49,147 nucleotides of DNA, taken from contig CAIUOD010000001.1 in the NCBI GenBank assembly GCA_903900775.1, positions 1 through 49,147 of the forward strand, written 5' to 3'. This DNA is from Candidatus Adlerbacteria bacterium (GTDB lineage Bacteria; Patescibacteriota; Minisyncoccia; Phycocordibacterales; SBAW01). Positions 1 to 49,147 of the stretch are shown piece after piece. Made by a program: the position numbers and the translations under genes. Each line of letters opens with the position of its first letter. The first letter of the stretch is position 1. The notes beneath the pieces are model-generated. The model was not told the DNA's origin and did not search any database. It saw only the letters and a program-made list of their open reading frames with translations.

Positions 1-204
1 GAGTCGTCGGCAACGCGGCTCCGCCCCATTGTGCTCACCACCGTCACCACCGTCATCGGCATGATCCCGCTCGCCGCCTCAAACGCCACCTGGGGCCCAC
101 TCGCATTCTCGGTGATGTTCGGCCTCGCCTTCGCCATCTGCCTCACCCTCGTGCTCATCCCGGTGCTCTTCTTCCGCGCGCCACATCCAAAAAAGACTTT
201 GTAA
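1..204 (+). CDS. C-terminal end of an RND-family efflux transporter (partial, runs off the left edge)
   Basis: Frame 1 translates ESSATRLRPIVLTTVTTVIGMIPLAASNATWGPLAFSVMFGLAFAICLTLVLIPVLFF..., typical of the last TM helices of AcrB/MMPL-type RND pumps; stop TAA at 202-204. Confidence 0.75.
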   Translation, partial: ESSATRLRPIVLTTVTTVIGMIPLAASNATWGPLAFSVMFGLAFAICLTLVLIPVLFFRAPHPKKTL

Positions 205-322
205 GATAAGGACTTTTTGTCCTTCATGAAAAGTTCAGACAATACTTCATATACTTACTTGTTCGTCATTGCCGAAACTTATTGTCAATGAGATTATTAG
301 TATAGTTAGCACCTCACATACT

Positions 323-1030
323 ATGCATCTACTTATTGTCGAGGATGAAGAGAAATTAGCCAAGGCGCTCAAAAAGGGGCTCGAGACCAAAGGGTATGCG
401 GTTGATTGGCTCGCCGATGGCGAGAAGGCACGTAATCGCATTCTTTTATATCGCAACGAGTACGATCTCATTATTCTTGACCTCATGCTCCCCGGCGGCA
501 TGGATGGTGCGGCCATAACCGAGAACGTGCGCAAAGAAGGAGTGACGACGCCGATCGTCATCCTCACTGCGCGCAACGAGACCGAGCACAAGATTGATCT
601 GTTGAATAAGGGGGCAGACGATTATATCGTCAAGCCGTTTTCATTCGAGGAATTACTCGCCCGTATGAATTCGGTATTACGCCGCCCCACCGTTGCCCAG
701 CCGATGGTGCTCAAAGTCGGGCCACTCGAGATGGACACGGCGACCCGAGTAGTGCGCCAGGGTGGTAATGAGGTGCCACTGACACTGAAGGAGTTTGCCC
801 TGCTCGAGTGCTTTATGCGCGAGCCCAACAAAGTGCTCTCGCGGGAACATTTGTTTGACCACGTGTGGGATTTTAATTCGCTCTCCTGGAGCAATGTGCT
901 CGATGTGCACATGAAGAATCTTCGTAAAAAATTAGAATATGAAACAGAAACCAACGAAAGAAGCACCGAGCGACTTTTTGAGACGGTGCGTGGAGTTGGG
1001 TATCGCTTGGCGGGAGAAGTACAAGAGTGA
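323..1030 (+). CDS. OmpR/PhoB-family response regulator (REC + winged helix)
   Basis: MHLLIVEDEEKLAKALKKGLETKG..., DLMLPG phospho-acceptor region, C-terminal trans_reg_C; ATG at 323 preferred over the 269 ORF start. Confidence 0.9.
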   Translation: MHLLIVEDEEKLAKALKKGLETKGYAVDWLADGEKARNRILLYRNEYDLIILDLMLPGGMDGAAITENVRKEGVTTPIVILTARNETEHKIDLLNKGADDYIVKPFSFEELLARMNSVLRRPTVAQPMVLKVGPLEMDTATRVVRQGGNEVPLTLKEFALLECFMREPNKVLSREHLFDHVWDFNSLSWSNVLDVHMKNLRKKLEYETETNERSTERLFETVRGVGYRLAGEVQE

Positions 1031-2000
1031 TCTCTTCTTTCGCACGATAGTCAATATTGGCGCGCTTTCGGCGGCCTTTGTACTCGCGTGCCTCATCGCC
1101 TTCGCGCTCTCGTTTTTAATACAGGCGGTGGCGTGGTATATCTTTGTCGGCATTTTGCTCCTGGCGCTGGCCTTTGTGGTACTTTTGGCCTGGGTGGTGC
1201 TCCGGCCGGTGCGCGATACGCTCCACTATCAAAAATTATTTATCAGCAACATTGCGCACGAGTTGCGCACGCCGCTCTCGATCATTAAAACCTCGACCGA
1301 GGTCGCCCTGCTCGACCATAAGCTCACGCCTTCCTCAAAACAAACGCACGCTGATGTGCTCATTGAACTCGATCGTATTTCTGAAATCATCAACAACCTC
1401 CTCTCTCTCAATCGGCTCACCCGCCCGGAGCGCATCGAATTTAAAAACGTGGATCTGGGGCCACTGCTCGACGAAGTCACTCGCGGACTCTCCTCACTCG
1501 CTCGCGAGCGGGGCATCGAGATGATTGTAAAAAAAGATAGCTATCGAGTCGTGTGGGGTAATGCCACGGCGCTCGAGCAGGTGATGATGAACCTCATCAA
1601 AAACGCCATCAGCTACAATCCCAAGGGCGTGGGTGGAACGGTCACCATCTCTCTGAAACCCGACTATCGCGGATCGATTGTTCTTTCGGTTACCGACACG
1701 GGCATCGGTATCGCGCAGAACGACCTCTTCCACATTTTTGAACCGTTCTATCGTGCCGACACTTCGCGCTCGCGCGATATCAAGAAAAACGGTAGTGGTC
1801 TCGGGCTTACCATCGTCAACGAGTTGGTGAAAGTGCATAACGGCCGGATTCACATACAAAGCATCCCGCGCAAGAGCACCACGGTCTCGGTCTTTTTGCC
1901 ATCGGGTGGCGAGCCGGACCCCACGCATACCCAGACGGTCGATGAACACCAGCAAGGAGGAAGTGAGATTTCCGTAGATTTTTCAAAGCGGGCACAGTAA
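939..2000 (+). CDS. Sensor histidine kinase (two TM, HisKA + HATPase_c)
   Basis: ISNIAHELRTPLSIIKTSTEVAL H-box; DTGIGI and GSGLGLTIV G-boxes; overlaps the response regulator, true start may be further in. Confidence 0.88.
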   Translation: MKQKPTKEAPSDFLRRCVELGIAWREKYKSDLFFRTIVNIGALSAAFVLACLIAFALSFLIQAVAWYIFVGILLLALAFVVLLAWVVLRPVRDTLHYQKLFISNIAHELRTPLSIIKTSTEVALLDHKLTPSSKQTHADVLIELDRISEIINNLLSLNRLTRPERIEFKNVDLGPLLDEVTRGLSSLARERGIEMIVKKDSYRVVWGNATALEQVMMNLIKNAISYNPKGVGGTVTISLKPDYRGSIVLSVTDTGIGIAQNDLFHIFEPFYRADTSRSRDIKKNGSGLGLTIVNELVKVHNGRIHIQSIPRKSTTVSVFLPSGGEPDPTHTQTVDEHQQGGSEISVDFSKRAQ

Positions 2001-2076
2001 TCGATGTGTTTGTCACAGAGTCTTCAGGGCAGGGTCGCTATGATGGCCTGCATTAGTAGTAAGCCGTAAAAATCTT

Positions 2077-2292
2077 ATGGAAAAGTATGAAATGACTTGC
2101 ACGTGTGGGCACGTTACGAGATTGGAGGCCGCCAATGAGGACGAAGCCATCGCGAAGATGAAGGATGCGATGGATAAGAAGGCTATAAAAGAGCATTGGC
2201 GCGAAATGCACCCAGGCAACATTGCTCCTAGCGTCGAAGAGGTCCATCAAATGATTGAACAGGAGCTTATGTTCTCGCCTGCAACTGCCTAG
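2077..2292 (+). CDS. Small DUF1059-like protein
   Basis: 71 aa MEKYEMTCTCGHVTRLEAANEDEAIAKMKDAMDKKAIKEHWREMHPG; small Cys/His protein resembling DUF1059. Confidence 0.6.
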   Translation: MEKYEMTCTCGHVTRLEAANEDEAIAKMKDAMDKKAIKEHWREMHPGNIAPSVEEVHQMIEQELMFSPATA

Positions 2293-2308
2293 TAGTAACT
2301 TTATAGTG

Positions 2309-2350
2309 TAGAAATCGCTCTGAAAATAATGTAAAACAGGGCGATTTCTA
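2309..2350. terminator. Hairpin, probable terminator or structured intergenic element
   Basis: TAGAAATCGCTCTG / CAGGGCGATTTCTA arms (2309-2322, 2337-2350), A-rich loop, one G.T wobble. Confidence 0.55.
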
Positions 2351-2374
2351 TTACATACATATCGCAAAAAGGAA

Positions 2375-4441
2375 GTGGCGCGCTACAACACAACGGGCTA
2401 TGCTGTCTATCACGGTATGGGGTATCTTCACGAACTTACCTCCACTTTTTCTCTTCGATACGCGGGGCGTTTTGTAGCGCTCGCTGGCGCTTATTTTGTA
2501 ACCGCAGAGTTTGGGTTGCATTTTTACGGTGTAGATTTCACGGCGCTTATCTGGCCGCCCGTAGGCATTGCTTTGGCGGCGCTTTTTTTGTGGGGATATG
2601 CGTTGTGGCCGGCGGCGGCTTTAGGGGCATTCGTGTTTGCCCTGTCAGTAGGCGCCTCCCCGGTGGCCGCTCTCGGCATAGTGGCAGGCGGTACGCTCGA
2701 GGTGCTGTTCGGCGCTTATTTTTTACGCGAGATAGTGAAACTGAACCCCACCTTCGGACGAGTGCGGGATGCACTAAGTGTGATAGCTACCAGCGTGATT
2801 GCTCCGATCATCGGCGCTACGGTCGGGGTGGCTGGTTTTGTTTTGAACGGCACCTTGGCGCTTGAGGAGGTGCCCCAAACGTGGTTGTCGTGGTGGCTCG
2901 GTGACGCGCTCGCGATTCTGGTGTTCGTCCCTTTTCTTATCTTTTGGTTTGAAAAACCGTATTTTACGAGGACGCGAAAGCAATTAATTGAAGGGGTGGC
3001 CGCATTCGGGCTCCTATTTCTTGCAAGCGGTTTCGTTTTTTTTGGTCCGTTTATCGAACTGCGCGGGGTCCCGCTACGGCTCGTCTCTATCCCGCTCCTG
3101 TGGATAGCACTACGTATGGGCCTGCGCGGGCTCACTTTCGCGAGCGTATGCACGGCCCTGCTCGCGCTTCACGGAGATGGAAATCTTTTTTCTGCGCAGC
3201 TGTTTGTTGCGACCGCCACGATACTTTTTCTCATCGTCACCTCTGCCATCGAGGAGCGCAATGAAGCTAGGCGCTTGCTAGAAGCCCGCATGCGCGGGCT
3301 GGAGCAGTCGCTTAAAAAAATGAACGTCGAAGATCAGGCGAAGGTCGAATTTCTTGCTATCCTCGCGCACGAATTGCGCAACCCGCTCTCTCCAATCGTG
3401 AGCGCTATTGAGCTGATCCGCATAAACGGGATACGCCCAGAAAACAGCGCACTGTTTGAGACTATCGTGACGCACGTTAAAACGATTAGTCGGCTGCTCG
3501 ACGACTTGCTCGACATATCACGCATCTCGCGCAAGAAATTCCATCTTCAAAAAGAATCAGTCGAGTTGCAGTCGGTTATTAATCATTCTCTCGAGACAGT
3601 GCGCCCGTTCGTCAAAGAGCATCAGCTGACGCTCGAGACCTTCATCCCCGGGGAGCCGATATGGTTGAATGGCGACCCCACGCGGCTTACCCAAGCGTTT
3701 GTAAACATTTTGTACAATGCCGCGAAATATACCAACCAGGGAGGGAAAATCACCGTCATCTGTCGAAATGAGTCGGGTTTTGTGCAGGTCGCGATTCAAG
3801 ACACCGGGGTCGGTATCGAGCCGCACATGCTCGGGAAGATATTTGAGTTGTTTGTACAGGCTAAAGATGCCTCGCCGACTGTCGGGACCGGTCTCGGCAT
3901 CGGGCTCGCGCTCACCAAGCGGTTAGTGGAGTTGCACGACGGCACCATCTCGGTTATAAGCGAAGGCAAGGGGAAGGGGAGCACCTTCACGGTGGTTTTA
4001 CCGAAGCCCAGTCAACTAGTCTTGCCAAAACAGCCGCCGCAAGAGGAGGAGATACCCCTTGTCGCTAAAGAAAAATATACGATTCTTGTCGTCGATGATA
4101 ATGCGGTCGCCGCGCACAGCTTGCAGAAATTGCTCGAATACAGTGGTCACCACGTGGGAGCGGTGCACAATGGTAAGGAGACGTTTGAATACTTCCACCA
4201 ACACAATCCTAAAGTGGTCATCCTGGACATTGGTCTGCCCGACATTAGTGGCTATGAGATAGCAGAGCGTTTGCGCAAGGAGCAAGATCCCTCGCTCCTC
4301 CTCATTGCACTTAGTGGCTATGGACAAAAAGAAGATAAAGAAAAAGCGGCAGAAGCGGGTTTCGATTATCACCTCACCAAGCCCGTTGGTATCAAAGATA
4401 TTGAAGTACTATTTATTGAGCATCAAACGACTCACAAATAA
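2375..4441 (+). CDS. Hybrid sensor histidine kinase: MASE1-like membrane sensor, HisKA, HATPase_c, REC
   Basis: N-terminal multi-TM region with IWPPVGIALAAL; FLAILAHELRNPLSPIVSAIELIR; TGLGIGLALTKRL; VVDDNAVAA and VVILDIGLPDISG receiver. Confidence 0.88.
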   Translation: MARYNTTGYAVYHGMGYLHELTSTFSLRYAGRFVALAGAYFVTAEFGLHFYGVDFTALIWPPVGIALAALFLWGYALWPAAALGAFVFALSVGASPVAALGIVAGGTLEVLFGAYFLREIVKLNPTFGRVRDALSVIATSVIAPIIGATVGVAGFVLNGTLALEEVPQTWLSWWLGDALAILVFVPFLIFWFEKPYFTRTRKQLIEGVAAFGLLFLASGFVFFGPFIELRGVPLRLVSIPLLWIALRMGLRGLTFASVCTALLALHGDGNLFSAQLFVATATILFLIVTSAIEERNEARRLLEARMRGLEQSLKKMNVEDQAKVEFLAILAHELRNPLSPIVSAIELIRINGIRPENSALFETIVTHVKTISRLLDDLLDISRISRKKFHLQKESVELQSVINHSLETVRPFVKEHQLTLETFIPGEPIWLNGDPTRLTQAFVNILYNAAKYTNQGGKITVICRNESGFVQVAIQDTGVGIEPHMLGKIFELFVQAKDASPTVGTGLGIGLALTKRLVELHDGTISVISEGKGKGSTFTVVLPKPSQLVLPKQPPQEEEIPLVAKEKYTILVVDDNAVAAHSLQKLLEYSGHHVGAVHNGKETFEYFHQHNPKVVILDIGLPDISGYEIAERLRKEQDPSLLLIALSGYGQKEDKEKAAEAGFDYHLTKPVGIKDIEVLFIEHQTTHK

Positions 4442-4582
4442 TTTTGATGAGAGAAGTATGAAATCTTCAGCTGTCTTCATGAAAAAATCGTGGGGCTTAA
4501 CACGGCGCTCATTCAGGCGAACTTCATACGAGAATAAAATATATATTGCGGTCAACCGTGTCCGGGCGATACGCTGGGGCAC

Positions 4583-5947
4583 ATGGTTAAAAAAATAATT
4601 TCGCGTTCAGCAGTATCTCTCGCATTAACAAGTTTTATTCTCGCGGGCCTCTTGGGCCTCGCGCCGATTCCCGCCGCGGCCGCAACGGTATCGATTAGCT
4701 CGTGGTGGCCAACCAATGGGGCGCACATGCAGGGCGTACAGCCTTTCAAAGTGATGATCTCGGGGCTCGACGTGTCTCAATACGATATGTTTTGGCAAGT
4801 CGACGGTGGTCAATTGAATTCGATGAACAACAACTACACCGGCTATCAACATAAGGAGGCGTCTGTGGATGTGAGCGGGTGGAAATGGCACGGTAGCGGC
4901 CCGTACGTTATTAATTTTGTTGCGCGTCAAGGCGGCACGGTCATCGCGCAACAATCAGAGACTATCTATATTGATAATAATTTGCCAGTGGCCTCTGCAG
5001 TCCCTGCAAAAGTCACCACTGCCGCACCAGTTGTAACGACTGCATCAACTATACCAGCTACTACGCCGGCAGTAGCGGCGCTTGTCTCGAGCAATAGTAG
5101 CTTGTACGTCATTCCGAATTCCGAGGCAGCAGAACAGGCGGTCATCTGGGCGAGCAGTAATCCGACCGGTGCCATAGCGATGAAGGTGCTCGCTTCGCAG
5201 TCAACCGCCTCGTGGTTCGGTAATTGGAACAGCAACGTAGGGAGCGATGTACATGCCCTCGTTGTCGCCGCGGAGGCCGCAAACAGCATCCCAACGCTCG
5301 TCGCCTACAATATTCCTGAGCGCGATTGTGGTGGATTCTCTGCGGGGGGTGCGAACAATCCTGCTGGTTACACCTCGTGGATACAATCATTCGCGCAAGG
5401 TCTGGGTTCCTCCAAGGCGATTGTTATCTTAGAGCCCGATGCGATCGCGGATATAGGCTGCCTCTCGTCGGCCGACCAAGCGACCCGTTTGAGCCTGCTC
5501 GGGAATGCCGTTTCGACGATCAAAAAAGATCCAAACGCAAAAGTCTACATCGACGCCGGCCATTCAAACTGGATAGACGCGGCTACTATGGCGCGTGAAC
5601 TCTCACAAGCGAATGTCGCGCAGGCTGACGGCTTCTCTCTGAATGTTTCGAACTTCATGTCGAACAGTAGTGAGATTACCTATGGTCAACAAGTCAGTTC
5701 ACAAATTAGCGGTAAGCACTTTGTGGTGGACACCTCACGCAATGGCAACGGCTCAACTGGACAGTGGTGTAATCCCTCGGGGATGGCGATAGGCACGAAG
5801 CCCACGCTCCAGACGGGCAACGCGCTTGTCGACGCCTTCCTCTGGATTAAGACGCCGGGCGAGAGCGATGGCCCATGCAATGGTGGCCCGTCCGCAGGCA
5901 TGTGGTGGCCGAGCTATGCACAGCAGTTAGTACAAAACGCGCACTAA
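4583..5947 (+). CDS. Secreted glycoside hydrolase family 6 protein (endoglucanase/cellobiohydrolase-like) with N-terminal Ig-like region
   Basis: Signal peptide; LVAYNIPERDCGGFSAGGA, AIVILEPDAIADIGCL, VYIDAGHSNWI, FVVDTSRNGNG, FLWIKTPGESDGPC match the GH6 motif series. Confidence 0.88.
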   Translation: MVKKIISRSAVSLALTSFILAGLLGLAPIPAAAATVSISSWWPTNGAHMQGVQPFKVMISGLDVSQYDMFWQVDGGQLNSMNNNYTGYQHKEASVDVSGWKWHGSGPYVINFVARQGGTVIAQQSETIYIDNNLPVASAVPAKVTTAAPVVTTASTIPATTPAVAALVSSNSSLYVIPNSEAAEQAVIWASSNPTGAIAMKVLASQSTASWFGNWNSNVGSDVHALVVAAEAANSIPTLVAYNIPERDCGGFSAGGANNPAGYTSWIQSFAQGLGSSKAIVILEPDAIADIGCLSSADQATRLSLLGNAVSTIKKDPNAKVYIDAGHSNWIDAATMARELSQANVAQADGFSLNVSNFMSNSSEITYGQQVSSQISGKHFVVDTSRNGNGSTGQWCNPSGMAIGTKPTLQTGNALVDAFLWIKTPGESDGPCNGGPSAGMWWPSYAQQLVQNAH

Positions 5948-5990
5948 TCTCTTCATCGAAAGTTCGGGTAGAGGGGGTGAAAATCGATAG

Positions 5991-7175
5991 ATGCAACCGG
6001 CGCAAAAGTCGCCCGAGGACCGATTCTATTGGCTGGGCGGATTTTTGCTTGCCCTCTCTCTGGCGGCGCGGGCGGTTTCTTTGCCTATCATCACCTCTGA
6101 CTACACGTATTTTCTTAGTAAATGGTTCGATATGCTCCAGAATCACCCGGGGTTCACCGCGTTTGCCATACCGTTTTCGGATTATGCTCCGATGTACTTA
6201 TATTTTATAAAACTTCTGACGTTCGTACCGATGCCAAGCCTTTATAGCATCAAACTGCTCTCGATGCTGTTTGACGTTGCCGTGGCAATGACGACATATT
6301 TCATCATTAAAAAAACGGCACCGCGCGCGTATACCGAAGGGCAATTATTTTTTGCATTTGCACTTGTGTTTTCTATCCCAACCTTTGTTCTCAATAGCTC
6401 GCTGTGGGGGCAATCCGACGCAGTGTATGCCGCGGGCGTGCTTGTATGTCTCTACTTTGTACTCACCGACCGACCACTACCAGCGATCGTGGCTTTTTCT
6501 TTTGCGTTTTCAATAAAACTGCAAGCAATATTTTTCTTGCCGGTTTTGGTGGGTTATTGCTTGCGTAAAGAAAAAAGCGCCGGCTACCTGCTTTTCATAC
6601 CACTCCTCTATTTTGTCTCGATTATTCCTGCGCGCCTCGGGGGCGGCTCGCTCGGGAGTTTGTTGCTTGTGTATGCGCACGAGACGGCCGAATATCCTTC
6701 GCTCAGTGTGTCGGCCCAAAGCATCTTCGCGCTACTCGGCAATTATCAGTTCACTCCGTTTGCCGAGCATTACCTCTTCTTGGCAGGGCTCGTGGCGGCG
6801 GGGCTCTGTGCTCTCGGTGTTGCCGCGCTTGTCTATCATTTTGAAAATCTTTCTGCCCGAGGAATGGTAATGCTCTCTCTGGTGTGTGTGGTGCTCCTGC
6901 CGTATTTGTTGCCGCGCATGCATGAGCGCTATTTTTATCTCGCCGATTTGTTCTCGGTTCTCTATGTCTTTTACAATCCGCGCCGCTGGTATGTCCCCCT
7001 ACTTATCGTCGGGACATCACTCGTGTCCTATATGGCGTTTCTTTCGCAAGTGTCGTGGTTTAGCCATCTGCGTGTCAGCTTGTTTTACCCGAGCCTCGTG
7101 CTCCTGCCGACCATAGCGATACTGCTGTTCGAGAGTTATCGCGCGGTGGCCGCCTCCGATACCGCCGTGTCATAG
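5991..7175 (+). CDS. Multi-TM glycosyltransferase (GT87/mannosyltransferase-like)
   Basis: Polytopic; SDYTYFLSKWFDML...YAPMYLYFIKLL and SSLWGQSDAVYAA typical of GT-C enzymes. Confidence 0.7.
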   Translation: MQPAQKSPEDRFYWLGGFLLALSLAARAVSLPIITSDYTYFLSKWFDMLQNHPGFTAFAIPFSDYAPMYLYFIKLLTFVPMPSLYSIKLLSMLFDVAVAMTTYFIIKKTAPRAYTEGQLFFAFALVFSIPTFVLNSSLWGQSDAVYAAGVLVCLYFVLTDRPLPAIVAFSFAFSIKLQAIFFLPVLVGYCLRKEKSAGYLLFIPLLYFVSIIPARLGGGSLGSLLLVYAHETAEYPSLSVSAQSIFALLGNYQFTPFAEHYLFLAGLVAAGLCALGVAALVYHFENLSARGMVMLSLVCVVLLPYLLPRMHERYFYLADLFSVLYVFYNPRRWYVPLLIVGTSLVSYMAFLSQVSWFSHLRVSLFYPSLVLLPTIAILLFESYRAVAASDTAVS

Positions 7176-8635
7176 CGGAGCCGATATACATACAGATTGA
7201 GGTCCGGTGAAAATGTTTCTTGATAGATGCGCTGGTAGTGCGTATCGAAATAATTTTTTATGCTGCCTTCGTAACCCTGATCGTAGCTCAACAGCAAGTA
7301 GACGTTTTGATCGCCGCTCGTCGTCTGCAAGATCTGGGAGCCGAGTGTGCCCTCCGAGAAGGCTGGTATGGGGCCGTAGGCGTACTGATTCCACACGGGG
7401 AGCGTCGAGATGGATGACGGCCCTCGATAATAATATTGCACCGGGTAGACGGTGAACGGCGCAGAAAGGATGATGGCGTCTTGCGCGGTGGTGTGCGCAT
7501 TGAGATACTCGGCCGCACCCTCATAATTTTCTTTAACCGGGGTCGTGGGGCTGGCTATCTCGATCCCGAGTGTCACGAGCATGAGCACAGCGAGGGAATA
7601 GCGAGCCACACTGGCAAAGCGCGGCTCATAATTACTGAATAGACTCGCGAGCAACAAATAGAGAGAAGGCACCGTGAAGATAAGATAGCGGCTCACGAAT
7701 ACGGGCGCGATGATAAAACTTCCAAAGAAGGCAATCGCGAAGGAAACAATAATCGTCGTTAAAAAATACGCGGTCTCTGGCATCATACGATAGCTGCGCC
7801 GTAGCGTAAAGAGTCCGAAGATAACGGCAATGGGCCAGAGCGACAAAACGAACGTATTGATGTTGTCGTTTTGGAACCCGAACAAGAATTGAGAAAACGC
7901 GCTAAAGAGGTTAACGCTGGTGGGTGCCACGAGTGCCGGCTCTTCAAAGCCGGCCTGCCCCAGATGGAATACATACCAGCCCCACGGCGCGACTGCTCCC
8001 ACTACCACGACCACAGCAAATGCGAAGCGCTTGAGTGAGCCTTTAGGGAAGAGGTCTTGGCGTAGAAAATAAAAAGTAGCTTGCGCAGCTAACGACAGGA
8101 AAAAGAAATAGTGTGAGAAGATGCCGGCCACCGCTGTTGCGATATAGCCGACCCACACCTGCTCGCTCGGCACGGTATCTTTAAAAATACGAATGAAGAA
8201 ATATTGGTTCAGGATAACGAAAAACGTGAAAAGTGTGTACATGCGAATTTCGTTGCCGTACCAATTCATAAACGGCGAAATAGAAAATAAAAAAGCGGTG
8301 AAGAGTCCGACGGTGCGACCATACGCAAGCTTGCCGACCATATAGAGGGCCGGAATACTCGCTAAATAAAAGAGGAGCGAGAGTATTCGCGCTAGGGGTA
8401 CGGTGTTGCCGAGATAGAGAATCCAAAAATGAAGCAGTAGGTGGTAGAGCGGCACGTGCACGTCGCCAGCCACGATGGTAAATATCTCAAGAACCTGGCG
8501 GCTCACTTGCCAGAGGCTCTGTGACTCGTCGAGTCGCAGGCTCTGCCCCATGAAGAAAAAATACGAGAGCGCCACGGGTATGCATGTCACGCAGGCAAGC
8601 AGAGAAAAAGTTTTAATTCTTTCTGATCGAGTCAT
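7136..8635 (-). CDS. GT39/PMT-like polytopic glycosyltransferase
   Basis: LRLDESQSLW...GDVHVPLYHLLLHFW GT-C acidic loop motif, many TM helices; C-terminus overlaps the convergent 5991-7175 gene. Confidence 0.75.
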   Translation of the reverse strand: MTRSERIKTFSLLACVTCIPVALSYFFFMGQSLRLDESQSLWQVSRQVLEIFTIVAGDVHVPLYHLLLHFWILYLGNTVPLARILSLLFYLASIPALYMVGKLAYGRTVGLFTAFLFSISPFMNWYGNEIRMYTLFTFFVILNQYFFIRIFKDTVPSEQVWVGYIATAVAGIFSHYFFFLSLAAQATFYFLRQDLFPKGSLKRFAFAVVVVVGAVAPWGWYVFHLGQAGFEEPALVAPTSVNLFSAFSQFLFGFQNDNINTFVLSLWPIAVIFGLFTLRRSYRMMPETAYFLTTIIVSFAIAFFGSFIIAPVFVSRYLIFTVPSLYLLLASLFSNYEPRFASVARYSLAVLMLVTLGIEIASPTTPVKENYEGAAEYLNAHTTAQDAIILSAPFTVYPVQYYYRGPSSISTLPVWNQYAYGPIPAFSEGTLGSQILQTTSGDQNVYLLLSYDQGYEGSIKNYFDTHYQRIYQETFSPDLNLYVYRLRYDTAVSEAATAR

Positions 8636-10181
8636 ACGGATTTTTTTGTGAAATAGGTGCCGACGCAGAGCGTAATTCTCCCTGTGCCACTCGAGTTGGG
8701 AGCGCGGCGCGGATAAACGGCAAGAACACGACGATGTTGAGAAGCGCCCACGCCGTGTTGTTGATGAGCGAGGCAGAAAATCCTTCTCTTGTGAGTGCCA
8801 CTATAATGCCAATGGCGACCACGCCAACATAGGCGATATGCCATCTCACCAATGGCAAAAAATTTCCCTGCACCCAGTTTTTGTCTGTAATCGAGAACGC
8901 CGAACGTTGGAAGGTTGCCGCAGAGTAGAGAGCGCGCAGATGGATATTAAATCCGCCCATAGAAAATCCGAGGCTCGAAAAGGTGAAAGTAAAATTTGAT
9001 GATCGTTGAATAACGTACAAAGTAAAGAAGAAGTACGGCAAAAAGATTGCGGCAAGAAGCATGCCGTTTATGAGTACCGGTACCATCCCGGTGTAGAAGA
9101 AAACAATGGGCAGGAGGGCATCGATCACGACAAAAAGCCCCGACAAATAAAAACTTGCCGAAGAGAGATATTGGATGCGTTGCGCCCACGAAAGCCCGCG
9201 CATAAATAGCGGATTGTAACGGAAGATGACATCGAGCGCGCCACGTGCCCAACGAAATTGCTGTTTAGAATAGGAGAGCAGGTCTTCGGTTGCCAAACCC
9301 TCGGCTAAGACCTCACCCAGATAGATCGAGCGGTATCCTTTAGCGTGCATGAGGAGGCCGGTGATAAAATCCTCGGCGATTGATTCGGTGCACATGCCAC
9401 CGACCGAGAAGAGAGCTTCGCGGGAAATGAGCATGTTGGTGCCGCACATGGTGGCGCTGTTGAGACGATTTTTACCTTTACAAATCGGCCCAAAAAAAAG
9501 CTCCTGCTGCTCCCACGAACTTTTAGTCAGATAATTCTCGGCATAATTTTTATAGAACTGCGGCGTCTGAACAAAGCCAACTTTGGGGTCGACGAAATAC
9601 GATGCAGTCTTCGCCAAGAAATCGGAATGCGGCACATGGTCGGCGTCGAATATTGCCACGAGGGGATTGCTCGTGAGCCGGAGTGCGTTGTTGATGTTGC
9701 CCGCTTTGGCGCCACCAGGCACCGTGCGCGTGATGCAGTGCACACCCAAGCTCGAGGCGAGCGCTTCTATCTCGCGCCAATTGCTCTTGTCGGCCACATA
9801 GCCATCGTTAAGGATGTGGATGTTAAAATTGGGATAATCCATGGCGCGTGCGGCCACAACCGTCTTCCGTACCATCTCGGTCGGCTCTCCTGCGACCGTG
9901 ATAAAAACGTCTGCCGGTGGGTGGTGCTCAGCGTCTCTGGGTGCACTATATGACGTCTCCCATACCGTGTAGAGAAATGTTAGTACCTGCCAGATATGGA
10001 AAACCTCTCCCGCGATAAGGAGCGAGAAGAGCAGGCGATTGCCGATGGGAAAGAAGAACGCAAGTACAAAAAAGTAGGTTACCGCAAAGAGCATGTTGAG
10101 CGCGAGGAGCTCTTTGGGAGGATCCGTTTTGAGGAAATCCTTTCGCATCTCCACATAATCATTTTCGCTGTAGGGGCTCAT
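8613..10181 (-). CDS. Processive GT2, cellulose synthase (BcsA)-like catalytic subunit without PilZ
   Basis: VFITVAGEPTEMVRKTV, FDADHVPHSDFLAK, SIAEDFITGLLMHAKG, QQFRWARGALDV (QxxRW); TM helices both sides; no RxxxR/PilZ C-terminus. Confidence 0.88.
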   Translation of the reverse strand: MSPYSENDYVEMRKDFLKTDPPKELLALNMLFAVTYFFVLAFFFPIGNRLLFSLLIAGEVFHIWQVLTFLYTVWETSYSAPRDAEHHPPADVFITVAGEPTEMVRKTVVAARAMDYPNFNIHILNDGYVADKSNWREIEALASSLGVHCITRTVPGGAKAGNINNALRLTSNPLVAIFDADHVPHSDFLAKTASYFVDPKVGFVQTPQFYKNYAENYLTKSSWEQQELFFGPICKGKNRLNSATMCGTNMLISREALFSVGGMCTESIAEDFITGLLMHAKGYRSIYLGEVLAEGLATEDLLSYSKQQFRWARGALDVIFRYNPLFMRGLSWAQRIQYLSSASFYLSGLFVVIDALLPIVFFYTGMVPVLINGMLLAAIFLPYFFFTLYVIQRSSNFTFTFSSLGFSMGGFNIHLRALYSAATFQRSAFSITDKNWVQGNFLPLVRWHIAYVGVVAIGIIVALTREGFSASLINNTAWALLNIVVFLPFIRAALPTRVAQGELRSASAPISQKNPYDSIRKN

Positions 10182-10208
10182 AAAAATATAATGCTGGATT
10201 GTTGATGA

Positions 10209-11429
10209 TTATTGTTTGAAGGCGTTCATGGGAATGCTGGCGGCCAGATTGGGCAGAAGATTGTTATAGAGCGCGATGCCGAACCACGCCCAGTTGTCGT
10301 CGTAGTACGAGAGCGACTTCTTCCACTTATCGGCACCCGGGTCGTAAAGGAAAACAAGTTTTTGGCTATAGACGTCTTGCGCCAGGTTGGGTGCCGCGAG
10401 CATGAAATAACCCACAGTGCCCCCATACATGGCAGGGGCCTCAGAGGCGATTACCACCGTGCCGTCATGGGTGTACGTTGACCCGAGTGTGTGGTTCTCG
10501 CTCCATTGCGAAGAGAGGAACGAAAGCATGTTGAGTGTGGTGATGTCGCGCGGATCTTTGAACCATGCCCAATCAAGCGCGAGATGGTACGGCACCCGGA
10601 GCGCATCGAAGCCGAAGTTGGTCGTATCTGCGCCGCCCGGTATCGCGATGAGTGCGCCGGTTGCGCGGTTAATTTCTACCCAATCGGGCGGTAGATTCGC
10701 GCTCAGTTTTTTATCGAGCGTCGAGGAAATACTTTTCTGCAAGACGGTGTAGGAGCTGTCCGCTAGTTTGCTCCACGGATGCGCCGGGTCGACGAGTGCA
10801 AAAATGCGATACGCCGCCGGATTGAGATAGGAGGGATTGATTGCTGCGTAGGTATTCCCTGAAGTTGTCTCAATATTGTCGGCGGTGAGGTAGGGGGTGG
10901 GGCCAACCTCGACAACTTCTTTGTTCCAAATATCCCCGATAATGCCACGCGCAGAGTCGAGATATTTAGGATCTTGCCAGCGCGCGTACGCAAAAACGAG
11001 CGAGAGAGCGATATCGGTATCGGCATCGCTCGCGCTTGTTTCGCCACCCTGAGAGATGAGCACGCCGTAGGAGCCGTCTGGTTGCTTACCCCACAGCCAG
11101 GCAAAGAGATGGTCGCCGGTGTGGTAGATGTTGGTCTGGGTCCAGTGCCACGCGCCATCAAATGTCTGTTTGTCGCCCATCCACACGGCGCGCAACATGG
11201 TGTAACTCTGCCCCTCGGAGGTAGTGACGTTGCCGCGCTGTGGGTCTAGCGTGCGGTAGCTACCCGCTTCGACATATTCATTTTTATAGGAGTACCACGT
11301 GGCGTTGAGTAGTTGCACCGGGGAGAAGATAATCGGCACATTGCCTCGGCCGCTCTCTAAATACAACACTGCACCAGCGATGAGCAGGGCAAAGCAAAGA
11401 AACACCCAGCCGAGTAATCGGGTCACCAT
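10209..11429 (-). CDS. Membrane-anchored glycoside hydrolase family 8 (BcsZ-like endoglucanase)
   Basis: N-terminal TM; TSEGQSYTMLRAVWMGDKQTFDGAWHWTQTN; SASDADTDIALSLVFAYARW; RVPYHLALDWAWF as in GH8 proteins. Confidence 0.87.
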   Translation of the reverse strand: MVTRLLGWVFLCFALLIAGAVLYLESGRGNVPIIFSPVQLLNATWYSYKNEYVEAGSYRTLDPQRGNVTTSEGQSYTMLRAVWMGDKQTFDGAWHWTQTNIYHTGDHLFAWLWGKQPDGSYGVLISQGGETSASDADTDIALSLVFAYARWQDPKYLDSARGIIGDIWNKEVVEVGPTPYLTADNIETTSGNTYAAINPSYLNPAAYRIFALVDPAHPWSKLADSSYTVLQKSISSTLDKKLSANLPPDWVEINRATGALIAIPGGADTTNFGFDALRVPYHLALDWAWFKDPRDITTLNMLSFLSSQWSENHTLGSTYTHDGTVVIASEAPAMYGGTVGYFMLAAPNLAQDVYSQKLVFLYDPGADKWKKSLSYYDDNWAWFGIALYNNLLPNLAASIPMNAFKQ

Positions 11430-11443
11430 TGTTGTTCTATAAT

Positions 11444-11626
11444 TTACCTATGTCGAGTAAACATTCTGGCGAGAAGTTGGCGCCCAACCAATAGGAAGCC
11501 GAACAGTCCCAGTACCACGGCCGCTGCTAATAGAGTTTGGATTTGCGCTGGCGCGAGATGCTCGCCCACCGCGTATATGTTGTCGGGGGCGACTTTAGTG
11601 GTGGTGAAAAAGAGTGATTCGCGCAT
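11444..11626 (-). CDS. Small single-TM protein of the polysaccharide locus
   Basis: 60 aa with one C-terminal TM (TLLAAAVVLGLFGFLLVGRQLL); located between GH8 and GT2 on the same strand. Confidence 0.6.
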   Translation of the reverse strand: MRESLFFTTTKVAPDNIYAVGEHLAPAQIQTLLAAAVVLGLFGFLLVGRQLLARMFTRHR

Positions 11627-11636
11627 ATTTATTTTT

Positions 11637-12761
11637 TTATGATTGAGGTATAAAGGTCGTCCCCGTCTGGCGCTGTCTGAACACCCACACTTTCGAGAGG
11701 GTAAAGTTGGCTATGAAGGTGAACACGGTGGTGATGGCAAGTGCCACAAGATCGTACACGCCCACACCGACGAGGAAGTTCATCATCGCGACGTTAATCG
11801 TCAGCGAGACCGAGGTCATCGCATAGAAGCGCACCACTTCGCCCAGGGTTAGTCGCGTGCGCAGGCCGAAGGTCCAGTAGCGGTTAAGCAGGAGCGAGGA
11901 GACAGTGCCCACGAGGAACGAGAAGAGTTTGGCAATCGTCAAATGGTCGGCGAAGAGGGCGGTCGCGCGCGTGAGATAGAGATACGCGGTGACGTCGAGG
12001 AGTGTGTTGAGCACACCCACACTCATAAACTTGAGTGCCTCCTTGTGGGTCACCAGCCCGAGCTCGCCCCGATAGAGTTCGATCATCTCGGTAAAGGCGC
12101 GGAGGATGACAGTGAATTTTGCGCCGGTAGGAGAGCCGGCTTTGCGCGGCAAATGCGAAACAGGAACTTCTTTTACTGGAACCAATTTGCGGGTGAGGCG
12201 TATCAGTGTCTCGGCGCTTATCATCGCGCCTTTTGACTGCAGCGGTAGCGACTGCACCTCTTCGCGTTTAAATAGTTTAAAGGCGCAATCAATGTCGCGG
12301 ATCTTCAAACCGAAGAGTAGGCGATTGAGCCGATTCCAACCCCATGCATTGAGTAGGCGCATAAACGGGTCGCGGCGCGGCGCTCGATAACCAATAACCA
12401 CCGGGTACTCATCGAGATGTATCAAGAGATTTTGCAACTCGACGATATCAAACTGCAGATCCGCATCGGTGAAAAAGATGTACTCCATACGTGCTGCCGC
12501 AATGCCGGTCTTGAGTGCTGCGCCATAACCGCGATTGTGCGGATGATTTATGACGCGCACGACCGGATATTTGCGTGAGAAGTCTTCCGCTATTGACTGG
12601 GTATGGTCAGAGCTACCGTCGTTGACGACGATTATCTCGTACTCACCGACGTAGGGAGATTCTTCAACCGCGCGCATAGTATCGGTTATCGTTTGCCGAA
12701 TGTTTTCTTCTTCGTTGTAGGTAGGGAAGAATATGCTGAGCGATACTTTCTGTTGCTTCAT
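11637..12761 (-). CDS. DPM1-like GT2 polyprenyl-phosphate glycosyltransferase fused to GtrA-like membrane domain
   Basis: SIFFPTYNEEENIRQTI, EIIVVNDGSSDHTQ, FFTDADLQFD; C-terminal FMSVGVLNTLLDVTAYLYL...NFTLSKVWVF (GtrA). Confidence 0.88.
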   Translation of the reverse strand: MKQQKVSLSIFFPTYNEEENIRQTITDTMRAVEESPYVGEYEIIVVNDGSSDHTQSIAEDFSRKYPVVRVINHPHNRGYGAALKTGIAAARMEYIFFTDADLQFDIVELQNLLIHLDEYPVVIGYRAPRRDPFMRLLNAWGWNRLNRLLFGLKIRDIDCAFKLFKREEVQSLPLQSKGAMISAETLIRLTRKLVPVKEVPVSHLPRKAGSPTGAKFTVILRAFTEMIELYRGELGLVTHKEALKFMSVGVLNTLLDVTAYLYLTRATALFADHLTIAKLFSFLVGTVSSLLLNRYWTFGLRTRLTLGEVVRFYAMTSVSLTINVAMMNFLVGVGVYDLVALAITTVFTFIANFTLSKVWVFRQRQTGTTFIPQS

Positions 12762-12824
12762 ATTAAGCTTTATACGCGACAGAGATTAAAGTTGTCTGAA
12801 GCGGTAAGATTCTTGGAAACGAAA

Positions 12825-12851
12825 AGCGCCGCCCCAATATGGGGCGGCGCT
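12825..12851 (-). terminator. Intrinsic terminator downstream of the Fn3 gene
   Basis: AGCGCCGCCCC-AATAT-GGGGCGGCGCT followed on the minus strand by TTTCGTTT. Confidence 0.75.
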
Positions 12852-12873
12852 CTCGATATGTAGCTGATAATTG

Positions 12874-14313
12874 TTAGTGAAGTGTTATCGTCGCATCGAC
12901 ACTATCACCATTTTGTCCGGCGAAGTGATAGGTGTAGGTCCCGGGCGCGGTCGGTAGCGAGAGCGAGCCGGTGGAGAAGTTCCCACCGTTATCAGCGTGC
13001 GCCATTGCGACGGTGGTGCCATTCATGGTCACCGTTACGTTCTCCTCGTGTTTGAAGTTTCTGCCGCCGAAGTCAATGGAGCCGCCTGCGCTGAACGTCT
13101 GCCCGTTCTGGTCGATTGAGGCTGGCCCTTGATTTTGCGGTGGCGTTGTGGTCCCGGTTCCGCCCCCACCAGTACCACCGCCACCTAACAGCGCCTGTAT
13201 CTCATGCTCGAGCGTTGTCACGCGATTCTGGAGGTCGGTGATCTCATTCTGTAGTGTAGTCAGATCGGGAGTGGTCGGTGGCGTAGTCGTGCTTGTCTGT
13301 GTAGTCATGAACATCTGATCCGTCGAGTGCATAGTGTTGCCCGAGCCATCCATCGACCACACCTGCAAGTGATATGTCGTGTTGGGTGTGAGGCCGGTCA
13401 GACCGACCGAGTGGCTCATCACCTGGTTCGTATCTTTCGTTGTTGAGGCAGTATAGTTGTTAGCTGATATACCCCATGCAACTTGTGAGTCCGCATTTTC
13501 ATCGGTCGTCCACATCACAGTCGCGCCCGTATCGGTCGGTGTTATAACGATGCCCGATATTACCGGCTCGGTCGAAGAAGCCGGAGTGCTCGTTGCGGTC
13601 GTAGTACCCATGGCAGAGAGAAACGTCTGGTCACTCGAGCTAGCTATCCCGGGGTTTGTGCCGGAGAGCACTTGGAAGTGGTAGTCGGTGTTGGGACTGA
13701 GATCGGTAACCGTCATCGAGTGGTTGGTTACCAGATTGCTATCAACCACCGTTGCGGCCCCATAGCTGGGTGTGGTACCCCAGAGAACCTGCGAGGTTGC
13801 GGGCTGGTCGGTCATCCATGTTATGAGCACATTCGTGCCGCTTGGATTTGCCAAGATATTGGATATGACCGGCATACTACTCGTTGCCGTAGTCGTCGTT
13901 GCGGTGCTCGCCGCCGCCCCCGTCGTTAGGAACGTCTGATCGCTCGAAGTAGCGAGCGAACTCGAAGCATTTTCAGACATAACCTGGAAGTGGTAGAGAG
14001 TGCCGGGGAGCAGGGCCGCCAATGATAGCGAGTGGCTGGTTACCTCGGAGGTGTCTAAACTTGAGAACGTGTTGTAGGGCGTTGTTGTACCGTAGGCGAC
14101 CTGCGAGTTTGAAGGTTGGTCGGTTGTCCAAGTGACGACCGCCCCCGTGTCGCTTGGGGAGGCAGCTATTGCCGAGATGGCCGGCGCGGTCGAGGTCTCT
14201 GTGTCTGCCTGTGCGGCGAGCGGCAAAACGATACCTCCGGCTAATGCCGCCACCGCAGAGACGAGCAAGCCCCCGATGCTCAACACGATTCCGTTAATTA
14301 TTTTTCGTTTCAT
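12874..14313 (-). CDS. Secreted/surface protein with three fibronectin type III-like repeats, coiled coil and C-terminal beta domain
   Basis: Signal peptide; three repeats of VxxWTTDxPxxSQVxxGxxxxY...HSxxLxxLxPxTxYHFQVxS; coiled coil LQNEITDLQNRVTTLEHEIQALL then GGGGTGGGGTG linker. Confidence 0.8.
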   Translation of the reverse strand: MKRKIINGIVLSIGGLLVSAVAALAGGIVLPLAAQADTETSTAPAISAIAASPSDTGAVVTWTTDQPSNSQVAYGTTTPYNTFSSLDTSEVTSHSLSLAALLPGTLYHFQVMSENASSSLATSSDQTFLTTGAAASTATTTTATSSMPVISNILANPSGTNVLITWMTDQPATSQVLWGTTPSYGAATVVDSNLVTNHSMTVTDLSPNTDYHFQVLSGTNPGIASSSDQTFLSAMGTTTATSTPASSTEPVISGIVITPTDTGATVMWTTDENADSQVAWGISANNYTASTTKDTNQVMSHSVGLTGLTPNTTYHLQVWSMDGSGNTMHSTDQMFMTTQTSTTTPPTTPDLTTLQNEITDLQNRVTTLEHEIQALLGGGGTGGGGTGTTTPPQNQGPASIDQNGQTFSAGGSIDFGGRNFKHEENVTVTMNGTTVAMAHADNGGNFSTGSLSLPTAPGTYTYHFAGQNGDSVDATITLH

Positions 14314-14341
14314 AACTTTTTATTTTTTATTTGATAATAAC

Positions 14342-14389
14342 GCCGAGGGGGCTGTCCTAAATTTGTGTTTAGAGGACAGCCCCCTCGGC
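14342..14389. repeat. Perfect 17-bp inverted repeat upstream of the Fn3 gene
   Basis: GCCGAGGGGGCTGTCCT (14342-14358) and AGGACAGCCCCCTCGGC (14373-14389), 14-nt spacer. Confidence 0.9.
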
Positions 14390-14548
14390 TACACCATCAA
14401 TTCCTTCATTTGCATGTCCTCCCTTAACCTCGACCTCAATAATGCTGAAGGGCGGCGGCGCACGCGGTGCGCTCATCGACCGCTCGAGGCTTCAGTCATG
14501 CGGGCCACTATAACGGGGTGTTGCTGAAAGGCAGGTGAAGCACCTACG

Positions 14549-14577
14549 TTGATTTTTGAGAAAGTTAATGGTATAGT
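14549..14577 (+). promoter_or_regulatory. Sigma70-like promoter for the zinc-ribbon protein gene
   Basis: TTGATT - 17 nt - TATAGT just upstream of ATG 14586. Confidence 0.6.
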
Positions 14578-14585
14578 GCTCGTCT

Positions 14586-14939
14586 ATGAAGAATTTCAAG
14601 AAAGGCGGACATTTTGGGGCAGGGAATAAGTCGCATTCTTCTTTTGCAAAACCATTTAAACCATTCGCGCGGCATGGGGATGCTTCGCGCCCGGCAGAGA
14701 TGCACTCGGCCAAATGCGCGCATTGCGGCAAAATATGTGAAGTGCCATTTCGCCCCAACGGGAAGAAGCCGGTTTTCTGCAAAGATTGTTTTGTCCCCGA
14801 AAAAGGCGACGCTACCCCTCGCACGCCTTATCGGTCACAGCATATTGAGCCGCGCGGTGATGATCTAAAATCCCAGATCGAAATGCTCAATACTAAAATA
14901 GAAAAACTGATGCGTATGGTCGAAGCGCTCAATAAATAA
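14586..14939 (+). CDS. Small zinc-ribbon protein (CxxC...CxxC) with C-terminal coiled coil
   Basis: KCAHCGKICEVPFRPNGKKPVFCKDCF; resembles a zinc-ribbon family seen in CPR genomes. Confidence 0.75.
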   Translation: MKNFKKGGHFGAGNKSHSSFAKPFKPFARHGDASRPAEMHSAKCAHCGKICEVPFRPNGKKPVFCKDCFVPEKGDATPRTPYRSQHIEPRGDDLKSQIEMLNTKIEKLMRMVEALNK

Positions 14940-14970
14940 ATTTCACGTCGCATTTAGTAGGAGATTATTT

Positions 14971-16206
14971 ATGTACGATCTGATTGTTATTGGTGGTGGC
15001 CCTTCGGGGATGATGGCGGCCGGGCGCGCGGCCGAGCTTGGTAAAAAAGTTTTACTGCTCGAAAAAAATAAGTCGCTGGGCAAAAAATTAAAAATCTCAG
15101 GTGGCGGGCGATGCAATATCACCAACGCTGAATTTGAACTGCATCAATTTTTGCATGCGTATGGGAGTGCCGAGCCGTTTTTGTATTCCGCGTTCGCTCA
15201 ATTTGGCGTACAAGACACGTTTACTTTTTTTGAATCTCACGGCCTGCCGCTCGTGGTTGAGGCGCGCAAGCGCGCCTTCCCCCAAACGCAGAAGGCCGCC
15301 GATGTGTGCAGCACGCTTGAGGCGTATATGAAAAAAGGGCGGGTCGAGGTGCGCACGAGCGCCCCGGTTACTCGGATTGAAACGAACAGCGAGGGTTTAA
15401 TTGCGGCGGTTGTGGTGGGTGGCGAGGTGCTCCGCGCCCACTCGTTTCTCTTGGCGGTGGGTGGCGTTTCGCACCCCGAGACCGGTTCAACCGGCGACGG
15501 CTTCGCCTGGCTCAAAAAAATGGGGCACACCATTCACACGCCGACCCCCTCGGTGGTCCCGCTCGCTGTTAAAGAAGAGTGGAGCAAAGAGCTCTCGGGG
15601 ACTTCGCTTTCGTTTATGAAAATCACTTTTTTTATGGATGGCAAAAAGCAATTCGCACAGACTGGTAAAATTTTGTTCACCCACTTCGGGCTCTCGGGCC
15701 CGCTCATCCTCAATAGCGCGCACAAAGTTGCTGACTTGCTCCATAGCGGCCTCGTGACCGCGACCATCGACGCCTATCCGCATACCGACCTCGGTGCGCT
15801 TGAGAAAAAAATCATTCACGTTTTCGACGCGAATAAAAATAAAGAACTCAAAAACATTATCAAAGAATTTGTCCCGGACGACACGCAGAAGGGGATTGCA
15901 CTTCTCCTCGCGCAAGAGATGGATATCACCAAGCAAGTCAACAGTATTACTAAAGAAGAACGTAAAAAGATAGTACATCTATTAAAAGCGCTCCCGCTTA
16001 CCATTGTGGGGCTCATGGGTTTTGACCGCGCGGTCGTGGCCGACGGTGGGGTTTCCTTAAAAGAAATAGACACGCGCACCATGCGCTCGCGCAAAATCCC
16101 AAATCTTCTAGTAACCGGTGATCTGCTCAATATTCATCGCCCGTCGGGCGGGTTTTCGCTCCAACTGTGTTGGACGACCGGCTATGTGGCCGGGACGCAC
16201 GCATAG
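14971..16206 (+). CDS. HI0933/YhiN-like FAD-dependent flavoprotein
   Basis: DLIVIGGGPSGMMAAGRAAELGKKVLLLEKNKSLGKKLKISGGGRCNITNA; C-terminal GDLLNIHRPSGGFSLQLCWTTGYVAG. Confidence 0.92.
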   Translation: MYDLIVIGGGPSGMMAAGRAAELGKKVLLLEKNKSLGKKLKISGGGRCNITNAEFELHQFLHAYGSAEPFLYSAFAQFGVQDTFTFFESHGLPLVVEARKRAFPQTQKAADVCSTLEAYMKKGRVEVRTSAPVTRIETNSEGLIAAVVVGGEVLRAHSFLLAVGGVSHPETGSTGDGFAWLKKMGHTIHTPTPSVVPLAVKEEWSKELSGTSLSFMKITFFMDGKKQFAQTGKILFTHFGLSGPLILNSAHKVADLLHSGLVTATIDAYPHTDLGALEKKIIHVFDANKNKELKNIIKEFVPDDTQKGIALLLAQEMDITKQVNSITKEERKKIVHLLKALPLTIVGLMGFDRAVVADGGVSLKEIDTRTMRSRKIPNLLVTGDLLNIHRPSGGFSLQLCWTTGYVAGTHA

Positions 16207-16234
16207 CTCCACGTCTGCGTGTTTGATAAGATAG

Positions 16235-16777
16235 GTGAAACGAACGGTCGATATCAGACGTATTATAGAGTATAAGACTATGAAAAAATTCATCACCTCG
16301 CTGGTGTTTGTGCTCGTGTTCGCGATGTACGCTCTTTCGCAATATTTTAATAATTCGAGCACGCTCGCCTATACCGCTCCTGGTGCCACCCCGACCACGG
16401 CGGCAAATTCCCAGCCAGTTGCCCGAGTAGCAGCCCCTGTTTCCGTGCCAGTTTCAACTCCGGCGCCGACGACTGCGTCGAAGCCCGCAGGACAATATGT
16501 CGACGGCACCTACACGGGCTCGGTCGCGGATGCGTACTACGGCAAAGTGCAGGTTAAAGCAACTATCTCGGGCGGCAAATTGGCGGACGTTACTTTTCTT
16601 CAATATCCGAGCGATCGAAGCACCTCGCGCTTTATCAGTAGCCAGGCGATGCCAATGCTCACGAGTGAAGCGATACAGGCGCAGAGCGCCCAAGTAGACG
16701 CAGTCTCGGGAGCGAGCGACACCAGTGCGGCCTTCCGCGAGTCGCTCGGCGTGGCGCTTTCGCAAGCAAAAGGATAA
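16235..16777 (+). CDS. Extracytosolic FMN-binding domain protein
   Basis: Signal/TM N-terminus, Ala/Pro/Thr linker, YVDGTYTGSVADAYYGKVQVKATISGGKLADV; flavinylation-type motif VSGASDTS. Confidence 0.88.
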   Translation: MKRTVDIRRIIEYKTMKKFITSLVFVLVFAMYALSQYFNNSSTLAYTAPGATPTTAANSQPVARVAAPVSVPVSTPAPTTASKPAGQYVDGTYTGSVADAYYGKVQVKATISGGKLADVTFLQYPSDRSTSRFISSQAMPMLTSEAIQAQSAQVDAVSGASDTSAAFRESLGVALSQAKG

Positions 16778-16780
16778 AAT

Positions 16781-17527
16781 ATGAAAGAAACTCGCGACAT
16801 CATGGGTATGCCGGTGTCGATCGAGATAGCAGGCGTTCAGGCTGCACAAAAAAATTTCGATACGGCGTTCGATTATTTCGTGCACATTGACGAAACCTTT
16901 AGCACCTATAAGCCGGGGAGCGAAATATCCCGCATCAATCGCGGCGAAATCTCCGAGGCCGAGTATAGTGCCGAGATGAAGACAGTTTTTGCGCTTGCAG
17001 AAGAGACCAAGCAATTAACGCACGGCTACTTCGATATTCATACAGCCGATGGCATGATTGATCCCTTGGGTTTAGTCAAAGGTTGGGCTATTAATAACGC
17101 CGCTCATATGCTCGATGAGCTCGGCTGTAAAAATTTTCAGGTCGATGCGGGCGGCGATATTCAAACACGGGGCAAAAATGAAGAGGGCAATGAGTGGAGC
17201 GTCGGCATCCGCAACCCGTTCAATCGAGGAGAGATAATAAAAGTCATCTATCCGCGAGGCGCGGGTGTGGCGACTTCCGGCACGTACATTCGTGGCAAAC
17301 ATATCTACGACCCGCACTCGGGCGAGCCGGTTGTAACTCCTGTGCTCAGTCTTACTGTAGTGGGGCCCGATGTATACGAGGCGGATCGTTTTGCCACAGC
17401 GGCTTTTGCGATGGGCGAGCGCGGTGTCGAGTTTATCGAACAGCTAGATGGTTTTGAAGGGTATGCAGTAGACGAAAAAGGTGTCGCCACGATGACGAGC
17501 GGATTTACAAAATATACTTCGCAATAA
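16781..17527 (+). CDS. apbE: FAD:protein FMN transferase
   Basis: DIMGMPVSIEIAG, DETFSTYKPGSEISRINRG, DPLGLVKGWAINNA, VDAGGDIQTRG, AGVATSGTYIRGKHIYDPHSGEP. Confidence 0.92.
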   Translation: MKETRDIMGMPVSIEIAGVQAAQKNFDTAFDYFVHIDETFSTYKPGSEISRINRGEISEAEYSAEMKTVFALAEETKQLTHGYFDIHTADGMIDPLGLVKGWAINNAAHMLDELGCKNFQVDAGGDIQTRGKNEEGNEWSVGIRNPFNRGEIIKVIYPRGAGVATSGTYIRGKHIYDPHSGEPVVTPVLSLTVVGPDVYEADRFATAAFAMGERGVEFIEQLDGFEGYAVDEKGVATMTSGFTKYTSQ

Positions 17528-17530
17528 ACT

Positions 17531-19057
17531 ATGATACTGAAAAAAATTGACGATCTGTTGAACCGGGTGACCATGTACCGGCTGGCGGTCTACGAACTTG
17601 TTTTTTTGCTGGTCGTTGCGGGAATTCTCGGGCAGTTTGGCGTGATGCCCTATAGTCCCATTAACATCGCTTTTTCGGCTGTTTTTATTTTCGTCGTTTG
17701 TTGGATAACGAATACAATTTTTTCGTATTTTTTTGAAGTGCCGTCCAATCCCGAATCGACCTGGATTACCGCGCTTATCCTCGCGCTCATCATCACACCC
17801 ATCCACAATTGGCCGGATATGCAATTTTTACCACTGGCATTTTGGGCCTCGGCGTTGGCTATTGCCTCAAAATATATTTTAGCGGTGCGCGGCAAACACG
17901 TGTTCAATCCCGCGGCCGTAGGCGTCGCCATCACCGCCCTCGTGCTCGGGCTCTCGGCAAGTTGGTGGGTGGGGACGCCCAGCATGGTGCCGTTTGTACT
18001 CGTGGGAGGTCTCCTCTTGGTGCGCAAAATCCATCGCTTCGATCTCTTCTGGGCGTTTATCGGGATGTTTACGCTCGGGATGATCTACTTCGCGTTCGAT
18101 CAAAGCCTCGACCTCGTGCGTTCGCTCGAACAGTCGCTCCTCTATGCACCCGCATTTTTCTTCGCCACCGTGATGCTCACCGAGCCGGCAACGACGCCAC
18201 CCACGCGTAGGTGGCGGATGCTGTACGGTGCACTAGTCGGATTCCTTTTTCTGCCCAACGTGAGCGTCGGCTCTTTTTACTTCACGCCTGAACTCGCTCT
18301 TTTGGCAGGGAATGTCTTCGCATATTTCACGAGCCCCAAATATAAGCTCCAACTCAAGCTCAAAGATACCCGCCGTCTCTCTCCGGATGTATATGAATTT
18401 GCTTTTACTACCAACCGCCCCGTTCACTTTGAGCCCGGGCAATACATGGAGTGGACACTCGCACACGCTCACCCCGACAGCCGGAGCGTGCGGCGCTATT
18501 TCACCCTCGCATCTTCGCCGCGCGAGCGGGAGATGAAGCTCGGCGTCAAAATATATGAGCCCAAGAGCTCTTTCAAAAAAGCACTCCTCTCGATGCAGAG
18601 GGGGGATTTGCTCGTGGCCGCACAGCTAGCAGGCGACTTCACCCTGCCGCGCGATAAAAATAAAAAACTCGTCTTCATTGCGGGCGGTATCGGCATCACG
18701 CCCTTTCGGAGTATGCTTCAGCATTTGCTCGATGTGCGGCAAAAGCGTGATATTACGCTTTTTTATTCGAATAAAACGCCAGCCGACGCGGTCTATCGAG
18801 ACGTCTTTGATCGCGCGCGGCAAGAGCTTGGTATAAAAACCGTGTACGCATTCACGGCAAAAAATATGCCATTGCCGCCGGGCAGTATCCGGGCTATAGA
18901 CGCTGCCGCCATCGCGCACGAGGTCCCCGATTACCGCGACCGCACCTTCTACATCTCGGGCCCGCAGGCCATGGTTACAGCGTTTAGGAGTATATTACTG
19001 GAGATGGGGGTTGGGCGGGCGTACATCAAGACCGATTATTTCCCCGGTTTCGCATAA
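17531..19057 (+). CDS. RnfD/NqrB-like membrane domain fused to ferredoxin-NAD(P)H reductase-type FAD/NAD domain
   Basis: Polytopic N-terminus with HVFNPAAVGVAI and LTEPATTPPT; C-terminal RRYFTLASSP (FAD), VFIAGGIGITPFRSML (NAD), FYISGPQAMV. Confidence 0.88.
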   Translation: MILKKIDDLLNRVTMYRLAVYELVFLLVVAGILGQFGVMPYSPINIAFSAVFIFVVCWITNTIFSYFFEVPSNPESTWITALILALIITPIHNWPDMQFLPLAFWASALAIASKYILAVRGKHVFNPAAVGVAITALVLGLSASWWVGTPSMVPFVLVGGLLLVRKIHRFDLFWAFIGMFTLGMIYFAFDQSLDLVRSLEQSLLYAPAFFFATVMLTEPATTPPTRRWRMLYGALVGFLFLPNVSVGSFYFTPELALLAGNVFAYFTSPKYKLQLKLKDTRRLSPDVYEFAFTTNRPVHFEPGQYMEWTLAHAHPDSRSVRRYFTLASSPREREMKLGVKIYEPKSSFKKALLSMQRGDLLVAAQLAGDFTLPRDKNKKLVFIAGGIGITPFRSMLQHLLDVRQKRDITLFYSNKTPADAVYRDVFDRARQELGIKTVYAFTAKNMPLPPGSIRAIDAAAIAHEVPDYRDRTFYISGPQAMVTAFRSILLEMGVGRAYIKTDYFPGFA

Positions 19058-19084
19058 AAGATTAATCGCTTTTACACCACCGAT

Positions 19085-20311
19085 ATGAATGCATTTGAGA
19101 ACGCACAAGAACAGCTTAAGCGCGCCGCGGCAGTCGCGCCCATAGACCCTACTCTCCTCAATTCGCTCACGGTTCCCGAACGCGAAGTCACCGTCTCGAT
19201 ACCGGTTGTTATGGACGATGGTTCGACTCGCTTTTTTGAAGGATATCGCGTGCAGTATTCGAGCGCACGCGGGCCGTACAAAGGCGGCATTCGCTACCAC
19301 CCGCAGGCGGATATCAACGAAGTGCGCGCGCTCGCGCTCTGGATGACGCTTAAATGTGCGGTCGCGGGGATGCCGATGGGCGGCGGCAAGGGTGGCGTTG
19401 TCGTTGATCCGAAAAAGCTCTCGCGCGGCGAGCTCGAGCGCCTCTCGCGCGGTTTTGTCGGGCGGCTCCATCTGATCCTTGGCCCCGAGATTGATGTGCC
19501 GGCGCCCGACATGAATACGACGCCCGAGATTATGGCGTGGATGAATGACGAGTATGCAAAAATAACCGGCGACAAACGCGGCGCAACTTTTACCGGCAAG
19601 CCTCTCGATAAAGGCGGCTCGGAAGGCCGCTCGCTGGCAACCGGCATGGGCGGATTTTTCGTCTTCGAGGCGCTCAAAAATAAACTGGGCTTGCCCGCGC
19701 AGATGTCCATCATTATCCAAGGGATGGGGAATGTTGGCGGCAATGCCGCTAAAATATTGCAGAGCGAAGGCCATCGCATCGTCGCCATCTCTGATTCGCA
19801 GGGCGGCATTATGGACGAAAGCGGGCTCGATATCCCGGCGGTTGAGGCGTATAAAAAAGCGCACGGCTCGCTTAAAGGGTTCTCCGCCGAGGCGGGCAGG
19901 CCCAGCGCCAGAGAAATTTCAAATGCGGAGTTGCTCGAGCTCTCCTGCGATGTACTCGTACCTTCGGCGCTTGAAAATCAAATTACCAAAGAAAACGCAC
20001 CGCGGATTAAAGCGAAGGTCGTGCTTGAGCTTGCCAACGGCCCAACCACTCCCGAGGCGGATGATATTTTGTTTGCACGAGGCATCCCGGTTATACCCGA
20101 CATCCTCGCGAACGCGGGCGGCGTTATCGTCTCGACCTTTGAGTGGGAACAGAATCTCAAAGGCGAACACTGGGCCGAGTCGGCTGTCTTTACCAAGCTC
20201 CGCAATATTCTCTCAAAAGAGGCGGGTGGAGTGTGGCAACGTGCACAGGCTCTCAAGACCGATCTGCGCCGCGCGGCGTTCGTCGTCGCGCTCGAGCGCC
20301 TGGTGAAATAA
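19085..20311 (+). CDS. Glu/Leu/Phe/Val dehydrogenase (glutamate dehydrogenase)
   Basis: GPYKGGIRYHPQADINEVRALALWMTLKCAVAGMPMGGGKGGV; IIQGMGNVGGNAA Rossmann motif. Confidence 0.95.
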   Translation: MNAFENAQEQLKRAAAVAPIDPTLLNSLTVPEREVTVSIPVVMDDGSTRFFEGYRVQYSSARGPYKGGIRYHPQADINEVRALALWMTLKCAVAGMPMGGGKGGVVVDPKKLSRGELERLSRGFVGRLHLILGPEIDVPAPDMNTTPEIMAWMNDEYAKITGDKRGATFTGKPLDKGGSEGRSLATGMGGFFVFEALKNKLGLPAQMSIIIQGMGNVGGNAAKILQSEGHRIVAISDSQGGIMDESGLDIPAVEAYKKAHGSLKGFSAEAGRPSAREISNAELLELSCDVLVPSALENQITKENAPRIKAKVVLELANGPTTPEADDILFARGIPVIPDILANAGGVIVSTFEWEQNLKGEHWAESAVFTKLRNILSKEAGGVWQRAQALKTDLRRAAFVVALERLVK

Positions 20312-20312
20312 C

Positions 20313-20864
20313 ATGCGTACTAAGCTCATCAGCATCTACCTCATCGGCTTCGGGGCCTTGTGCGTTATACTCTACTTCGCTTGGGTGATGCCCTCGTGGT
20401 CATCTTTGCCCGGGCCTTTGGCTGGCCCTGCGAACTCCGTTCAGCAACCATCCTCAACTGCCTCATCTACAATTTCTGCAAACCAATATCAGGGCGGCCA
20501 GGCGCAACTCCCTATGAAAATAATCACCGTCGGCGGAATTAAAATACAAGTCGAAGTTGCCTCGACCGAGGCTGAAAGGCAAGCAGGCCTCTCGGGCCGC
20601 GCGGGGCTCGCCGCGGGGCAGGGGATGCTGTTTGAATTTTCTCAACCGGGCGATTACGGTTTTTGGATGAAAGACATGAACTTTCCTATAGACATACTCT
20701 GGGCTGATCAAAGCGGCACAGTCGTCACTATTTGGCCCAACCTCTCGCCCGCCACTTATCCGCAGTCCTTCCATCCGGCATCTCCGGCTCAATATGTTCT
20801 TGAACTCCCCGCCAACTTCGCCGCGCAGAATGGCATTGCCGTCGGGTCTAAAATATCGATTTGA
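20313..20864 (+). CDS. DUF192 family protein with N-terminal TM anchor
   Basis: VEVASTEAERQAGLSGRAGLAAGQGMLFEFSQPGDYGFWMKDMNFPIDILW. Confidence 0.88.
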   Translation: MRTKLISIYLIGFGALCVILYFAWVMPSWSSLPGPLAGPANSVQQPSSTASSTISANQYQGGQAQLPMKIITVGGIKIQVEVASTEAERQAGLSGRAGLAAGQGMLFEFSQPGDYGFWMKDMNFPIDILWADQSGTVVTIWPNLSPATYPQSFHPASPAQYVLELPANFAAQNGIAVGSKISI

Positions 20865-20888
20865 CAAAATGACCAAATGGTGTATGTT
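20861..20888 (+). promoter_or_regulatory. Strong sigma70-like promoter upstream of the DGR target gene
   Basis: TTGACA - 16 nt - TATGTT. Confidence 0.65.
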
Positions 20889-20958
20889 TTTGGCTAGCTG
20901 ATGGGTCCAGAATTCTCTGTTTATCTGGCCTCAGGACAGCTCATCCGACAATTAGGAG

Positions 20959-21639
20959 ATGATGTCGATGCAACCCGCATTGAACACGTCTGCGATCGTG
21001 ACCTCCGATAGCCCCAAAGGGCAACAGGCCGTCGCGCTATTCCGTGCCCAATACAACAAAGTCGGGCTCGACGATGAAAGCGCCCAGTTGCTCAACGAGC
21101 ACCCCGGCTTCGCCGCCTACCTCGCGGCGGGCATCCGGCAGTTCTCGACCAAGGGGCCGGTCTTTCCCGTCTATCTCAAAATCGAAGTCGGCGGCAAGTC
21201 CAAAGAGGAACTCCTCGCGGAATTGCAGTCCGGCGGTTTTTTCGTCTCGGACTGGGCGAAAGACATTATGTCCAGGCCCGCGTGGAAGCCGGGCGAGAAG
21301 GAGAGGGTGAAGTTCGCCCGCGTTAAAGTGCGCGAGCTCGGATTCACGGATCCGAAGAATCTTCCGACGACTGCGCAGATCTGGGCTCGCATCCAGGAAT
21401 TCGGCCACGCGCTCTGCGAGCCCGGCGACGGCCCGGCCATCCGGCGGGTGCTCACGGACCAGTCGCGCGACGACTACTTATGGGCCGCGATGGAACAAAT
21501 CACGGACTCCGCTGGCGGCCGGCGCGTCTTCTGCGTCAAGCGGGGCGGCGGCGGTGAGCGGTGGCTCGACGCGCGTTGGGCCAATCCGAGCCGCGGATGG
21601 GATCTCGACAGCGAGGTCGTGTTCCGTCTCCGCAAGTAA
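20959..21639 (+). CDS. DGR target (variable) protein; C-terminus carries VR
   Basis: 226 aa; SD AGGAG; last ~45 codons are the VR that matches the downstream TR; start could be ATG 20959, 20962 or 20968. Confidence 0.85.
   Translation: MMSMQPALNTSAIVTSDSPKGQQAVALFRAQYNKVGLDDESAQLLNEHPGFAAYLAAGIRQFSTKGPVFPVYLKIEVGGKSKEELLAELQSGGFFVSDWAKDIMSRPAWKPGEKERVKFARVKVRELGFTDPKNLPTTAQIWARIQEFGHALCEPGDGPAIRRVLTDQSRDDYLWAAMEQITDSAGGRRVFCVKRGGGGERWLDARWANPSRGWDLDSEVVFRLRK
21502..21635 (+). repeat. DGR variable repeat (VR)
   Basis: Gapless 134-nt match to 21950-22083 at constant offset 448; 20 of 21 differences are at TR adenines; final 23 nt GAGGTCGTGTTCCGTCTCCGCAA identical. Confidence 0.93.
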
Positions 21640-21686
21640 CTTCGAACTTTGGGCGCTTAGTTCTAACCCTGAGCCCCTTAACCCTC

Positions 21687-21720
21687 GGCCCTGCACTTCG
21701 GTGCAGGGCCTCTTTTTGTT
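21687..21720 (+). terminator. GC-rich hairpin with TTCG tetraloop and T-tract; terminator and possible DGR target-site hairpin
   Basis: GGCCCTGCAC-TTCG-GTGCAGGGCC-TCTTTTTGTT, starting 52 nt after the end of VR. Confidence 0.85.
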
Positions 21721-21949
21721 ACACTACAGAGCGGTAATAGGTGCATACGTGGGCGGCAAGGATTGCCTGCGGCCGAATCCGACGAACTTACATTGAGCGT
21801 TTCTTCGATTGCGGTTGGAGAAAGAGTAATGTGAGCAAGTCTAAAAAAAGAAGATACTTGGTGCGCGATACTGGGGCATTATCATGCCGAATGAGATACA
21901 GTCCCGAGAGTATTCAAAGGGTGGTGGAACAGAAGGTGCCGCGCACAGG

Positions 21950-22083
21950 ACGGACTCCGATGGCAACCTGAACGTCTTCTACGTCAAGCGGAACGACGAC
22001 GGTAAGCGGTGGCTCAACACGAATTGGGCCAATCCGAGCAACAAATGGGATCTCGACAACGAGGTCGTGTTCCGTCTCCGCAA
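21950..22083 (+). repeat. DGR template repeat (TR)
   Basis: A-rich counterpart of the VR (about 36 adenines); conceptual translation TDSDGNLNVFYVKRNDDGKRWLNTNWANPSNKWDLDNEVVFRLRN. Confidence 0.93.
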
Positions 22084-22103
22084 CTCTCTTCATTTCTCCT
22101 CCG

Positions 22104-22451
22104 TCAGCGTCGCTGTTCGGGGGAGTTTTGTTTTGCGAGTTGTCCCGACCAGCCGCCGAGCATCTTACCTATCTCGTCCATTTTTGACGAAATTTCGATA
22201 TATTTTTTATCCCGCAATGATCTGCTTTCCCACAAGACCATAAGCAATAAAGAAGAGGTATTGAGTTTCCGTATTGCAAGGCGTATGTAGGGTAATTTCT
22301 GATCCCTTGGCAAAAAAGCTGCGGCTGATACTTGCTCCATTATCTCAATAAATAAGGTGTCTATCCTCTCGCCAACGGTATAGCGATGAATTTTAGGGAG
22401 CGTAGAATATATCTCATGCCACAGCAAATAAGCTTGTTTGATTCGCTCCAA
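22104..22451 (-). CDS. avd: Avd-like accessory protein of the DGR (four-helix bundle)
   Basis: 115 aa helical; ...IYSTLPKIHRYTVGERIDTLFIEIMEQV...RLAIRKLNTSSLLLMVLWE...EIGKMLGGWSGQLAK resembles bAvd (VGRILGSW region); TTG start. Confidence 0.75.
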   Translation of the reverse strand: MERIKQAYLLWHEIYSTLPKIHRYTVGERIDTLFIEIMEQVSAAAFLPRDQKLPYIRLAIRKLNTSSLLLMVLWESRSLRDKKYIEISSKMDEIGKMLGGWSGQLAKQNSPEQRR

Positions 22452-22485
22452 AACGGGCAGGAGATTCCTGCGGGGGGGGGTCCAC

Positions 22486-23463
22486 TTGAAGCGGCTCGCT
22501 CATGCCTACCAAGATATCATTTCTATCGAGAATTTACTTCTTGCCTGGCGGGAGTTTCTTAACGGTAAAAGAAACAAGGAAGATGTGCAGGAGTTTGAAT
22601 ATAGGCTCTTCGACAACATACTCGCGCTCCACCAGGAACTGAAAAACAAGGTTTATGTCCATGGTCCGTATTATCACTTCCGCATCAGCGACCCAAAACC
22701 GCGTGATATCCACAAAGCCACCGTGCGCGATCGGCTTCTACATCATGCTATCTATCGAATTCTGTACCCATTCTTCGACTCGAAGTTCGTAACCGATTCG
22801 TATTCCTGCCGCATAAACAAAGGGACGCATCGAGCCATGAATCGCTTTCGCGATTTCGCACGCCAAGAATCTCGTAATCATACTCGCACCTGCTGGGTGC
22901 TCAAATGCGATATCAGAAAATTTTTCGCCAGTATCGACCAGGAAATTCTGATTAGGATTTTACGGAAGCATACCCAAGATGAAGAAACTCTCTGGCTTCT
23001 CGGCCAAGTGGTACGCAGTTTTAATTCCAGCAAAGAGGGGAAGGGCCTACCACTCGGTAATCTCACCAGCCAGCTTCTAGCCAATGTTTATTTGAATGAG
23101 CTTGATCAATTTGTGAAGCACAAACTCAAGGCGAAATATTACATCCGTTACGCCGATGATTTCGTGTTTCTTTCGCATGATAAAAGGTGGCTTGAAAGTA
23201 TTTTACCCAAAATCAGCGTTTTTCTTAAAGACGAGTTACGGCTTACACTGCATCCGAACAAAGTCTCTATAACCACCTTCGCCTCTGGAATCGACTTCCT
23301 CGGCTGGGTGCATTTTCCCGGCCACCGCGTGTTGCGAACCGCAACCAAGCGCAGGATGTTGAAACGGACAAGAGGACTTGAGCAAGATAGTCCAACAGTA
23401 CAATCGTATGTGGGGATGCTAAAGCATGGGGATGGCAAAAAACTTGCCAAAATGTTAAAGTGA
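22486..23463 (+). CDS. DGR-type reverse transcriptase
   Basis: RT palm motifs: LKCDIRKFFASID, KGLPLGNLTSQLLANVYLNELD (LGNLTSQ is the DGR-type motif), YYIRYADDFVFL; no maturase or HNH domain; TTG start 22486 likely (ORF open from 22438). Confidence 0.9.
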   Translation: MKRLAHAYQDIISIENLLLAWREFLNGKRNKEDVQEFEYRLFDNILALHQELKNKVYVHGPYYHFRISDPKPRDIHKATVRDRLLHHAIYRILYPFFDSKFVTDSYSCRINKGTHRAMNRFRDFARQESRNHTRTCWVLKCDIRKFFASIDQEILIRILRKHTQDEETLWLLGQVVRSFNSSKEGKGLPLGNLTSQLLANVYLNELDQFVKHKLKAKYYIRYADDFVFLSHDKRWLESILPKISVFLKDELRLTLHPNKVSITTFASGIDFLGWVHFPGHRVLRTATKRRMLKRTRGLEQDSPTVQSYVGMLKHGDGKKLAKMLK

Positions 23464-23468
23464 TATTA

Positions 23469-23822
23469 GCGCGTTGGGCAGCTACTGTTGGGTTTGTCCG
23501 CCCTAGGCGGATGAGGCCGGCAGAGGAAAGTCCGAACACCACCAGGCGAAAGCTTGGAGAAGGGTAGCAGGTAACCCCTGTCGTGCGCTCATGGCGGGCG
23601 CAAGGGGTGCGAACAGAGACGAGTCCCTTCAGTGGGAGTGAAACGGCAAAATCCCTGCTCGGGTGCAAGGCCGTACTCAACGCAACGCTGCGGAAGTTTA
23701 CCCTTCCGTAGCTTTAGCGAAGGAGGGTGCCGCTTGAGCTCTGGGGCGACCCAGGGCCCAGATAAATGGTTGCCTCGCCCGCCCAAGGCGGGCCAGACAG
23801 AATTCGGCTTACAGACGCGCGC
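23469..23822 (+). ncRNA. rnpB: RNase P RNA (bacterial type A)
   Basis: GAGGAAAGTCCGAACAC, GGTAGCAGGTAACCCCTG, CAAGGCCGTACTCAACG, CAGATAAATGGTTGCC, GACAGAATTCGGCTTACAG; P1 pairing GCGCGT/ACGCGC; ends approximate. Confidence 0.93.
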
Positions 23823-23833
23823 GCCATTGTGTG

Positions 23834-23865
23834 AACGCCCCGCTTAACGCGGGGCGTTTGCCTTT
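23834..23865 (+). terminator. rnpB terminator
   Basis: AACGCCCCGC-TTAAC-GCGGGGCGTT-TGCCTTTC. Confidence 0.8.
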
Positions 23866-23922
23866 CTACCCAAGAACCACCGGCTTTAGCCGGTGTGGGC
23901 GTTTCAAGGCGTAGCCCATGAG

Positions 23923-23962
23923 AAAATCACCGTGGTCGATATTACCAACCAACGGTGATTTT
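23923..23962 (+). promoter_or_regulatory. Hairpin immediately upstream of the tnpA start
   Basis: AAAATCACCG (23923-23932) pairs with CGGTGATTTT (23953-23962), ending 2 nt before ATG 23965. Confidence 0.75.
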
Positions 23963-23964
23963 CC

Positions 23965-24384
23965 ATGGCGAACAGACGTCTGTATCAGCAAACCCATGCT
24001 ACCTGGGTCTGCGACTATCACATTGTATGGTGTCCCAAGTACCGCGGGAAGGTACTCAAAGACCCCTACGTCAAACAAGAACTCAAGCGCATGTTCAAAC
24101 TCATAGCGCGGTGGAAGGATCTCAAAATCCACGCCTGGCACATTGGTGACGAACACATACACCTGTACGTTTCCATCCCACCCAAATATTCAGCCGCATA
24201 CATTATTCAAATCCTGAAAGGGAAGACTTCCAGCTGGCTGAAGAAGAAAACCAAGCAGTTTCCCCAGGGTACGCTTTGGGCACGCGGGTACTTCGTTTCC
24301 ACCATCGGCGGCAACGAGCATCAAATCAAGAGCTACATTAACAACCAGAGTCATCACCAAAAGGATATGCCGCAGTTGTTCTAG
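23965..24384 (+). CDS. tnpA: IS200/IS605-family transposase TnpA (Y1/HUH)
   Basis: YHIVWCPKYRGKVL, GDEHIHLYVSIPPKYS (HUH), YFVSTIGG, YINNQ. Confidence 0.93.
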   Translation: MANRRLYQQTHATWVCDYHIVWCPKYRGKVLKDPYVKQELKRMFKLIARWKDLKIHAWHIGDEHIHLYVSIPPKYSAAYIIQILKGKTSSWLKKKTKQFPQGTLWARGYFVSTIGGNEHQIKSYINNQSHHQKDMPQLF

Positions 24385-24492
24385 CCCCGCTACTGCGGGG
24401 CAGGTTAGAAACCGCCGGCTTTGTGCCGGCGGTTGTCATTGGCGGGCCTTTCTGTGGATTTTACATATCTTTTACCGTAGTATACTAAACTC

Positions 24493-26841
24493 ATGTCACC
24501 ACAAATTGTTTCGTTTTTTCGAAATATACAACCAAAGTTTTTCTTATCTTGGTCCCGCCGGTTCTTCCTCGTGGGGGTTGCGCTTTCTATATTATTTGTC
24601 ATTCCTCTCCCGTGGTTCCCGCTCCAGCTTGGTAAACTCGCTATCTTCTCCTTATCTCTTTTCGTCTCACTGCTCCTTTTTGTACTTGGCGGGGGCATGC
24701 GTACTATCTCAAAAACTTCCGGTTCGCTGTTGGCGCTCGCCGTGTGGTCTTTGCCGCTCGCGTATCTCGTCTCATGGCTTTTGTCGGCCGATCGATTTGT
24801 GGGAGTGCTCGGATCATCAATCGAACAAGACACGTTGCTTTTTGTAATACTGTGCTCGCTGGCGTTTATGCTCGGTTTTGCGCTCCTGCGGAGCACTCAC
24901 GGTGCGCGGATGCTCATGAAGACCGCGGCCGCCGCTGTCGGCGTGGCGGCACTCTTCCAAATCATCGTCATTGTTTTCGGCACTCATCTCGTGCCGTTCT
25001 CGGTTTTTAGCGACCACTCGGTCAATGTGGTAGGCAAGTGGAACGATCTCGGTCTCTTAGCCGGGCTCCTGCTCCTTCTTTTGATCGGCTGGCTAGAATG
25101 GGCCTCAGGCTCGCTTATACAGCGGGTCTTGGCCGGGGTCGGCGCCTTTTTGTTACTGTGTCTGCTAGCGGTGATCCAATTTCCGCTCGTGTGGGCGCTG
25201 GTGCTCGCGGGCGCGGCTCTCTGTGGAACCCTTTTCTTCTTACTGCATCGCCCTGAAGGGCTACGGGCGTCTTTCCCTCGAGTGTCCATGGCAGGGGTGG
25301 TGCTTGCGGCGATCTTGCTGGTGTGGGGAGCGGCGGTCAACACCGGCCTCACTTCGCTTTTCCCGGTCTCGGCGCTTGAAGTCCGCCCCTCGTTCTCCTC
25401 AACGCTTGAGGTCGATCGCGCTACGCACGGCGCCTCGGCGCGGCAGCTTTTCTTTGGGGCGGGCCCCAACACCTTCGGCGATGCGTGGCTCTTGCATAAA
25501 CCAGCAGGCGTCAATCAAACACTTTTTTGGAATTTGAATTTCAACCTCGGTTTCAGCACTTTTCTCACCGCGCTCCAGAGCGTCGGGCTCCTCGGGGCGC
25601 TCGCCTGGCTCGCCCCGCTCCTCTTGCTCCTCTATGGGCTTGTGCGTTATCTGCGTGCCCCGCCGCGGCGCGAGTGGGCGACCGTCGCGGCGCTTTCACT
25701 CGTGGTCGGCTACTTCTGGTGCGCCCTGCTTTTGTATATCCCGAGCGAAAATCTGCTCCTCCTGGCGTTTGTCTTCGCTGGCGCCGCGTTTGGTTTGATG
25801 ATGTCTCTCACTTCTACATCGAGCGTGGCGCCTCCCACATCATCGGCGCGGCGGATAATCGCAGAGCGGGTTTTGATAGTGGCGGCGAGCGTGGCGCTCC
25901 TCATGCTCTCTCTGTGGGGAGCGGTGGGGGTCGGTCGGCGTTTCGTGAGTGAAATCTTTGTTAATCAGGGCTCCTTGCTTTCGGCTCAACCGCAAAACGC
26001 GCTTGCTTTAGCTGTACGTGCGCAGAGAGTCGAAAAAACATCCGACAATCTGCGCCTCGGCCTTACGGCCGGCTACGCGCTTCTCCAGCAATTGGCGAAC
26101 AATTCCAAGCCCTCTCCAGAAGAACAGCAACAGTTCGTGGTGCAAGCTCAACAGACGCTGGCCGTGGGCCAGCAGGCAGTGCTCCTCAATCCGCATGATT
26201 ATCAGGCGTTCTTAACACTCGGGAATCTATACGCGCTCTTGAGTTCGGTGGGTATCTCGGGCGCCGGCCAGAGCGCGGTGGATGCGTACCAAAGCGCCGC
26301 CGAGATTAATCCAACCGATCCTGAAATCCCGCTCCAGCTCGCGCGGCTTGCTCAGGCGAGCGGCAACGATTCGGCCGCAGAGAATTTTCTCTCCCAAGCG
26401 CTTACGCTAAAACCAAATTACACCGACGCCATCCTTTTCGTTGTCCAGTACGCGGTCGCTCACAATGACATCCCCACGGCTATCGCGGCGGCGGGGCAGG
26501 CGGTACAAAGTGCCCCCGGCATCCCGTCCTCGTGGTTTGAGCTTGGGCTTCTCTACTACAGCAAAAATGATTTTGCGAACGCGATTCCCGCGCTTGAGCA
26601 AGCAGTGAAGCTCGAGAACGATTATGCGAACGCGCGGTACTTCCTCGGGCTTTCCTATGCCGCCCAGGGCCGCGCCACGGATGCCGTCGCACAGTTCGAA
26701 AATCTGGCGACGACAAACCCCAACAACGCCGAAGTCGCGCTCATTCTCAACAACCTCAAGCAAGGCAAAGAGCCCTTCGCTGGGGCTAAGCCGCCAATCA
26801 CTCCCACCCCGCAGGAGCGCGCCACTGCTCCGCTCCCTTAA
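24493..26841 (+). CDS. O-antigen ligase/polymerase-like membrane protein with C-terminal TPR repeats
   Basis: 10+ TM N-terminus; TPR motifs ALTLKPNYTDAILFV..., WFELGLLYYSKNDFANAIPALEQAVKLENDYANARYFLGLSYAAQGRATDAV. Confidence 0.82.
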   Translation: MSPQIVSFFRNIQPKFFLSWSRRFFLVGVALSILFVIPLPWFPLQLGKLAIFSLSLFVSLLLFVLGGGMRTISKTSGSLLALAVWSLPLAYLVSWLLSADRFVGVLGSSIEQDTLLFVILCSLAFMLGFALLRSTHGARMLMKTAAAAVGVAALFQIIVIVFGTHLVPFSVFSDHSVNVVGKWNDLGLLAGLLLLLLIGWLEWASGSLIQRVLAGVGAFLLLCLLAVIQFPLVWALVLAGAALCGTLFFLLHRPEGLRASFPRVSMAGVVLAAILLVWGAAVNTGLTSLFPVSALEVRPSFSSTLEVDRATHGASARQLFFGAGPNTFGDAWLLHKPAGVNQTLFWNLNFNLGFSTFLTALQSVGLLGALAWLAPLLLLLYGLVRYLRAPPRREWATVAALSLVVGYFWCALLLYIPSENLLLLAFVFAGAAFGLMMSLTSTSSVAPPTSSARRIIAERVLIVAASVALLMLSLWGAVGVGRRFVSEIFVNQGSLLSAQPQNALALAVRAQRVEKTSDNLRLGLTAGYALLQQLANNSKPSPEEQQQFVVQAQQTLAVGQQAVLLNPHDYQAFLTLGNLYALLSSVGISGAGQSAVDAYQSAAEINPTDPEIPLQLARLAQASGNDSAAENFLSQALTLKPNYTDAILFVVQYAVAHNDIPTAIAAAGQAVQSAPGIPSSWFELGLLYYSKNDFANAIPALEQAVKLENDYANARYFLGLSYAAQGRATDAVAQFENLATTNPNNAEVALILNNLKQGKEPFAGAKPPITPTPQERATAPLP

Positions 26842-26847
26842 TAAACT

Positions 26848-28518
26848 ATGCCCCGCTCATTCTTATCCGTCGTTGGCCGCGAAGTGAGGGGCGTCCATCA
26901 GGCGGCATACGTCTTAGCGGGTTTTGCATTGTGTTCCCAATTGCTCGCGCTCTTGCGCGATAGGTTGCTCGCGGCCTCCTTTGGCGCCTCGCATACGCTC
27001 GATGTGTATTACGCGGCGTTCCGCGTCCCGGACCTGCTCTTTGCAACCGTTGCTTCGCTCCTCTCGCTCTACGCGCTCTTGCCGGTTCTCTCGCGCCTCG
27101 AGCGCGGGCATGAAGGGCAGATGGTCTCGTTCCTCGAACAGATCCTCCTTTTCTTTTTTGTGGGCATGGGTATGGTCGCCGCAGTAGCATGGATTTTTGC
27201 ACCCTGGCTCGCCACATTGATAGCGCCGGGGGTCTCTGGTTCTGGACTTGTCTTGCTCATGCGCATTCTCTTACTCCAACCAATCTTTTTGGGTGCCTCC
27301 AATATTCTTGCCTCGCTCACCCAGTTGCGCCACCGTTTCTTTCTCTACTCGCTCTCACCGGTGCTCTACAACCTCGGCATTATATTCGGCGTCGTCGTGC
27401 TCTATCCGCACCTGGGGCTCGCGGGCTTAGGCTGGGGCGTCGTGTTGGGCGCACTCCTGCATGCGGGGATACAAGTGCCGGCGTTCTTGGTAGAGAAATC
27501 CGAGCGCCTGCCCGCCTCGGCGGTGTGGAAGGATTTGCGTTTCGTTTTGGGGCTCTCGGTGCCGCGCACGCTGGCTTTGGCGGCCAACCAAATATCGCTC
27601 ATCGCGCTTACCTTTTTTGCCTCACTTCTCTCGACTGGTTCTATTGCCGTTTTAACTTTTGCCTACAATTTACAAGCCGTGCCACTCACCATCATTGGCG
27701 TCTCGTATTCGGTCGCGGCCTTCCCAACACTCTCGCGGCTCCATGCGGCAGGGGAGCGCATACAATTTGGGGAATATTTGGAGACGGCGCTCCGGCACAT
27801 CTTTTTTTGGTGTATACCGGCGACTATCTTCACCATCGTACTGCGCGCGCAATTGGTGCGGGTTATTTTGGGCGCAGGCGCGTTTAGTTGGGCGGCCACA
27901 CGGCTCACGGCCGCGGCACTCGCGCTCATGGTGATTTCTTTAGCGGCGCAGTCGGCGGCCTTCCTTATTGCGCGGGCCTACTATGCGGCAGGCGATAGCC
28001 GCAAACCGCTCTACTGGGGTGTTATTACTGTCGTTGTCTCTATCGCTTCTGCTCTTCTCTTTATTTTCCTCTTTCACGAAAACACTTTTGCGCGTAATTT
28101 TTTGGAGTCGCTCTTGCGCGTGAGCGATATCCCCGGCACGACGGTGCTCATGCTTGCTGCGGCGTATGCACTCGGCGCTATGGTGGGGTTTATGGTCGCG
28201 ATGACTGTTTTCGTGCGCGACTTTGCACTGCCAACTGAGCGAATAAAAAAACTATGCTTCCAAAGTTTTGCGGCCTCGGTTATTGGTGCGGGCGGCAGTT
28301 ATTTGGTGCTCGCGGCAACTGGCACCGCCGGCTCGGTCGACACAACACTCGGGCTGATACTGCAAGGGCTTTTGGCGGGAAGCCTGGGGCTCGCTATCAC
28401 CGGCTTCGTATTGGTCTTGCTTAAAAATCAGGAAATTACCGAGGCCGGTGAGGCATTCCGAAAGCGCTTTACGGCCAAATCTGCCGTGCCCGTCGAGGCC
28501 ACCGATGTGTCGTCATAA
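26848..28518 (+). CDS. murJ: Lipid II flippase MurJ/MviN
   Basis: LALLRDRLLAASFGASHTLDVYYAAFRVPDLLF; 14-TM MOP-like architecture. Confidence 0.9.
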   Translation: MPRSFLSVVGREVRGVHQAAYVLAGFALCSQLLALLRDRLLAASFGASHTLDVYYAAFRVPDLLFATVASLLSLYALLPVLSRLERGHEGQMVSFLEQILLFFFVGMGMVAAVAWIFAPWLATLIAPGVSGSGLVLLMRILLLQPIFLGASNILASLTQLRHRFFLYSLSPVLYNLGIIFGVVVLYPHLGLAGLGWGVVLGALLHAGIQVPAFLVEKSERLPASAVWKDLRFVLGLSVPRTLALAANQISLIALTFFASLLSTGSIAVLTFAYNLQAVPLTIIGVSYSVAAFPTLSRLHAAGERIQFGEYLETALRHIFFWCIPATIFTIVLRAQLVRVILGAGAFSWAATRLTAAALALMVISLAAQSAAFLIARAYYAAGDSRKPLYWGVITVVVSIASALLFIFLFHENTFARNFLESLLRVSDIPGTTVLMLAAAYALGAMVGFMVAMTVFVRDFALPTERIKKLCFQSFAASVIGAGGSYLVLAATGTAGSVDTTLGLILQGLLAGSLGLAITGFVLVLLKNQEITEAGEAFRKRFTAKSAVPVEATDVSS

Positions 28519-28544
28519 CGAGCCAGAAATGCTAAAGTGGGTCG

Positions 28545-30392
28545 GTGCAGATACGTAATTTCTCCATAATCGCCCATATAGACCACGGCAAGTCGACTTT
28601 GGCCGACCGCTTTTTGGAACTGACTGGCACGATAGAAAAACGGAAGATGCGCGAGCAAGTGCTCGACTCGATGGAGCTTGAGCGCGAGCGCGGCATCACG
28701 ATAAAAATGCAGCCCGTCAGGATGATATATCATCCTGACAATAAAGAAGGGGATGCTTCTTTTCTACTCAACTTGATAGACACACCGGGGCATATCGACT
28801 TTGCCTACGAAGTCTCGCGCGCGCTCACGGCCGTCGAGGGTGCGATTCTCTTGGTAGATGCGACCCAGGGTGTACAGGCGCAGACGCTCTCGGTTTTGCG
28901 CGCGGCACAAGAGCTCGGGCTCGTGGTGGTGCCGGCGCTCTCGAAGGTCGACTCGCCTCTGGCGCGTGTCGAGGAGGTGCGCGAACAGGTCGCCAAACTG
29001 TTGAGTATTGCTCCCGAGGACATTCTTTTGTGCTCGGGCCGAACAGGGGAGGGCGTCGAAGCGCTTCTTGAGGCGGTCATCGAAAAAATTCCACCTCCGA
29101 CAAATCTCCTTCCACAAAAGTCCTCGGGCCGCCCTTCGGGCTTCCAGACTTTTGCTACAGGAGATTCGTCTCCGCGTGGTCTAATTTTCGACTTTCAATA
29201 TTCTGATCACCAAGGCGTGATCATTTATTTACGTGTTTTCGAAGGGCATCTTAAAAAAGGCGACGCGCTCGAGTTTGCTGCCGGTGGGCGCGGCTTTAAT
29301 GCGCTCGAGGTGGGGACCTTTGCGCCGGCGCCTACGGCGCTCCCAGCTGGGCTCGGGGCAGGCGAGATCGGCTATGTGGTCACGGGTGTTAAAGAGCCAG
29401 GTTTGGCGCGCATCGGCGACACGGTGCGTGCTCGCGGTTCAAAAACACTACCTTTACCGGGCTTTGCACAGCCGAGCCCGGTGGTGTGGGCGAGCGTCTA
29501 CCCCGAGAGTCAGGACGGGTTCGTGGCGCTCCGCCAAGCGCTCTCGCGCCTACGCCTCTCGGACTCCTCGCTTTCGTTTGAGGAGGAGTCCTCGGGCATG
29601 CTCGGGCGGGGATTCCGCTGCGGATTCCTCGGTATGCTCCATCTCGAGATTGTCACCGAGCGCCTGCGCCGCGAATTTAGCCTCGGGCTAGTCGTCACCA
29701 CGCCGACCGTTACCTACGAAGTTGAATTAAAAAATGGCGAACGCAAAACGGTCTACAGCCCGGTGCAGTTCCCCGACTACGGCGACATTGCGCACGTCTG
29801 GGAGCCGTATGTCGAAGCCGAAATTCTTTTGCCGTCGCAGTATCTTGGCGCGCTTTCAAACCTCCTCTTCGCCCACGAGGCGGCAACCGAGTCGACCGAA
29901 AATTTCTCGACCGATCGCGTAAAAGTGCGCGCGGTGATGCCGCTGCGTGAGCTGATGCGCAACTTTTTCGATAAATTAAAAAGCGTCTCTCAAGGTTACG
30001 CCTCGGTTTCGTGGAGTCTGCGCGAGCTTCGCTCGGCCGAAGTCGCGCGGCTCGATGTGTTGGTTGCCGAGGAGCCGGTGCCGGCCTTTTGTCGCATCAT
30101 CGCGGTGCATCGTGCCGAAGAGGAGGCAAAAGCGGCGGTCGAGAAACTCTACACCATTTTACCGCGGCAAATGTTCACCACCAAAATCCAAGGCTTTGCT
30201 CTGGGCCGCATCATCTCGTCACGCACGCTCTCGGCTTTGAGCAAAGATGTTACCCAGCACATGTATGGCGGCGACATAACCCGCAAGATGAAACTGCGCG
30301 AGAAGCAAAAGAAGGGCAAGAAGAAAATGCGCGAGCGCGGCCGCGTCAACATCCCCGAGGAGGTCTTCCTCAAGATGGTGAAAAGCGACTAG
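28545..30392 (+). CDS. lepA: Elongation factor 4 (LepA)
   Basis: [62 protein letters not shown] start; C-terminal [21 protein letters not shown]. Confidence 0.97.
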
Positions 30393-30393
30393 C

Positions 30394-30498
30394 TTAAAAA
30401 AGCAACGAGAAGTAGGCCGCGAGCATGCTCACAATAACGGCGATTGCCAACACCCAGGTGAGGATCCGCAGGTATCGTTGATGATTTTTCCCAAACAT
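30394..30498 (-). CDS. Small single-TM protein (34 aa)
   Basis: MFGKNHQRYLRILTWVLAIAVIVSMLAAYFSLLF; not in the supplied ORF track because of length. Confidence 0.6.
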   Translation of the reverse strand: MFGKNHQRYLRILTWVLAIAVIVSMLAAYFSLLF

Positions 30499-30517
30499 AT
30501 GTTGTACACTAGCATAT

Positions 30518-30910
30518 ATGCGCGAGTTTAAAAAGCGCCGCAGTCGTCACGGAGAGTACCTCTATGTAGGGGCGCGCACCCTGGGTGTTGTGGCCCTTTT
30601 TATCATCACCATAGCCGCCGCGCGGGCGGCGTGGGGGATGTATGGCAAGCTCGCCGAGGCAACTCAAGGCCAAGAAGAAGCCCAAGGACAACTCGCGACT
30701 CTGGAGGGCCAAAAAGCCTCGGTGACCACCTCAATACACGATCTTTCATCTGATCGTGGGCTCGAGTCCCAGGTCCGGGAGCGCTACGACCTCGCGCGCC
30801 CCGGGGAGGGCGAGATAGATATTGTCGAAGATTCATCCAGCAGTGCCGTGAGCTCTACACCTCCACCGAGCCCTTGGCACCGCCTCATAAGCGCGCTCTT
30901 CGGGTGGTAG
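30518..30910 (+). CDS. FtsB/DivIC-like septum formation initiator
   Basis: N-terminal TM then coiled coil, SQVRERYDLARPGEGEIDIVE. Confidence 0.72.
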   Translation: MREFKKRRSRHGEYLYVGARTLGVVALFIITIAAARAAWGMYGKLAEATQGQEEAQGQLATLEGQKASVTTSIHDLSSDRGLESQVRERYDLARPGEGEIDIVEDSSSSAVSSTPPPSPWHRLISALFGW

Positions 30911-30950
30911 TGCCGTGCACTGCGAAGCTCCCGACTAGGGAGCGAAGTAG

Positions 30951-31021
30951 TGCGGATAGGGAGAATCGAACTCCCGCCCGGTGCTTGGGAAGCACCTGTT
31001 CTGCCACTAAACTATATCCGC
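30951..31021 (-). tRNA. tRNA-Gly (anticodon CCC)
   Basis: GCGGATATAGTTTAGTGGCAGAACAGGTGCTTCCCAAGCACCGGGCGGGAGTTCGATTCTCCCTATCCGC; anticodon loop TTCCCAA. Confidence 0.9.
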
Positions 31022-31081
31022 GTTTGCTCACGCATTATGCTATACTATTGTGCACCTACTAACAACTAATCATCCTGCGGT

Positions 31082-31324
31082 ATGGCAAAAAACGTCACCA
31101 TTTATTCGACCCCGACCTGTCACTTTTGCCACATGGCAAAAGAGTTCTTCGCGGAGAAAAATATCACCTACACAGCCTATGATGTCGCGGCCGACGCCGA
31201 TAAACGCGCCGAAATGATGAAATTGACGGGCCAAATGGGCGTGCCGGTCATCGTCATCGACAATCAAGTTTTGGTCGGCTTCGACCGCGAAAAAGTCGCC
31301 GCCCAATTGGGGGTTGAGGCGTAG
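31082..31324 (+). CDS. Glutaredoxin-like protein
   Basis: MAKNVTIYSTPTCHFCHMAKEFFAEKNI...GVPVIVIDNQVLVGFDREKV; CxxC. Confidence 0.92.
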   Translation: MAKNVTIYSTPTCHFCHMAKEFFAEKNITYTAYDVAADADKRAEMMKLTGQMGVPVIVIDNQVLVGFDREKVAAQLGVEA

Positions 31325-31349
31325 ATTCGGCTCTTTTACTTAGATAAAG

Positions 31350-31379
31350 AAAGCCGCCTGCTACGTAGCAGGCGGCTTT
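31350..31379. terminator. Bidirectional terminator
   Basis: AAAGCCGCCTGCTACGTAGCAGGCGGCTTT, perfect palindrome. Confidence 0.85.
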
Positions 31380-32245
31380 GAGGTGATCTCCTTGTCGGCA
31401 ATGTCGAGCATTGCCGCGAGACCTGAGATGAGACAGAGCTGTTGAGCCGGGGCGTCGAGATTGTGGCATCCGAGGTCGTGTCCTTCACCTTTACCCCGAG
31501 TCCACCAATCCATAGTGTCCAGGCTGCAGGCGTTGCCGACGCAATTAAGGAAGAACGCGCCGTTCTCGCGGAAGTGCGCGCGGAAGTCACCGTAAGGGTT
31601 CGGCCCCTTCTGCTTCCTTACCTTAAAGACACCCATGGTGTTCCAGGCTAAGAACATCGCTTCCTCAACTTCTTCGAGTCGGTCGCGGTTTGTGTAGACG
31701 CCCTCGACCCAGTCGGCGAGTGCGGGCGATGCGGTACCCCCAAGTGGGGCGGCATGGAATCCACCTTTAATGTCCACAAAGCCTTGGAGCTCTACGAGTT
31801 GGAAGCGATTGGGATCCGACGGAGATTCTTCCTTGAGAAAGTCCTTTACGAATTCAGAACAGGAATAGAGGATCCCGAGCAGGATTTCGAAGCTTACCGC
31901 GGTAATATCCTGCCTACGGAGCAGCGGCGCCCGGAGTATCAGATATCCGTTTTCGATTCCGGCGGCACTCATTGCCCCGTTGAAACCGAAACCTTGGCGC
32001 AGATTTGGTTCCCAGCTCTTAAATCTCCATTGTGCTTGGATATCAGGTATGCCTCGGTGCATAGCTAAGATTCTCGAAAGTTGGTCGACGCATGGCTCCC
32101 AGATTGCCACGCGGATAGCGGGCGGATCGCTCCTCTCGAACGAGAAGGAGAACCGCCGCCGTTCGTTCTCGTATTTAAGCACGGTACCGTCTCCTCTTGA
32201 GGTTGATCTGCCTGGGATAGTAGGTGAGAAGTATATAAAAGTCAA
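31361..32245 (-). CDS. Hypothetical protein
   Basis: 294 aa ORF between the shared terminator and tRNA-Arg; no family recognised; stop lies inside the terminator palindrome. Confidence 0.65.
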   Translation of the reverse strand: MTFIYFSPTIPGRSTSRGDGTVLKYENERRRFSFSFERSDPPAIRVAIWEPCVDQLSRILAMHRGIPDIQAQWRFKSWEPNLRQGFGFNGAMSAAGIENGYLILRAPLLRRQDITAVSFEILLGILYSCSEFVKDFLKEESPSDPNRFQLVELQGFVDIKGGFHAAPLGGTASPALADWVEGVYTNRDRLEEVEEAMFLAWNTMGVFKVRKQKGPNPYGDFRAHFRENGAFFLNCVGNACSLDTMDWWTRGKGEGHDLGCHNLDAPAQQLCLISGLAAMLDIADKEITSKPPAT

Positions 32246-32258
32246 AAAAATAAACCAG

Positions 32259-32330
32259 TGCCCTCGGCAGGAATCGAACCCACATCAACCCCTTAGGACG
32301 GGGCTGTTCTATCCATTGAACTACGAGGGC
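32259..32330 (-). tRNA. tRNA-Arg (anticodon CCT)
   Basis: GCCCTCGTAGTTCAATGGATAGAACAGCCCCGTCCTAAGGGGTTGATGTGGGTTCGATTCCTGCCGAGGGC. Confidence 0.9.
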
Positions 32331-32407
32331 TTGCCCGCCTTGGGCCGGGCCTGCGCGCCAGGGCGGCAGTGGATAAACGCTAACACTATTCTGCTAGAAT
32401 AAAAAGC

Positions 32408-32731
32408 ATGGACGACGACATAGTAGAATTAAAAGCGCAGATGAAGCAGGTGCTCGCGATGACCGAAGACACCAATCACATCGTGCGCGGCATGCGCCGC
32501 TCGCAACGCTGGGGCAGATTTCTCCAGGTGCTATGGTGGCTTTTGGTCATAGCCATCTCGGGCGCCGCCTATTATTACTATCTCGCGCCCTATGTCGGTA
32601 AATTAGAAGGGCTCTATTCTCAAATCGAAGGTACAACTGGACAAGTCCCCACCTGGAACACCAATCTGCAGCAATTTTTAGACCGGCTCGCGCCGCCGGG
32701 GACGGCGGCACCCCATACGCCCTCGGTATAG
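32408..32731 (+). CDS. Small single-TM protein
   Basis: 107 aa; charged N-terminus, one TM (FLQVLWWLLVIAISGAAYYYYLAP). Confidence 0.65.
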   Translation: MDDDIVELKAQMKQVLAMTEDTNHIVRGMRRSQRWGRFLQVLWWLLVIAISGAAYYYYLAPYVGKLEGLYSQIEGTTGQVPTWNTNLQQFLDRLAPPGTAAPHTPSV

Positions 32732-32786
32732 AAAAACCGATGTCGCCGTGCTAGTATGGGCGAGCGCTTTGATAAAATAGCGCACT

Positions 32787-32859
32787 GCTCGGGTAGCTCA
32801 GTTGGTAGAGCATTTCCCTGAAGAGGAAGGGGTCGCCGGTTCGAGCCCGGCCCCGAGCA
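32787..32859 (+). tRNA. tRNA-Phe (anticodon GAA)
   Basis: GCTCGGGTAGCTCAGTTGGTAGAGCATTTCCCTGAAGAGGAAGGGGTCGCCGGTTCGAGCCCGGCCCCGAGCA. Confidence 0.93.
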
Positions 32860-32867
32860 CACAGAAA

Positions 32868-33371
32868 CTAATTTGATTTGACCTTGAGTTTAGCTTGGCG
32901 GCCTTTGTCGAGCTTGGGGAGCCGGATGATGAGCAAGCCGTGCTTCTCGGTCGCTTCGGCCTCTTCAATCTCAACCTCTTGCGGCAAAACGATCGTGCGC
33001 GAGAAAGCGCCCCAATATAATTCTTGGAAGAAAAAGTCGCCGCTCGTGCCTTCGGTGTGTTTCTCGCGCTTGCCGCGCAGGGTCACCAAATCGCGGGTGA
33101 TGGAGACATCGAGATCCTCGGGCTTTACGCCCGCTATCATGGCCTTGATGACGATGTGGGTCGGGGTTTGATAGACATCAACGGCCAATTCGCCTTCGGG
33201 TTCGCGCTCTTCTTCGACCGTGTCGCGTCGCTCGCGGGGGAGGGTCGTGGGGAGTGTGGCTTTGGCGCCGTAGGCCGAGCCGCCGGTCTCGAGATCGTCA
33301 AAAGCAAAATCGTCCCCGGCGCTTGAGCCGCCAGTGAGCCATTCAAAAAGTGATCGTTTTTCTTTTGCCAT
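32868..33371 (-). CDS. Hsp20/alpha-crystallin small heat-shock protein
   Basis: VDVYQTPTHIVIKAMIAGVKPEDLDVSITRDLVTLRGKREKH...ELYWGAFSRTIVLPQEV...HGLLIIRLPK. Confidence 0.92.
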   Translation of the reverse strand: MAKEKRSLFEWLTGGSSAGDDFAFDDLETGGSAYGAKATLPTTLPRERRDTVEEEREPEGELAVDVYQTPTHIVIKAMIAGVKPEDLDVSITRDLVTLRGKREKHTEGTSGDFFFQELYWGAFSRTIVLPQEVEIEEAEATEKHGLLIIRLPKLDKGRQAKLKVKSN

Positions 33372-33379
33372 GATCTATA

Positions 33380-34060
33380 TTAGCGATAATCTTTACCGGG
33401 CTCTTTAATTCTCTCTGCCAAGAGCAGGGTGACGATGATAAAAAGCCACAGTGCGACGAATGTTGCGAACATCACGCCGCCTCCACCCAGTATAAAAAAA
33501 TTAAAACAAGCATGCAATGTTGCCGCGAGGATAACTCCCCAAAATGCGGCCCAACGTCTCGCGCGCGCAGGCTTATAAAAGGCGAAACCCATGGCAAAAC
33601 CGACGGTCGCTGAAGCCAAGATGTGCAGAAGCATTGCGCCCATAAAGCGCAGATCGCCGACCAGTACGCTATGGAGCGCGTCGCCCTGATAGAGCGGGGT
33701 GAAGAGAAAAAGCGCGTTCTCAAGCGCCGAGAAGCCCAGGGCCGCCGTGACCATATAGATGACGGCGTCCAGTGGCTCGTCGAAGACCTTGGCGCGCAGA
33801 GCAACTATGTACGCGGCGCCGAATTTAAAAAGCTCTTCAAGCAATGCCCATACGACAATGAGCCCAAAACCGGCTACATATTGCGCCGCGAACTCTTCGA
33901 CCGGTAAAACCAATGGCACCGCGAGCATGCCCGCCAGAAAGGTAAAGAAGATATAGCGCTTCGGCTCGGGCTGATATTTGTCCTCCATCAGCCAGAAAAA
34001 GAGCCAAACGAAAGCTGGCAACATGCCGCCCAAAAACGCGATTAAAATGACCAGCGCCAC
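33380..34060 (-). CDS. PrsW-family intramembrane metalloprotease
   Basis: Polytopic; ALLEELFKFGAAYIVALR, DEPLDAVIYMVTAALGFSALENALFLF, ATLHACFNF. Confidence 0.85.
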   Translation of the reverse strand: MALVILIAFLGGMLPAFVWLFFWLMEDKYQPEPKRYIFFTFLAGMLAVPLVLPVEEFAAQYVAGFGLIVVWALLEELFKFGAAYIVALRAKVFDEPLDAVIYMVTAALGFSALENALFLFTPLYQGDALHSVLVGDLRFMGAMLLHILASATVGFAMGFAFYKPARARRWAAFWGVILAATLHACFNFFILGGGGVMFATFVALWLFIIVTLLLAERIKEPGKDYR

Positions 34061-34087
34061 GCATTTAGTATACCGCCTCTTTCTCTT

Positions 34088-36322
34088 TTACACCGGCCAG
34101 CGCTCGACCATGAGGAAATCGGTTCGAGCCGGCATGGCATCCCAGATTTCTTCGGTCACGAACGGCATAAAGGGGTGGAGCACTTTTAATGAGTCGGTGA
34201 GTATCGAGATGAGCAATTTTTTGCGAGAGGCAACTTCCTCTAGCGTGCCCGTTTTTACTATCGGCTTGCTGTCCTCGAGCAGTGAGCTTGCAAACACATC
34301 CCATATGTAGTGATAGATTTTTTCGGCCGCCAGGTAGATGCGATATTCTTCGAGATCGTTGGTGATATCAAATGCAATCGCATCAAACTGTTCGCGATAC
34401 TCCGCATCGCGCGCGGTATACAGGATGTTCATGTCGGCATCTCCTGCATTCTCCAGCACAAAACGCGCGATGTTCCAGAGTTTGTTGGCAAAGAGTTTAT
34501 ATCCTTTTATTTTCTGCTCATCGAATTTAACATCGCTCCCAATAGCCGAACCCACGACGAGCCCCATGCGCAGGGCGTCGGCGCCGTATTTCTCAATCAT
34601 GTCGAGCGGGTCGACGCCATTGTTCAGTGATTTGCTGAATTTGCGCCCATCTTTGGCGCGCACGAGCCCGTGTATCATCACTTTTTTAAACGGCACCTGC
34701 CCCAGATGGAAGGCGCTCATCAGTATCATGCGCGAGACCCACAGCTGGAGGATTTCGTAGGCCGGCGACATAAACGAGGTGGGGTGGAATTGTTTAAGGT
34801 CGGGGGTCTCCTCCGGCCAGCCGAGGGTCGAGAAGGTCCACAATGCGGAAGAGAACCACGTGTCCAACACGTCCGGGTCTTGTTGCCAGTGTTCGCCTTG
34901 AGGCGACTCGACGTCGCAATAAGCTTCAGTTTCTTGCGGCCTGCCTTGATCATCAACCGAGCGATACCACACCGGGATGCGATGTCCGAACCATATCTGC
35001 CGGCTGATGCACCAGTCGTGCAGATTTTCGATCCAGTGGAAGTACGTCTTGCGGAATCCTTCTTGCGGCATATCAACCGCGCCGCTTTCGACCGCCGCCA
35101 TCATTAATTTTTTGAGTGTCGTTGTGCTCCCACTTTCGATGCCGGGGATTTCAGAGTGGGGGATGGTGAAGGGCGTGTCCACCGCGATGAACCACTGCTC
35201 CATAATTTGCGGCTCGACGATGGCACCCGTGCGCTCCGAGGTGGCGACATTGTGCAGATACTCCTCATCAATTTTTTCTACCAGGCCTTTGCTCGCCAAT
35301 TTTTCGACAATTTTTTCGCGCGCGTCTGCAATCTTCATGCCCACAAATTCGCCCGCGATGGGTAGGAGCTTGCCGTAGCGGTCGATAATCTGCTCACGGT
35401 CGAGTTCGCGGCGGTTGGCGATCTCGAAATCGATTTGCGAATGCCAGGGCGTGATCGTCATAACGCCGGTGCCGAACTCGCGGTCCACACTTTCGTCTTT
35501 GATAATCGTCGCGGTGATGGGGCCGTTGATCCACTCGAGCTCGATGGTCTGGCCGTCGGTATATTGTGCGTAGCGGCCATCGTCGGGATGCATCACGACA
35601 TACTTGTCGCCAAACTTTGTCTCGGGCCGCGAAGTGCCGATAATGAATGGCCCGTATTTGAAGTAATAAAATTTACCTTTCTCTTCCTGGTAGACAATCT
35701 CATCGTCCGAGATGGTGGTCTGGCCCTTCGGATCCCAATTGACGATACGGTGGCCGCGATAAATGAGCCCGGCATCATACATCCGCTTAAAGGCCGTCAT
35801 GACTGCGCGGTTGCGCTTCAGGTCGAGCGTGTAGGCATAGCGCGACCAATCGAGTGAGGCGCCCATCCGGCGCACCTGGCCCAAAATAGTCTCTTCGCTA
35901 TTTTTGGCAAAGGCATAGACGCGCTTAACTAATTCTTCGCGGCCAAGATCGTGCCGCGTCTTGCCCTCTTCCTTTTGAATATTTTTTTCAACGCGCGCCT
36001 GGGTGGAGATGGCGGCCGAGTCGGTGCCGGGGATCCACAGTGCCGCTTTGCCGCGCATGCGCTGAAAGCGCACCACGATGTCTTGGAGCGAATCTTCGTA
36101 GGCGTGGCCGGCGTGCAATATGCCGGTCACGTTCGGCGGCGGCAGTACTATCGAAAAATACTCCTTCCGTTCACCGGCTTGCCCCTCGGAGCCTTGGCGC
36201 AGTGGGGGTAATTTGTCGGGATTAAAATAGCCGCTCTCCTCCCACCGCTTATAGAGCGCGCTTTCGCAGGCGCCGGGGTTGTAGGGCTTCTTAAATTTCT
36301 CCACATCGGCCATAGCGCCCAT
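34088..36322 (-). CDS. valS: Valyl-tRNA synthetase
   Basis: LPPPNVTGILHAGHAYEDSLQDI, WISRQIWFGHRIPVWY, KFSKSLNNGVDPLDMIEKYGADALRMGLV. Confidence 0.96.
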   Translation of the reverse strand: MGAMADVEKFKKPYNPGACESALYKRWEESGYFNPDKLPPLRQGSEGQAGERKEYFSIVLPPPNVTGILHAGHAYEDSLQDIVVRFQRMRGKAALWIPGTDSAAISTQARVEKNIQKEEGKTRHDLGREELVKRVYAFAKNSEETILGQVRRMGASLDWSRYAYTLDLKRNRAVMTAFKRMYDAGLIYRGHRIVNWDPKGQTTISDDEIVYQEEKGKFYYFKYGPFIIGTSRPETKFGDKYVVMHPDDGRYAQYTDGQTIELEWINGPITATIIKDESVDREFGTGVMTITPWHSQIDFEIANRRELDREQIIDRYGKLLPIAGEFVGMKIADAREKIVEKLASKGLVEKIDEEYLHNVATSERTGAIVEPQIMEQWFIAVDTPFTIPHSEIPGIESGSTTTLKKLMMAAVESGAVDMPQEGFRKTYFHWIENLHDWCISRQIWFGHRIPVWYRSVDDQGRPQETEAYCDVESPQGEHWQQDPDVLDTWFSSALWTFSTLGWPEETPDLKQFHPTSFMSPAYEILQLWVSRMILMSAFHLGQVPFKKVMIHGLVRAKDGRKFSKSLNNGVDPLDMIEKYGADALRMGLVVGSAIGSDVKFDEQKIKGYKLFANKLWNIARFVLENAGDADMNILYTARDAEYREQFDAIAFDITNDLEEYRIYLAAEKIYHYIWDVFASSLLEDSKPIVKTGTLEEVASRKKLLISILTDSLKVLHPFMPFVTEEIWDAMPARTDFLMVERWPV

Positions 36323-36328
36323 AATATG

Positions 36329-37495
36329 TTATTTTACCGCCGAAATCGAGAGCCGGCCGTGCGCACGGATACCTTCCGGGTCGGGGGTGACGGGGGCGAG
36401 CGAAAGCTCACGCACGAGCGCGGCAATGGCAATCATCACCGCATTGTCGCCGGTTATAGAGAGTATGGGTAAGCGGATTGCTACATCGGGAAATTCTTTT
36501 TCGATGAGCGCCTGGAGCGACTGCCGAATGTGCGTGTTGGCGGCTACGCCGCCGCCGATGACGAAGGTTTGCGCGCCAGTTTGTTCAATCGCGCGGCGCG
36601 TTTTGGCGACGAGAACATCGGTCACGGCGTCTTCGAATTCACGGGCAAAGGCCGCACGTTCATCATCAGATAATTTCTCGAGGCCTCCCAAGTCGCGCAG
36701 GGCGTAGAGCGCCGCGGTCTTGAGGCCCGAGAACGACATGTCGCAGTCTTTAGTTTGAATCATTGGGCGCGGTAATTTCGCGGCGGGAATAGCTTTTTCT
36801 CGCTGCAGGTCATCAAGGGGATGCTCGAAACCGCTATTCCCGCCGCTCGCCCTCGGCGAGTTTTCTGTTTCGCTCGCACGAGCTAGATTTGCTAGCTTCG
36901 AAATCTCTGGCCCGCCGGGGTAGGGGAGGCCGAGCATACGCGCGACTTTATCGAAGCATTCGCCCACCGCGTCGTCTAGCGTCTGGCCGACGAGTTCATA
37001 TTCAAGCCAATCTTTCATCACCACAAACTCGCTGTGGCCGCCCGAGATAAGCAGGGCCAAGACCGGCAGGGAGACATTTTCTAAAGTGCCATGCCTGCCT
37101 GCGTTGGCGGGCGGCCCATCAAAAGAAACTAAAGAAGAAAGTAGGTGGCCCTCAAGATGGTTGGTGGGGATGAGTGGCAACTTTTGCTCGCGGGCGACCC
37201 GCTTGGCAAACTCGATGCCCGTCCACAGCGCGGGCTCGAGCCCGGGGCCGTGGGTGACCGCGATAGCATTTACTTTTTCATTGGCAAACTGCCGGTAGAG
37301 TATGGGTAGATTTTTTTCATGTTCGCGCTTGGCTAGGTTGGGATACACGCCGCCATATTCGGCATGGAGCGCGGCCTGCGAGTGGAGCGCCGCGTCGAGC
37401 ACCTCAAATTCAAACGCTTGCGCCCCTATTTTTTCTGCCTCGACGAGCGCAATGCCCGTCTCGTCGCAGGAGGTCTCAATGGCTAAAATTTTCAT
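36329..37495 (-). CDS. tsaD: tRNA N6-adenosine threonylcarbamoyltransferase TsaD
   Basis: MKILAIETSCDETGIALVE, VTHGPGLEPALWTGIEFAK, TNHLEGHLLSSL, LISGGHSEFV, MSFSGLKTA, GGGVAANTHIR; ORF runs to 37531. Confidence 0.96.
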   Translation of the reverse strand: MKILAIETSCDETGIALVEAEKIGAQAFEFEVLDAALHSQAALHAEYGGVYPNLAKREHEKNLPILYRQFANEKVNAIAVTHGPGLEPALWTGIEFAKRVAREQKLPLIPTNHLEGHLLSSLVSFDGPPANAGRHGTLENVSLPVLALLISGGHSEFVVMKDWLEYELVGQTLDDAVGECFDKVARMLGLPYPGGPEISKLANLARASETENSPRASGGNSGFEHPLDDLQREKAIPAAKLPRPMIQTKDCDMSFSGLKTAALYALRDLGGLEKLSDDERAAFAREFEDAVTDVLVAKTRRAIEQTGAQTFVIGGGVAANTHIRQSLQALIEKEFPDVAIRLPILSITGDNAVMIAIAALVRELSLAPVTPDPEGIRAHGRLSISAVK

Positions 37496-37547
37496 AATAA
37501 GAAGTATCCCAACCCTACAATAAATTGGCACATATTAAAAGCAGAAA

Positions 37548-37571
37548 GGGCGACGTCTTGCGACGTCGCCC
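37548..37571 (-). terminator. Hairpin terminator
   Basis: GGGCGACGTC-TTGC-GACGTCGCCC followed on the minus strand by TTTC. Confidence 0.7.
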
Positions 37572-37681
37572 TATTTTCGACGACTCTTTCTGACCAGCCA
37601 GGAAAAAATCGCGATGGCGACGACTGCCACCGCGAAGATTTTTATGGCCGTCCAGTCTGCATCAGGCCAATTCGCACTCAT
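37571..37681 (-). CDS. Small single-TM protein (36 aa)
   Basis: MSANWPDADWTAIKIFAVAVVAIAIFSWLVRKSRRK; not in the ORF track. Confidence 0.6.
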   Translation of the reverse strand: MSANWPDADWTAIKIFAVAVVAIAIFSWLVRKSRRK

Positions 37682-37836
37682 TTTCGTACACCTCGTGTTA
37701 TGGGTTGGGGAATCCCAGCCCTGCATTCAAAAACTATTGTACACCCTATATCAAGTTTGTCAAGTGTTTATGTCAACTCCCCAAAAAAACAGCTCAACGG
37801 AGCCGTGTAGCGAAAAACGAGTGGCTTACCAAACGG

Positions 37837-37909
37837 TGCGCGGTGCAGGATTCGGACCTGCGACCCTTCCCACGTCAAGGGAATGCTCTACCAACTGAGC
37901 TAACCGCGC
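37837..37909 (-). tRNA. tRNA-Val (anticodon GAC)
   Basis: GCGCGGTTAGCTCAGTTGGTAGAGCATTCCCTTGACGTGGGAAGGGTCGCAGGTCCGAATCCTGCACCGCGC. Confidence 0.92.
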
Positions 37910-37921
37910 GGCAAATAAACC

Positions 37922-38563
37922 TTACACCCGCTCGTGACGAAATTCAACGTACGAGTAGATGACCGTCGTGAGAATTGTTATGCCCAAAGGGAAGATAATC
38001 AGCGCGAAGAGGAGGCTCGGCGCGAAGGCGGCCGCGAGGCAGCACAGCGCGCAGAAGTAGATGAGCCACGAACCCAGAATGTGCGTCTTGCGCCAGACCT
38101 CGTCGCTCGCGAGCGTCCATGGCGTACGAATGCCGACAAAGAAGTTACGCTCCGAATTTTTCGTCACCGCGGCAATGGCGGCCAAAAGCACGGCGAGCGC
38201 CGGGGCCAAAGCCTGTGCCAGATTAAAGTGATGCCCGAGCGCTGTCAGCATAATGAGCACGAATTCGTAGAGAAAGAACGCCTGCAGGGTGAGAAAGAGC
38301 GCGTTGTAGCCCGAGCGGAATTTCTCCAGGTTGTCTTGGAGAGGCTCCATGAAGGGGATCGCTGCCCACAGGAGGAAGAGCATTGCCATCACGAACGGCG
38401 AGAGAAAGAGAGCCCAGAATTTTGGTAGCATACCGTCGACCACGCCCTCGGCGTTCCAATGCGAAGGCAATTGTGCGGGGAGGGTGGGATAAAAATGGGC
38501 GCTCGCGACAAACGCAACGGCCAAGCACAGGATCATCGTTATGCCGGTCGTTCGCGTACTCAT
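37922..38563 (-). CDS. SdpI-like membrane protein (DUF1648 + SdpI)
   Basis: LPSHWNAEGVVDGMLPK; NFFVGIRTPWTLASDEVWRKTH. Confidence 0.9.
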   Translation of the reverse strand: MSTRTTGITMILCLAVAFVASAHFYPTLPAQLPSHWNAEGVVDGMLPKFWALFLSPFVMAMLFLLWAAIPFMEPLQDNLEKFRSGYNALFLTLQAFFLYEFVLIMLTALGHHFNLAQALAPALAVLLAAIAAVTKNSERNFFVGIRTPWTLASDEVWRKTHILGSWLIYFCALCCLAAAFAPSLLFALIIFPLGITILTTVIYSYVEFRHERV

Positions 38564-38667
38564 GTTGTGGGTAAGTATTTCATACTCTGTTAATTTTTGC
38601 GAATTCGGCCAAAAGATGATATTTTAGCCTCCTGGAGAGGTGGCTTCTTGAAGTATGCTCGCCAGAT

Positions 38668-38754
38668 GGAGAGGTGGCTGAGTGGTCGAAGGCACCGGTT
38701 TCGAAAACCGGCATCCGGGAAACTGGATCGAGAGTTCGAATCTCTCCCTCTCCG
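38668..38754 (+). tRNA. tRNA-Ser (anticodon CGA)
   Basis: GGAGAGGTGGCTGAGTGGTCGAAGGCACCGGTTTCGAAAACCGGCATCC...GAGAGTTCGAATCTCTCCCTCTCCG with long variable arm. Confidence 0.93.
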
Positions 38755-38839
38755 CCCGTAGTCTTTTTTATCGGTAGTATGCCGAGCCCTTATTCCCCAA
38801 CGTTTTTACAGAACGTATTTTTATTATGTCCAGTTTTTT

Positions 38840-38886
38840 CGGTTCGAATCCCTGAGCTATTTTCGAGGGTGCAGAGATTCGAACCG
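38840..38886. repeat. 11-bp inverted repeat made of T-arm-like sequence
   Basis: CGGTTCGAATC (38840-38850) and GATTCGAACCG (38876-38886), just after tRNA-Ser and at the 3' end of the 38887-40269 gene. Confidence 0.85.
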
Positions 38887-40269
38887 TCAACGATCTTCCA
38901 TCAGGATATCTTCCCAATCTCCGTTAGCATTTTTTCGCCTATTTATTACCTCCGGCGGGAAGCGGGTCCATTTGCCTCTCGTAGTGCTGACCATTCGTTT
39001 GATAACCATTTGATCTGATTCCCCCGATTGAGTGGGCTGAGAACTACCCTCGCTTTTTGCCATTCTTTCCATTTCCTTTATTTTATCCGAGAATTCTTTT
39101 CCAATAGGGCTCTGCGGCTGCGGCGAGGGAGTTTTCCGTTCTCGCCATTTTGGGGACATATACTTATCCCAAAGCCGCGTAACCAAAAAGGAAGTGTCAT
39201 GCGGCGGTGAGTGGGCAAAGACGTATACCCCTCTGGCTTTGGTCTCTTGCGAAAGAGTGGAGTAGTGAGCATCGAGCCTGGCAAAGTCCGCTTTCAGCTC
39301 TTCTCCTGAAATAAAGCTCTGATCATCACGCAGGAACAATGGCGCAAGCAGTTTATGCAATCGGTCATTCGACGTGAACACCATGCAAAAAGGCAAGTAG
39401 TATAGATACGCGACGTCTATCTTATGGCTCGGTCTCCCTCGGCCTATCAAGTCCGCGCCGATACCGAACATGAAGACGAGATCGACGCTTAGTACGTGCG
39501 TTAAGTAGGGCGCAAATTTTCTCAGGGGAGGGCGGCCTGCTGCGTGCCATCGCGCAAGTATTTCTTCTTGATACTTTGGAGTAACGCCGATGGACCCGAG
39601 TCCCGCGATGAGAATCTGTTCCTGGTCTGGATTATCTATAAATCTATCCACCATCGCCTTTACTTCCTCCATCGTTTTTGGTTTCGGATGACCCGCGAAT
39701 CGTATTTGGTAGTGGGTGTATATTTCCTCAAGATCTAGGTGGCTCAATGCTTCTCGCCAACGTTTTGCATGGGACCGCTCCAATTCTAAAAATTGATGAT
39801 CCCGCCACCGCATCAGTGCTTGTTCTTCCGGAGAATCTTCAAAGAAAGCACCTGTCTGTCCGCCTAATTCGACAAACCTCCCGCCACCAATGTGCGGCCG
39901 CCCATATTTCATATCGATTTTCCCTTTCCCCGATAACTCTCCTTCCAACAACGCGTGGTGGTGTACATTTGCTTTCGAATTTAGATCCGGCGTCCTGTAC
40001 GCGAGACTGCCTACAATGTTTTCAGGAGTGCGTCCTGACCGCGCCTTCTTCTCCAAATCGGCGAGCGTCTCAACGAAAAAGAGGGGAGTAATATTTGTGA
40101 GAAAAAACTGGTCAAGCCAGACCGATTCGTCTGGGTTCAGGCTCTCGAGTACCGATTTATCAAAGATAATGACTGGTCCCACATACGGCAGTTTACGTGC
40201 CCGTGCGCTTTCGGCAACTACTCCACCGTCACCACCCCACCCATAACCTTTAACTTCGATCTGAAACAT
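38887..40269 (-). CDS. Hypothetical protein with putative PIN-like domain
   Basis: VIIFDKSVLESLNPDESVWLDQFFLTNITPLFFVETLADLEKKA and IDVAYLYYLPFCMVFTSNDRLHKLLAPLFL; start uncertain (overlaps recombinase end). Confidence 0.55.
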   Translation of the reverse strand: MFQIEVKGYGWGGDGGVVAESARARKLPYVGPVIIFDKSVLESLNPDESVWLDQFFLTNITPLFFVETLADLEKKARSGRTPENIVGSLAYRTPDLNSKANVHHHALLEGELSGKGKIDMKYGRPHIGGGRFVELGGQTGAFFEDSPEEQALMRWRDHQFLELERSHAKRWREALSHLDLEEIYTHYQIRFAGHPKPKTMEEVKAMVDRFIDNPDQEQILIAGLGSIGVTPKYQEEILARWHAAGRPPLRKFAPYLTHVLSVDLVFMFGIGADLIGRGRPSHKIDVAYLYYLPFCMVFTSNDRLHKLLAPLFLRDDQSFISGEELKADFARLDAHYSTLSQETKARGVYVFAHSPPHDTSFLVTRLWDKYMSPKWRERKTPSPQPQSPIGKEFSDKIKEMERMAKSEGSSQPTQSGESDQMVIKRMVSTTRGKWTRFPPEVINRRKNANGDWEDILMEDR

Positions 40270-41549
40270 CCCATCAACTCACGCTTCTCCTGGTTAGTAC
40301 CCTCCTTGAGGATATATTTGGCGTAGGTTTTGATATCCACCTCGTCGTGCTTAGCGCTCGGGTCAGAAAGACCGAGCACCGTACGTTGGAACTTATTGTG
40401 GCGTTTTAACTCGTCCTCAAATTTCATCTCCACTCGCAACTGATTGAGGTCTATCTGGTCAATTATTTTAAGCAGTTGCTCAACCAAATCATCCTCGCGC
40501 AGATAGGTATTGCCTTTGCATTGTCGGTCTCGTGTGCGGCCGCAGCCGTAGTAGACGTATCGCGCTGTAGTGCCGTCTTTACGCTCCTTGTACTTCTCCT
40601 CGGCACTGATACATGAGCCGCATTTACCGCAGAGCATAAGCTTGGTGAAGGCGAACTCATGGCTCTCGCGTTGTATATTGCCGCGCTTCAACTGCGCCTG
40701 TACTTTATCGAACATCTCTTTAGTCACGAGCGTCTCGTGCTTGCCTTGATACCAGTTGCCGCTCTTCTTGGGATATTCAAATACTCCATAGTAGAAAGGG
40801 TTTGAGAGGATGCGGTACATATTACCGAGTGCTAGCGGCTTGTTACCCGCCGTCTGGAAATTAATCTCAAATCGAAGCCAGTGATACAGCTTTGGTCCCG
40901 ACCATTGTTCATACGCGACTTTTTCGTACATTTTGCGGATAACCGGGCCGCGCAGGGGATCGACAATTACTTGGCACCTCCTGTCCAACCGCCGCTCGTT
41001 GATGTATCCGGTCAGCGTACTTCCGGGGCGGTAGCCCATTTCGCAACGGGTACGCATGCCACGCCGCACGTTCACACCACGATTGTCGTTTTCAAGCTTT
41101 GCCTGCGAGCCGAGAATCATCAGCAAGAATTTTTCATTCGGATTGTTCCGGAAGGTTTGGCTATACGTGCGGATTTCCTGTAACGCGCCGTTGTCCATAA
41201 GGTCGACGATTCTACCAAGGTCGCCGGCGTTCCTGCTAATGCGATCCGGTGCCCAGGTGAGTATCGCGTTGTACTTGCCACCCCGTATCTCCTCGACAAT
41301 TTCATTAAAGACAGGTCGTTGCCCGGTTTCCTTCGCCGAGTGCGATTCACGCTTCATGGATACGATCTCCAGCCCTTCGCGCTCGGCTAATTGGAGCATC
41401 TCCTTGATCTGCGAGTCGATAGAGAGGATCTGCCGCTCCTCCGACTCGGTACTTTTGCGGGCATAAAGGCAGAAGCGCAAGGGGATTACCTTCTTCTCCG
41501 CGCGCCCTATTTGGCCTCCGGGCAGGCCTGTTTGGGTTGCTATTTCCAT
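40218..41549 (-). CDS. Large serine recombinase
   Basis: FCLYARKSTESEERQILSIDSQ (catalytic Ser), WAPDRISRNAGDLGRIVDLMD, recombinase domain, zinc ribbon LCGKCGSCI. Confidence 0.93.
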   Translation of the reverse strand: MEIATQTGLPGGQIGRAEKKVIPLRFCLYARKSTESEERQILSIDSQIKEMLQLAEREGLEIVSMKRESHSAKETGQRPVFNEIVEEIRGGKYNAILTWAPDRISRNAGDLGRIVDLMDNGALQEIRTYSQTFRNNPNEKFLLMILGSQAKLENDNRGVNVRRGMRTRCEMGYRPGSTLTGYINERRLDRRCQVIVDPLRGPVIRKMYEKVAYEQWSGPKLYHWLRFEINFQTAGNKPLALGNMYRILSNPFYYGVFEYPKKSGNWYQGKHETLVTKEMFDKVQAQLKRGNIQRESHEFAFTKLMLCGKCGSCISAEEKYKERKDGTTARYVYYGCGRTRDRQCKGNTYLREDDLVEQLLKIIDQIDLNQLRVEMKFEDELKRHNKFQRTVLGLSDPSAKHDEVDIKTYAKYILKEGTNQEKRELMGCFRSKLKVMGGVVTVE

Positions 41550-41661
41550 ACCCTAATCAATGACGCCAAGCCCCTAAGGAGTCCAGCACTTCGCTGAGGT
41601 CTTGGAGTTGGTAACTGTGGCTTCAAAAAGCCGAAAAAAGTGCTACAGTAAGGCCACAATT

Positions 41662-44217
41662 ATGCAACAAAAGGAGGCGAGAGCGAGGATTAAAATCAAT
41701 AAACTCCTTGAAGCTTCAGGGTGGCGATTTGAAGCGGACAAAGAAGGCCCAATAAATATTCAACTTGAGCCGGGGGTAATAATGTCTGAACTTGGTGAAG
41801 ACTTCGAGCATACTTCAAAAGGCTATATTGATTTTTTACTATTAGACAAAGACGGCCGCGCTCTTGTAGTAGTAGAGGCAAAAAAAGAATCCATAGATCC
41901 GCTTTCAGCCAAAGAACAGGCCCGGAACTATGCGAGGAACGTAGGGGCTCGTTTTGTGATTCTTTCAAACGGCAATATCCACTATCTTTGGGATACCAAA
42001 CACGGCAATCCGGATATCATTTCGCGCTTTCCCACACAGAATTCAATTACTCAATACGAAAAATATGCTCCGAATCCCGCCGAGCTTGCACAAACCGTTG
42101 TCGATGAAAACTATATTGTCTCTACACAAATCCCAACGTTTGCGACAGATCCATTATTTCAAAATGCGGCAACAAGAGGCGAATTCTTAAAAAATAATAA
42201 ACTAAAACAGCTTCGACCTTACCAAATACAAGCAATCAAAGCACTCCAGGAATCAGCGAAAGAAGGGAGGCAAAGATTTTTGTTTGAGATGGCGACGGGA
42301 ACAGGCAAAACTCTTATTTCCGCTGCAGTTATAAAATTATTTCTTAAATCTGGTAATGCGCGCCGAGTCCTCTTCCTTGTTGACCGTCTTGAGCTTGAAG
42401 ACCAAGCGCAAAAGGCGTTCATTCAGTATCTAGGCCATGATTTCCGAAGTGTTATATACAAAGACAGTCGTGATTCGTGGGCAAATGCCAGTATCGTCGT
42501 TTCCACGATTCAAACTTTTCTCGCCGGTGATCGCTATAAAAAAGAATTTTCGCCAACAGATTTTGAACTAGTTATTTCAGATGAAGCTCACCGTTCTATC
42601 GGGGGTAATAGCCGTGCCGTTTTTGAATACTTTGTCGGCTACAAACTCGGACTTACAGCCACACCAAAAAATTATTTGAGAGGATTTGACGCCGAGGGAG
42701 CAGACTCTCAGAGAGAATATGAGCGGCGACTTTTGATTGACACTTACAAAACATTTGGATGCGAACCCGGGAACCCTACTTTCTCCTATGACTTAGAGCA
42801 AGGTGCGAAAGAAGGTTATCTTATTAAACCCACTCTCGTTGATGCGCGAACCGAAATCACCACGGAACTTTTGTCGGAAAAAGGGTATGCGGTCCATACG
42901 CTAACGGAAAGTGGCGAAACTATCGACGAAACCTTTAATGAGCGTCACTTCGAGCACAAAATCTTCAATGAAGAGACCAACGTCGCCATGTGTAAGGCGC
43001 TTATAGATAACGGCCTCTATGATCCTGTGGCCAAACAGCTCGGTGTGGATCTTTTCGGAAAGACCATTGTATTCGCTGTATCCCAAAAACATGCCGCTCG
43101 ACTGACAAATATTCTCAACAAGATCGCTTTTCAAAAATGGCCTCAACAATACAGCGAATCAAATTTCTCTATGCAAGTCTCTTCGCAAGTGGCAAGCGCT
43201 CAGCAGATGACCATTAACTTCGCTAACAACCGTCTTGGCGGCCAAACGAGCAATCCGGAAGGGTATGATTCAAGCAAAACTCGCGTTGCTGTCACGGTTG
43301 GCATGATGACTACCGGCTACGACTGCCAAGACTTGCTTAACATAGCGCTTATGCGTCCAGTTTTTTCTCCAACTGATTTTGTCCAGATAAAAGGGCGTGG
43401 AACCAGAAAGTGGCAGTTTGAATTTAACGATTATAAAAATGATCCTATCGTTGAACCGAAAGAAAAGTTCAAGTTTTTCGACTTCTTTGCTACTTGTGAA
43501 TATTTTGAGAAAGATTTTGATTATGACGAAAAAATAAAACTCCCACCAATTGGTGGGGGTGTAACTACGGATCCACCCGGCCCTGGAGGTGGTGGTCCAG
43601 GTACCGGCGGTCCTGGTGATCCGCCGCCAGTCGGATTAAAAGGTCCGATTGACCTCGCCACTTCAGATGAAATAGCCACTATTTCCGAGACGCCCGATGG
43701 TGTAATTATGCGTATTGATCGCGAGGGCTTCAAGCGGGCAGTGGAGGAAGACGTGCTCGGCAATGAGACTCTCAAAAACATGTGGAATAATGGTGATACC
43801 GAAGAAGCCGAAGATTTTGCGAAGAAGAATATTTTTGATAAGCCAAAATACTTCCTCAACCTCGATAAGATCAAAAAGATTTTCGGCGTGGACCGCAGGA
43901 TTACCGTAAAAGAATTTCTAGAAGTGGCCTTTGGTGAAAAGGAGACTTTTGAAATGAAAGATAACCTTCTGGAATCGGAATGGGAAAAGTTTATGGAGGT
44001 AAATCCGGTCGATCAGGCACACTATCAGCCCGCGAAAAATTATTTTAAGGCTTATATTGTAGACGAAGAAGTGCGGGATATAGTTAAGCGCAACCAGCCA
44101 GCAGACTTCTATCATTGCGCTTCCTTTGATTTTGAGGATTACCAGAAACTTAACGGCTATAAGACCATAGTCCCGCAATACATTCGCGACTATGCCTACC
44201 ACCTAACTAATCTATAG
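41662..44217 (+). CDS. hsdR: Type I restriction enzyme R subunit
   Basis: DGRALVVVEAKKE nuclease motif; FEMATGTGKT Walker A; ISDEAHRS; VTVGMMTTGYDCQDLLNIALMRP; ORF open from 41602. Confidence 0.93.
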   Translation: MQQKEARARIKINKLLEASGWRFEADKEGPINIQLEPGVIMSELGEDFEHTSKGYIDFLLLDKDGRALVVVEAKKESIDPLSAKEQARNYARNVGARFVILSNGNIHYLWDTKHGNPDIISRFPTQNSITQYEKYAPNPAELAQTVVDENYIVSTQIPTFATDPLFQNAATRGEFLKNNKLKQLRPYQIQAIKALQESAKEGRQRFLFEMATGTGKTLISAAVIKLFLKSGNARRVLFLVDRLELEDQAQKAFIQYLGHDFRSVIYKDSRDSWANASIVVSTIQTFLAGDRYKKEFSPTDFELVISDEAHRSIGGNSRAVFEYFVGYKLGLTATPKNYLRGFDAEGADSQREYERRLLIDTYKTFGCEPGNPTFSYDLEQGAKEGYLIKPTLVDARTEITTELLSEKGYAVHTLTESGETIDETFNERHFEHKIFNEETNVAMCKALIDNGLYDPVAKQLGVDLFGKTIVFAVSQKHAARLTNILNKIAFQKWPQQYSESNFSMQVSSQVASAQQMTINFANNRLGGQTSNPEGYDSSKTRVAVTVGMMTTGYDCQDLLNIALMRPVFSPTDFVQIKGRGTRKWQFEFNDYKNDPIVEPKEKFKFFDFFATCEYFEKDFDYDEKIKLPPIGGGVTTDPPGPGGGGPGTGGPGDPPPVGLKGPIDLATSDEIATISETPDGVIMRIDREGFKRAVEEDVLGNETLKNMWNNGDTEEAEDFAKKNIFDKPKYFLNLDKIKKIFGVDRRITVKEFLEVAFGEKETFEMKDNLLESEWEKFMEVNPVDQAHYQPAKNYFKAYIVDEEVRDIVKRNQPADFYHCASFDFEDYQKLNGYKTIVPQYIRDYAYHLTNL

Positions 44218-44221
44218 AACC

Positions 44222-46678
44222 ATGAATGCAGATACAAAAAGACATATAGATTCCGCACGCCAGGTGCTTGTTGGAGTGGTACCAAACCCCACTTCGCAAA
44301 TCGACCAGATTACCAACGCGCTTATCTATAAATTCATGGACGATATGGATCAGGCGGCTATCAGAGCCGGGGGATCCCCATCTTTTTTTGTAGACGATTT
44401 AGAACCATATGCATGGACGCGCCTCATGGACCCGCGTATGGGTAATCAAGAGCGCATGAACCTCTACGGGGAGGCGTTGATTAAGTTCTCGCAAGCCAAG
44501 CAGCTCCCAGAGCTTTTTCGAGGTATTTTCAAATCCGCTTTTTTACCTTATCGCTCGCCCGAGACTCTTGGCCTCTTTCTTAAAGAAATTGACTATTTTG
44601 ATTACTCTCATCCGGAAGAGCTCGGCAATGCCTATGAGTATCTGCTTTCCATAATGTCATCCCAGGGCGACGCCGGGCAATTCCGTACCCCGCGCCATAT
44701 TATCGACTTCATTGTTGATGTAGTTAATCCAACTAAGGACGACAAAGTGCTCGATCCTGCTTGTGGGACGGGTGGTTTCTTGGCGAGCTCATACAAGCAC
44801 ATTCTTGAACAACACGATGGTAAGGACGATCCTAAAAAGAAAGAAAAGCCGCTTACACCTGATGAGCGCAAGAAATTGATGGCCAACTTTGAGGGCTATG
44901 ACATTGACCCAACCATGGTGCGCATCGCGCAGGTCAATATGTATTTGCATCAATTCAAAAATCCAAAGATATTCCAATATGACTCGCTTTCGAACGAAGA
45001 GCGCTGGAATGATAAGTTCGATGTCGTGCTCGCTAATCCGCCGTTTATGTCTCCAAAGGGGGGAATCAGGCCGCACAATAAATTCAGCATTCCTTCCAGT
45101 CGCAGTGAAGTATTGTTCGTGGACTATATTATGAACCACCTGCGCCCAAAAGGACGCGCCGGTGTTATCGTTCCCGAAGGGATTATTTTTCAGTCGGGCA
45201 CCGCTCATAAACAACTTCGCAAGAATCTCGTAGAGGACGGACTTTATGCAGTAGTCAGCTTACCGTCTGGAGTATTTGCACCATATAGCGGAGTAAAAAC
45301 GAGCATTTTGCTTTTTAATAATGAACTGGCAAAACAGAACCAAGAAATTTTGTTTGTAAAAGTGGAACAAGACGGTTTTGACCTTGGGGCAACCAAGAGA
45401 CCGATCAGCAAGAACGATTTGCCAATAGCTCTGGAGATTTTGAACAAATGGAACACGGGCGAAAAGCTCGAAAACAAGCTGGCGACGTATGTGGAGAAAA
45501 CCAAAATTGCTGAGAGCGGCGACTACAATCTTTCCGGTGATCGCTATCGCGTAGCGACCGATTATTCCAATGCCAAATGGCCGATGGTTAAGTTGGGTGA
45601 AGTCTCACAATTTATTCGCGGGATAACTTTTTCTGCAAAAGATCACGCGACAGATGAAGAAAATTTCGTACTAGTTGCTACGACAAAAGCGGCACAGGCT
45701 GACGGTATTCATTTTGACGATTTGGTAAAAATAAAGCCAAGTATGGTCAGAAAAGAGGAAGCCTATTTAAGATCGGAAGACATTCTTATTTCAGTAGCTA
45801 ATAGTGCGAATTTGTTAGGCAGAAAGACATTTGTAAAAGAACTTCCAAATGCTCAAAAATATTCTTTTGGTGCTTTTATGGGATTACTACGACCCAATAG
45901 AGAAAAAATACTACCGAGATATTTAGATACATTTCTTGATTCTGATGAATACAAAGAATTTTGTTTATCACGAGCAAACACCACAACGAATATATCTAAT
46001 TTGAACTGGTCTGATTTACAAACTTTCAAAATTCCTCTCCCGCCTCTTGAAGTCCAAGAGCAAATCGTAGCGGAATTAAATGGATACGCAGGAATCATCG
46101 CCGGAGCCGAACAAATCACCCAGAACTGGAAACCTAAAATCGACATCGACCCCGAGTGGGAGAAGTTGAAGTTGCCAGAAATTTCAGAAAACCAAGATAA
46201 CAAGAGAAAGCCGGTAACAAAATCCGACCGTTCCGCAGGAAAATATCCTTATTATGGTGCATCTGGAATTGTCGATTATGTTGAAGATTATATTTTTGAT
46301 GGTGACTTCTTGCTAATATCCGAAGATGGTGCGAATTTATTGGCACGAAGTACTGACATTGCTTTTTCTATATCTGGCAAAAATTGGGTCAATAATCATG
46401 CTCATATTTTGAAATTCAGAAATCCAAAGACGCAAAAATTTGTCGAAACATACATCAATCAAATCGATATCAGCGAATTTGTTACAGGAATGGCACAGCC
46501 GAAGCTTAATCAACAAGCACTGAATACAATTGAAATTCCTCTTCCGCCTCTCGTCATCCAAAAGCAAATCGTAGATAGAATCGAAGCCGAGCGCTCCCTC
46601 GTCGAATCCGCCAAAAAACTGATTGAAATCTACGAACAAAAAACCAAAGAGACGATCGCCAAACTTTGGGAGGAATAG
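44222..46678 (+). CDS. hsdM: Type I R-M fused HsdM-HsdS protein (N6-adenine methylase plus two target recognition domains)
   Basis: DPACGTGGFLASS, VVLANPPFMSPKGG; after about residue 450 two HsdS half-repeats, each ending in IPLPPLxxQxQIVxxxxxxxxxI/V; 818 aa without a stop. Confidence 0.92.
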   Translation: MNADTKRHIDSARQVLVGVVPNPTSQIDQITNALIYKFMDDMDQAAIRAGGSPSFFVDDLEPYAWTRLMDPRMGNQERMNLYGEALIKFSQAKQLPELFRGIFKSAFLPYRSPETLGLFLKEIDYFDYSHPEELGNAYEYLLSIMSSQGDAGQFRTPRHIIDFIVDVVNPTKDDKVLDPACGTGGFLASSYKHILEQHDGKDDPKKKEKPLTPDERKKLMANFEGYDIDPTMVRIAQVNMYLHQFKNPKIFQYDSLSNEERWNDKFDVVLANPPFMSPKGGIRPHNKFSIPSSRSEVLFVDYIMNHLRPKGRAGVIVPEGIIFQSGTAHKQLRKNLVEDGLYAVVSLPSGVFAPYSGVKTSILLFNNELAKQNQEILFVKVEQDGFDLGATKRPISKNDLPIALEILNKWNTGEKLENKLATYVEKTKIAESGDYNLSGDRYRVATDYSNAKWPMVKLGEVSQFIRGITFSAKDHATDEENFVLVATTKAAQADGIHFDDLVKIKPSMVRKEEAYLRSEDILISVANSANLLGRKTFVKELPNAQKYSFGAFMGLLRPNREKILPRYLDTFLDSDEYKEFCLSRANTTTNISNLNWSDLQTFKIPLPPLEVQEQIVAELNGYAGIIAGAEQITQNWKPKIDIDPEWEKLKLPEISENQDNKRKPVTKSDRSAGKYPYYGASGIVDYVEDYIFDGDFLLISEDGANLLARSTDIAFSISGKNWVNNHAHILKFRNPKTQKFVETYINQIDISEFVTGMAQPKLNQQALNTIEIPLPPLVIQKQIVDRIEAERSLVESAKKLIEIYEQKTKETIAKLWEE

Positions 46679-46680
46679 AT

Positions 46681-47520
46681 ATGCATGAAGATGATCAAGA
46701 AATTTTCAACTATTTGCCTATTCGCCGAGACACTTCTGAAAACGATTATATAAATCATCTCAGGCAAGCTTTTTCTACTTTGGGCGGAGGCGAAGCTGAA
46801 GCGCGCCCGTTTGCTGTGATGCCATTTCATTTGCTTTTTATGTTGTCTGCGCAATATAAAATGTTGCAAATAGCATCGGCATATAAACAAGCAACAGACC
46901 TATTTTTTACCGGAGTCGGTGGACGAAATAAAGAGCAATTGCTATCAGAGCAAAGATCGGTATTTGATATGGCTTTAATAAACGAGAGAACCATCCCGGA
47001 TATTTTTCAGCTTGTGGAAGTAGATCCTAAAGTCATAAAGAAATTCAAAGAATTAGTGAATGAAAGAAATGAAACTCTGGCCCATGCTAAGGGAGGGATA
47101 GAACAGAATTTGGAGAAGAAACTCTCTGGATACGTCTCTGTATTGGAATCAATCCAAAAAAGTTGCGTCCAAATATGTCAAAATCTAGCTGAAGAATGGA
47201 TAGCAGAAGTTAAGAATGGTGACGATGTCGGAGAATCTATCGAGTCATATCTCCTCGATTCTCGATTCAGTCCGCGTGATTTTGGCGATGTTATGGAAAC
47301 CTTTCTCCATACTAAGCAGCTCGATTTTGAACAATGGGAGCAAATTGTAAATAAGGGTTTAGTATTGGCATACGATCAAACAATTTTTGAATTAAAATAT
47401 ATTGAAACAATTGATGGTTTTGATCGAAAGAAAAAGGCAAAAGCAACAAATATTTTGCAAGACATAGGTGAGAGTTCTGTTCTGTCGATTGAAGAAGCTC
47501 GAGATTTGGGATTAATATAA
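46681..47520 (+). CDS. Hypothetical protein, possible HEPN-like RNase
   Basis: Helix-rich; KELVNERNETLAHAKGG contains an RxxxxxH motif as in HEPN domains; ATG 46681 follows the HsdMS stop. Confidence 0.5.
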   Translation: MHEDDQEIFNYLPIRRDTSENDYINHLRQAFSTLGGGEAEARPFAVMPFHLLFMLSAQYKMLQIASAYKQATDLFFTGVGGRNKEQLLSEQRSVFDMALINERTIPDIFQLVEVDPKVIKKFKELVNERNETLAHAKGGIEQNLEKKLSGYVSVLESIQKSCVQICQNLAEEWIAEVKNGDDVGESIESYLLDSRFSPRDFGDVMETFLHTKQLDFEQWEQIVNKGLVLAYDQTIFELKYIETIDGFDRKKKAKATNILQDIGESSVLSIEEARDLGLI

Positions 47521-47525
47521 TAATT

Positions 47526-47579
47526 ATGGACGAGGAGCTTTTTGAGCTAGCAAAGGAGGACGATTTCACACTTTGCTAA
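47526..47579 (+). pseudogene. Truncated copy of the 48442-48573 small gene
   Basis: ATGGACGAGGAGCTTTTTGAGCTAGCAAAGGAGGACGATTTCACACTTTGCTAA = MDEELFELAKEDDFTLC*, matching MDEELFELAKENDLTL at 48442. Confidence 0.7.
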
Positions 47580-47600
47580 ATCATAGTAAGATGTCGTCAT

Positions 47601-48437
47601 ATGTCTTCGGGTATCTCCATATTCTTGCCCAACGGCGACCCCAACGGCGTTAAGGTTGTTGGGATCAATGGTTGGAACGGGAAAGCTCTCATAATCCCTC
47701 GCGCAAATCTCAAAGAAGTTGGTGATCGCCCTGAAGTAAATGCCCCTGCCATATATTTTCTTTTTGGCGAAGGAGAGGACCCGTCTCGCCATCATGTGTA
47801 CATTGGAGAATCTGAGAATGGATTTAAAAGACTTCTTAACCACGCGGATAATAAAGATTTTTGGAACATCGCTTTGGTCTTTACCGGTATTGATCTTGAT
47901 CGAGCAGATGTGAAGTTCTTGGAGAATCAGTCGATACGTCTCGCGAAGGAGATTGACCGATATGAGATTGAGAATCAGGTCGAACCACTCGAGAATCGCC
48001 TGACCGAAATAAAACGTGCCGCAAACGATGAATATTTCGAAAAAATACAATTTATTATGGCGCTCTTTGGTCTCTCATTATTCGAGAAGATTCCGGAACA
48101 GCACGATGCTATCGAACTGTATTATTTTAAAACCCGCAGCGGGGCGGAGGGTAGGGGTACGCTTCTGCCAAGCGGGGAATTTATTGTGTATGCGGGCTCG
48201 ACTGCGGTTGTACATGAAGCCCCGCATTTTATCGGAAGCGGACTTGCCCTGCGCAATAGACTGGTGGCTGCCGGTGTGTTGGTCCACAAAGGAGACGATG
48301 AGTATGTCTTTACAAAGGATTATATTTTTACCACCCCAACGGCTGCGGCAGGGGCAATACGCGGTAGCTCACTGAATGGGTGGGACGCATGGAAAGATGC
48401 ACAAGGACGAACGCTCGATGAGAACAAGAGGAAATAA
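47601..48437 (+). CDS. GIY-YIG nuclease-domain protein with C-terminal DUF4357
   Basis: AIYFLFGEGEDPSRHHVYIGESENGFKRLLNH; C-terminal GSGLALRNRLVAAGVLV...PTAAAGAIRGSSLNGWDAWKDAQGRTLDE. Confidence 0.88.
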   Translation: MSSGISIFLPNGDPNGVKVVGINGWNGKALIIPRANLKEVGDRPEVNAPAIYFLFGEGEDPSRHHVYIGESENGFKRLLNHADNKDFWNIALVFTGIDLDRADVKFLENQSIRLAKEIDRYEIENQVEPLENRLTEIKRAANDEYFEKIQFIMALFGLSLFEKIPEQHDAIELYYFKTRSGAEGRGTLLPSGEFIVYAGSTAVVHEAPHFIGSGLALRNRLVAAGVLVHKGDDEYVFTKDYIFTTPTAAAGAIRGSSLNGWDAWKDAQGRTLDENKRK

Positions 48438-48441
48438 TTTT

Positions 48442-48573
48442 ATGGACGAGGAACTTTTTGAACTGGCGAAAGAAAACGACCTAACACTCGATGAGGCCCA
48501 GGAGGTGCAGGATTTAGCTGATGAATGGGGTGTCGATTTAGAAGACGCTCTGGAGCTTTGGCAGAACATATAA
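48442..48573 (+). CDS. Small acidic protein (43 aa)
   Basis: MDEELFELAKENDLTLDEAQEVQDLADEWGVDLEDALELWQNI. Confidence 0.65.
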   Translation: MDEELFELAKENDLTLDEAQEVQDLADEWGVDLEDALELWQNI

Positions 48574-48598
48574 CGAACCCATACATCATTCTTTAACC

Positions 48599-49147
48599 CT
48601 ATCCATCTCCATCCCGGTAATCACATTCAAGCAGTAGTCCGTCCAGATATTTCTTTAGGCGTGGATCGTCTTTGGTGGGGTAGAAGAGCAGGGAGCGTAT
48701 GCTCGGAGCCATAATCTCGTATCCTGCCATCTGTGGTATGAGCGGCTTCTGTGGGGAAGTCCCGTTCTCTCCGTCATAAACTATGATATCTTTTTTTTCG
48801 AACACCTCAAGAAAGTGATGCGCCATAGACCAGTGTTCTTCTCCGTAAAACATCGGGCTCACCAAATCTGTATCTTGCTGCCCCCACACCTTAAGTAGGT
48901 ACTCCCGCTGCCAGAGGCCCCGGCCCACTTTTTCTCGCAGTGCTTTGAGGGATTTTCGTGTCGGGTACTTGCCCGGCCAGAGACACTTGCCGCTGTTGTC
49001 GATGAGCGGATAAGCGCGAAACAGGCCTACCTGTTTGCGACTCATAATCTCGTGCCGGAGACGCATAACGAGAAAGTCCGGCTTCTTGTAATCGGATGAC
49101 ATCGACAACAGGTTCCCAAGAACGACGGTGCGCGTTTTTTCAGTACC
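48599..49147 (-). CDS. Possible phage terminase large-subunit C-terminal region (5'-partial, runs off the right edge)
   Basis: Frame stays open past the listed start: GTEKTRTVVLGNLLSMSSDYKKPDFLVMRLRHEI...LWPGKYPTRKSLKALREKVGRGLWQREYLLKVWG resembles terminase nuclease regions. Confidence 0.45.
   Translation of the reverse strand, partial: GTEKTRTVVLGNLLSMSSDYKKPDFLVMRLRHEIMSRKQVGLFRAYPLIDNSGKCLWPGKYPTRKSLKALREKVGRGLWQREYLLKVWGQQDTDLVSPMFYGEEHWSMAHHFLEVFEKKDIIVYDGENGTSPQKPLIPQMAGYEIMAPSIRSLLFYPTKDDPRLKKYLDGLLLECDYRDGDG

Follow-up and report, generated by a model that had tools for sequence, protein, structure and literature searches.

The window, the whole 49,147-nt stretch of a Candidatus Adlerbacteria bacterium contig (CAIUOD010000001.1) that was analysed, carries a genuine diversity-generating retroelement (DGR), a type of cassette in which error-prone reverse transcription alters one end of a protein-coding gene. 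The host is an ultra-small Patescibacterium, and no canonical DGR part is missing. The genes and repeats of the element are distributed as follows.

20865-23465, plus strand: whole DGR insert, from after the DUF192 stop codon to just before the first base of rnpB.
20959-21639, plus strand: target gene (variable protein), an open ORF of 226 aa.
21502-21635, plus strand: variable repeat (VR), delimited by the ungapped TR/VR alignment.
21950-22083, plus strand: template repeat (TR), delimited by the same ungapped alignment.
22104-22451, minus strand: avd (accessory variability determinant), 115 aa, antisense to TR and RT.
22472-22480, plus strand: G-tract 5' of the RT start, recurring in relatives, a possible ribosome-binding site.
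22486-23463, plus strand: DGR reverse transcriptase (RT), with a probable TTG start at 22486; the listed ORF starts at TTG 22438.

The element is preceded by a glutamate-dehydrogenase-like gene and a DUF192 gene (both named by eye) and followed by RNase P RNA (rnpB, 23466-23827), which begins 3 nt past the RT stop codon, and then by an IS200 transposase. The DUF192-like gene lies next to rnpB in about 25 congeners, its stop codon overlapping the rnpB extended -10; thus, the DGR at 20865-23465 sits between the two as a clean insert. The 3' end of the RT reads TGTTAAAGT where congeners carry the rnpB -10, possibly a residual promoter. The host genome (~0.76 Mb, 41 contigs, 97% complete) harbors on contig C6 a second complete DGR of identical layout, with an RT 66% identical to that of the window. 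Neither this second DGR nor the clean insertion site figured in the initial annotation of the locus.

Realignment reproduces exactly the 134-nt VR that had been placed at the end of the target ORF and the TR at a fixed offset of 448 nt; the alignment is gap-free and the likeness ends at both edges. The VR encodes the last 45 codons of the target and ends just 5' of its stop codon. From TR to VR there are 21 mismatches, 20 of them at TR adenines (16 A>G, 4 A>C, 0 A>T) and the other a T>G, the same figures as first counted; the 'about 36' adenines first estimated for the 134-nt TR are 36. Far from being spread evenly over all TR bases, the mismatches concentrate on adenines to a degree that random placement would rarely give (P = 4e-13 for at least 20 of 21 on 36 adenines). 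The same bias holds in 57 related loci, where 716 of 740 TR/VR mismatches are at A. Half of the non-A mismatches in these loci (12/24) are T>G. This excess could stem from mutagenesis at template U, but it fits TR positions that were A at the time of copying and later became T. No further VR for the window TR was found in its own genome.

The 226-aa target protein has no match in Pfam, PHROG or PDB and no signal peptide obvious by eye. Its AlphaFold2 model has a pLDDT of 75 (~80-90 in the C-terminal part), and Foldseek gives no match at E <1, with no C-type lectin (CLec) fold among the matches listed. A target devoid of recognizable domains agrees with what Roux et al. reported for CPR targets (PMC8144416). 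Homologs occur in 12 other DGR loci, including the second DGR of the same genome, and their VR-encoded ends differ.

These data bear on the possibility that the DGR is in decay and no longer active, its TR/VR mismatches being old. Decay does occur elsewhere: relics retain the RNA domain described below without TR and RT (G334, G255 and G272) or a TR plus hairpin without RT (G024), and the window pair does hold one T>G mismatch and no A>T. Such a fate is nevertheless improbable for the window, where all parts are intact, where 97 of the 98 non-A TR positions are identical in the VR and where the VR-encoded end varies among target homologs. The near identity at non-A positions indicates that copying was more recent than most neutral drift, and so lends slight support to the earlier description of the element as recently active.

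LGNLTSQ and YADD motifs are present in the RT. Among PDB sequences, the protein is closest to 8ub7 'Reverse transcriptase' (E 9.5e-46), which we take to be the BPP-1 DGR RT; group II-type RTs come next (~9e-20), and the scores of retron RT chains and profiles lie well below that of the DGR RT. BPP-1 brt is 34% identical to the window RT in a tblastn match. The TTG listed as its start (22438) is probably too early, since the G-tract at 22472-22480 recurs in relatives. In a phylogenetic tree, where the root and long branches are uncertain, the window RT falls among RTs with TR/VR pairs. It groups with DGR RTs, not with group II introns or retrons. A branch with 100/98 support splits BPP-1, BalMu-1 and ANMV-1 from the RTs accompanied by an antisense avd; on the BPP-1 side there are also two Patescibacterial DGRs with co-oriented avd and three whose layout differs again. 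The locus is best explained as a chromosomal DGR of a Patescibacteria-wide lineage, probably the one named clade 2 by Roux et al. 2021. A phage origin was considered and rejected: phage RTs are at most ~41% identical, and the exact RNA motif has no match in viral contigs. Scanning viral contigs for RTs brought up two close ones (61 and 66%). With an adenine-biased TR/VR pair, a 3'-terminal VR, a DGR RT and Avd all present, the initial call of a complete DGR stands.

Where the window departs from expectation is in the orientation of avd. The encoded protein matches phrog_3206 'Avd protein of DGR' (1.5e-11), as well as NF033474 (5e-15) and PF22296 (2e-9), the latter two with scores below their curated cut-offs. 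An Avd-like gene and an RT had been said to follow the TR; both exist, but avd lies on the minus strand within the TR-RT spacer and does not simply follow. Opposite orientation of avd to TR and RT, with the gene filling the TR-RT spacer, is found in 89 of 90 Patescibacterial loci with a placeable Avd (seven of these being the same contig taken twice); the single exception belongs to a genome of the same family, G001. Among loci with more divergent RTs, avd is antisense in 24 of 28. Loci with a TR/VR pair are nearly always ordered target with VR, TR, antisense avd, RT. The starts of avd and RT stand back-to-back, ~35 nt apart, and avd transcription runs towards the TR. Because avd is read towards the 3' end of the TR RNA and is back-to-back with the RT, the avd and TR-RT transcripts would be complementary. 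Judging from this arrangement, such complementarity may plausibly limit DGR activity, and the antisense gene would then suggest a built-in transcriptional brake.

Earlier description of the element recognized the DGR but missed a structured RNA that surrounds the TR and starts at ~21733. Its predicted parts and immediate surroundings are the following.

21687-21717, plus strand: intrinsic-terminator-like hairpin 3' of the target gene, with a 10-bp stem and a T-run.
21717-21725, plus strand: extended -10 promoter TGTTACACT of the DGR RNA; TGnTAnnnT recurs across loci.
21733-22135, plus strand: predicted DGR RNA of ~400 nt (leader, central domain, TR, 3' hairpin, U-rich end), from covariation.
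21740-21774, plus strand: leader hairpin A, stem 21750-21756/21763-21769 and outer pairs 21740-21742/21772-21774, from covariation.
21787-21835, plus strand: leader outer stem B, 21787-21793/21829-21835, enclosing hairpin B 21800-21808/21815-21823, from covariation.
21846-21860, plus strand: P0 5' strand, partner of 22081-22095.
21861-21946, plus strand: central domain, with P1 21861-21871/21936-21946, P2 hairpin 21875-21888 and P4 21899-21904/21919-21924.
22081-22095, plus strand: P0 3' strand, made of the final TR bases and the flank CTCTTCATTT.
22096-22125, plus strand: 3' hairpin (model R1), overlapping the avd stop codon and followed by TTTTGTTTTG; all 7 pairs covary.

Of 29 loci, 23 have the motif TGnTAnnnT within 45 nt 5' of the RNA leader, 15-18 nt ahead of it; shuffled sequences would give 2.2. 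In the window, this extended -10 sits directly 3' of the terminator-like hairpin behind the target gene. With its own extended -10 after such a hairpin, the DGR RNA looks like an independent transcript of ~400 nt.

Support for the fold comes from alignments made by MAFFT on sequence only and predating any structure (A1, A3 and A6), or fitted to the model (A2). An ab initio mutual-information scan ranks the central-domain helices first (z up to 19.5). In the three helices of this domain, 18 of 20 pairs show double changes and 96.5% of cells are paired; the covariation score is 0.70 versus 0.31 in shuffles (0/500), which leave relatedness among sequences in place, and drops to 0.07-0.16 with partners slid. 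The leader, with its two hairpins and outer stem, behaves alike (19 of 24 pairs covarying, 97.3% paired, 0.69 versus 0.28 shuffled, 0/500). P1 comprises 11 bp and ends 3 nt 5' of the TR. A model of the central domain, R2, matches the window at 21837-21953. Mismatches occur in both P1 and P0 of the window, and the full consensus structure was not recovered when the window sequence was folded alone and unconstrained. An H-type pseudoknot GAAUAC/GUAUUC in the central domain, plausible by eye, was rejected as lacking supporting compensatory changes.

Directly 3' of the TR, most loci present CTCTTCATTT or a close variant, then a stem-loop of variable sequence, then GAGTTTTGTTTTG. All 7 pairs of this 3' hairpin are compensated (94% of cells paired, 0.50 versus 0.18 shuffled, 0/500), and its conserved parts are the CTC/GAG stem base and the flanks CTCTTCATTT and TTTTGTTTT. 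In 36 loci, the avd frame runs through the whole hairpin in 24, ends inside it in 11 and ends before it in 1; frame ends so varied argue for conservation of the hairpin at the nucleic-acid level. Long-range pairing P0 scores 18.5 with own partners versus 14.4 (sd 0.34) with swapped ones (0/200). At fixed register, 67% versus 62% of cells are paired (0/500), and nine outer positions carry most of the signal. Comparison of the loci thus supports P0, less strongly than the other helices. The portion of P0 at the TR 3' end is also constrained by homing.

On a simpler account, the 3' hairpin does no more than end the TR transcript, as a rho-independent terminator, and P0 only reflects sequence conservation where the TR ends. 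The GC-rich stem followed by TTTTGTTTTG has the appearance of a terminator, and variable stem sequences are usual in terminators. What a terminator leaves unexplained is the conservation of the CTC/GAG stem base and of the flanks, as well as the covariation of P0 partners between loci, e.g. AAUCUUGG/CCAAGGUU in L091. This account is thus unlikely, if still to be taken seriously, and the terminator and DGR-RNA roles of the hairpin can coexist. The U-rich end of the RNA is as compatible with a terminator as with a recognition element.

The RNA is widespread. R2 matched 74 DGR loci, 30 of them outside its building set. Within the genus it is found in 9 of 35 genomes, and across the phylum sample in 66 of 381, among which 63 also have a related RT (versus 120 of 381 overall). 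More divergent RTs with antisense avd often show weaker R2 matches at the expected place. No R2 match was found in BPP-1, ANMV-1 and BalMu-1, nor in the co-oriented Patescibacterial DGRs (G001 and G168), and nothing in Rfam 15 matched the DGR RNA. For R2 matches with no RT close by, an orphan TR working in trans was one possibility; it was set aside, as the copies inspected look decayed or truncated. Collectively, antisense avd and a ~400-nt TR RNA form the layout common to the phylum's main DGR group. In the literature searched, whose coverage was incomplete so that an earlier description is possible, no description of an inverted avd or of the DGR RNA was found, and the layout is provisionally considered new among DGRs.

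This distribution weighs on a conservative reading, in which the locus is an ordinary Bordetella-type DGR, its functional RNA is the TR plus the 3' spacer, and the conserved upstream region is only regulatory or an mRNA leader. Every canonical protein part of such a DGR is indeed present, and BPP-1 does recruit RT-Avd via its 3' spacer (PMC12875486). The window's TR-RT spacer, however, is filled by an antisense gene, the strong covariation lies 5' of the TR, and the RNA element tracks the RT lineage with antisense avd; an ordinary Bordetella-type DGR is thus very improbable.

Sequence comparison establishes that the VR is rewritten from the TR specifically at adenines, that avd lies antisense between TR and RT, and that the RNA covaries and is preceded by a promoter-like site. 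The best explanation, to which we give a probability of about 80%, is a Patescibacteria-wide DGR lineage that keeps its template in a dedicated structured RNA and would use it for retrohoming in a few steps. The DGR RNA would be transcribed alone, and its 5' domain would recruit RT-Avd. P0 would set the AUACUUG strand against the 3' end of the TR, where cDNA would start in cis in a retron-like manner. P1, just 5' of the TR, would stop the RT. Template adenines would be miscopied, and the mutagenized cDNA would replace the VR in the target gene. For the more specific proposal, the balance tips only slightly in favor: that the main Patescibacterial DGRs rely on a lone ~400-nt RNA, whose covarying 5' domain, not a 3' spacer, organizes RT-Avd, with P0 as a retron-like cis-priming device and a 3' hairpin dual-coded with the antisense avd.

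Most of what is known of DGR mechanism comes from a single phage system, BPP-1. Another RNA architecture, widespread and with well-defined helices, would offer a testable handle on TR RNA recognition and on the start and stop of cDNA synthesis. The covariance model detects elements and relics without a TR/VR pair, and is useful for surveys of Patescibacteria. If the RNA works alone, it could provide a compact alternative chassis for targeted mutagenesis of laboratory strains.

Retrons offer a first comparison. In the retron msr-msd RNA, a structured 5' RNA precedes the template and a long-range helix closes near the priming region; the retron RT primes beside this closing helix, from a branching guanosine. 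The window RNA resembles it, by analogy only, in its 5' structure followed by the template and in its long-range helix. It differs in that its template, a TR, has a homologous VR and is served by a DGR RT and Avd, with no retron effector. With an RT of DGR type and a TR/VR pair, the locus falls outside the retron class.

The inverted repeat of Bordetella-type DGRs is spaced a few nt from the VR. In the window, the sole strong hairpin 3' of the VR is 51 nt away and terminator-like, and a perfect stem of at least 7 bp within 70 nt 3' of the VR was found in only 2 of 44 loci; the repeat described for Bordetella-type DGRs is a strong one downstream of the VR (Guo et al. 2011, PMC3240598). DGRs are already known in Patescibacteria (PMC8144416). 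Clade 2 of Roux et al. 2021, restricted to Patescibacteria/CPR, shares with the window the host group and cellular location, and its targets likewise have no recognizable domain or membrane segment; a word search of that paper for avd, orientation and strand found no mention (PMC8144416). Among the cassette patterns of Yan et al. 2019, the window, whose target/VR, TR and RT share one orientation, resembles the prototypical BPP-1 pattern; that scheme is built on TR, VR and RT alone and leaves avd orientation unrecorded (PMC6642488).

Likeness to BPP-1 is close in several respects: both have a 134-nt TR and VR, adenine-specific change, a target gene whose 3' end holds the VR, Avd and a DGR RT. 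In BPP-1 (mtd-avd-TR-brt), avd is co-oriented and directly 5' of the TR, whereas in the window it is antisense in the TR-RT spacer; the canonical Bordetella-type layout, with a co-oriented avd upstream of the TR, is thus absent. BPP-1 has a 144-nt 3' spacer between TR and brt, while the structured RNA of the window lies mostly 5' of the TR. In BPP-1, the 3' spacer recruits RT-Avd; this structured spacer and the adenine used for priming are both 3' of the TR, and a stop signal is 5' of it (PMC12875486). Set against this order, the parts in the window appear rearranged, not absent.

The genome to which the window belongs carries a second complete DGR on another contig, C6.

L030:9562-12023, contig C6: second complete DGR, with a TR/VR pair, RT, avd and RNA.

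Its layout is that of the window DGR, with an antisense avd and an equivalent RNA, and the target proteins of the two elements are homologous. The RTs are 66% identical, and all 12 TR/VR mismatches of the second element (12/12) are at A. Across 57 related TR/VR pairs, A-site changes comprise 423 to G, 183 to T and 110 to C, and T>G accounts for half of the non-A mismatches (12/24). Against these 183 A>T changes, the window has none among its 20 A-site changes (P about 0.003).

In the DGR RNA, the conserved loop regions of the two leader hairpins (window 21750-21769 and 21800-21823) are alike, being of the GAUUACGGUU type in relatives, and are possibly repeated protein-binding sites. Two covarying pairs lie outside helices in the sequence-only MAFFT alignments, namely columns 70/96 of A3 (exchange G-A/A-G) and columns 55/85 of A6 (U-A/C-G, linking an internal strand with a hairpin loop). 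Both may be tertiary contacts.

Two features follow the RT.

23466-23827: RNase P RNA (rnpB), its first base 3 nt past the RT stop.
23965-24384: IS200-family transposase, with rnpB before it and gene 24493-26841 after it.

The rnpB promoter present in congeners is displaced by the DGR in the window, and TGTTAAAGT, within the RT 3′ end, may substitute for it. Downstream, rnpB adjoins the counterpart of gene 24493-26841 in congeners, whereas the transposase separates them in the window.

Elsewhere, DGR relics occur at four loci, L231 (genome G334), L232 (G255), L234 (G272) and L236 (G024), and retain either the 5′ RNA domain only or RNA, TR and hairpin with the RT lost. This loss of parts, including the RT, shows that DGRs are decaying in these genomes. 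Finally, an RT 61% identical to that of the window is encoded at locus L278 on a contig classed as viral, IMGVR_UViG_3300012942_000022. This contig may derive either from the chromosome of a Patescibacterium or from a phage that infects one.
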